Assembly (NCBI GenBank): GCA_903822545.1
Contig: CAIJPN010000124.1
Coordinates: 1 to 35,394 of the forward strand
From: an uncultured Anaerolineae bacterium
Lineage (GTDB): Bacteria > Chloroflexota > Anaerolineae > Anaerolineales > Villigracilaceae
Direction: 5' to 3'
DNA length: 35,394 nt
A model generated the notes under the pieces. It made no database searches. It saw only the letters and a program-made list of their open reading frames with translations, and was not told the DNA's origin. Shown here one piece after another: positions 1 to 35,394 of this stretch. Every line of letters starts with the position of its first letter. Within the stretch, counting starts at the first letter, position 1. The translations under genes were made by a program, and so were the position numbers.

Positions 1-720
1 ACCTTCACACCTACCTTCACCCTGACACCATCCAACACCCCGACTTCCACACCCACCAAGACCGCCACCCCCACCAACACGGCGACCTTCACACCTACCT
101 TCACCCTGACACCATCCAACACCCCGACTTTCACCCCCACCAACACAGCGACCTTCACGCCTACCTACACCCTGACCCCATCCAACACTCCGACTTTCAC
201 CCCAACCAAGACCGTCACGCCCACCAACACAGCGACCTTCACACCTACCTTCACCCTGACACCCTCCAACACCCCGACTTCCACACCCACCAAGAGCGCC
301 ACCCCCACCAACACAGCGACCTTCACGCCTACCTACACCCTGACACCATCCAACACTCCGACTTTCACCCCAACCAAGACCGCCACCCCCACCAACACAG
401 CGACCTTCACACCTACCTTCACCCTGACACCATCCAACATCCCGACTTTCACCCCAACCAAGACCTCCACACCCACCAACACAGCGACTTCCACGCCTAC
501 CTTCACCCTGACACCCTCCAACACACCAACTTCCACCCCAACCAAGACCGCCAACCTCACCAACACAGCGACCTTCACGCCTGCCTTCACCTTGACCCCA
601 TCCAACACCGTCACTTCTACCCCCACCAACACAGCCACTTCCACACCTACCTTCACCCTGACCCCATCCAACACCGTCACTTCTACTCCAACCAAGACAA
701 CCACCCCCACCACAAACAGC
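1..720 (+). repeat. Tandem 84/66-bp coding repeat (Thr/Pro stalk)
   Basis: Nine imperfect units begin at 1, 85, 151, 235, 319, 403, 487, 571 and 637. Seven are 84 bp and two (85 and 571) are 66 bp, the short form lacking six codons. Each unit encodes a variation of [20 protein letters not shown] followed by a TxTPTNTA segment. All unit lengths are multiples of three, so gain or loss of a unit keeps the frame. The array probably continues upstream of the window. Confidence 0.9.
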
Positions 721-1662
721 ACTGCAACCCCGGCACCCACGTTATCCTGCCAACAGGCCCAATTTATCGGCGATGTCACCATCCCCGATGGCACGCTTAT
801 TAACCCAGGAGTAGCATTCACCAAAACCTGGCGATTTAAAAACATCGGCTCGTGCGTATGGGATACAAACTTTAGCCTGATATTTGCCGGGGGAGAGCGG
901 ATGAACGCCCCGGCCAGCATCCCGCTGCCCCGCGTTGTATTCCCCGGCCAAACAGTAGAAATCTCTGTAGATTTGCGCTCACCAGCTTTGCCAGGAAACT
1001 ATCGAGGCATCTGGCTGCTCAAAAACGGCCAGGGACTGCCAGTCGCGGTCAGCACCAAACTCTTCGCGCCGGTTTGGGTCGATATCGTAGTAAACACCAT
1101 CAGCCCCGAAGAAATCACCTTCGACATGGCCGCAAACGCCTGCCTCGCCACCTGGAGCAACAGCAAAGACATCCTGCGCTGCCCAGGCCTCGACCGCGAC
1201 ATCGCCGGTTACGTTCAATTCATCCCCACCCCAATGCTCGAAACCGGCACAATCTCACCGCGCGCTGGCCTGCTCACCTATCCCCAAAACATCACCGATG
1301 GCTACATTCAGGGCATCTACCCACCCATACGTGTGCGCAATGGCGACCACTTCCGCACTACCGTCAACTGCGACTACAACGCATCCGCCTGCCTCGTACT
1401 GTTCCAATTCGACTACCTGCTCAACGATGGCACCGGCGGCACACTCTGGGCCATCGGCGAAATTAACGAAGGCAAAACCTACTCACCCGATATCGATTTA
1501 AGCCACCTGGCCGGGCAAGATATCCGCTTCGTACTGAAAGTGCTGGCCTTTGGCCCCGCATTTGAAGACCGCGCCATCTGGGTCGCGCCGCGCATCGTTC
1601 ACATCCAACCGACCGGACAGCAAAAATACAGCTCGCCCAAGGCCGGAGATTCCCCACGCTGA
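1..1662 (+). CDS. Thr/Pro-repeat surface protein with NBR1-type Ig-like domain (5' partial)
   Basis: The reading frame is open from base 1 and ends at TGA 1660-1662, so the N-terminus lies outside the window. Residues encoded by 1-720 form a Thr-, Pro- and Ser-rich stalk of tandem 28- and 22-residue units. From about base 745 a globular part begins with a sequence typical of the Ig-like domain of NBR1 (N_BRCA1_IG): GDVTIPDGT, then [13 protein letters not shown], then the [14 protein letters not shown] stretch. About 200 further residues follow with no recognised family, probably another beta-rich domain. In Chloroflexota such domains commonly sit on secreted proteins, and a Thr-rich stalk suits O-glycosylation and a cell-wall or extracellular location; that is inference because no signal peptide is visible here. 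A strong terminator follows directly. Annotation starting at the first internal ATG (592) would remove nearly all of the stalk. Confidence 0.85.
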
Positions 1663-1682
1663 AATGGCTTTCTACAAACAAA

Positions 1683-1716
1683 AAGGATGGGCATTTACCG
1701 CAGCCCATCCTTTTTT
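1683..1716 (+). terminator. Rho-independent terminator between convergent genes
   Basis: A 10-bp perfect stem, AAGGATGGGC (1683-1692) and GCCCATCCTT (1703-1712), is followed by a T run. An A run precedes the left arm, so it can also serve the minus-strand gene ending at 1752. Confidence 0.85.
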
Positions 1717-1751
1717 CGTTGACAGAAAAACGTCCCGGCACCCGGGCATTT

Positions 1752-2642
1752 TCACCCGCCCCGCAGCATCCTCCCCAGGCGTGGAATTTGCGCCCGGATA
1801 ATTGCTTCATCCATCGTCGCTTCAAAAAAACCGCCGATACCGCCATATTCACAAGATGCCACCCACGGCTCACGCCACGCCCCGGTGTGAATTTGCCCAA
1901 ACGCCCAGGCCAGGAACTCCCAGTCTGCATCCACAATCGGCAGGTGATCCATCCAACGCTCGCGATAGCGAGAAAGCTTATCGGGTTTGAGCAAACCCGA
2001 ATCGCGGATTCGATCCTGCCAGCCCTGGTCTAGATACTGGATACCGGTAATGTGCATCTCACGCAGCCGGTCAGTCGGCAGTTGGGCAATATACTCCTTA
2101 ACATCCATACCCAACTGCAAAGCAGCCAGCCGCGCATGCGAAATATCAAATAAAAACCCGCAGCCAGTCTCACGGATAATGGCATTCACTACCTGGGGCA
2201 AAATCGCCGCATTGACCAGATCCGTATCCCCGGCATCATTCTCAGCAATGACATTTTCTGCGCCAAAATGCCGCACCAACGTCTGCACATCACGGATCAT
2301 GCGCCCGGTGATTTTTTCGGCAGCACCAGCAGAATAATCAGCGGGATCAAGATCGGGGTTGTTTTTAAGGCTCGGCGCAAGGTGGATGTTGACAATCGGC
2401 GTGCTGGTTTGCTTCATAAATGCTTCAATGCGCGCAAAATCGACCGGAGCCTTCGTTTCACTATCCCGCACGGTTCCATCTCCACCTGTGACCTTGAGCG
2501 GGAAGTGGATATAGCCGGGATAATCAGCGATAACTTCATTAACGGTATCAGTCCAGCAAGGCAGCTTGAACAAATCAAAAGCATCGGGCTGGTCGCGCCA
2601 AAGCGCAAGGGCAGGTTTGGAGTAGTTGACAGCAAATTTCAT
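1752..2642 (-). CDS. MNIO/DUF692-like TIM-barrel enzyme (putative multinuclear iron oxidase)
   Basis: The 296-residue protein starts at the second of two adjacent ATGs (2645, 2642), because MKFAVNYS begins the barrel; the frame stays open upstream to a GTG at 2822 that overlaps the preceding gene, but that extension looks non-domain. Features match the DUF692/MNIO family of iron-dependent peptide-modifying enzymes (MbnB, TglH) and the wider xylose-isomerase-like barrel: VNIHLAP (His87), VIAEND (Glu134-Asn135), TGCGFLFDISHARL (Asp166, His169), LREMHITG (His197), MDHLPIVDADWEF (Asp232-His233, Asp238) and CEYGGIGG (Glu265). Known members bind two or three irons and oxidatively modify Cys in ribosomal peptides. 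No precursor peptide or partner protein is recognised next to it. It lies 128 bp after the transglutaminase gene on the same strand. The barrel fold is fairly sure; MNIO membership is inferred from motif order; the substrate is unknown. Confidence 0.6.
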   Translation of the reverse strand: MKFAVNYSKPALALWRDQPDAFDLFKLPCWTDTVNEVIADYPGYIHFPLKVTGGDGTVRDSETKAPVDFARIEAFMKQTSTPIVNIHLAPSLKNNPDLDPADYSAGAAEKITGRMIRDVQTLVRHFGAENVIAENDAGDTDLVNAAILPQVVNAIIRETGCGFLFDISHARLAALQLGMDVKEYIAQLPTDRLREMHITGIQYLDQGWQDRIRDSGLLKPDKLSRYRERWMDHLPIVDADWEFLAWAFGQIHTGAWREPWVASCEYGGIGGFFEATMDEAIIRAQIPRLGRMLRGG

Positions 2643-2770
2643 CATAGGAGGAGTGAATGGTGATTGGCTTGACTGTAAAAAAGATGTGTAGATTTTACTT
2701 TGCTTTTCCAGCATCCCCAAAAACTCTCGTGACCTAATTTTGATGGAGACCGGACAGACACGGCAACCTT

Positions 2771-5017
2771 TTACCAGCGGAACCTTCCCCGCACCAGCAA
2801 CCGCCATCTTAGCCGCCGCCACGCAGAAAGCGCAACCCGCAGCGCAGCTTTTTCCACCTTCGAGGGCGCAAACAACGCCTGCTCATACGTAGATGTCACC
2901 AACCGCAGATCTGCATTGGGGCCGAGCTGCTTTTCAAGGGCCGACACAAACTCGCGGATGGTGCGCCCGGGGAGCGGCGGCCCGGCCAGGTTCTGACCCA
3001 GGCGATAAATATCACGCATCATCCAGCGTAAAGACTGGCGCGCAGGGATTTGGATGAGTATGAAGCCTTCCAGCAAGAAAAATGCCAGGGCGAATAGCAG
3101 CACCCCCAACAACGGAAGCAGCCCCCAGCGCGCATAAAGCGGCAGTTGTTTGAGCGATTCTCCCAGCGCGGCCAGGGCCAGGTTATCGGGTTGCAGGGAC
3201 GGGGTGGGTATGGCGGCTGGCTGACTGGGACGCACGATTTCTTGCTGCGCCGAAGTCGGCTCGAACTCAACCCAGCCCACACCAGGGAAGTAAACTTCCA
3301 CCCACGAATGCGCATCGGCGGCCGTAATTAGATATTGGGCGGCGCGCACATCATACGTGCCGCTGGCGTAACCGCTCACCAACCGGGCTGGCACACCCTG
3401 GGCACGCGCCATCACCACCATCGCTGTGGCATAATAATCACAGTAACCCTTTCGCAACTCGAAAAGGAAGTAATCGGCCACATCTGTGCCGGGTGGCGGG
3501 GTGGGAACATCCAGGCTGTAGATGTAGTTCTGGCGCAGGTAACGCTCAATGGCGTCTGCTTTTTCGTAAGGCGTTTGTTTCCCGGCAGTTATATCTGCGG
3601 CCAGTTGGAGCACCCGCGCCGGGATGCCAGATGAAAGCTGGAGATAGCGCTCGCGCACCCAGCCAGGATACGCTTCACCAGCGGCCTGCAGCTGCTGAAC
3701 CGTGTAATTGGGCAGGTAAGACTCAACGATGTATTCAGGTGATGTAACCACTCCACCGAAAGCGTCTGCCTGGTCAAACGAGATCAAAGCGTCAGGGCGG
3801 CCCGCTGCGGGTGGCAAGCGCCAGGCTGCTTCAAAAGAACTATCGGAACGGTAAAAAGCCCCAGCCCAGTACAGAGTCCGATCATCCCAACGATAAATTG
3901 AATATTCCTGCCGCAAAAGCCGTTGATTGGCCGGGGGCAGATCGAAAACTGGCCGGTTGGCGCCATATTTACGGGTTTCAAGCGCGCTAGAGGCCCAGCC
4001 CAGGCCAGTGTATTCATCGTAAACGCGCGCCTTCCAATAATGGCGCGGCACGCTAACCACCTGGTCTGAAACCGGGATGGCTGGCAGTTCGCCAGTGCGC
4101 ACGCGAAAAATCAGGTTGTCATTCAACCTGGGGCTGCCGCCAAGCAATTTTTGCTGGGGCAGCGACGGGTTGCGGTAAATGCCATAAGGCGAGCCTTCCT
4201 GGTTCAACCCCAGCGAGCGCACCGAAAGCCTCTCTGACCCAGAAATGTGCGGGCGCACAGCATCAACAACGTCACGGAAAGGGATTATTGAGCCCAGCCA
4301 GGCCAGCGCCAGCAGCGTCACGCTCAACAACGTCACCGAAACGATGCTGAAATAAGTCACCAGATCGGCATAATCGATGCCGCGCGCCAGCCAGCGCCCC
4401 ACCCCAGCGCGATAGCGCGCCACACCCATTTGCGCCAGCCCCAGCCCCACCAATGCCAGCACGCCATCGGCGCCCTGCCCGGTATAATCGGCCAGCCCGG
4501 CCAGCAGCACCAGCGCCGGTGCCAGCCCGCCAAGGGCCATCTTCCGCGCCTGCGCCCAACCCACCCAGCCGCACACCAGCCACAAGAGCGCCCCCCAGGC
4601 CAGCGCATTCATCACCGGGTCATTAATCACCACTTCGTTGCCCGCCACCGCCGCCAGCCAGCCCTGTGCACGCACCCACAGCGCCAAAGTTTGGTCGGCA
4701 AAACCTTGCAGCGCCTCGCTGATATCTTCAGCCTGTTTGAATATGGAAAAAAACAGCCTCAGCAGGGGCCCATCATAACGGGCTGATACACCCCACAGCA
4801 CGATAGCACCAAACAAGAACATCCGCCCTGCCGCTCGCATCCCGTTTAATTGACCTTGCCCCAACCCCCAGCCGAGCAGCGCTGCCAACAAGCTGAAAAC
4901 CGTTAAAAGGGCAGTACTGGCCCCGCGAACCTGCCCCGCCACACCCCCGGCAAATACCAATATGGAGGCAATCATCAACCCCCAGGCCAGCCCCGCGCGG
5001 ATGGTGATCGTGGTCAT
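2771..5017 (-). CDS. TgpA-type membrane transglutaminase-like protein
   Basis: The 748-residue protein has a hydrophobic N-terminal part with about six or seven membrane segments (residues 1-250), a large extracytoplasmic region, a transglutaminase core around residues 485-600, then another membrane segment near 640-665 and a cytoplasmic tail of about 90 residues. The papain-like triad is visible as Cys526 in KGYCDYYATA, His570 in DAHSWVEVYFPGVGW and Glu586 in VEFEPT; Glu in place of Asp is usual in this bacterial branch. The ATG at 5017 was chosen because it overlaps the upstream stop as ATGA and has GGAG upstream; a TTG at 5032 is also in frame. It is coupled to the DUF58 gene, the common DUF58-transglutaminase pair usually found with MoxR ATPases; no MoxR is present. 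The substrate (peptide cross-linking or proteolysis at the cell surface) is unknown. Confidence 0.85.
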   Translation of the reverse strand: MTTITIRAGLAWGLMIASILVFAGGVAGQVRGASTALLTVFSLLAALLGWGLGQGQLNGMRAAGRMFLFGAIVLWGVSARYDGPLLRLFFSIFKQAEDISEALQGFADQTLALWVRAQGWLAAVAGNEVVINDPVMNALAWGALLWLVCGWVGWAQARKMALGGLAPALVLLAGLADYTGQGADGVLALVGLGLAQMGVARYRAGVGRWLARGIDYADLVTYFSIVSVTLLSVTLLALAWLGSIIPFRDVVDAVRPHISGSERLSVRSLGLNQEGSPYGIYRNPSLPQQKLLGGSPRLNDNLIFRVRTGELPAIPVSDQVVSVPRHYWKARVYDEYTGLGWASSALETRKYGANRPVFDLPPANQRLLRQEYSIYRWDDRTLYWAGAFYRSDSSFEAAWRLPPAAGRPDALISFDQADAFGGVVTSPEYIVESYLPNYTVQQLQAAGEAYPGWVRERYLQLSSGIPARVLQLAADITAGKQTPYEKADAIERYLRQNYIYSLDVPTPPPGTDVADYFLFELRKGYCDYYATAMVVMARAQGVPARLVSGYASGTYDVRAAQYLITAADAHSWVEVYFPGVGWVEFEPTSAQQEIVRPSQPAAIPTPSLQPDNLALAALGESLKQLPLYARWGLLPLLGVLLFALAFFLLEGFILIQIPARQSLRWMMRDIYRLGQNLAGPPLPGRTIREFVSALEKQLGPNADLRLVTSTYEQALFAPSKVEKAALRVALSAWRRLRWRLLVRGRFRW

Positions 5018-6303
5018 ACCAACGGTCTCCAATCTGCGCCTGGGGGGTTATGCGTGGCAGTCACCTTGCCAGTAAAAGATGTGCGCCACTCCCACTCGCC
5101 ACTGTGGCCGGGGCGCGCCTCGGGCCGATCCAGCAATTCACGCGGAATGACATGACAGGCCACTCCCATCTGCCCGCAGCGGGTGACCTGCAAAGCGGGG
5201 TTGGCCTGCCCGCCAAAGGTCAGCGGGTCAAGCAGCAGCACAGTCGGAATAATCCCACGCCAGGCCAGCGGAGCCAGCGCCTCCAACCAGGCCGGTTCGG
5301 TAGATGCGGTGATGATGATCAGGCTGGAGCCCATCCCAAAAGCGCGCTCATTGCAGCGAATGAAATCTGCCAGCGAAAAACTACCCGGTTGGGCCAATGC
5401 CAGGGTATACAACAACCCAAAACGCTGCTGCTGGCCTTCCCGGGGCGGGGTCCAGGCAGGTTCATGGCCGTTAACGGCCAGGCCAACCGGCTGGCGGCTT
5501 CTTAACGCCCGGTCAATCAGCGAGGCAGCCAGGATGACGCCATGCTCATCGGTTGAATCGTAACCCTGCCCCACCTGAGCGGCAGCATCCAGGTCAAGCA
5601 CAATCCACCAGTTAGAGGCAGGCGTGCCATCGAATAAACGCACAAAGGGTTTGCCCAGGCGGGCGGTTGTAGGCCAGTGGATGCGTTTCAGCGAATCACC
5701 AGGCTGGTATTCGCGCACACCAGCCGCGCCTACGCTTTGCTCGGGTGAATTGGGGCGCGGGCGGCCATCGCCCAGCGCGCCGCCAGGATGAATATCAATT
5801 GCCGGAAGCGGCACGACCGGCGGCAACACCAATAACGTGGCAGAAGCCGCATCCTCATGCGTAACCGAAAAAATCCCCAGCGGGTCACCACTCTGGAGGG
5901 TTGCCCCACCCAAGATGTATAGTCCGCGCCGTGAACAGGTTCCGCGCGTCAGCAATTGACTTTCGGTGTTCGAGCCCAGCCCGGTAGCCAGCGATGCATG
6001 GTAATCGGGCATGGTGGAGTGATCATCAATCTCCAGCCAAATGGCCGGAAAATTTGATGTATTTGTGAGCGTGAAGCGTTCTTCCAACCTGTCACCCACC
6101 TGTGCCCAGCCAAAACGTATCTCGCGCTTGAGTGTTAATCCACGCGCCAGTCCCCTGGCCCAAAAGAAACTCACGATCAAAGCCCCACCCAACCCGATCA
6201 TGGTGATTTTCCAGACCCGCGCCGGGGATATAAAATCCATGATGATTGAAGCCAGAACCAGGGCAGGCAGCAGCCAGCTATTAATTCGAAAGCGTGATCT
6301 CAT
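5014..6303 (-). CDS. DUF58 domain-containing membrane-anchored protein
   Basis: The 429-residue protein has two N-terminal membrane segments (about 10-25 and 33-50), a beta-rich region, and the DUF58 signature GVREYQPGDSLKRIHW at 195-210, followed by the PTTARLGKPFVRLFDG stretch and a von Willebrand A-like fold with WWIVLDLD. DUF58 proteins usually work with MoxR AAA+ ATPases and transglutaminase-like proteins, probably in assembly or maturation of surface complexes. The stop overlaps the next start by four bases (ATGA), so the two are translationally coupled. The start at 6303 is preferred over an in-frame GTG at 6357, because a terminator hairpin lies between them and a TATAAT box ends only six bases before the ATG, suggesting a leaderless mRNA. 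Confidence 0.85.
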   Translation of the reverse strand: MRSRFRINSWLLPALVLASIIMDFISPARVWKITMIGLGGALIVSFFWARGLARGLTLKREIRFGWAQVGDRLEERFTLTNTSNFPAIWLEIDDHSTMPDYHASLATGLGSNTESQLLTRGTCSRRGLYILGGATLQSGDPLGIFSVTHEDAASATLLVLPPVVPLPAIDIHPGGALGDGRPRPNSPEQSVGAAGVREYQPGDSLKRIHWPTTARLGKPFVRLFDGTPASNWWIVLDLDAAAQVGQGYDSTDEHGVILAASLIDRALRSRQPVGLAVNGHEPAWTPPREGQQQRFGLLYTLALAQPGSFSLADFIRCNERAFGMGSSLIIITASTEPAWLEALAPLAWRGIIPTVLLLDPLTFGGQANPALQVTRCGQMGVACHVIPRELLDRPEARPGHSGEWEWRTSFTGKVTATHNPPGADWRPLV

Positions 6304-6309
6304 ACGTTG

Positions 6310-6315
6310 ATTATA
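6310..6315 (-). promoter_or_regulatory. -10 box (TATAAT) of a probable leaderless transcript
   Basis: On the minus strand TATAAT is followed by six bases (CAACGT) and then the ATG of the DUF58 gene. Transcription would start at or next to the A of the start codon. No clear -35 box or Shine-Dalgarno sequence is visible. Confidence 0.55.
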
Positions 6316-6340
6316 TGCCGAGAAAATATCCAACGGGAAC

Positions 6341-6366
6341 AAAAATCCCGCCCTCACGGGCGGGAT
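6341..6366 (-). terminator. Terminator of the first secreted paralogue
   Basis: The hairpin AATCCCGCCC/GGGCGGGATT has a short CTCA-region loop; on the minus strand it is followed by TTTTTG. It separates the gene ending at 6396 from the DUF58 gene. Confidence 0.75.
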
Positions 6367-6395
6367 TTATCAAGATTTATGCAGAAGTTGCAGGC

Positions 6396-6905
6396 CTACG
6401 GAATACAAGTATAAGAATAAGCATAAAGCTGGGCATCGGCCTTAAGAGCGGCAAGGAAATACGCAAAATTGGTTCGATCTACGGTGTAGGTTACGCCTTC
6501 CGAATCAGCCACATCCCAAATAGTGAATTCATAACTGCTGCAAGGATACCAGGGCTTGCCAGGGATAATTCCAGAGAAAGCAAAACCTGCAAAATAGATG
6601 GCAGCACTCTGGCCCTCAAAATTACCTATGCCAACTTTGTCGCTCATGCATTTCACCTGGTTATTCTCCTTAAGAGAACAAGACAGGGGATAATCATTAT
6701 ATGCTACTCTTACATAGCCTTGCAGGTCCTTTTCCTTAAACTCACCATCCAGTTCGAAGATGAAGACGATGCCTTTGCCTAACACAAAGCGAATATCCAA
6801 CAATGTAACACTTTTTTCTTTCGCTGCCAATGCAGGGGTGGCGGTAGTTGCAAACAATGCCGCCAGAAGCAAAAGTGAAAGAACGGGCCAGAGTTTCTTT
6901 TGCAT
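6396..6905 (-). CDS. Secreted protein of unknown family, paralogue 1
   Basis: The 169-residue protein begins at ATG 6905 with a good ribosome-binding site (GGAAGGA) and a clear signal peptide ending in TPALAA near residue 28. The mature part contains ITL-like LLDIRFVLGKGIVFIFEL, then YPLSC and VKCMS, then AGFAFSGIIPGKPW and a C-terminal TCIP. It shares this order of motifs and Cys positions with the next gene (7075-7590), so the two arose by tandem duplication. Five Cys in the mature part could form disulfides outside the cell. No family is recognised; it may be a small beta-sandwich exported protein. It has its own terminator downstream. Confidence 0.8.
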   Translation of the reverse strand: MQKKLWPVLSLLLLAALFATTATPALAAKEKSVTLLDIRFVLGKGIVFIFELDGEFKEKDLQGYVRVAYNDYPLSCSLKENNQVKCMSDKVGIGNFEGQSAAIYFAGFAFSGIIPGKPWYPCSSYEFTIWDVADSEGVTYTVDRTNFAYFLAALKADAQLYAYSYTCIP

Positions 6906-7012
6906 AGTTTCCTTCCTCAAACAAGAATAAATTGGGGGTAGGGGGGAGACGCTTAATGCTATGATACATCTATGTGGTTTTTTGTGCAAGGGTTACCAAA
7001 TTGGGGCTTCCG

Positions 7013-7062
7013 TAGATCGAAAAAAGTCCCGCATCTTGCGATGCGGGACTTTTTTCGATCTA
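7013..7062. terminator. Perfect 23-bp hairpin, bidirectional terminator
   Basis: The arms 7013-7035 and 7040-7062 are exactly complementary around a 4-base TTGC loop. The stem contains a GC-rich core (GTCCCGCAT) and A6/T6 tracts, so it can terminate in both directions; it ends transcription of the gene at 7075-7590. Confidence 0.85.
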
Positions 7063-7074
7063 CTATTTCATTTT

Positions 7075-7590
7075 TTAGTCTAGCCAAGGCACCTCGTCAC
7101 GTTCAATGCAAGTTGCTTTATAAGTGGTCCAGCCCCACTCAAGTAGAAAATCAACCCACAACTGTTTCATTTGGCTTTTTACATAAATAGCATCAGGCCA
7201 CTTCACTATCTCACCATCGAAATCTTGTTGGATCGATAACGCATACCACGGACAAATCTTCTCGGGCATGGCACCCTCAAATGCGAAACCTGCCAGCGTA
7301 CCCGAAACAGATTTTCCAGAAATATCGCCAGAAAACTTGCTGGTGCAGGCAATCTGTCCATTTTCTTTGATAACGCACGAAAGTGGATAGCTGTTACTAT
7401 TGATGAATACTTCCCCTGTCAATTCGCTTTCCTTGAAATCGCCAGTCATATCAAAAAGAAAGACATAGCCTTTCCCTATGATGAAGCGAATTTCAGCCAG
7501 GCTGATGCTCTTTCCTGCCGCCAGGGCCGGGCTGGCAGTTGCCAATAGCATCACAACCAACAGAACAACCGAAAACAATTTCTTTTGCAT
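7075..7590 (-). CDS. Secreted protein of unknown family, paralogue 2
   Basis: The 171-residue protein starts at ATG 7590 with AGGAG upstream and a signal peptide (hydrophobic stretch then ASPALAAG). It is a clear paralogue of the neighbouring gene: ISLAEIRFIIGKGYVFLFDM, YPLSC, KENGQIAC, SGTLAGFAFEGAMPEK. Cys residues at the PLSC and IAC positions are shared, as is one near the C-terminus (TCIE). The C-terminal quarter differs most between the two, suggesting a diverged ligand or partner face. No known domain is recognised. A long hairpin terminator follows. Confidence 0.8.
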   Translation of the reverse strand: MQKKLFSVVLLVVMLLATASPALAAGKSISLAEIRFIIGKGYVFLFDMTGDFKESELTGEVFINSNSYPLSCVIKENGQIACTSKFSGDISGKSVSGTLAGFAFEGAMPEKICPWYALSIQQDFDGEIVKWPDAIYVKSQMKQLWVDFLLEWGWTTYKATCIERDEVPWLD

Positions 7591-8039
7591 AGTATTTTTT
7601 CTCCTGTTGAATGGGGTGGATGATACAACACTTACTCTATAATCATATATTATTCTTACACGCTTGTGCTTCTCATCACTAATAAACTTGCATTTCTGTA
7701 AGTATTTCTTCCGGGCCGACCAATTTAAAGATAGAACAGCTTTTGTATCCATTTTTCCAGCGAAAGGTCACCATATCACTGTACGCTCTGGTAACAATGT
7801 TTTGCAAACACAACCACATTATCGCTGTAATTCAATCAAGGAGTGTGAAGTGAATACGATTTCTATGAGTGTAGCAAAAATAGTGAGCAATTCCATCTGG
7901 GGTATTCTCTACATTCTCACTCCATCCGGGTCGACAGGCATGGGGGGAAAACCCCGATAAGATGCGGCACAAAAGCACATCGCTGGTGGGTATTTTTTGC
8001 TATACTAATTCTGACATCCCAATCACAGCGAGGAACCCC
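7591..8039. other. Intergenic region between divergent genes
   Basis: About 450 bases hold no convincing gene. The left part is AT-rich (around 7635-7660) and probably carries the promoter of the minus-strand secreted protein. A TATACT -10-like box at 8001-8006 probably serves the thioesterase gene. A plus-strand frame at 7664-7960 has no recognisable protein features. Confidence 0.5.
8001..8006 (+). promoter_or_regulatory. Probable -10 box (TATACT)
   Basis: TATACT lies 33 bases before the ATG at 8040, preceded by TTTTTTGC. No good -35 box is seen at the usual distance. Confidence 0.35.
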
Positions 8040-8510
8040 ATGGAAAAAGCTTTCCAAGATTACTACCCTGAGAATGTGGCGCAATGCTTCGGCTGCGGAC
8101 GGTTGAACGAGCACGGGCACCAGATCAAAACCTATTGGGAGGGCGAAGAATCAGTCACACGCTTCACCCCCGAGCCTTTCCACACCGCCATCCCCGGCTA
8201 TGTGTACGGGGGGCTGATCGCATCCCTCGTAGATTGTCACGGCACGGGGACGGCTGCCGCCGCAATGTACCGCGCCGAGGACCGGGAGATGGATTCCGAA
8301 CCGCCCTTCCGCTTTGTGACCGGCTCGCTGCATGTAGACTACCTGAAACCGACCCCGTTAAACGGGCCGCTGGAAATTCGCGGGCGCGTGAAAGAGGTCA
8401 AAGGCCGCAAAGTCATCGTTGAAGCGACGGTCTACGCCAACGGTGTGGTCACTGCGCGTGGAGAAGTAGTGGCAGTGCAAATGCCCGAATCGTTCCTGAC
8501 AGGAGGTTGA
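8040..8510 (+). CDS. PaaI-family hotdog-fold thioesterase
   Basis: The 156-residue protein starts at ATG 8040 with AGGA 7 bases upstream; a longer in-frame start at 7962 is not needed. It has the single hotdog domain of the PaaI/YiiD-type acyl-CoA thioesterases: an N-terminal CFGCG Cys pair (Cys16, Cys19) seen in many relatives, HTAIPGYVYGGLIASLVDCHG with the helix and acidic Asp65, and a C-terminal LHVDYLKPTPLNGPLEIRG strand region. Members hydrolyse acyl-CoA, often aryl or medium-chain; the exact substrate cannot be read here. The next gene follows after 4 bases, with its Shine-Dalgarno sequence inside this one's end, so the pair is an operon. Confidence 0.85.
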   Translation: MEKAFQDYYPENVAQCFGCGRLNEHGHQIKTYWEGEESVTRFTPEPFHTAIPGYVYGGLIASLVDCHGTGTAAAAMYRAEDREMDSEPPFRFVTGSLHVDYLKPTPLNGPLEIRGRVKEVKGRKVIVEATVYANGVVTARGEVVAVQMPESFLTGG

Positions 8511-8514
8511 GCGC

Positions 8515-9372
8515 GTGGAAATTTCACCCGAAGCCCTGTCTGCCTACCGCGCCCGCACGTTTCACCTGCCCCCCATGCCGCGCATCCAAACACCCGAAGC
8601 TGCGTATACATGGGTGGATGAACGCGGTTTTGTCTTTTTCTGGCCGATCAGTGGTGTGGATATGCCCAGCCTGTGGGTTGCCGCTGCCGGAGATCGTCCT
8701 GTAGCTGATGCCCATGATGACCCTGGACACATGACCTGGGGCTGGAAGGATGGCGCGCTCGGCAAGCGGGTTTGGTATTACGCCAAGATGCTGCGCAAGA
8801 AGGCCACCATGATCTCGCTGGAGATTGCGCCGTATTTTTATGCGCTTTCTGAGAATTATGGCTCACCGGAGGATGATTACCTGCTGGCTTATGAAGAAGG
8901 CCGCATGACATTGGCGACCAAACAAGTTTACGAGGCGCTGTTGAAGGATGGCGCAATGAATACGCTCGATTTGCGCAAGGCGGCACGCATGAGCAGCGCG
9001 CAAAGCGATGGTGAGTTTAATAAGGCCCTGGAGTTTTTGCAGGCTGATTTTAAAATCTTGCCAGTGGGTGTGGCACAGGCCGGGGCCTGGAAGTATGCGT
9101 TTATCTACGATGTCGTTACACGGCACTTCCCGGAGCTGCCAGAAAAAGCCCGGGGCATTGGCGAAGCCGAAGCGCGGCAAAAACTGGCGGCGTTGTATTT
9201 CCAAAATGTGGGGGCGGCGCAGGCCAGGGATGTTTCGAGGCTGTTCGGGTGGTCACCCGAGATTACAGCCAGGGTGATAAAACGCCTGGTTGACGGTGGC
9301 CTGGTGCAGGGCGGGCTGATCCGCCGGGAAAAAGCCGGGGAGTGGTTCGCGCTGCAAGAGCTGGTAGTATAG
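8515..9372 (+). CDS. AlkZ/YcaQ-like winged-helix protein
   Basis: The 285-residue protein starts at GTG 8515, supported by AGGAGG at 8501-8506 with an 8-base gap. The N-terminal part (FVFFWPISGVDMPSLW, then a GHMTWGWKDG stretch) and the C-terminal helix-turn-helix-like segment (QARDVSRLFGWSPEITARVI) resemble the winged-helix HTH_42 group that contains the AlkZ/YcaQ DNA glycosylases. The catalytic QxQ/QxD motif of those glycosylases is not obvious, so base-excision activity is uncertain. It could be a DNA-binding protein or a non-catalytic relative. It is co-transcribed with the thioesterase. Confidence 0.5.
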   Translation: MEISPEALSAYRARTFHLPPMPRIQTPEAAYTWVDERGFVFFWPISGVDMPSLWVAAAGDRPVADAHDDPGHMTWGWKDGALGKRVWYYAKMLRKKATMISLEIAPYFYALSENYGSPEDDYLLAYEEGRMTLATKQVYEALLKDGAMNTLDLRKAARMSSAQSDGEFNKALEFLQADFKILPVGVAQAGAWKYAFIYDVVTRHFPELPEKARGIGEAEARQKLAALYFQNVGAAQARDVSRLFGWSPEITARVIKRLVDGGLVQGGLIRREKAGEWFALQELVV

Positions 9373-9377
9373 CCAGC

Positions 9378-9414
9378 GTTGAAAAAGTCTAAATTAAATG
9401 AAACTTTTTTCAAC
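9378..9414. promoter_or_regulatory. Inverted repeat upstream of the toastrack operon (candidate operator or weak terminator)
   Basis: GTTGAAAAAGT (9378-9388) and ACTTTTTTCAAC (9403-9414) form a near-perfect inverted repeat, one A longer on one side. The right arm covers the position expected for the -35 element of the TATAAT at 9424. It also lies 5 bases after the upstream stop, so partial terminator function is possible. Confidence 0.45.
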
Positions 9415-9423
9415 TTTTGGCGT

Positions 9424-9429
9424 TATAAT
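9424..9429 (+). promoter_or_regulatory. -10 box (TATAAT) of the toastrack operon
   Basis: A perfect TATAAT lies 45 bases before the ATG at 9475. The -35 position reads AAACTT, far from consensus, which suggests activation or control through the adjoining inverted repeat. Confidence 0.5.
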
Positions 9430-9474
9430 ATAAGAAATATCAATTCTATATTTGAAATTGAAAGGAGAAATTCT

Positions 9475-9987
9475 ATGAAACGAAATCGTGGCGAACTTTT
9501 TGTGGGTCTGTTGTTAATTTTGCTGGGCGCATGGTTTGTGGCGCAGCGGCAGTTCCCCGAGCTGGCGAAGCTGGTTGAGCAGTATGCCAAAGGGCCGATG
9601 GTGTTGATCATTGGCGGCGGGGTGGTGTTTGTGTTGGGTGCGCTGCTGGGCACACCGGGGTTGTCGATTCCGGCGGCGATTATTTCGGGTATCGGCGGCA
9701 TTATTTATTACCAGGAACTGGTTAAGGATCCCAGTGTGTGGTCGTATATGTGGACGCTGATTATTGGGTTTGTGGGCGTGGGCAATGTTTTGGCCGGGGC
9801 GCTCAACCGCAGTTCTTCGCAGGTGAGGAGCGGGCTGAATACGATTGTAGTCAGCGCGGTGCTGTTCATCATTTTTGCAACCATGATGGGCAAGCTGGCG
9901 ATTTTAGGCGCGTATGGCCCGGCTATCCTGCTGATTTTGCTCGGGCTGTGGGTGATGCTGCGTGCGATCTTCCACAAAGGAGAATGA
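9475..9987 (+). CDS. Multi-pass membrane protein, first gene of the LiaF-like operon
   Basis: The 170-residue protein starts at ATG 9475 (AGGAG 8 bases upstream) and is almost entirely hydrophobic, with about five or six membrane segments. The N-terminus (GELFVGLLLILLGAWFVAQRQ) has the look of the DUF5668/LiaF membrane module seen at the N-terminus of the next protein. A middle segment repeats the GGGVVFVLGALLGTPG and GIGGIIYY glycine-rich pattern. There is no catalytic motif. The next gene starts one base after its stop, so the two are translationally coupled. It probably belongs to an envelope-stress sensing or protecting complex, by analogy with LiaF systems. Confidence 0.7.
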   Translation: MKRNRGELFVGLLLILLGAWFVAQRQFPELAKLVEQYAKGPMVLIIGGGVVFVLGALLGTPGLSIPAAIISGIGGIIYYQELVKDPSVWSYMWTLIIGFVGVGNVLAGALNRSSSQVRSGLNTIVVSAVLFIIFATMMGKLAILGAYGPAILLILLGLWVMLRAIFHKGE

Positions 9988-9988
9988 G

Positions 9989-10777
9989 ATGAGATTGAAA
10001 CTCGATGGGCTGTTTTGGGGCGGGATTTTGATCCTGCTCGGGGTTTTGTTCTTTTTGCAGGCCGCTGGGTTCATCAAGGATGTGTTTGGCTGGTTCTGGC
10101 CGATCATGCTGATGCTGTTGGGGCTGTTTGTGCTGGCGGGCGTGTTCTGGCCGGGCGCGGCACGCATGGGCGGCGTGAAAGCGCTGGTGAGCCTGGATGA
10201 AAACGCCAAAAGTGCGCGCATCGACCTGGATTTCGGGGCTTCGAGCCTGTGGGTGAGCGGTGGCGCGCAACCAGGTACGCTGGTCTACGGGACGAGCGGC
10301 ACAGCGTTGGAAGTTAAATCACACCTTGCGGGAGATGTGCAGGAAGTGGATTTGGACGCCGGCCCATCCTTTTTACCGTTCCTGGGCTCTGCCAGCGGCT
10401 CGTGGGATTTCCAGCTCTCAGACAGCATTCCGCTGACGCTGGATGTGGATGCCGGGGCGAGCAGCATGACTTTCGATCTGGCCGACCTGCCGGTGCAAGA
10501 AATCCGCGTAGATGGCGGGGCCAGCACCATCAACCTGACGCTGCCCAAAAGCTCAAACTGCCGTGTGAAAATGAATATGGGCGCGGCAACGATCAACATT
10601 ACCGTCCCTGAAGGTGTTGAAATGCGCCTGGGCATGGATGGGATGATGTCGCTGAATATTGATGAGAAGCGTTTCAGCCATGTGGGTTCGTTCTACCAGA
10701 CTGGCGGATATGATTCAGCCCAAACGCGGGTGGATGTTGACCTGGATGGCGGCGCAAGCACGGTTACTGTGAGCTAG
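9989..10777 (+). CDS. LiaF-like protein with toastrack domain
   Basis: The 262-residue protein starts at ATG 9989 (AGGAG upstream). Residues 1-60 hold two membrane hairpins (LFWGGILILLGVLFFLQ and WPIMLMLLGLFVLAGVFW). Residues 80-262 form a right-handed beta structure of the toastrack type (DUF2154/DUF4097, LiaF C-terminus), seen as repeated short strands with Gly-Ala-Ser turns: FGASSLWVSGG, DAGASSMTFDL, DGGASTINLTL, NMGAATINITVP, DGGASTVTV. In Firmicutes LiaF restrains the LiaRS kinase; toastrack proteins more widely are thought to assemble at the membrane under envelope stress. No kinase adjoins this operon. The third gene follows after 9 bases. Confidence 0.8.
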   Translation: MRLKLDGLFWGGILILLGVLFFLQAAGFIKDVFGWFWPIMLMLLGLFVLAGVFWPGAARMGGVKALVSLDENAKSARIDLDFGASSLWVSGGAQPGTLVYGTSGTALEVKSHLAGDVQEVDLDAGPSFLPFLGSASGSWDFQLSDSIPLTLDVDAGASSMTFDLADLPVQEIRVDGGASTINLTLPKSSNCRVKMNMGAATINITVPEGVEMRLGMDGMMSLNIDEKRFSHVGSFYQTGGYDSAQTRVDVDLDGGASTVTVS

Positions 10778-10786
10778 GAGGTTGTG

Positions 10787-11428
10787 ATGAAACGGTTTGA
10801 TTTTCGTATCCTGTTTGGGTTGGCGCTGTTCCTGTTGGGCGGGCTGATGCTGCTGGAACAAATGGGCTTGATCAAGGGCGCTTCGAGCATCTTCTGGGGC
10901 GTGACGATGATCGGTCTCGGCTCGGTTTTCCTATATGGCTTTTTCGGTGATTTCCGCCGCTACTGGTGGATGGTTATCCCCGGCCTGACCCTGGTTGGCG
11001 TGGGTGTCGATTCCCTGCTGCCGCAGCAACTCCAATCGTGGGGCGGGATCATCTTACTGGCTGCCATCGGCCTGAGTTTCTGGTCGATCTATTTCGTCAA
11101 TCGCAGGTCATGGTGGGCCATCATCCCCGGCGGGGTGCTGGTGACGCTGGCAGCCGTCAATATGCTGGATGTGATGGATTTGTCGGTTGCAGATAACGGA
11201 GGCGGGGTGTTTTTCCTTGGCCTGGGGCTGACTTTCCTGCTGGTGGCAATCCTGCCGAATGGTGGCACCAACAACCAGTGGGCATATATCCCGGCGGTGG
11301 TGCTGGTGCTGCTGGGGGCTTTTCTCGGCAACCAGGCGGTGGATGGCGTTTCCACTTATGTCTGGCCGGTTTCGCTGATTATGGTTGGCGCGATGATCCT
11401 TTTCGGGTTTTTCAGACGGCGCGAATAG
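10787..11428 (+). CDS. Multi-pass membrane protein, third gene of the LiaF-like operon
   Basis: The 213-residue protein has about eight predicted membrane segments in pairs, each pair with the LGxGL or LVGVGV glycine-rich turn typical of the LiaF/DUF5668 membrane module (for example FGLALFLLGGLMLLEQMGLI and WWMVIPGLTLVGVGVDSLLP). It looks like several copies of this hairpin in one chain without the toastrack domain. ATG 10787 is preferred over GTG 10784 because AGGAGG at 10776-10781 leaves 5 bases to it. It ends the operon; a 17-bp hairpin terminator follows. Confidence 0.7.
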   Translation: MKRFDFRILFGLALFLLGGLMLLEQMGLIKGASSIFWGVTMIGLGSVFLYGFFGDFRRYWWMVIPGLTLVGVGVDSLLPQQLQSWGGIILLAAIGLSFWSIYFVNRRSWWAIIPGGVLVTLAAVNMLDVMDLSVADNGGGVFFLGLGLTFLLVAILPNGGTNNQWAYIPAVVLVLLGAFLGNQAVDGVSTYVWPVSLIMVGAMILFGFFRRRE

Positions 11429-11440
11429 ACAATAGAAACC

Positions 11441-11484
11441 AATAAAAATGGCCTGCCCAATTCAATCGGCAGGCCATTTTTATT
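11441..11484. terminator. Bidirectional terminator between convergent genes
   Basis: A 17-bp perfect stem (11441-11457 with 11468-11484) reads AATAAAAATGGCCTGCC on the left arm. The GC core is flanked by A/T tracts on both sides, so it can end both the plus-strand membrane operon and the minus-strand V4R gene. Confidence 0.85.
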
Positions 11485-11524
11485 ATTGGTGTGTGCGCGG
11501 CAAATGCCAGAAACCCAAATTGGT

Positions 11525-12136
11525 TTATGACATTTTCATCAAAAAGGTGCAGGTTTCAGCGCCCTGGGCGCGGCATTCAATTTCTTCGGTTTGCCAGGCC
11601 TGGTTTGTGACCCAGAAGGCCAATTCATCTAATGCGCCGATGGCGGTGTGGCAAAATGCGCTGCTGGTATGAACACCAGAACAATAGGGGCATTGGTAAG
11701 TTTTGAAAAGCAGTGTGCCATCAGGTTTTTCGATAAATTCCGTATCCACCTGGGCAATCTGTTTGGCGGCCATGGTGACCGCTTTCAGGAGCGTTTTCAG
11801 GCGCAGGTCTGCTGGCAGGCTTTTGAGCGCGGTGCTGGCCAGGCCAATGGCCAACGGATAGTTCTCGCGCCATTTGGTAAACTGCACCCGCCCGGCGCGT
11901 TTGAGCGTGGCGCTGGCGCTTTTGGGGCCATACACATCAATCATGGCCTGGGTCACGCGTCCCACGTCGCCAAAGGTGGGTCTTTTGCCAGGGGCCAGTC
12001 TGCCATCTTTCAGATAGTCGAGCATATTGGCGCGCTGTAAAATGATGCTCGCGCCAGATTCCCCAAGCAATTCGCGCACCGTCTGGATGGCAACATCCAC
12101 AGCTTCAGGAGGCAGTACCAGGTGACGGTCGTCCAT
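11525..12136 (-). CDS. V4R-domain protein with Cys cluster
   Basis: The 203-residue protein starts at ATG 12136, one base after the stop of the upstream gene (TGAAATG); it has no clear ribosome-binding site, so it is probably coupled to it. The C-terminal half resembles the V4R (4-vinyl reductase) domain, a ligand-binding domain found in bacteriochlorophyll 4-vinyl reductase BchJ and in sensors: TYQCPYCSGVHTSSAFCHT, then an ECRAQGAETCTFLM ending. Five Cys (149, 152, 162, 188, 196) make a metal, Fe-S or haem site plausible. The N-terminal half (PPEAVDVAIQTVRELLGESG) is helical, as in other V4R proteins. Tight coupling to a CNB-NifU fusion suggests that the scaffold may deliver a cluster to this protein or share a sensing role; that is inference. 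Confidence 0.65.
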   Translation of the reverse strand: MDDRHLVLPPEAVDVAIQTVRELLGESGASIILQRANMLDYLKDGRLAPGKRPTFGDVGRVTQAMIDVYGPKSASATLKRAGRVQFTKWRENYPLAIGLASTALKSLPADLRLKTLLKAVTMAAKQIAQVDTEFIEKPDGTLLFKTYQCPYCSGVHTSSAFCHTAIGALDELAFWVTNQAWQTEEIECRAQGAETCTFLMKMS

Positions 12137-12137
12137 T

Positions 12138-12863
12138 TCAGGCAGCTTCGATGTGAATTTCAGGGAAAAACTGGTGGACGGTGCCTTCGACCCAGCCATG
12201 CAGCGTGGATGGAGAAAGTGGGCAGCCCAGGCAGGCCCCACCCATCTTCACCTTCAAAGTTTCACCGTTGAAAGATACAAACTCAACCGACCCGCCATGG
12301 AATTGTTCGATGTAAGCACTGATGTTCTCAATCAAAGCGCGTAATTGCTGTTCTTTGGCACTGGCAACACTCATAACAGACTCTCCTTCTTGAATTGGGG
12401 CAGACTTTTTCTTGATACCTTCATTGAGCATCGCTTTGACCTGGGCCTCGGCATTACTGCGACGAAACGCCACTGCGCGGGCCAACCGGTCGAGCACCAC
12501 CCGTCCGGTTTGGGGGTGATCATTCATCAGGGTTTGCAAATCCTGGCCACAAATCACCAGCACTTCACAGGCCTGGGTGCAGATCAATGACGAGCTGTAG
12601 GTAGAATTCCCCAACACCGCCGACCAGCCGAATACACCGCCCGGTTGGATGCGGTTCAGGTTAATAGGCTCCCCATCATAAGGCTTGTAACGAATAACAA
12701 CTTCTCCACGAGTCAACAGGTAAAGACAGACGGCACGCTCCCCCTGTTCAAACAGAACAGCGCCTGTCGCGTAAGTGCGGGCAGAAAACATCGGCGCTAT
12801 GATTTTCAAATCTGCCGCGTCCAAATCCTTAAACAAGGGAAAATGCGTCAAAACATCTAACAT
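12138..12863 (-). CDS. Fusion of cyclic-nucleotide-binding domain and NifU C-terminal Fe-S scaffold
   Basis: The 241-residue protein has two parts. Residues 5-135 are a Crp/cNMP-binding beta-roll (PLFKDLDAADLKIIAPMF, LFEQGERAVCLYLLTRGEV, RIQPGGVFGWSAVLGNSTYS). The phosphate-binding cassette lacks the usual Glu and Arg (GW and SSS instead of GE and RxA), so cAMP binding is doubtful. Residues 172-238 are a NifU C-terminal domain: LRALIENISAYIEQFHGGSV then VKMGGACLGCPLSPSTL with Cys211 and Cys214, which in NifU/Nfu assemble a 4Fe-4S cluster. There is no DNA-binding domain. ATG 12863 fits the domain start; AGAGG directly abuts it, which is too close to serve as a Shine-Dalgarno sequence, and a TATCAT lies 7 bases upstream. 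The combination is unusual. Confidence 0.85.
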   Translation of the reverse strand: MLDVLTHFPLFKDLDAADLKIIAPMFSARTYATGAVLFEQGERAVCLYLLTRGEVVIRYKPYDGEPINLNRIQPGGVFGWSAVLGNSTYSSSLICTQACEVLVICGQDLQTLMNDHPQTGRVVLDRLARAVAFRRSNAEAQVKAMLNEGIKKKSAPIQEGESVMSVASAKEQQLRALIENISAYIEQFHGGSVEFVSFNGETLKVKMGGACLGCPLSPSTLHGWVEGTVHQFFPEIHIEAA

Positions 12864-12977
12864 CCTCTAGATGATAAAACTTTGCATGACCCTTTCATAG
12901 TGGCAAAAATCATATTCGAACTGACATTCTTCCCATTTATTATGACATTCCAGCGCAAACTGTCACAGGCAATCGGT

Positions 12978-12983
12978 TATACT
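12978..12983 (+). promoter_or_regulatory. Probable -10 box (TATACT) before the sigma-factor operon
   Basis: TATACT in GGTTATACTTTGGTG lies 39 bases before the ATG at 13023. No convincing -35 box was found, and no clear ECF-type GAAC/-10 pair, so autoregulation cannot be read from the sequence. Confidence 0.35.
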
Positions 12984-13022
12984 TTGGTGACAATTGCAAC
13001 TTTTCAGACCGGAAATCATCAA

Positions 13023-13616
13023 ATGAATGAAACTACGCAACACGAATTCTCTATTGAAGCCCTGCGCGCCGGAGATCGGGCCGAGTTTGCCCGTCTGGTT
13101 GAAGCCTACTCCAGCCCAATTTACCGGCTTGGCCTGAAAATGCTGGGAGACCAGCAAAATGCCGAAGATGTGCTGCAAAACACCTTCCTGAAGGCACTCC
13201 AGCACATCGGCAACTTCGAGGCCCGCTCCAGCCTGTCCACCTGGCTCTATCGCATCGCCGCCAACGAAGCCCTGATGCTGCTACGCAAAAAGCGGCCCGA
13301 AGTGCCCATCGATGAGCCTGCCAGCGAAGACGATGAGATTTCACTGCCCACCCAGTTCACAGACTGGGCCGACATGCCCGAAAATGAACTGCTTTCTGTG
13401 GAAGGTCGCCGGCACCTCAACGACGCCATCCACGCCCTGCCCGAAAAACTGCGAGTCGTCTTCCTGTTACGCGATATTGAAGGCCTGTCCATCCGGGAAA
13501 CCGCCGATGCGCTCAACCTGACCGAAACTGCCGTCAAAACCCGCCTGCTGCGCGCCCGGCTCAACCTGCGCGAACAACTCGGCCACTATTACGCCGAACG
13601 CATCACCTCGGAATAA
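13023..13616 (+). CDS. ECF-type RNA polymerase sigma factor
   Basis: The 197-residue protein has sigma region 2 (EFARLVEAYSSPIYRLGLKM, AEDVLQNTFLKAL, then SSLSTWLYRIAANEALMLLR) and region 4 (LPEKLRVVFLLRDIEGLSIR, then ALNLTETAVKTRLLRARLNL), with an acidic linker between. It lacks regions 1 and 3, as in RpoE/SigW-type ECF factors. ATG 13023 is preferred; upstream in-frame ATGs add only a non-domain tail. The next gene, 5 bases away, encodes a zinc anti-sigma factor, the usual partner. The downstream genes are all thiol-redox proteins, so the factor probably responds to disulfide or peroxide stress, like SigR-RsrA. Confidence 0.92.
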   Translation: MNETTQHEFSIEALRAGDRAEFARLVEAYSSPIYRLGLKMLGDQQNAEDVLQNTFLKALQHIGNFEARSSLSTWLYRIAANEALMLLRKKRPEVPIDEPASEDDEISLPTQFTDWADMPENELLSVEGRRHLNDAIHALPEKLRVVFLLRDIEGLSIRETADALNLTETAVKTRLLRARLNLREQLGHYYAERITSE

Positions 13617-13621
13617 AAACC

Positions 13622-13900
13622 ATGACCACCCACCACCATCACGAACACGATCACCAACTTTCCTGCAAAGAACTGCTCGGTTCCATCTCCGATTATGTCG
13701 AAGGTGAATTGAGCGATGATCTCTGCCAGGAAATCCGCCAGCACATGGCCGGATGCGAAAACTGCCGGGTCGTTTTCGACACTTTCAACAAAACCATCTA
13801 CCTGTACCATACCAGTGCCGGAGACACCAAAGCCCCGGTCGATGTCCAGAACCGGCTGTTCGAAAAACTCCAGCTGAATGATTACATCAAACGCAAATAA
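13622..13900 (+). CDS. Zinc-binding (ZAS-type) anti-sigma factor, soluble
   Basis: The 92-residue protein has a zf-HC2/ZAS motif, His41-x3-Cys45-x2-Cys48 in QHMAGCENC, preceded by the helix CKELLGSISDYVEGELSDD, which is the usual sigma-binding part. There is no membrane segment. In RsrA-like proteins oxidation of the zinc Cys pair releases the sigma factor, which fits the redox genes that follow. The N-terminus is His-rich (THHHHEHDHQ), possibly metal-binding. Cys15 and Cys35 are further candidates for disulfide formation. Confidence 0.88.
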   Translation: MTTHHHHEHDHQLSCKELLGSISDYVEGELSDDLCQEIRQHMAGCENCRVVFDTFNKTIYLYHTSAGDTKAPVDVQNRLFEKLQLNDYIKRK

Positions 13901-13946
13901 CATCATCCCACAAGAATTTCCTGATTAAGCAACTTTTACCCCGCGA

Positions 13947-14144
13947 ATGCATCCAACCAAACAAGAACAAACCGCCCCTGAACCTGCCCCCCGTTTCGAA
14001 CAGATGGATCCCCCCCGCGAACCCATCCGGCGCGGCTCCACCTGCCCGCAATGCCGCCAGGCCAGGCTCGACTACAACGGCTTGCTCAACCTGGAATGCC
14101 CAGGCTGCGGTTACACCGAACACAACGGCGCAGGCTGCACCTGA
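13947..14144 (+). CDS. Small zinc-ribbon protein
   Basis: The 65-residue protein has a Pro-rich first half and a zinc ribbon with Cys33-x2-Cys36 (TCPQCRQ) and Cys51-x2-Cys54 (ECPGCGY), with a further Cys64. It ends in TGA TAA tandem stops. The Shine-Dalgarno sequence is weak. Its place between the anti-sigma factor and the selenoprotein suggests a redox or metal role within the same operon; no family function is known to me. Confidence 0.65.
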   Translation: MHPTKQEQTAPEPAPRFEQMDPPREPIRRGSTCPQCRQARLDYNGLLNLECPGCGYTEHNGAGCT

Positions 14145-14194
14145 TAAATCCCCCAAAGCCCCGTGCGGGCGCATCCCCAAAAAGGAAACCTTTA

Positions 14195-14866
14195 ATGGAA
14201 AAACTCCTACCTCCCGATATCATCAAACAGATCCGAGAAGTTTTCGCCCAGGTAAAAAACCCGGTAGCCCTGCTCTTCTTCAGCTCCAAAAAGAACTGCG
14301 ACTACTGCGCCGAAATCCAGCAACTGCTCGAAGAACTCACCCAACTCTCTGACCTGCTGCACCTGTCCATCCACGACATCGATGCCGAAGCCGACCTGGC
14401 AGCGCTCTACAAAGTCACCGGTAAAGCCCCGGCACTGGTCATCGCCGCCCAGGAAGGCGACCAGATCACCGATTTTGGCATCCGCTACCTGGGAATTCCA
14501 TCGGGACACGAGTTCACCACCCTGATCCAAGACATCATCCTGGTCTCAGGCCGCGACTCAGGGCTTTCTGCACAGACCCGGCAGTATCTCAAATCCTTAA
14601 CCAAACCGCTGCACCTGCAAGTTTACGTAACCCCTACCTGACCGTACTGCCCGCGAGCCGTGTTGCTCGCCCACATGTTCGCCATGGAAAACCCGGAAAT
14701 GATCCTGGCTGAAGGCGTCGAAGCCATGGAATTTGCCGAACTTTCTGAAAAATATCACATCAGCGGCGTACCTGATACAATCATCAATGATGCCGCCGGA
14801 CGCGTTGTTGGCGCAGTGCCTGAGATCAACCTGCTTGCTGAAATCCAGCGCGCAATGAACAAATAA
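14195..14866 (+). CDS. Protein disulfide oxidoreductase selenoprotein (Sec at residue 149)
   Basis: The 223-residue product is read through TGA 14639-14641 as selenocysteine. It has the two tandem thioredoxin folds of the PDO/glutaredoxin-like family. The N-terminal fold has CDYC (Cys35, Cys38 after LFFSSKKN) and cis-Pro79 in GKAPALVI; the C-terminal fold has VYVTPT-Sec149-Pro-Tyr-Cys152 then PRAVLLAHMFA, and SGVPDTIIND with its cis-Pro. Family members have CPYC at this exact place. Length is normal for a PDO only if the TGA is read. Support comes from a SECIS-like hairpin at 14653-14670 and from selB in the same window. ATG 14195 has AAGGAA upstream. It is the fourth gene of the ECF operon. 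PDOs shuffle or reduce protein disulfides in the cytoplasm; Sec would speed attack on disulfides or peroxides. Pseudogene or sequencing error is the alternative, considered unlikely. Confidence 0.9.
14639..14670 (+). promoter_or_regulatory. Sec UGA codon and bacterial SECIS-like hairpin
   Basis: TGA 14639-14641 is followed by 11 bases and then the stem GCGAGC (14653-14658), loop CGTGTT (14659-14664) and GCTCGC (14665-14670). The loop begins 17 bases after the codon and has G as its second base; bacterial SECIS consensus asks for a small apical loop about 16-37 bases downstream with a G in its first two positions. The hairpin lies within coding sequence, as it must in bacteria. Confidence 0.8.
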
Positions 14867-14870
14867 ACCA

Positions 14871-14899
14871 GTAGGGCGAGAGTACTCATCTCGCCCTAC
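14871..14899. repeat. Intercistronic palindrome, REP-like
   Basis: GTAGGGCGAGA (14871-14881) and TCTCGCCCTAC (14889-14899) pair perfectly around a 7-base loop, in the 48-base gap between the selenoprotein and the TlpA-like gene. A short T run (CTTTTA) starts 5 bases later, so it may be a partial terminator or an mRNA-stabilising hairpin. It resembles small REP-type palindromes. Confidence 0.6.
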
Positions 14900-14914
14900 A
14901 TTCGCTTTTAACCC

Positions 14915-15496
14915 ATGAAATCACGCGAACAACTCAAAAAACAAGCTGAAAAGCAAACCGTCATCCTGGTGATTGTTGGCGCAGGGCTGATGTTGATTGC
15001 CATCGCGGCTTTTCTCTCGCTGCCACAGGCCACAGCCGCCGTGTCGGGGCAAAACCTGGGCATGATCCCGGCCCCCGTCAATTTCACCGCTCCCGATGTT
15101 TCCATCACCGACCTGGATGGCAACCCGGTTTCATTTGCTGACTATCGCGGCAAAGTCATCCTTTACAATGCCTGGGCCACCTGGTGTCCGCCTTGCAAAG
15201 AAGAAATGCCGATTTTGCAGGCATACTACAACGATCATAAAGACCAGGGCTTTGTGATCATCGCCGTGGAAGATGGCCAGCCGGTGGAAGAAGTGCGCAA
15301 CTTTGTAAAAGAGTACCAGCTCAGCTTCCCGGTCTGGCCCGACCCAAAATGGGTAGCCACCACTGCCTTCAAGATCGAAAACCTGCCCACTTCTTACATC
15401 ATTGACCGTGAGGGCGTGGCCCGCTTAACCTGGACGGGCGCAGTCACCCGGGATATGCTCGAAAAATACGTCACCCCGATTATCGAAGGAAATTAA
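14915..15496 (+). CDS. TlpA/ResA-like membrane-anchored thioredoxin
   Basis: The 193-residue protein has a charged N-terminus and one membrane anchor (about 15-35), then an extracytoplasmic thioredoxin fold: NFTAPDVSITDLDGNPVSF, then WATWCPPCKEEMPIL with Cys91 and Cys94, and the cis-Pro in ENLPTSYIID. This is the AhpC/TSA-Redoxin branch used by TlpA/ResA to reduce extracytoplasmic disulfides, for example in apocytochromes. The start lacks a clear Shine-Dalgarno sequence and a hairpin lies directly upstream, so translation may be coupled or regulated. It continues the redox operon; the OsmC gene starts one base after its stop. Confidence 0.88.
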   Translation: MKSREQLKKQAEKQTVILVIVGAGLMLIAIAAFLSLPQATAAVSGQNLGMIPAPVNFTAPDVSITDLDGNPVSFADYRGKVILYNAWATWCPPCKEEMPILQAYYNDHKDQGFVIIAVEDGQPVEEVRNFVKEYQLSFPVWPDPKWVATTAFKIENLPTSYIIDREGVARLTWTGAVTRDMLEKYVTPIIEGN

Positions 15497-15497
15497 A

Positions 15498-15965
15498 ATG
15501 GATGCAAAAGTCACCTGGAAAGATGGCCTGACCCTGAGCGGAAGTGCCAACAGCGGTTTCACCGTTCCATTAGGAACCGACCCTTCGGTGGGCGGCGCGA
15601 ATGATGGGTTTCGCCCGCTGGAACTGATGGCAATCTCGCTGGCTGGCTGCACCGCTATGGATGTAGTTTCCATCATCCGCAAGAAGAAACAGGATGTGAC
15701 CGCTTTTGAAGTTAAAGTTCATGCCGAGCAGCAAGCCGAGCACCCGCATGTTTTCACCAGCGCGGTTATCACCTACCAGGTAACAGGGCACAGCATCGAC
15801 GAAGCCGCAGTGGTGCGCGCCATCGAGCTTTCGGCCACGCGCTATTGCCCGGCACAGTCCATGCTGGCGAAGGCCTTTGCGATGAAGCTGGTGTATGAGC
15901 TTTACGAGGAAAAAGATGGGGCCAGTACACTCGTCAAAACGGGAGAATGGCGCCAGGGCGGTTAG
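15498..15965 (+). CDS. OsmC/Ohr-family peroxiredoxin-like protein
   Basis: The 155-residue protein has the two Cys of the OsmC/Ohr fold: Cys51 in ISLAGCTAMDVVSI and Cys117 in SATRYCPAQSML. OsmC and Ohr reduce organic or fatty hydroperoxides through these residues, often with lipoyl or dithiol reductants. It starts one base after the TlpA-like gene, with AAGGAA upstream, and ends the ECF redox operon. The selenoprotein or TlpA protein could supply electrons to it, which is inference. A paralogue lies at 19953-20357 on the other strand. Confidence 0.88.
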   Translation: MDAKVTWKDGLTLSGSANSGFTVPLGTDPSVGGANDGFRPLELMAISLAGCTAMDVVSIIRKKKQDVTAFEVKVHAEQQAEHPHVFTSAVITYQVTGHSIDEAAVVRAIELSATRYCPAQSMLAKAFAMKLVYELYEEKDGASTLVKTGEWRQGG

Positions 15966-16054
15966 TTGTTACAGGCAGCCCAAGGCTGCTTTAACGGGAT
16001 GTTTCCCAGGGCCACCAAACCCGTTTAACGGTTTTTCCCTTCACCATTTGCACA

Positions 16055-16088
16055 AAAACACCGCTCCCAACAACCGGGGCGGTGTTTT
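16055..16088 (+). terminator. Terminator of the ECF redox operon
   Basis: AAAACACCGCTCC (16055-16067) pairs with GGGGCGGTGTTTT (16076-16088) with one G-U pair and an 8-base loop; the right arm ends in T4. Confidence 0.8.
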
Positions 16089-16129
16089 ATATGTATTGAT
16101 TTTCGCATGCCGGCCCGGCGATTTCACGT

Positions 16130-16135
16130 TATACT
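16130..16135 (+). promoter_or_regulatory. Probable -10 box (TATACT) for the LOG gene
   Basis: TATACT follows the ATTTCACGT stretch, 43 bases before the ATG at 16179. The -35 region is not recognisable. Confidence 0.35.
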
Positions 16136-16178
16136 GTTTTTAGAATGTGGAAGCAGAAAATATTGAAAAGAGGTTCTT

Positions 16179-16760
16179 ATGAAATCTATTTGCGTTTATT
16201 GTGGCTCAGCCGACAACATTCACACCGATTTTACACAGGCCGGGCGGCTGATGGGCCGCGCGCTGGCCGAAAATGGCATCAGGTTAATCTTTGGTGGTGG
16301 CAAAACCGGCATTATGGGCGCAGTGGCCGATGGTGTGCTGGAAGCGGGCGGCGAGGTGACCGGCGTCATCGTTGAAAGCATGAACAAACCCGCCCTGGCG
16401 CACAGCAACCTGACCCGCCTGGAGGTGACCGCCACCATCCACGAACGCAAAGCGCGCATGTATGAGCTTTCAGATGGTTATATTGCCCTGCCCGGCGGAT
16501 TTGGCACCTTCGATGAGCTTTTTGAAACCATCACCTGGGGGCAGATCGGCCTGCACCAAAAACCGATCGGCCTGCTAAACGTGCGCGGTTACTTCTCACT
16601 GCTCATGGCCCTGCTCGACCAGGCCGAAGCCGAAGGGTTTATCTTCCCGGAACACCGCAAAATGATCTGCATCGCCGCCAACCCCAAAGACCTGCTGGGT
16701 TGTATGCGCAACCACCAGCACCCAATCGATGCTGTGCGCCGCTGGATGCGCGAAGACTGA
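16179..16760 (+). CDS. LOG-family nucleoside monophosphate phosphoribohydrolase (TIGR00730)
   Basis: The 193-residue protein carries the LOG (Lonely Guy) hallmarks: ICVYCGSAD at the N-terminus, GGGKTGIMGAVADG (about 39-52), HERKARMYELSDG and the PGGFGTFDE motif (105-113, catalytic Glu113). Such Rossmann-fold proteins, long mislabelled lysine decarboxylases, cleave ribose-phosphate from cytokinin-type or other nucleotides. AAGAGG precedes ATG 16179. The histidine kinase gene starts 4 bases after its stop, so they share a transcript; a functional link is not evident. Confidence 0.92.
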   Translation: MKSICVYCGSADNIHTDFTQAGRLMGRALAENGIRLIFGGGKTGIMGAVADGVLEAGGEVTGVIVESMNKPALAHSNLTRLEVTATIHERKARMYELSDGYIALPGGFGTFDELFETITWGQIGLHQKPIGLLNVRGYFSLLMALLDQAEAEGFIFPEHRKMICIAANPKDLLGCMRNHQHPIDAVRRWMRED

Positions 16761-16763
16761 GCC

Positions 16764-18029
16764 ATGCAAGCCGAATGGATTATCGCAGCCCTGCTGGTTG
16801 TGCTCTGCTGGATGTCCTGGCGATATGTTACCCTGCGCCGCCAGGTGGATGACTACACCCGCACCGTTTCCCGCGCCGCCAGGAGCGACGAACTGCCGCC
16901 CCAAGGCCTGCCTACCGATATAAAAGGCCTTGAACAACTCTCCAATGCGGTTGCCGCACTATCAGCTGATTTTGAAAAACAACTGGCCGCCACCACCCGA
17001 GAAACAGCCCGCCTGGCAGCCACCCTGAACCAGATGACCGATGGTGTGCTCATCGCCGATGCCGAAGGGCGCATCCAGTTTGCCAACCCCGCCGCCGGGA
17101 AATTATTTGATGCCAGCGAAATCATCGGTCGCACGGTGGTAGAAATCGTGCGGCATCACCAGCTTGTGGAAACCTGGCAGCGCTGCCAGCACACCCAGAG
17201 CATCCAGGCCGGGACAGTTGAAATCCCGGCCAAACGCCAGTTTATCCAACTAATCGTCATCCCCGATCAATATGCGGGCGGCGCGCTGCTGCTGGCCCAA
17301 GATTTAACCACCGTGCGCCGGCTGGAAAATGTGCGCCGCGACTTTATCTCCAACGTCAGCCACGAGCTGCGCACCCCCCTGGCATCGCTCAAAGCCCTCA
17401 CCGAAACCCTGCAATCGGGCGCACTTGAAGACCCCCCCGCCGCCCGCCGTTTCCTCGAGCGCATCGAAGCCGAAGTGGATGCCCTGACCCAAATGGCCGC
17501 CGAACTGCTCGACCTTACTCGTATCGAATCCGGGCAGACGGCACTCAACCTGGCCATCATCTCGCCGAAAAACATCCTCGATTCTGTCGCCGCGCGCATG
17601 AAAATGCAGGCCGAACGCGCCGGTCTGGAGTTAACCGTCACTGCTCCCACCGACTTGCCCACTGTCCATGCCGATGTAGCCCACGTTGAACAGGTACTGG
17701 TCAACCTGATCCACAATGCCACAAAATTCACCCCCCCTGGCGGCAGGATCACCCTTTCCGCCGCCATTGCAGCCACCCGGGGCGGAACAGATGGCGATTC
17801 AATCATCTTCACCGTGCGCGATACCGGCATTGGTATCCCTGCCGAGGAACTGCCACGCATTTTTGAGCGCTTCTACCGTATCGACCGGGCGCGCACCAAA
17901 GGCAGCGGCACCGGGCTGGGACTTTCGATTGCCAAACACATCATCGAAGCCCACCAGGGCACAATCTGGGCCGAAAGCCAGGAAGGCAAAGGCAGTTCAT
18001 TCATTTTCACGCTGCCGCGCTCACCCTGA
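16764..18029 (+). CDS. PhoR-like sensor histidine kinase, orphan
   Basis: The 421-residue kinase has one N-terminal membrane segment (residues 5-22), a PAS-like domain (about 85-185, MTDGVLIADAEGRIQFANPA), then HisKA with FISNVSHELRTPL (His200) and HATPase_c with NLIHNATKFTPPGGRI (N box), DTGIGIPAEELPRIFERFYR (G1, F box) and GSGTGLGLSIAKHI (G2). This order matches PhoR/WalK-type kinases, but there is no extracytoplasmic sensor domain because the single segment is followed directly by the cytoplasmic part. No response regulator adjoins. A strong terminator follows. Confidence 0.9.
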   Translation: MQAEWIIAALLVVLCWMSWRYVTLRRQVDDYTRTVSRAARSDELPPQGLPTDIKGLEQLSNAVAALSADFEKQLAATTRETARLAATLNQMTDGVLIADAEGRIQFANPAAGKLFDASEIIGRTVVEIVRHHQLVETWQRCQHTQSIQAGTVEIPAKRQFIQLIVIPDQYAGGALLLAQDLTTVRRLENVRRDFISNVSHELRTPLASLKALTETLQSGALEDPPAARRFLERIEAEVDALTQMAAELLDLTRIESGQTALNLAIISPKNILDSVAARMKMQAERAGLELTVTAPTDLPTVHADVAHVEQVLVNLIHNATKFTPPGGRITLSAAIAATRGGTDGDSIIFTVRDTGIGIPAEELPRIFERFYRIDRARTKGSGTGLGLSIAKHIIEAHQGTIWAESQEGKGSSFIFTLPRSP

Positions 18030-18068
18030 GCTGTCAGGACCATGATCGTTGCCATCTAGATCCATCAA

Positions 18069-18119
18069 AACAACAGTCCGAAGGCTTGTCAGTTCAACCT
18101 TCGGACTGTTGTTTTTTTC
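18069..18119 (+). terminator. Rho-independent terminator
   Basis: AACAACAGTCCGAAGG (18069-18084) pairs perfectly with CCTTCGGACTGTTGTT (18098-18113) and is followed by more T residues. Confidence 0.9.
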
Positions 18120-18166
18120 TGCGCCCTTGTGTTGTTTTAACACGAGGGCGCGGTACACGCTAACCG

Positions 18167-19342
18167 TTAATCTTCGCCATGCGGGCCGGGGCCATCTGGC
18201 GGGGTCAGGTGACAGACGGTGCAGGTATCGATAGGGCCTTCATGTCCTTGCAACATCTGGAATTTGATGCCATCCTGCGGACGCGAAGAAGGCGCAATCG
18301 CATGTGTGCTATCATGACAGGCTTCACAGTAAATACCCCCGTGACCGGTGGATAATCGATATAAGGGGTTGTTCTGCCCGGTATTTTCGTGACAAGAACT
18401 ACACTTGGGTTCATTCAGCCAGGGCTGGGGGTTAGAAGCCACTTTTTTCATGCCGCCATGACACGAAATACAGGTCATGCCTTCTTTACGCATCGTATCG
18501 CGCAAACACTGGGTTTTAGGGCCAGGGTGACAGTTATAGCAGCCAGCCATGGTATTGGGGGTCACGGCAGCGTGCTTGGCATGCATGGCTTTCGAGAGGT
18601 TGGGCAAGGTGGATTTGCCGGGCATGCCCAATGCGTTGGAACCATGGCATTTGGCGCATAAAACCGGGCGCTGTGTCATCAGCCGGGTGCCTTCTTTTTT
18701 GTCGTGCAAAGTCAAGATATTGGTGGCAACCCGCCCGGTGGCAATCGTGGGGTTGGCAGTACCCTTGTTGGAATGGCATTTGTCGCAGCGCATTTCAGAT
18801 GAAACCGGCGTGACCACGCGTGTGCGAGTCAGTTCCTCCCCACTGGTGGCATCGGTCACGATAACGGTAGCAAGCTGGTAGGGGTCTGCAACCGTTGGGG
18901 CGGAATCTGAAAATTCTGTAACGGGGATTCCTTCAGCGATGAAATGATCTGCCTGTAAATCCATTTCACCCGCCAAACCCTTTCCTTTTAACCCTACATT
19001 GAGCGGCAAGTCAACCCCGAACAACTTCTGGTCAAAAGCCCAAAAGTTGGTTTTACCTGCCGAGTAGGTATTGTTGGGGTAGCTGTAGGTAACTTTGATA
19101 CCATCCGTAACCACCTGGGGCGGATCGCCTACCTTAACGACCTGTACCCAGAGTGTGTTATATGGAGGCAACACTGCCATATCCCTGAAATCATTGTTAT
19201 AGCAGTGCATCCCCAGGTCATTCCAGGCCAGGATGGCATACTGGCTGCCACCGGCGCGGGCTGGTTGAGGGTTGACCATTCCAAATGCCAGCAAAAACAT
19301 GCCAGCCAAGAGTAAGGTGATGCGGAACAGTTTATAGATCAT
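18167..19342 (-). CDS. Secreted seven-haem cytochrome c
   Basis: The 391-residue protein starts at ATG 19342 (AAGGAGA upstream) with a signal peptide cleaved near residue 30 (PQPARAGG). Residues 31-180 form a haem-free domain (YAILAWNDLGMHCYNNDF). The rest has seven CxxCH haem motifs with Cys at 186, 229, 268, 291, 314, 339 and 374: CDKCH, CAKCH, CYNCH, CISCH, CSSCH, CEACH, CTVCH. His residues between them (AMHAKHAAV, STGHGGIYC, LQGHEGP) could be distal ligands. It is a periplasm-side electron carrier or reductase, perhaps for sulfur or nitrogen oxyanions; the substrate is not readable. It lies at the end of a same-strand redox cluster. Confidence 0.85.
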   Translation of the reverse strand: MIYKLFRITLLLAGMFLLAFGMVNPQPARAGGSQYAILAWNDLGMHCYNNDFRDMAVLPPYNTLWVQVVKVGDPPQVVTDGIKVTYSYPNNTYSAGKTNFWAFDQKLFGVDLPLNVGLKGKGLAGEMDLQADHFIAEGIPVTEFSDSAPTVADPYQLATVIVTDATSGEELTRTRVVTPVSSEMRCDKCHSNKGTANPTIATGRVATNILTLHDKKEGTRLMTQRPVLCAKCHGSNALGMPGKSTLPNLSKAMHAKHAAVTPNTMAGCYNCHPGPKTQCLRDTMRKEGMTCISCHGGMKKVASNPQPWLNEPKCSSCHENTGQNNPLYRLSTGHGGIYCEACHDSTHAIAPSSRPQDGIKFQMLQGHEGPIDTCTVCHLTPPDGPGPHGED

Positions 19343-19465
19343 TGGGCTCTCCTTTTGTGGTTGTTTTATTGTCGTTTTGGCGCGGCCAAAGTTACGCAAT
19401 AAAACCACCCGCCCGCAGTTGCAATGCCTTTGCAATCTTTGGAGCGCAGGAGAGTTTGCTCGGGC

Positions 19466-19858
19466 TTATACCCGGATGGCGTCAGCCACCCGCCTGAGAC
19501 GCTGCCGGGCTTCTTCGGCCACAGGGTCGAGCGCCACATCCTGGATAAAGTTGGTCATAGAAAGCGGGTCGATAATGTTCACGACCGTGCCGCCATCCTG
19601 TTCATATACAATCACATTGCAGGGCAGCAGCAAGCCCACATCTGGCCGGGCTGTCAGCGCCTTGTGCGCCAGGGGCGGATTACACACCCCCAGTATGGAA
19701 TATTTGCGAAAATCAACATCCAGCTTCTTTTTCATTGTTTCCCTGACATCGATGCTGGTCAATACGCCAAAACCTTCAGTTTTAAGCGCTGCGGTTACTT
19801 TTTCAAGTGCTGCTTCATAGCTCAGGTTAAGTATGGTTTGAAATCCTAATTCGGACAT
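19466..19858 (-). CDS. DUF302 family protein
   Basis: The 130-residue protein matches DUF302: LSYEAALEKVTAALKTEGFG, then a DFRKYSILGVCNPPLAHKAL stretch and LLLPCNVIVYEQDGGTVVNI. DUF302 proteins often occur near sulfur-oxidation and thiol-redox genes and are thought to bind a small ligand; no activity is firmly known. Cys residues in VCNPP and LPCN are typical. ATG 19858 has GGGAGA upstream. It sits between the seven-haem cytochrome and an OsmC gene, with gaps of about 120 and 94 bases. Confidence 0.85.
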   Translation of the reverse strand: MSELGFQTILNLSYEAALEKVTAALKTEGFGVLTSIDVRETMKKKLDVDFRKYSILGVCNPPLAHKALTARPDVGLLLPCNVIVYEQDGGTVVNIIDPLSMTNFIQDVALDPVAEEARQRLRRVADAIRV

Positions 19859-19952
19859 GGCTGATCTCCCGGTTGGTGGTTTATTTTTATTTCGATGCAA
19901 AAACGGTAAAAAGTTCCCTGCTCTTCCATCCCTTCGACAAATATACCCGTCC

Positions 19953-20357
19953 TTATGCCACAATCTCAAAATCGGTGCTGATTTCTGCCGTTGCGCGGAT
20001 GGTAGCCGCAACCGAGCAATACTTCTCATGAGAAAGCTGGATGGCCTGCGCCACAGCCTTGTCGGTCAACCCCTGGCCAGACACTTTAAAATGCAGATGG
20101 ATTTTGCGAAACGTCCAGGGCGGATCGGCATCTTGCTCACCGCTGGAGCTAATCTCCAGCAGTGAAAGCGACATACGCTTTTTCTCCAGGATTTCGACCA
20201 CATCCACAGCTGTGCAGGATGCCAGCGCAAGCAGCAGCAACTCGGAGGGTTTAATACCAATCCCTTCATCCGGCGTGGAGAGTACGACCGAGTGCCGGGT
20301 GGAATCCACCCCGATAAATTGTTTCCCATCGATCCATTTTACAGTTGCGGTTCCCAT
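19953..20357 (-). CDS. OsmC-family protein (second copy)
   Basis: The 134-residue protein has the OsmC fold with Cys48 in LALASCTAVDVVEIL and Cys114 in SHEKYCSVAATI. It differs from the copy at 15498 in lacking the CPAQ after the second Cys and in its N-terminal strand (VKWIDGKQFIGVDSTRHSVV). Such proteins reduce organic peroxides or carry persulfide. AAGGAG precedes ATG 20357. It is part of the minus-strand thiol cluster with thioredoxin and DUF302. Confidence 0.87.
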   Translation of the reverse strand: MGTATVKWIDGKQFIGVDSTRHSVVLSTPDEGIGIKPSELLLLALASCTAVDVVEILEKKRMSLSLLEISSSGEQDADPPWTFRKIHLHFKVSGQGLTDKAVAQAIQLSHEKYCSVAATIRATAEISTDFEIVA

Positions 20358-20426
20358 AAAGCTCCTTTTCTTTCAATAATGTGTCACATTTTGGGATAAC
20401 GGTGCACGACCGTTCAGTTATCCCGC

Positions 20427-20639
20427 TCAGCTAAACCCGCCGCGGCTGCCACAACTACTGCTGGAAGAGCTGACTGTACCAGACGAAAGTGTCCCCAAAG
20501 AAATTACGCGGGACAGTTTTTTCTGCGTATTCTGGCTCTCACACTTTGGGCAGGCTGGGATGCGGTCAGATTCAGAAAAAGAAACTCTCTTCTCAAATTC
20601 ATCCCCGCATTCGTTGCAGCGATACTCGTATAAAGGCAT
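20427..20639 (-). CDS. FmdB-family zinc-ribbon protein
   Basis: The 70-residue protein starts MPLYEYRCNECGDEF, the FmdB/CxxC_CxxC_SSSS signature, with Cys8, Cys11, Cys30 and Cys33 forming a zinc ribbon and a Ser-rich tail ending SCGSRGGFS. The function of this widespread family is unclear; it is often called a putative regulatory protein. AGGAGGA precedes ATG 20639. Confidence 0.9.
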   Translation of the reverse strand: MPLYEYRCNECGDEFEKRVSFSESDRIPACPKCESQNTQKKLSRVISLGTLSSGTVSSSSSSCGSRGGFS

Positions 20640-20705
20640 AGTTCATTCCTCCTGGGATCGTTTTTAGCATTTCCGTTGAGCCAGCTCAGGCAGTGTTCTG
20701 AGCTG

Positions 20706-21224
20706 TTAATTTCCGGTCATTTTCTTAATCTGGCCGGTCAAAGCCCGCCAGATCGGACAGCGGTCATAAATGGCGCTAAACATAAGGATGCCGCCCAACA
20801 CCAACAGGAACCAGTTGATGCTGCCAGCCGCCCAGCCGATTCCGGCAACGACAATCCCCGCCCCAAAGCGGATCAAACGATCCCCGCTCGATGGCCCGGC
20901 CGGAGCAGGTTCTACGCCCGTAGCCAGCGCATCAAAGAGGGTTTTCAACGTTGCGGCAGGTTTTGCGCCCACCTGGCGTTGTACTTCCTGGCCGTTTCGA
21001 TAAACGATCAGCGTGGGGATACCGTAGACTTTGAGATGTTGCAAAAGCTCCTGGTTTTCATCGGCATTGATTTGCCACAAGTCAACACGGCCAGCATATT
21101 CTTCGGCCAGTTTTTCCAGGATGGGCTTGACCATTTTGCACGGCCCACACCAGGGTGCCCACAGGTCTACAACCACCGGACGGGGGTTCTGTTTCAGTTT
21201 TTCAAAAAAAGTTTCAGGGGTCAT
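20706..21224 (-). CDS. Thioredoxin fused to a DUF2892 membrane tail
   Basis: The 172-residue protein begins with a classical thioredoxin (residues 1-108) with WAPWCGPC (Cys26, Cys29) and the cis-Pro in YGIPTLIVYRNG. A linker rich in Pro and Gly leads to two membrane segments (GAGIVVAGIGWAAGSINWFL and a second) ending IYDRCPIWRALTG, the DUF2892/YgaP-type inner-membrane module. In YgaP the same tail follows a rhodanese domain, so the module tethers sulfur or thiol enzymes to the membrane. ATG 21224 is favoured by GGTGA 4 bases upstream; ATG 21227 is adjacent. It is first in the minus-strand cluster. Confidence 0.85.
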   Translation of the reverse strand: MTPETFFEKLKQNPRPVVVDLWAPWCGPCKMVKPILEKLAEEYAGRVDLWQINADENQELLQHLKVYGIPTLIVYRNGQEVQRQVGAKPAATLKTLFDALATGVEPAPAGPSSGDRLIRFGAGIVVAGIGWAAGSINWFLLVLGGILMFSAIYDRCPIWRALTGQIKKMTGN

Positions 21225-21339
21225 CATTTCACCAGTCAAATTAGAGTAACAACTGAATTTTTGATGCTCTTATCCTGTTAAAGTTACATTTTCGAGGCTA
21301 TGAATTGTTTCCGCCAGGTGTAACAAATTTCGCACATTC

Positions 21340-21368
21340 TTGTCATTATGTTTATTTTTTCTTTACAT
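21340..21368 (+). promoter_or_regulatory. Possible promoter for the DUF2202 gene
   Basis: TTGTCA (21340-21345) and TTACAT (21363-21368) are 17 bases apart in an AT-rich stretch about 95 bases before the start codon. The -10 match is poor, so this is tentative. Confidence 0.3.
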
Positions 21369-21435
21369 AAGGTTGATAAGATTGGTTCATAGCTGAAAAC
21401 AAACAGCCTAACCAATGAAAAACACTTAAATTATC

Positions 21436-21452
21436 CCGGTGTGAGTCCGGGA
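21436..21452 (+). promoter_or_regulatory. Short leader hairpin beside the ribosome-binding site
   Basis: CCCGG and CCGGG pair around a 7-base TGTGAGT loop, immediately followed by AAGGAG and the ATG at 21464. The hairpin could hold the ribosome-binding site open or influence initiation. No riboswitch class is recognised. Confidence 0.35.
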
Positions 21453-21463
21453 AGGAGAAAAAA

Positions 21464-22255
21464 ATGTTCAAAAATATTCTTATCGGCGTTCTTTCGGCCA
21501 TCCTGGTGGTGGCGATTGGAACCACAGCTTACAATGTCAGCGGCGCACAGGCGGCTGGCGGGGTTGCATCAGCGGCGCAAGGCTATGGCGGCGGTCAAGG
21601 TAACGGTGGCAGCGGCCAGGGTGTAACTGGCGGAACCGGGCAAGCATCCGGCAACGGTAACGGAACCGGTATCAGCGTGCTCAGTATCCCTGCTTCCGAC
21701 TTAAGCGCTGAAGAAACTGCCTCGCTGCTTTATATGCGGGAAGAAGAAAAGCTGGCTCGTGATGTGTATACCACGCTGGCTGCCACCTGGAATATCCCTA
21801 CCTTCCAGAATATTGCCGCCAGTGAGCAAAAACACATGGATGAGATCGCCCTGCTGCTGACCCGCTACAACCTGACCGACCCGGCGCAGGCTCCCGGTGT
21901 ATTTACAAATGCCAAACTGCAAGGTTTATACACCAGCTTAGTGGCGCAGGGCAGCAAATCGCTGGCTGATGCGCTGAAAGTTGGCGGGGACATTGAGGAG
22001 ATCGACATCCTTGATCTGCAAGCTGACCTGGCAAAGACCGACAACGCCGACATCCAGCAGGTTTTCAACAACCTGATGAGTGGTTCGTACAATCACCTGA
22101 AAGCCTTCTCAACGGCTTACACCAATCAGACCGGCCTGGCTTATAGCGCCCAGTATTTATCGGCTGACACGTTGAACACGATCCTGAGCAGCACAACCAG
22201 CGGTGGACGCCCCAGTTGGGCTGGCGGGAATGGCAAGGGTGGTGGCAACCGCTAA
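21464..22255 (+). CDS. Exported DUF2202 ferritin-like protein
   Basis: The 263-residue protein has a signal peptide or anchor (residues 5-30), a Gly-, Asn- and Gln-rich low-complexity linker (about 31-70) and a DUF2202 four-helix domain. Its ferritin-like metal residues are seen in LLYMREEEKLARDVY and in IAASEQKHMDEIALLL (Glu and His of an ExxH motif), and again in IEEIDILDLQADLAKTD and MSGSYNHLKAFSTAY. The C-terminus is again Gly-rich (SWAGGNGKGGGNR). DUF2202 proteins are probably metal-binding exported ferritin relatives; function is unproven. AAGGAG lies close upstream. Confidence 0.85.
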   Translation: MFKNILIGVLSAILVVAIGTTAYNVSGAQAAGGVASAAQGYGGGQGNGGSGQGVTGGTGQASGNGNGTGISVLSIPASDLSAEETASLLYMREEEKLARDVYTTLAATWNIPTFQNIAASEQKHMDEIALLLTRYNLTDPAQAPGVFTNAKLQGLYTSLVAQGSKSLADALKVGGDIEEIDILDLQADLAKTDNADIQQVFNNLMSGSYNHLKAFSTAYTNQTGLAYSAQYLSADTLNTILSSTTSGGRPSWAGGNGKGGGNR

Positions 22256-22267
22256 TAATCAGCGATT

Positions 22268-22314
22268 ATCCAAAAGAAACAGGGAGCGGTTGCCGCTCCC
22301 TGTTTCTTTTGGAT
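22268..22314. terminator. Perfect 22-bp hairpin terminator
   Basis: The arms 22268-22289 and 22293-22314 are fully complementary with only a 3-base TTG loop; the stem includes CAGGGAGCGG and A/T-rich flanks. It ends the DUF2202 gene and could also serve the convergent gene ending at 22381. Confidence 0.85.
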
Positions 22315-22380
22315 GGTATTTCAACTCAGTCGGACAAATGCGTTGAAGCCGGTTTTTTCTCGTTGTGGGTAGAACCGGCA

Positions 22381-23109
22381 TCAGTTCTCAGCTTTGTGTA
22401 AATCCTGTTGAATATTCCGCTGGAAATCCCACATCAAATAATCGAGATTGAGCGGCAGGGCAAGCTCGAGGTGGTACAAAAATTGAATTTCAGCCCGAAC
22501 TTTTGTCACATGACATTCCAGCAGGTGCCCGCCTTTTTGCCGATCCTGTGATAGGAAATGTAAATGCAACCCCGGCACATTCAAAGATGCCATAAAAACC
22601 GGGGTAAAAAAACCCACCAACGTTCCGATAACATTCATGAAACGAAATTCTTGCTGTTCCTGGGTCACTTCCACCAGTGGGCGATAATTTTCCTGCTTGG
22701 GCACAGAGCGCGTGCGCACGTAGCTGAATTCCCCATCAACTCGAAAGGCGTAGAATAAATTCGGCGAAGGCATTAGGCTGGTTAGCCAGGCCTGGAATTC
22801 TGTGTAAGTAAGTTCACCCTTTGAAACTTCGGAACTCATCGGCTGGAAATAGGTGACACAGGCAAAGGGAGACAGGGTTTGGGCGCTGACCAGGCTGACA
22901 TTCCCATCGCCCGCCACACGATATGTTCGACCATCGAGCAGGATCATTTCGCCATCCAGGTCATTGAAGGTGCCGATACCAAAATCACCGTGTTTGTAAA
23001 CTTCCGTCAACGGGATGTTTTGTTCGTAAATTCCTTCCACCAATGCATTCACTGGCGCACTGAGATAGATACGATTGCTGTGAGATTTCAACTCATTTTT
23101 TTGATCCAT
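22381..23109 (-). CDS. budA: Alpha-acetolactate decarboxylase
   Basis: The 242-residue protein matches acetolactate decarboxylase (BudA/AlsD), which converts 2-acetolactate to acetoin. Family features are HGDFGIGTFNDLDGEM with LLDGRTYR, then GTLVGFFTPVFMASLNVPGL and HLHFLSQDRQKGGHLLEC, in which His182, His184 and His195 would be the zinc ligands. GGAGGA precedes ATG 23109. No acetolactate synthase or butanediol dehydrogenase adjoins; the gene stands alone between a terminator and a tRNA. The length is close to the family norm of about 240-260 residues. Confidence 0.92.
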   Translation of the reverse strand: MDQKNELKSHSNRIYLSAPVNALVEGIYEQNIPLTEVYKHGDFGIGTFNDLDGEMILLDGRTYRVAGDGNVSLVSAQTLSPFACVTYFQPMSSEVSKGELTYTEFQAWLTSLMPSPNLFYAFRVDGEFSYVRTRSVPKQENYRPLVEVTQEQQEFRFMNVIGTLVGFFTPVFMASLNVPGLHLHFLSQDRQKGGHLLECHVTKVRAEIQFLYHLELALPLNLDYLMWDFQRNIQQDLHKAEN

Positions 23110-23196
23110 TCTTTCCTCCAGTGAGAAACTACGTCCAGTTGGCGCGGAGGGTGCATCGCGCTACGATTTGATGAAAGCCCTGATCTATGGAACACA

Positions 23197-23222
23197 AAAT
23201 CCGGCCCTTTAGGCCGGATTTT
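23197..23222 (-). terminator. Terminator downstream of tRNA-Val
   Basis: AAAATCCGGCC (23197-23207) and GGCCGGATTTT (23212-23222) pair perfectly around a 4-base loop; on the minus strand T4 follows the stem. It lies 12 bases after the tRNA end. Confidence 0.8.
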
Positions 23223-23233
23223 GGGCAAAACAG

Positions 23234-23307
23234 TGGGCGCGAAGGGACTCGAACCCCTGACCTCGTGTGTGTGATACACGCGCTCTAACCAACTGAGCTA
23301 CGCGCCC
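23234..23307 (-). tRNA. tRNA-Val (CAC)
   Basis: The 74-base minus-strand gene folds into a full cloverleaf: acceptor GGGCGCG/CGCGCCC with A73, D-arm GCTC/GAGC, anticodon stem CGTGT/ACACG with loop ATCACAC giving anticodon CAC, a 5-base variable loop, and T-arm with loop TTCGAGT. The CCA end is not encoded. It reads the GTG valine codon. Confidence 0.95.
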
Positions 23308-23351
23308 GTAGCGAAGCGGGATTATAAGCCAGTTTTGGCTCTTTGGCAAGA

Positions 23352-24560
23352 TTACGGTGCAGGCAGGTACAGCCAGGGATTGACTTTGCTGTACAAGGTG
23401 TGCATCAATTCAAAGTGCAGGTGCGAACCGCTTGAGCGGCCTGTGTTTCCGAGTGCGCCGATAACAGTTCCCATATCCACACTTTGGCCGCAAACCACAT
23501 TAATGGCGCTCAGGTGAGCGTAAAGCGATTGCCAGCCGGTGCCGTGGTCAATCATAATCATATTGCCATAGCCCCATTCATTCCAACCAGCATACACAAT
23601 AACGCCCGCATCCACTGCATAGATGGGTTCGCCAGTTTCCCCGGCCAGGTCGATACCGCGGTGGTTGGTTTCCGGGGAATAGTCAAAACCAGAGAGGGTG
23701 TGATTGTTGGCAGGCCAGGTGAAATAACCCAAGCCCACTGCCCCATCGCTGATCTGGCCGCACGCGCCACTACCAGAAACCCGTGAGGAGGCTGGCTGAT
23801 CGCGGGTGATGCCCACAGGTGCACTCCAGGAGGAGTAAGGCCGGTTTCCACCGGGGACGATCAGCCAGGTGCCAGGCTGGATGTTGGGGTTGGAGAAATC
23901 GCCAATGGTAGCCAGGTCGAGATGATTTTGTGGGTAGTTGATGATGTCTTCGGGGGCAACGTTCAAGCCGCGAGCAACACCGTTCAGGCCATCGCCAACT
24001 TCCCAGCGGTAGTAATAGCCATCCACCGGCAAAATGTTCAACACTGTGCCAATTGACAGGTTATGGGGATCATCACGCAGGGTGTAATAATTCCCAAACA
24101 TAATCGTTTGCGGTTTCAGGTTAAATTTTTCTGCAATCCCGATCACCGTGTCACCTTTTACAACGGTATATTGCGCAATTTCCTGGCGTGGGCGGGTTGG
24201 AATGGTGGTATGGATGAGCGCTTCGCGCACAATCCCGCGGTAGGTGCTGGATACCTGGGGGATGGATGCAATTTGCACCGAGGGGGTGGCTGTGGCGACG
24301 ATAGCTGTGCTGCGCGCCGACGGTGAAAGCGGCACGGCCTTGAAAAAGGATTTCATCCCAAAAACGACCAGCACCACACCCAAAATGGTCAGCAGGTTAA
24401 TACCAATTCGTATGGCAAGTTCGCCAAGCCCCAACTGGGCCAGCATTTCGAGCCAGTTATTTTTGGCAGGTTTGGGCTGTGGTTCTGGTGCTGTAGTTCC
24501 GGCAGGCGTTTGCTCTCCCTGGGAGGCCTGCTGGGCAACTTCCTGAAATTCGTCAGTCAT
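23352..24560 (-). CDS. LysM and M23 peptidase (LytM-type endopeptidase), membrane-anchored
   Basis: The 402-residue protein has a cytoplasmic Gln/Pro-rich N-terminus, one membrane segment (about 50-70), two LysM peptidoglycan-binding modules (VVKGDTVIGIAEKFNLKPQT and a WEVGDGLNGVARGLNVAPED copy) and a C-terminal M23 domain. The zinc site shows as HRGIDLAG (HxxxD) and SHLHFEL (HxH), with SLYAHL preceding. M23 enzymes cut peptidoglycan cross-bridges. A Cys pair (GACGQ and VVCGQ) may form a disulfide. AGGAAA precedes ATG 24560. Confidence 0.93.
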   Translation of the reverse strand: MTDEFQEVAQQASQGEQTPAGTTAPEPQPKPAKNNWLEMLAQLGLGELAIRIGINLLTILGVVLVVFGMKSFFKAVPLSPSARSTAIVATATPSVQIASIPQVSSTYRGIVREALIHTTIPTRPRQEIAQYTVVKGDTVIGIAEKFNLKPQTIMFGNYYTLRDDPHNLSIGTVLNILPVDGYYYRWEVGDGLNGVARGLNVAPEDIINYPQNHLDLATIGDFSNPNIQPGTWLIVPGGNRPYSSWSAPVGITRDQPASSRVSGSGACGQISDGAVGLGYFTWPANNHTLSGFDYSPETNHRGIDLAGETGEPIYAVDAGVIVYAGWNEWGYGNMIMIDHGTGWQSLYAHLSAINVVCGQSVDMGTVIGALGNTGRSSGSHLHFELMHTLYSKVNPWLYLPAP

Positions 24561-24706
24561 TCGGTTTCCTGTTCTCTTGGTCGGTCATAATAACATGGGC
24601 AAAAATGCCCGTCAAGCCAGGCATTAATCCGACATGAGAATCTTAAAAAAATTCACAGGGGTGCATCTCTGGTGCACGAATAGAATTGGCAGACCCTGAA
24701 GGGAGC

Positions 24707-25969
24707 TTACACCTTTAAATTACGCAAAGATGGGTTCGACAGTTGGATACCGCCAATGGCAAGCAGCGAAATCGCGCCACATATTAAGGCGGCATTGGGC
24801 ACACCCCAGGTTTGCGCCATCCAGCCAACCAGGATATTGCCAAAAGGCGCGACTCCCTGCAACCCCCACAGGTATGTGGCAAAAACCCGTCCGCGCAGAT
24901 CATTGGGAACCTGTAGCTGGATGAGTGTGTTCATGGTAGCCAGTTGGGTCACCGTCCCCCAGCCGATGATGACCAGCAGGACGAGTGCAACTGGCACGCT
25001 GCGTGTCAGTCCGATGGAGAACAACCCCAGGATGAAGGCGGCCTGTCCGGCCAGCAGCATCCAGCCTTTTTTGGGAGGGTTGAAAGATGCCAGGCTGACA
25101 GCGGCAACAAAAGCCCCAATTCCCTGCGCGGTATAAAGCCCGCTGTTGCGGGCGGCAATACTGGCGCTGGTATCCCCGATCTGGATCAGCACATCACGCG
25201 CAATGGCCGGGATTTGCAACGTGAACGGGAAACCGATAAACCCGGAGATGGATGCCATCAGGATAATCAACAAAACCATCTGCGTCTGGCGGATGTAGCG
25301 CTGGCCTTCTTTGAATTCTTCGATGACATTGCGCTTGCCTGTGGTGGTTTTTTCTTCGTGGAAAGGTGTGCGCACAAAAAGCAGACCGATGATAACAAAA
25401 AGGTAGCTGATCCCGTTTGCCAGGAAGGCCCAGCCTTCGCCTTCATCTTGCAAAATGATCAGGAACGGCGCGACCAGCGAAGGGCCGAGCACCCGCGCCA
25501 GGTTGAAGATGGTGGACTGGAGCGCGATGGCGTTGGGCAGGGCATCCTTCCCGACCAGTTCGATCAACATGGCCTGGCGGGCGGTGATTTCGATGGCATT
25601 GGCGGTGCCAAGCACCAGGGCCAGCACAAAAATGTGCCAGATCTGGATCACGCCGCTAAGCGCCAGGAGTGACAACACAAGGGCTTGCAGCATCATCACA
25701 ACTTGCATGACGATGACGGTTTTGCGCTTGTCAAGGCGTTCTACCAGCACCCCGGCGGGCAGCGCCAGCAGCAGGGTGGGCAGGCTGGCCGCGAAACCGA
25801 TCAGCCCCAGATCGAAGGGGCGGCCCGAGAGACGGTAAGCCAGGTATGGCTGGGCGGTGCTTTGCATCCAGGTGCCAATCAGCGAGATAAATTGTCCCGC
25901 CCAGAAGATGAAGAAATCGCGCGAGGCAAGTGCAGGGTAACGGCTAAAGAGTTGTTCTTTGAAGGTCAT
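24707..25969 (-). CDS. MFS transporter, MFS_3/EntS-like
   Basis: The 420-residue protein has about 10-12 membrane segments and the MFS_3 (DUF894, EntS-like) pattern: FFIFWAGQFISLIGTWMQST in the first helix, ERLDKRKTVIVMQ in the loop 2-3 motif A region and NLARVLGPSLVAPFL in helix 5. Such proteins export siderophores or drugs; the substrate is unknown. It starts 6 bases after the SRAP gene stop and is last in a three-gene operon with SRAP and the DUF3048 protein. Confidence 0.88.
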   Translation of the reverse strand: MTFKEQLFSRYPALASRDFFIFWAGQFISLIGTWMQSTAQPYLAYRLSGRPFDLGLIGFAASLPTLLLALPAGVLVERLDKRKTVIVMQVVMMLQALVLSLLALSGVIQIWHIFVLALVLGTANAIEITARQAMLIELVGKDALPNAIALQSTIFNLARVLGPSLVAPFLIILQDEGEGWAFLANGISYLFVIIGLLFVRTPFHEEKTTTGKRNVIEEFKEGQRYIRQTQMVLLIILMASISGFIGFPFTLQIPAIARDVLIQIGDTSASIAARNSGLYTAQGIGAFVAAVSLASFNPPKKGWMLLAGQAAFILGLFSIGLTRSVPVALVLLVIIGWGTVTQLATMNTLIQLQVPNDLRGRVFATYLWGLQGVAPFGNILVGWMAQTWGVPNAALICGAISLLAIGGIQLSNPSLRNLKV

Positions 25970-25975
25970 TGTTGT

Positions 25976-26647
25976 CTATTTAATGGGCACAACCAGCTCG
26001 GGGCGGTCGTTGGCGGGGCTATTTACCAGCGTGGAAACAGCCCAGGCGGTCATTTCATCTGCCGGGTAGGGTTTCAACAATCCACCCAGCACTTCAGGAC
26101 GGCCCGGGGATGGTTCCAACCACCGCTCATAGGCACTTGGTGGCAGGATGACCGGCATGCGGTTATGCAGGCGCGCCATTAACGCATTAGGTTCGGTGGT
26201 GATGATGGTGCAGGATTTGATGAATGACCCATCCGGGCTGTGCCACTCATCCCACAAACCGGCAAGGGCAAAGGGTTTGCCGCTGGAAAGGCGGATGTAA
26301 TTGGGGATTTTGGTCTTAGCCCCAGGCTGGGCCTGCCACTCGTAGAAACCATCGGCAAAGATCAGGCAGCGCCGATATTTGTAGCTGCCCCGGAAAGATG
26401 GTTTTTCGGACAGGGTTTCGGAGCGGGCGTTGATGAGTTTTGAGCCTATGGACGGGTCTTTGGCCCAACTTGGGATCAAGCCCCATGTGAAGAAATCTGC
26501 TTTGTTTTTGCCATCATTGGGCAGCGTGAGGACAGGCTGGGTGGGAGCGATGTTGAAGCGCGGTGCGCTGGCAACCGGAAAAGTGAATGCCGGGAAGGCA
26601 TCCTGTAAATCGGCTGTATCAACAGTCAGGGTAAAGCGTCCACACAT
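25976..26647 (-). CDS. SRAP-domain protein (YedK/HMCES-like abasic-site shield)
   Basis: The 223-residue protein starts MCGRF, exposing the catalytic Cys2 after Met removal. It has NARSET (Asn73, Glu77), GFYEW (Glu103) and LHNRMPVIL (His161), the residues that in YedK and HMCES form a thiazolidine cross-link with abasic sites in single-stranded DNA. It is full length for the family. AGGAGA precedes ATG 26647. It lies 16 bases after the DUF3048 gene and 6 before the MFS gene. Confidence 0.95.
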   Translation of the reverse strand: MCGRFTLTVDTADLQDAFPAFTFPVASAPRFNIAPTQPVLTLPNDGKNKADFFTWGLIPSWAKDPSIGSKLINARSETLSEKPSFRGSYKYRRCLIFADGFYEWQAQPGAKTKIPNYIRLSSGKPFALAGLWDEWHSPDGSFIKSCTIITTEPNALMARLHNRMPVILPPSAYERWLEPSPGRPEVLGGLLKPYPADEMTAWAVSTLVNSPANDRPELVVPIK

Positions 26648-26663
26648 GGGAGTTTCTCCTGGT

Positions 26664-28004
26664 TTATGGGGCTACTTTTTTGGTTTCAGGGGTTGGGGTC
26701 AGGCTGCGCGGGGGAATGAAAAAGATGAAGTTGATGGTTTTGCCATTCTGGAGGATGATGCTTTCGGGATCGAGCACTTCGTAGTAGGTGATGCCCCGGT
26801 TGAGGCCAAGGGGGTTGTTGTAGGTATCCATCAGGCGGATAGGCTGGTCGATGGCATCGCGCACCCATTTGCCTTCAACCATGGTCCCGTTGCGGAAGAT
26901 GTAGGCCGCGCCTTCGCCATATAGTTGGATGTCGAAAACCTGGTCGGCGCGATCATATTCGGTTTTGAAACTGTGCGGGACGAGCAGGGTGACTACGTTA
27001 TCGGTGATGATTTGCTCATCGGTAAGCTGGTCAATGTGCGGGGCGTAACCTTCGTGCAGGTTTTTTTCCGGGTCGACATCTTGCACATCGCTGTAGCGCA
27101 GGTAGACGTGACGAGCAGGATTATATTCCCAATAGTTGTAGGCGTAGTTGGAGTAAAAGGTGAAGATGGTGTCGATGGCGATTTGCCCGGGGTGCCATAC
27201 CATCGTCTCGCTGAAGTAGCTGGCGCGCAGGGACTGGCGGGAGTTGTCGGTCTGACGGTATTTCAGGAATTTGCCCACGCCGCTGGTATCAATAAACAGG
27301 TTGTTATAACCCTGGATGCGGGTGTTGCGGCACAAGGGCGGGCAGTTATCGGAGCGTGAAACGAAAAGGAAGGGCAGCAAGTCGCTGTTGAGCAGGTATT
27401 TTTCCACACGCTCGTCGGCATTGGCAAAAACCAGGATGGCGTGGTACATGCGGGCGATGTGTTCATCGAAGTAACGCCCAGAGCGCACCGGCCCGGCGGT
27501 GGTGGCATCTTTGCTATAGAAAATGGCGATGAACCGCGACAGGCCATCTTCGATATAGTATTCGTAAACTACATCTGCCCGGGTCAACCCATATTGATAG
27601 CTACGCACAGAACGGGGATAGTTGGTGATTTTGACCGCGATGGGGCGACGATCCAGCATGGACAGGTTGCTGACGGACAGTCCAGTGAGCGGGTTGATGC
27701 CACGCGATTCTTGGGGAGTGAGGGTGAAGGGGGGAGGTTCGGGGCTGGGGCTGGGTTCCAGCACCGGGTCGGGCGAGGCCCGGGTAACGGTAGGCGGCGG
27801 CAGGGCGGTATCGGTTGGACTGGGGGCGGGGGTCAGGCTGGGGATGTGCAGCAGGCTGAAGGCCAGGGCAGTGCTGGTCGCGTTTCCATTTTCTATCACT
27901 GCCTGCGAAGCCATGATTTGCGGCAAGAGCAGGGTGACTAACAAGATCACACCAGCGATGACCAAAATCCAGATGCCAATAAGCAGGTTGCGGAGCCGCT
28001 TCAT
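26664..28004 (-). CDS. DUF3048 (YerB-like) membrane-anchored protein
   Basis: The 446-residue protein has an N-terminal membrane anchor (residues 7-29), a Pro/Thr/Ser-rich linker (about 55-95), and DUF3048 beginning at INPLTGLSVSNLSMLDRRPI and GLTRADVVYEYYIEDGLSRF, then GPVRSGRYFD. It has a C-terminal DUF3048_C part (FTFYSNYAYNYWEY, IRLMDTYNNPLGLNRG). The B. subtilis relative YerB is a lipoprotein of unknown function; here a membrane anchor replaces the lipobox. A TATAAT box lies 8 bases before the ATG, so the mRNA may have almost no leader. Confidence 0.88.
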   Translation of the reverse strand: MKRLRNLLIGIWILVIAGVILLVTLLLPQIMASQAVIENGNATSTALAFSLLHIPSLTPAPSPTDTALPPPTVTRASPDPVLEPSPSPEPPPFTLTPQESRGINPLTGLSVSNLSMLDRRPIAVKITNYPRSVRSYQYGLTRADVVYEYYIEDGLSRFIAIFYSKDATTAGPVRSGRYFDEHIARMYHAILVFANADERVEKYLLNSDLLPFLFVSRSDNCPPLCRNTRIQGYNNLFIDTSGVGKFLKYRQTDNSRQSLRASYFSETMVWHPGQIAIDTIFTFYSNYAYNYWEYNPARHVYLRYSDVQDVDPEKNLHEGYAPHIDQLTDEQIITDNVVTLLVPHSFKTEYDRADQVFDIQLYGEGAAYIFRNGTMVEGKWVRDAIDQPIRLMDTYNNPLGLNRGITYYEVLDPESIILQNGKTINFIFFIPPRSLTPTPETKKVAP

Positions 28005-28012
28005 TGATCGGG

Positions 28013-28018
28013 ATTATA
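28013..28018 (-). promoter_or_regulatory. -10 box (TATAAT) of a probable leaderless operon
   Basis: On the minus strand TATAAT is followed by eight bases and the ATG of the DUF3048 gene. No Shine-Dalgarno sequence fits in between. The -35 region is poor. Confidence 0.5.
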
Positions 28019-28024
28019 CCTTGT

Positions 28025-28056
28025 TTGACTGTGGGCTTTCTGGCTAATGATAAAAT
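28025..28056 (+). promoter_or_regulatory. Promoter of the antiporter-like operon (TTGACT / TAAAAT)
   Basis: TTGACT (28025-28030) and TAAAAT (28051-28056) are spaced 20 bases apart, wider than ideal; a TGATAA at 28048 gives 17. The -10 lies 9 bases before ATG 28066, again near-leaderless, in a 61-base region shared with the divergent DUF3048 promoter. Confidence 0.4.
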
Positions 28057-28065
28057 ACGCTCACT

Positions 28066-29607
28066 ATGTGGATTTTTGTGACGTTTGGGTTGGTGCTGGT
28101 GACAGTGACCGGGCTGGTGACGCTGCATGTTGTGCGACCTGGCTCAAAATATGCCTGGCTGGCAGGTATGCTGGGCAGCCTTTTGGTGTGGCTAAGCGTT
28201 TTTTTGTGGCAGATGGAGATGGGATTCACGCTTTCGCCGGGTACCTGGCAGCCGGACACGCTTTTCGATGGCAGCCCGCGCTGGGCCATTGACCCAATCG
28301 GCTGGCTGTTTGCGCTTTCGCTAACGGCCATGTCGGCGGCCATCATCCTTTCGGCCCCGGCGCGATTGGGGCCGGTCAGCCCGATGGCCTGGGTGGGAAC
28401 GATCTCGATGACGACGCTTGGCCTGCTGGCTGTAACAGCAGCCAACCCGCTCACCCTGCTTTTAACCTGGGCGGCCATCGATTTCACTGAATTTTTCAGT
28501 ACACTGCATTCAGCCCAAAATGCTTCAGCCAGCGAACGCACCGTCATCGCATTTGGGATCCGCGCTTTTGGCACAGGCCTGGCAATGTGGGCACTGGCAA
28601 ATGGCGGAATGACAGCCTCTTTTGATGCCATCCAGTCCCAGGAAGCGGCGTTGCTGCTGGTAGCAGCCGGATTGCGCCTGGGGGTTTTGCCGCTGCACCT
28701 GCCCCACCGCACCGAACCGGCGCTGCGTCGCGGGCTGGGAACAGCCATCCGGCTGACGGCGGCCACTTCCAGCCTGGTGCTTCTGGCACGGACTTCGGCG
28801 GCGGCAGCCTCCCTGCCATTGACCCCGCTGCTGGTACTGGTGACACTGGCCGCGCTTTACGCCGGCTGGAAGTGGCTCAGCGTGGCCGATGAACTCACGG
28901 CGCGCCCTTATTGGATCATCGGCATGGCATCGCTGGCGGTTGTAGCCGCCCTGCGCGGCAATGCCACCGGCAGCGCAGCCCTGGGCAGCACGCTGGTGTT
29001 GTTTGGCTCACTTTCTTTCCTTTACTCATCACGCAACCCGCAAATGGGGAGAATCCTGGCGCTGCTGGCCCTGGGGCTGGGTTCCCTGCCGTTCACGCTC
29101 ACAGCCACCTCCTGGCAGGGAGCAGAGATGTTTATCGGCTTCTGGCCGTTCCTGCTAATCGCACAGACCTTGCTGGTGGTGGGCTACATCCGCCACATTT
29201 TGCGCGCCAGCGAAGATGTCTTCGCGGCCTTGCCACGCTGGACACAGATTTCATACCCGGCAGGCCTGGGCATCCTGGCACTGACCAGCATCATCGGCGG
29301 TTTGTGGGGCTGGCCGGGAGCGCTCAGCCTGGGCAATTGGGGAGCGGCGCTGACGGTTTTCCTGCTTTCGGGCATCATGATTTTCATCCTCCTGCGTATT
29401 ACCGGGGTCAACATCCCGTCTGGCCCAGGCGAGGCATTAACCCGTCTTTCCATCGTGCAAGATGCCATCGCCAGGCTGCTTTGGGGGCTATACATCCTGG
29501 CTGCACGTATCATCAACTTCATAGCCAACCTGCTGGAAGGTGATGGCGGCCTGTTGTGGACGCTGCTCTTGCTGGTTGTCATCTTTTCGCTGGTACAGTC
29601 CCAATGA
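28066..29607 (+). CDS. NuoL/M/N-like proton-translocating membrane protein, divergent
   Basis: The 513-residue protein has about 13-14 membrane segments and the layout of the complex-I/Mrp antiporter-like family: a TAANPLTLLLTWAAIDFTEF segment corresponds to the TM5 region with its key Glu, and LRLGVLPLHLPHRTEP to the broken TM7 where NuoL/M have a conserved HxWLP-like stretch. Identity is clearly low and no nuo, mrp or hydrogenase genes adjoin. The next gene overlaps by ATGA. Ion-translocating function is an inference from family. Confidence 0.6.
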   Translation: MWIFVTFGLVLVTVTGLVTLHVVRPGSKYAWLAGMLGSLLVWLSVFLWQMEMGFTLSPGTWQPDTLFDGSPRWAIDPIGWLFALSLTAMSAAIILSAPARLGPVSPMAWVGTISMTTLGLLAVTAANPLTLLLTWAAIDFTEFFSTLHSAQNASASERTVIAFGIRAFGTGLAMWALANGGMTASFDAIQSQEAALLLVAAGLRLGVLPLHLPHRTEPALRRGLGTAIRLTAATSSLVLLARTSAAAASLPLTPLLVLVTLAALYAGWKWLSVADELTARPYWIIGMASLAVVAALRGNATGSAALGSTLVLFGSLSFLYSSRNPQMGRILALLALGLGSLPFTLTATSWQGAEMFIGFWPFLLIAQTLLVVGYIRHILRASEDVFAALPRWTQISYPAGLGILALTSIIGGLWGWPGALSLGNWGAALTVFLLSGIMIFILLRITGVNIPSGPGEALTRLSIVQDAIARLLWGLYILAARIINFIANLLEGDGGLLWTLLLLVVIFSLVQSQ

Positions 29608-30200
29608 ATATGCTAGACTTGATTCCCTGGCTGGCTGCTGTGCTGCTGGCAGTAACATCCACAGGGGTTCTACTCAGCCGTGACTGGCGCTGGAACCTGG
29701 TGATGATGGCAGGCCAATACTTTAGCATGTTCTGGCTGGTGATGGTGCACTGGCCGCTGACACTCTCATCCACCCGCCTCGTTACCGGCTGGATGGCAAT
29801 TGCAGTGCTGGGCGCCACCCTCACCGATATGAAAGAAGACATCGAAACCGAAACATCCTGGCCAGGCGGCAGGCTCTTCCGCGCAATCGCCATCTGGATA
29901 GTGCTCATCACCGTCACACAGGCCACCCCGGTTGTCTCAAACTGGCTCTCGGGCGCGGGACAGCCAGTCATATGGGGTGGGCTGGCACTCGTCGGCATAG
30001 GATTGCTGCATCTCGGCATTACCGCCCGGCCCCTACGCATCAGCCTCGGCCTGCTAACAGTCATCTCAGGCTTTGAAATCCTGTATGCCAGCATCGAAAA
30101 CTCCATCCTGGTGGCCGGATTACTATCACTCATCACACTGGGGCTGGCGCTGTCCGGTTCATACCTGCTCATCCAGGCAGGGCGGGAGATAACCAAATGA
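29604..30200 (+). CDS. Multi-pass membrane protein, possible NuoK/HyfE-like subunit
   Basis: The 198-residue protein has about six membrane segments. It starts at ATG 29604, overlapping the previous stop as ATGA, and overlaps the next start the same way. The segment ISLGLLTVISGFEILYASIE, with a Glu inside a helix, recalls the NuoK/MnhC/HyfE group that pairs with antiporter-like subunits; TDMKEDIETETSW is a cytoplasmic acidic loop. Assignment rests mostly on context, so another membrane family cannot be excluded. Confidence 0.5.
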   Translation: MNMLDLIPWLAAVLLAVTSTGVLLSRDWRWNLVMMAGQYFSMFWLVMVHWPLTLSSTRLVTGWMAIAVLGATLTDMKEDIETETSWPGGRLFRAIAIWIVLITVTQATPVVSNWLSGAGQPVIWGGLALVGIGLLHLGITARPLRISLGLLTVISGFEILYASIENSILVAGLLSLITLGLALSGSYLLIQAGREITK

Positions 30201-31597
30201 GCGCCCCACTGATCTGGATCGGCATCCCCATCCTCTCTGCAATCATCCTTTTCATCATCCCGCGCGAACGCTGGGTCAGCTTCATCGGCGCACTAATCTT
30301 CCTCGGGCTGGCTGCCGCAGCCTTTTTCTTGCCGACCGACACCGCCCTGCGCCTGTTAGATTACTCCCTGCGCATCGACTCCACCGTCAACCTGCTTGGC
30401 CGCCAGATCAGCCTGCCACCCGCCAGCCAGACCATCCTGGTGCTGGTGTTCGGGCTGGGCGCATTCTGGTTCTTCGGCACCATCGCCACCGGTTTTGCAC
30501 ACCGCCTCATCCCGGTAGGAATGGTAGTCATGGCATTGTTCGTGGCCTCGCTGGCCGTGCAACCCTTCCTCTACGCCGCCCTATTCATCGAAATCGCTGT
30601 GCTGATCGCAATCCCGGCGTTGCTCATGCCCGGCCAACGCCCCGGCCCCGGCCTGACCCGCTTCCTGATCTACCAGACCCTGGCCATGCCCTTCATCCTG
30701 TTCTCCGGCTTCCTGCTTTCGGGCATCGAAACCAGCCCCGGCGACGTGATCTACGTCACACAGGCCGCGCTAATGCTGGGAATTGGATTCGCCTTCCTCC
30801 TGGCAATTTTCCCGTTATACACCTGGATCCCCATGCTGGCAGAAGAAACCCACCCGTATGTGCTGGGCTCGCTGCTGGTAATTTTCCCTGTCTTCAGCCT
30901 GCTTTTTGGCCTGAACTTCCTCGACCGTTACTCGTGGCTGCGCGAAGCCCCGCAGCTGCCCCAGGTACTTCGCATCGTCGGCCTGTTGATGCTCGTCACC
31001 AGCGGCGTGTGGGCCACCTTCCAGCGTCACCTCGGGCGCATGCTGGCCTACGCCACCGTCACTGAAACCGGGCTGGCCCTGTTGGCCTTGAGCCTCAGCG
31101 ACCAGGCCGCCGGGTTGCAGATATTCTTCTACCTGCTGCTGCCGCGCGCCGTAGTGCTGGGCATCTGGGCCATGGCACTCTCCGTTTTCAAAGAACAGGC
31201 ACCTTCACTCAAATTCGTCGACCTGCAAGGGCTGGCCCGGCGCTTCCCGCTGGCAACCGCCGGGGTAGTGATCACACACCTTTCGGTGTGCGGAATGCCC
31301 CTGTTGGCTAGCTTCCCCATCCGCCAGGCCTTGTGGAGCAAACTGGCCGAAGAATCAGCCAACGCTGCCTTCTGGCTGGGACTATCCAGCCTGGGATTAT
31401 GGTTCGGGGCCTTCCGCACCCTGGCCGTGCTGACAATGTCACCCGAAAACACCCCCTGGCAGTCGCACGAAACCTGGGAACAGCGCATCCTGCTCGGGCT
31501 TGGAATCTTAGCCATCATCGTGCTCGGATTATTCCCCCAGTGGGCCCAACCACTGCTTGCCAACCTGCCCTTCATATTCGAGCATTTAGGAAGATAA
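30197..31597 (+). CDS. NuoM/MnhD-like proton-translocating membrane protein
   Basis: The 466-residue protein has about 13-14 membrane segments and a better match to the Proton_antipo_M family than the first gene: FLLAIFPLYTWIPMLAEETH matches the NuoM TM7 region (FPFHTWLPDAH type), and HLGRMLAYATVTETGLALLA matches the DxKRxxAYSSVSHMG segment with the conserved basic residue before TM8-9. It overlaps the preceding gene by ATGA. Together the three genes form one operon that lacks any NADH- or hydrogenase-type electron input module. Confidence 0.72.
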   Translation: MSAPLIWIGIPILSAIILFIIPRERWVSFIGALIFLGLAAAAFFLPTDTALRLLDYSLRIDSTVNLLGRQISLPPASQTILVLVFGLGAFWFFGTIATGFAHRLIPVGMVVMALFVASLAVQPFLYAALFIEIAVLIAIPALLMPGQRPGPGLTRFLIYQTLAMPFILFSGFLLSGIETSPGDVIYVTQAALMLGIGFAFLLAIFPLYTWIPMLAEETHPYVLGSLLVIFPVFSLLFGLNFLDRYSWLREAPQLPQVLRIVGLLMLVTSGVWATFQRHLGRMLAYATVTETGLALLALSLSDQAAGLQIFFYLLLPRAVVLGIWAMALSVFKEQAPSLKFVDLQGLARRFPLATAGVVITHLSVCGMPLLASFPIRQALWSKLAEESANAAFWLGLSSLGLWFGAFRTLAVLTMSPENTPWQSHETWEQRILLGLGILAIIVLGLFPQWAQPLLANLPFIFEHLGR

Positions 31598-31680
31598 TAC
31601 CCCGCCCGAGAATCCAACGTCTCCTGAGGTTAGATTCCCGCACAAAATGCCAAAAATCTGGAGATTTTGGACTCCTCGTA

Positions 31681-31686
31681 TATAAT
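31681..31686 (+). promoter_or_regulatory. -10 box (TATAAT)
   Basis: A perfect TATAAT lies 30 bases before ATG 31717, following CTCCTCG. A GGAG ribosome-binding site (31705-31708) lies between, so this mRNA has a leader. Confidence 0.5.
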
Positions 31687-31716
31687 GATGACGACCCCTC
31701 CCCCGGAGATTTCCAC

Positions 31717-32901
31717 ATGGAACTAGAAGACCTCATCAAACGTGTCGAATGGCTCGAAAAAGAGCATCGCAAAGACCGCGCAACCATCAACGAATTGCAG
31801 GAAAAACTGGCCCAATCTGATGGAACCTTCGCCCTGCTGCGCGACAATATGAAAACCGTTGAAACCAACATCTCGCGCGTTACATCCGCCACAGCCCGGC
31901 TAGACTTGTTCGACAACCTGGTGGGCCAGTATCGCGGCGAATTCAACAAAGCCCTCGAAGAGATCGAAAAACGCCGCGAAAAATACGACCGCGAACAAGA
32001 AAACCGCCGCCGCGTTGAAATCGACAACATCAACCGCAGCTTCATCGACCTGCGCAACACCATCGAATCGATGCAAGACCTGCGCAAGGGCATCCAGGCC
32101 CGTGTGGACGAGGATACCCGCCTGATGCGCAGCATCACCGAACTCAGCCGCCGCATCGACGAGTTTAGCCACGTCGATGAAGACCTCCAGCGCTCCATCC
32201 GCGCGGTGGATGAAGCCCGTCGCAACGACTACAAACGCACCGCTGACCTGCAAGGCGAACTGGCCGCCATCCGCAAACGCATCGAAGAAGCCCGCGAAAA
32301 AGCCGACCTGAGCTCCGACTCCTTCCGCATGATCGACACCCGCGTCAACGAAATGCTGGCCAGCGAAGCTGACCGCAAACAAGCCCAAAAAGTTTTCATC
32401 GAACAGCAAAGCCTCTCCACCGTGGAGCGCGAACGCGGCTGGAAGGAAATGCAAATCCGCTTCGAGAACTTCACCCGCCAGACATCCATCCTCGACCAGC
32501 AAATCGCCACATTGGATGAAATGCAGCGCTCCGTCAAACGCTCACAGGAAGCCTTTGACGATATGAACACCCGCATGGAGCGCCGCATCAAAGAAATCAC
32601 CGAAATCCAGCGCCTGGCCGAAGACCGCTTCCGCCAGGAATGGGTCACCTTCAAATCTGACGACCAGAAACGCTGGACAAACTTCACCCTGACCCAGGAC
32701 GAAGTCTTCAAAGACCTGCGCCTCGACATCGACAAAACCGCCTCGCGCATCGCCGACATCGACGAAGCCACCCAGGTGCTCAAAGACCTGCTCGACCAGA
32801 CCACCGAAGTCACCGAAACCCACCTGCAAGAAATGATGAACTGGGCCCACGAATGGCTGGTCAACTCCGAGCGCGTCATGGGCCGCTCGCGCACAAAATA
32901 A
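31717..32901 (+). CDS. Coiled-coil protein of unknown family
   Basis: The 394-residue protein is charged, almost entirely helical and lacks membrane segments or signal peptide. It starts at ATG 31717 with GGAG 8 bases upstream; the frame is open further back, but that part overlaps the antiporter gene and has a different composition. Long heptad-like stretches run from residue 1 (LIKRVEWLEKEHRKDRATIN) to the C-terminus, with no Gly or Pro breaks for much of the length. It resembles SMC-type or cytoskeletal coiled coils only in composition. It lies 44 bases before selB on the same strand. Confidence 0.8.
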   Translation: MELEDLIKRVEWLEKEHRKDRATINELQEKLAQSDGTFALLRDNMKTVETNISRVTSATARLDLFDNLVGQYRGEFNKALEEIEKRREKYDREQENRRRVEIDNINRSFIDLRNTIESMQDLRKGIQARVDEDTRLMRSITELSRRIDEFSHVDEDLQRSIRAVDEARRNDYKRTADLQGELAAIRKRIEEAREKADLSSDSFRMIDTRVNEMLASEADRKQAQKVFIEQQSLSTVERERGWKEMQIRFENFTRQTSILDQQIATLDEMQRSVKRSQEAFDDMNTRMERRIKEITEIQRLAEDRFRQEWVTFKSDDQKRWTNFTLTQDEVFKDLRLDIDKTASRIADIDEATQVLKDLLDQTTEVTETHLQEMMNWAHEWLVNSERVMGRSRTK

Positions 32902-32906
32902 TTATA

Positions 32907-32933
32907 GTTGGGGCAGAATAACCCCGCCCCAAC
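32907..32933. repeat. Intercistronic palindrome before selB
   Basis: GTTGGGGC (32907-32914) and GCCCCAAC (32926-32933) pair around an 11-base loop in the 44-base gap between the coiled-coil gene and selB. There is no T run, so it is not a standard terminator; an mRNA-processing or REP-like element is possible. Confidence 0.55.
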
Positions 32934-32945
32934 CGGAAAAATAAC

Positions 32946-34856
32946 ATGCGAGTCATCGGCACCGCCGGACATGTAGACCACGGCAAATCCACCCTCATCG
33001 CTGCGCTCACCGGCGTCCACCCCGACCGCCTGAAAGAAGAGCGCGAACGCGAAATGACCATCGACCTCGGCTTTGGCTGGCTCACACTGCCCAACGGCCA
33101 GGAAGTTGGCATTGTTGACGTTCCCGGCCACCGCGATTTCATCGAAAACATGCTGGCGGGCGTCAGCGGGCTGGATGCCGTGCTGCTCATCATCGCCGCT
33201 GACGAGGGCGTCATGCCCCAGACGCGCGAACACCTGGCCATCATCGACCTGCTGCAAGTCAAAACCGGCATCGTCGTCATCACCAAAATTGATATGGTGG
33301 AAGACAACGACTGGATTGACCTCGTTGAAACGGATATTCGCGCCGCCCTGGCAGGTACCGTTATGGAAAAAGCGCCATTCGCGCGAGTCTCGGCCAAAAC
33401 AGGCGCGGGCCTCGATGCGTTAACCCGCTCCCTCAGCCAGATGCTCGAAAACACCACCCCCCGGCTGGACCTCGCTCGACCGCGCCTGCCCATCGACCGA
33501 GTTTTCTCCATCGCCGGTTTTGGCACAGTCACCACTGGCACATTGCTCGACGGGCATTTCTCGGTGGGCGACGAAGTAGAAATCCTGCCATCGGCGCGCA
33601 AAGGCCGGGTGCGCGGCCTGCAAACCCACAAGAAAAAAGAAGAAACCGCCATCCCAGGCAGCCGCGTGGCAGTGAATATTTCTGGCGTGGCAGTGGAAGA
33701 GATTGCGCGCGGCGAGGTGATTGCCACGCCCGGCCATTACCAGCCCACGCGCCGCATCGACGCGCGTTTCCGGCTGCTAAAAGATATATCTGCGCCGCTC
33801 AAACATGCCACCGAAGTCAAAGTCTTCGCGGGCACAAGTGAAACCATCGCCAACCTGCGCATTCTCGGCGCGGATATGCTGAATCAGGGCGAAGAAGGCT
33901 GGATCCAGCTTGAGCTGCGCGACCCGCTGGTGGTGGTGCGCGGCGACCGGTATATTTTGCGGCGTCCCTCGCCGTCTGAAACATTAGGAGGAGGCCAGGT
34001 GGTCGATCCACATCCATCGAAACGGCACAAACGCTTCGACGCGGAAGTGCTCAACGGGTTGGAAGCGCTCTCGAAAGGCACGCCAGCCGAAGTGTTGTTC
34101 CAGGCGGCCATCGCTCACGGGGCGGGACTTGTCAAAGATGTGCTGGCAAAGGCCCGGCTGGAGTCCGAATCCGCGCAGGAGGCACTGGCAGCGTGTGTTG
34201 AGACCGGCTGGCTGATCCCGCTCGAGGGTGCAAATCTGCCCCTTTCCCCTGAAAACCTGGTGATTCCCGCCACGCAATATGTGTCTGTGAAAGAAACCGT
34301 ACTTTCAGCGCTCTCGGCCTACCATGCCACCTTCCCGCTGCGGCGCGGGATGCCGCGCGAGGAGTTGAAAAGCCGCCTGAAGCTGATGCCGCGCCTGTTC
34401 AACGCACTGGTGGCGCATTTTGCCGCGGGCGGCGAGCTGGTGGAAGGCCCAAAATGGGTCAACCTGCCCACGCATGTGGTTAAGTTTTCGGTTTTCCAAC
34501 AGCCCAAGGTGGATGCGCTGCTGAAGTTGTTCGCCGCCTCGCCGTATGCGCCGCCCTCGGTGAAGGATTGCCAGCACGAAGTCGGCGATGAGATTTACGC
34601 CGTGATGCTGGATGTGGGCGACCTGGTGCAGGTTTCACCCGAAGTGGTCTTTCGCAAGAGTGATTATGATGCGATGGTTGCCAAAACGCGCGCGTTTATC
34701 GCTGCCAAAGGCCAGGCCAGCGCCGCCGAAATCCGCGATTTGTTTGGCACCAGCCGCAAATACGCCCTGGCGCTGATGGAACACCTGGACGCGATTGGTG
34801 TGACGGTGCGGGATGGTGATTTTAGAAAGTTGAAAGTGGTAAGTGGCAAGGGGTAA
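32946..34856 (+). CDS. selB: Selenocysteine-specific translation elongation factor SelB
   Basis: The 636-residue protein has the EF-Tu-like GTPase part with GTAGHVDHGKST (G1), MTIDLGFGWL (switch I), DVPGHRDFI (G3) and TKIDMV (G4); the second beta-barrel has VFSIAGFGTVTTGTLLDG. SelB-type RGLQTHKKKEE and AVNISGVAVEEIARG follow. The C-terminal third contains the winged-helix repeats (LEALSKGTPAEVLFQAAIAH to ALMEHLDAIGVTVRDGDFRK) that bind the SECIS hairpin of the mRNA. It delivers Sec-tRNA to UGA codons. Length is normal. Its last codons, from Leu after FRK to the stop TAA, are made of heptamer repeats belonging to the next cassette. selA, selD and tRNA-Sec are not in the window. Confidence 0.97.
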   Translation: MRVIGTAGHVDHGKSTLIAALTGVHPDRLKEEREREMTIDLGFGWLTLPNGQEVGIVDVPGHRDFIENMLAGVSGLDAVLLIIAADEGVMPQTREHLAIIDLLQVKTGIVVITKIDMVEDNDWIDLVETDIRAALAGTVMEKAPFARVSAKTGAGLDALTRSLSQMLENTTPRLDLARPRLPIDRVFSIAGFGTVTTGTLLDGHFSVGDEVEILPSARKGRVRGLQTHKKKEETAIPGSRVAVNISGVAVEEIARGEVIATPGHYQPTRRIDARFRLLKDISAPLKHATEVKVFAGTSETIANLRILGADMLNQGEEGWIQLELRDPLVVVRGDRYILRRPSPSETLGGGQVVDPHPSKRHKRFDAEVLNGLEALSKGTPAEVLFQAAIAHGAGLVKDVLAKARLESESAQEALAACVETGWLIPLEGANLPLSPENLVIPATQYVSVKETVLSALSAYHATFPLRRGMPREELKSRLKLMPRLFNALVAHFAAGGELVEGPKWVNLPTHVVKFSVFQQPKVDALLKLFAASPYAPPSVKDCQHEVGDEIYAVMLDVGDLVQVSPEVVFRKSDYDAMVAKTRAFIAAKGQASAAEIRDLFGTSRKYALALMEHLDAIGVTVRDGDFRKLKVVSGKG

Positions 34857-34860
34857 GTGT
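34826..34860 (+). repeat. Five-unit heptamer array, left arm
   Basis: The array reads as five direct heptamers of the type NAAGTGG: AAAGTTG, AAAGTGG, TAAGTGG, CAAGGGG, TAAGTGT. It encodes the last residues of SelB and its TAA stop (34854-34856), and the final unit contributes the first two bases of the GTG start of the next gene. Confidence 0.75.
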
Positions 34861-35221
34861 GAGCGAGATTAAAAGTTATCGGGATTTGGTTGTGTGGCAA
34901 AAGGGAATTGAGTTGGTGAAGCAGGCGTATCAAGTAACTGCGCAATTCCCTGAAAGTAAAAAATACGGGCTTGTCTCGCAGATGCGCCGGGCGGCGGTTT
35001 CGATACCATCAAATATTGCAGAAGGACAGGCGCGCCAGCATCCAGGAGAATTTCGTCATTTTTTGTTCATTACGCTCGGTTCAATTGCCGAATTGGAAAC
35101 GCAAATTATCGTTTCGCGTGATTTGAACTTTTTATCTGGCGAACTCGCCCAAAAACTGCTTGATAACTTGTTCGAACTCCAAAAGATGACCCGAGTCCTC
35201 GCCAGCCGCCTTCCCAAATAA
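34859..35221 (+). CDS. Four-helix-bundle protein (23S rRNA IVS/Avd-like family)
   Basis: The 120-residue protein belongs to the S23/four-helix-bundle family: SYRDLVVWQKGIELVKQAYQ, then MRRAAVSIPSNIAEGQARQH and FLFITLGSIAELETQIIVSR. Relatives are encoded in 23S rRNA intervening sequences, and others (Avd) aid diversity-generating retroelements; the standalone copies have no known role. It starts at GTG 34859, inside the left heptamer array, with AAGGGG upstream. Its stop lies inside the right array. Its lower G+C content than selB suggests recent transfer as a cassette. Confidence 0.88.
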   Translation: MSEIKSYRDLVVWQKGIELVKQAYQVTAQFPESKKYGLVSQMRRAAVSIPSNIAEGQARQHPGEFRHFLFITLGSIAELETQIIVSRDLNFLSGELAQKLLDNLFELQKMTRVLASRLPK

Positions 35222-35253
35222 CTTGCCCCTTTTTTCTTGCCACTTATCACTTA
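35219..35253 (-). repeat. Five-unit heptamer array, right arm (inverted)
   Basis: Read on the minus strand the array is TAAGTGA, TAAGTGG, CAAGAAA, AAAGGGG, CAAGTTA, five heptamers in the opposite orientation to the left array. Its last unit contains the complement of the four-helix-bundle stop codon. Confidence 0.7.
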
Positions 35254-35339
35254 CCCAATCTATTACCCACATTTTCGAGTGAGTAGGGAAAGCGGTTAGA
35301 CTTGTGAGCATCCTAAAGAAACCGAGCGAGAAGAGAGAG

Positions 35340-35394
35340 ATGGCAGAGAAACCGCAAACCGCAGAAAACTCGTGGGCCGTTGAAGAATTTGGAC
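35340..35394 (+). CDS. Transposase N-terminus (3' truncated by window end)
   Basis: From ATG 35340, after a GA-rich stretch, the frame gives 18 residues, MAEKPQTAENSWAVEEFG, up to the window end. WAxEEFG is the start of the Tnp_DNA_bind domain found at the N-terminus of a group of IS4-type transposases (normally followed by LGDxRRxxR). Only the start is visible, so integrity cannot be judged. The left end of the element should lie between 35254 and 35339. Confidence 0.55.
   Translation, partial: MAEKPQTAENSWAVEEFG

Follow-up and report, generated by a model that had tools for sequence, protein, structure and literature searches.

The window, by which we mean the whole stretch of 35,394 nucleotides analysed here from an uncultured member of the Anaerolineae (Chloroflexota), carries a gene with one in-frame TGA that is predicted to encode a selenocysteine (Sec)-containing protein disulfide oxidoreductase (PDO). 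Genes for probable regulatory and thiol-redox proteins lie on either side of it, and the gene for the Sec-specific elongation factor SelB is found further downstream, as the preliminary description had noted. The features are:

12882-13616, + strand: ECF-type sigma factor, start codon uncertain (Pfam Sigma70_r2, r4_2 and Sigma70_ECF on 12945-13613)
13622-13900, + strand: zf-HC2 protein, probable anti-sigma factor, with an HxxxCxxC motif (HMAGCENC; PF13490, 42.2 bits)
13947-14144, + strand: small zinc-ribbon-like protein of 65 amino acids with a CxxC...CxxC pattern, as read from the sequence
14195-14866, + strand: predicted Sec-containing PDO gene, 223 amino acids, Sec at residue 149, two thioredoxin-like domains
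14297-14308, + strand: N-terminal redox motif C35-D-Y-C38, both Cys invariant in 30 aligned genes
14639-14650, + strand: predicted C-terminal redox motif U149-P-Y-C152, with TGA 14639-14641 as the Sec codon
14653-14670, + strand: predicted bacterial SECIS hairpin, arms GCGAGC (14653-14658) and GCTCGC (14665-14670), loop CGTGTT
14915-15496, + strand: ResA/TlpA-like thiol-disulfide oxidoreductase with a WCPPC motif, all Cys (128.6 bits with the ResA model, short of the cut-off of 170)
15498-15965, + strand: OsmC-like protein (Pfam)
32946-34856, + strand: selB, Sec-specific elongation factor (TIGR00475, 355.8 bits, cut-off 242.25; SelB wing domains in Pfam)

The PDO gene extends from an ATG at 14195, directly preceded by what reads as an AGGAA-type ribosome-binding site, to a TAA at 14864-14866, and the TGA is its sole interruption. 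The read-through product matches TIGR02187, named PDO_seleno_TRX in the NCBIfam library, with 257.7 bits (cut-off 185) over residues 10-219 and model positions 5-208 of 209. It also aligns over its whole length (residues 14-218; E 9e-44) with the PDO of the hyperthermophilic archaeon Pyrococcus furiosus (1a8l). In this alignment residue 149, encoded by the TGA, stands opposite the first C of the C-terminal CPYC, exactly where it had been placed from the sequence, so that the archaeal protein has Cys at the position where the window protein is predicted to have Sec. The homology claimed beyond the TGA is borne out by both full-length matches; the frame is open there as described, and only the length given for it, 75 further codons, needs correction to 74 sense codons and a stop. 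Each of the two predicted thioredoxin folds would thus hold one redox motif, C35-x-x-C38 and U149-x-x-C152, with Sec replacing one Cys in the second. The genome has a single PDO match at E 0.001. The protein passes the general Pfam Glutaredoxin domain (34.2 versus 22.9 bits), and it is not a named single-domain glutaredoxin: five Grx models give 21.8-26.2 bits against cut-offs of 84-106.5, and two domains are present. Nor is it a full AhpF flavoprotein (TIGR03140), of which the first 197 model positions are matched with 78.3 bits, far below the cut-off of 502.9, and the flavin reductase part is lacking.

The codon at this site was compared across relatives in several samples. A first set of 61 genomes (this genome and 60 relatives) contained a PDO gene in 35, of which 15 have one in-frame TGA and 20 have none. 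From a scan of named genomes, the best 80 of at least 571 confirmed PDO loci were kept; the two sets together (115 genes), minus 10 duplicates, give 105 distinct genes, including that of the window. Homologues at this codon had been proposed as a test of the Sec assignment, and in these 105 genes (which include the best 80 of at least 571 loci) the codon is TGA in 28 and TGC or TGT in 77, with no other codon observed. A class-wide draw of 249 genomes had PDO genes in 152, the best match having one TGA in 37 and being stop-free in 106; nine genomes, with matches of E 2.5e-20 or weaker, were left out. All 37 TGA genes (35 fetched for site inspection, plus those of G000 and G004) carry the TGA at the C-terminal UxxC site, and the seven of the 106 stop-free genes in which the site was inspected all have Cys. 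One of these 106 genomes, G199, has a second, partial match that carries a TGA. In total, 63 distinct TGA genes (28 and 35, no duplicates) were identified. None has another stop in the stretch read, and the C-terminal half beyond the site is conserved among relatives.

These counts bear on two other explanations. The gene could be a pseudogene, or the TGA a sequencing or assembly error, for all 77 Cys genes use TGC or TGT, each one base away from TGA, and one mutation or miscall would suffice. Against this, the same TGA occurs in the same codon in 28 of the 105 genes (the best 80 of at least 571 loci included) and in 35 of 35 class-wide genes, the reading frames have no further stop, the downstream half is conserved, and the hairpin described below tracks the TGA. 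Recurrence in 63 distinct genes excludes sequencing error, and we regard decay or error as highly improbable. The locus could also encode two proteins, a truncated PDO of 148 residues that ends at the TGA and, by reinitiation, a separate C-terminal fragment. A GTG at 14660 or an ATG at 14675 could open a short frame, and partial termination is normal at a Sec UGA. Yet the Cys relatives are single unbroken proteins of about the same length, a C-terminal fragment would miss the first residue of its own active site, and in TGA genes the synonymous sites of the hairpin codons are fixed, all of which makes a pair of proteins very unlikely.

The hairpin that had been reported from the sequence (GCGAGC-CGTGTT-GCTCGC) is present at 14653-14670. 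It has six base pairs and begins 11 nt 3' of the TGA, a spacer equal to that of the Escherichia coli fdhF SECIS. A TGA followed by the hairpin pattern at this spacing has one match in the window when up to two mismatches are allowed (mean of 0.00 in 100 shuffles), and the exact pattern occurs once in the whole genome. The window hairpin agrees throughout with the bacterial SECIS model given in a figure legend of PMC13188914 and falls outside none of its ranges: the stem is 6 bp, the loop 6 nt, the distance from TGA to loop 17 nt and the folding energy -9.1 kcal/mol, and the loop has a G within its first two positions and G-U at positions 2-3. The folding energy of the window hairpin by itself is ordinary (z -0.80; 48 of 200 shuffles give an equal or better fold), and an Rfam scan of 14500-14900 with E up to 10 found no SECIS family, its two matches both scoring far under the respective gathering thresholds. 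The hairpin is beyond chance because its place is fixed, all six pairs arising there in 0.7% of 1000 synonymous recodings of the window stretch, and because its presence tracks the TGA across species.

The tracking was first evaluated at the fixed place in the 105-gene set, again with the best 80 of at least 571 loci included. Among the 28 TGA genes, six pairs form in 25, five in two and three in one, and this last gene (L097) has another 5-bp stem from the same start nucleotide. Among the 77 Cys genes, six pairs form in three, five in twelve and fewer in the rest. Standard pairs fill 97.0% of pair cells in the 28 TGA genes, a figure that drops to 16-55% if the partner is shifted by one to three columns, and both the percentage paired and the covariation score lie above all 500 shuffles. 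Changes on both sides of a pair are limited to one pair, G-C to A-U, in three of the 28 genes, which have Gln for Arg. This is no excess, given that 208 of 500 shuffles reach one such change and all 500 reach the number of further pair types, and a slide by +1 likewise yields three cells changed on both sides. Codon use points the same way as the pair counts: GCC, GTG and CTC are each found in 14 of the first 14 TGA genes, as is an Arg codon CGA or CGG, whereas in 16 Cys genes the GCC, GTG, CTC and Arg codons vary.

With the class-wide genes added, a perfect stem (score of at least 5, start 10-12 nt past the codon) is found in 53 of 63 TGA genes and 7 of 78 Cys genes, the latter counted without L189, a duplicate of L101 (Fisher p 1e-20, kinship ignored). 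Six other offsets give 0-10 of the 63 and 0-23 of the 78. A strict reading of the published SECIS model accepts 45 of the 63 TGA genes (18 fail) and, among the 78 Cys genes, 11. Across the wider class, the stem in this position differs considerably in many TGA genes, with GGTC, GGT and CGTGC among the loops. At offset 10-12, a perfect stem is missing from ten of the 35 class-wide TGA genes (L156-L158, L161, L163-L165, L169, L171 and L177). The top candidate in eight of these (L156, L157, L161, L163-L165, L169 and L171) is a weak 5-bp stem whose GGT loop starts 22 nt past the TGA; its energy is -1.8 to -4.1 kcal/mol, and the pair at its base is A-U in some genes and G-C in others. Folding z-scores of 42-nt stretches part Sec from Cys genes weakly (means of -1.59 and -0.79).

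Besides the selB of the window, a search for the remaining Sec genes, which had been suggested as a check, found all of them in this genome: a tRNA-SeC with anticodon tca, selA on another contig (530 bits) and selD (351 bits). The selD gene (L145, contig 17) appears to be a selenoprotein gene too, with an in-frame TGA in ...SSCAG-U-ASK.... The 15 TGA genomes among the 61 have SelB over the cut-off in 15, SelA in 13, SelD in 14 and a tRNA-Sec match of at least 53 bits in 14. One of them, G012 (88% complete), is without selA and without a full selD. In another, G037 (99% complete), whose Sec-PDO gene is L060, selA is in two pieces and there is no recognisable tRNA-Sec, the best candidate being read as tRNA-Ser. 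In G043 the tRNA-Sec match, at 53 bits the weakest of the 14, runs to the contig end and has no ARAGORN call. SelB is also over the cut-off in 17 of the 20 Cys genomes. In the class-wide draw, 35 of 37 TGA genomes have a strong match to selA (E of roughly 1e-60 or lower), versus 85 of 106 stop-free genomes (Fisher p 0.041, kinship ignored). Many genomes without a Sec-PDO thus keep Sec genes.

A genome-wide change of code, with TGA read as Trp or another residue, is exceedingly improbable, in line with the preliminary description, which had dismissed it on the use of TGA as a stop elsewhere. In a hand-compiled list of 36 window genes, TGA terminates 11, TAA 19 and TAG 6; relatives have Cys and not Trp at the site; tRNA-SeC (tca) and selA, selB and selD are in the genome; and nothing was found in favour of such a change. 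The TGA might instead be read through by a near-cognate tRNA or serve as a regulatory stop. This too we regard as most unlikely: exactly a redox Cys is replaced, a SECIS-type hairpin with a loop G follows, the full Sec machinery is present, and the contrast in strong selA matches, 35 of 37 versus 85 of 106 with kinship ignored, runs against it.

The TGA at a conserved Cys site, the hairpin that tracks it and the presence of tRNA-Sec, selA, selB and selD together argue for Sec decoding. Judged from sequence, 14195-14866 is almost certainly one gene for a Sec-containing PDO, its UGA decoded by SelB by way of the hairpin and its C-terminal redox pair being U-P-Y-C. This reading builds on the observed gene structure, family, site conservation, hairpin and machinery, from which we infer Sec insertion, the enzymology and the partners. 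SelB would bind the mRNA hairpin at 14653-14670 and bring Sec-tRNA-Sec to the ribosome at UGA 14639-14641, after which translation would run on to the TAA at 14864. In the protein, the C-terminal redox pair would consist of Cys152 and Sec149, the latter presumably the faster nucleophile, and the N-terminal pair of Cys35 and Cys38. Electrons would most likely come from a thioredoxin reductase, and disulfides of cytoplasmic proteins would be reduced or exchanged.

The Sec form of TIGR02187 is already known. The family with UxxC is a listed selenoprotein family in PMC13188914, PMC9312934 and PMC1794560, where the Sec protein called 'homolog of AhpF N-terminal domain (Grx-like domain protein)', e.g. 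ABB15282.1, has the same TIGR02187 assignment and a UxxC-type site. The organisms named in PMC1794560, which has two such Sec sequences, are Carboxydothermus hydrogenoformans and Symbiobacterium thermophilum, whereas the gene here is from Anaerolineae (Chloroflexota) and is likened to them by family and motif. We found no report of a TIGR02187-family selenoprotein in Chloroflexota in the portions of the selenoprotein literature that we examined. The fresher part is the frequent alternation of Sec and Cys. As to function, PMC7465337 describes the C-terminal site of the Sulfolobus solfataricus PDO as central for thiol-transferase activity, and PMC7278568 reports that a PDO of Thermococcus reduces the redox regulator SurR. 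PDOs are said in PMC7465337 to occur exclusively in thermophiles; against this, PDO genes are found in Chloroflexota that are from lakes or groundwater according to their database records (for example L073, L068 and L074).

A careful tree of the 35 genes, built with the site masked, requires 11 Sec/Cys changes (9-11 in the bootstraps), and its starred branches force at least 5 of them. Shuffled labels require about the same number (mean 11.4), with 240 of 500 shuffles as low. A quick tree of the 105 genes, including the best 80 of at least 571 loci, gives 17 changes, at least 9 of them forced, versus a shuffled mean of 24.8 (0 of 500 as low), which indicates that the Sec/Cys trait is partly inherited. 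Weak inner branches (under 80) make up 14 of 32 on the first tree and 39 of 102 on the second. One Sec genome (G011) and one Cys genome (G032) belong to the same genus. A single gain followed by losses only would need 33 losses (23 without L060) versus 17 changes, and is thus not the simplest account.

The samples differ as to the direction of the switches. For the TIGR02187 family, PMC1794560 gives two Cys-to-Sec events and no Sec-to-Cys event. A rate model on the 105-gene tree yields 1.92 for Sec-to-Cys versus 0.25 for the reverse on this one tree (lnL -50.6 with two rates, -55.4 with one, -56.1 with losses only and -60.2 with gains only). One of the two search patterns of the named-locus scan, VFVTPTCP, matches Cys forms alone, so this sample leans to Cys. 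The 35 genes, which are without that bias, give 3.27 and 2.58, also on one tree (lnL -23.2, versus -23.4 with one rate). The larger, Cys-leaning sample therefore favours Sec-to-Cys, and the smaller has nearly equal rates. Recurrent loss of Sec was also considered through 'fossil' SECIS halves, and the case is weak: the CGA-GCC-GTG half occurs in two Cys genes (L061 and L066), with 0.57 expected. Three Cys-PDO genes that lie beside Sec genes on the tree (L013, L061 and L066) keep the SECIS 5' arm and may be relics, a count that is not significant.

Part of the hairpin may be supplied by the protein itself. In the 105-gene set (best 80 of at least 571 loci included), 67 of the 77 Cys genes form between three and five hairpin pairs out of six. 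When PYCPRAVLLA is recoded synonymously, all six pairs appear in 1.7% of trials; for the actual site peptides, taken from 40 of the 77 Cys proteins, the average is 1.2%, versus 0.27% elsewhere in the same 40. The codons of the peptide PRAVxLA after CPYC already provide part of a SECIS stem, so that a change of the Cys codon and a few others would flip the site. Tentatively, and as a possibility that we rate somewhat below even, the C-terminal site of Anaerolineae PDOs may flip between Sec and Cys in both directions and over short evolutionary distances, frequently where the genome retains its Sec genes, and with the help of this peptide.

The neighbourhood suggests a role. It was surveyed in 100 loci (20 plus the best 80 of at least 571; G035 and G048 are in both sets), some of which end within 4.5 kb, so that the counts are lower bounds. 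Relatives of the neighbours lie within 4.5 kb of the PDO gene in at least 66 loci for the sigma factor, 68 for zf-HC2, 63 for OsmC and 49 for TlpA. The zinc-ribbon-like protein at 13947-14144, which has no Pfam model above its own cut-off, has tblastn relatives in at least 38 of the 100. Order and strand are mostly as in the window, with the sigma pair inverted in some loci. Divergent from the sigma factor lies a fusion of cyclic-nucleotide-binding and NifU-like domains (12138-12863), a relative of which is near the PDO gene in at least 16 of the 100 loci. Other thiol-related proteins lie nearby at 15498-15965, 19466-20029, 19953-20357 and 20706-21239 (two OsmC-like proteins, a DUF302 protein and a thioredoxin that carries a YgaP-like membrane part), each of them with Cys. 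At the start of the window, positions 1-700 hold a long Thr/Pro-rich repeat stretch inside an open frame (1-1662).

The sigma factor and the zf-HC2 protein look like a redox-sensing sigma/anti-sigma pair. The neighbours (ECF sigma factor, zf-HC2, TlpA and OsmC) suggest that the PDO is probably part of a thiol-stress regulon, and perhaps the zf-HC2 protein is one of its substrates. As a bolder addition, we hypothesize that the probable redox-type anti-sigma factor encoded directly upstream could be reduced by the Sec form in a selenium-dependent way.

An annotation pipeline that treats TGA solely as a stop would split this gene in two, a trait that it shares with the 62 other genes fetched. If Sec-to-Cys steps do prove commoner, this redox family would be an exception to the rule that confines such losses mostly to FdhA and SelD. 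Within a single bacterial class, this one gene provides many Sec/Cys pairs of close relatives, which makes testable both the cost and benefit of selenium at a single redox site and how readily a SECIS is gained and decays.
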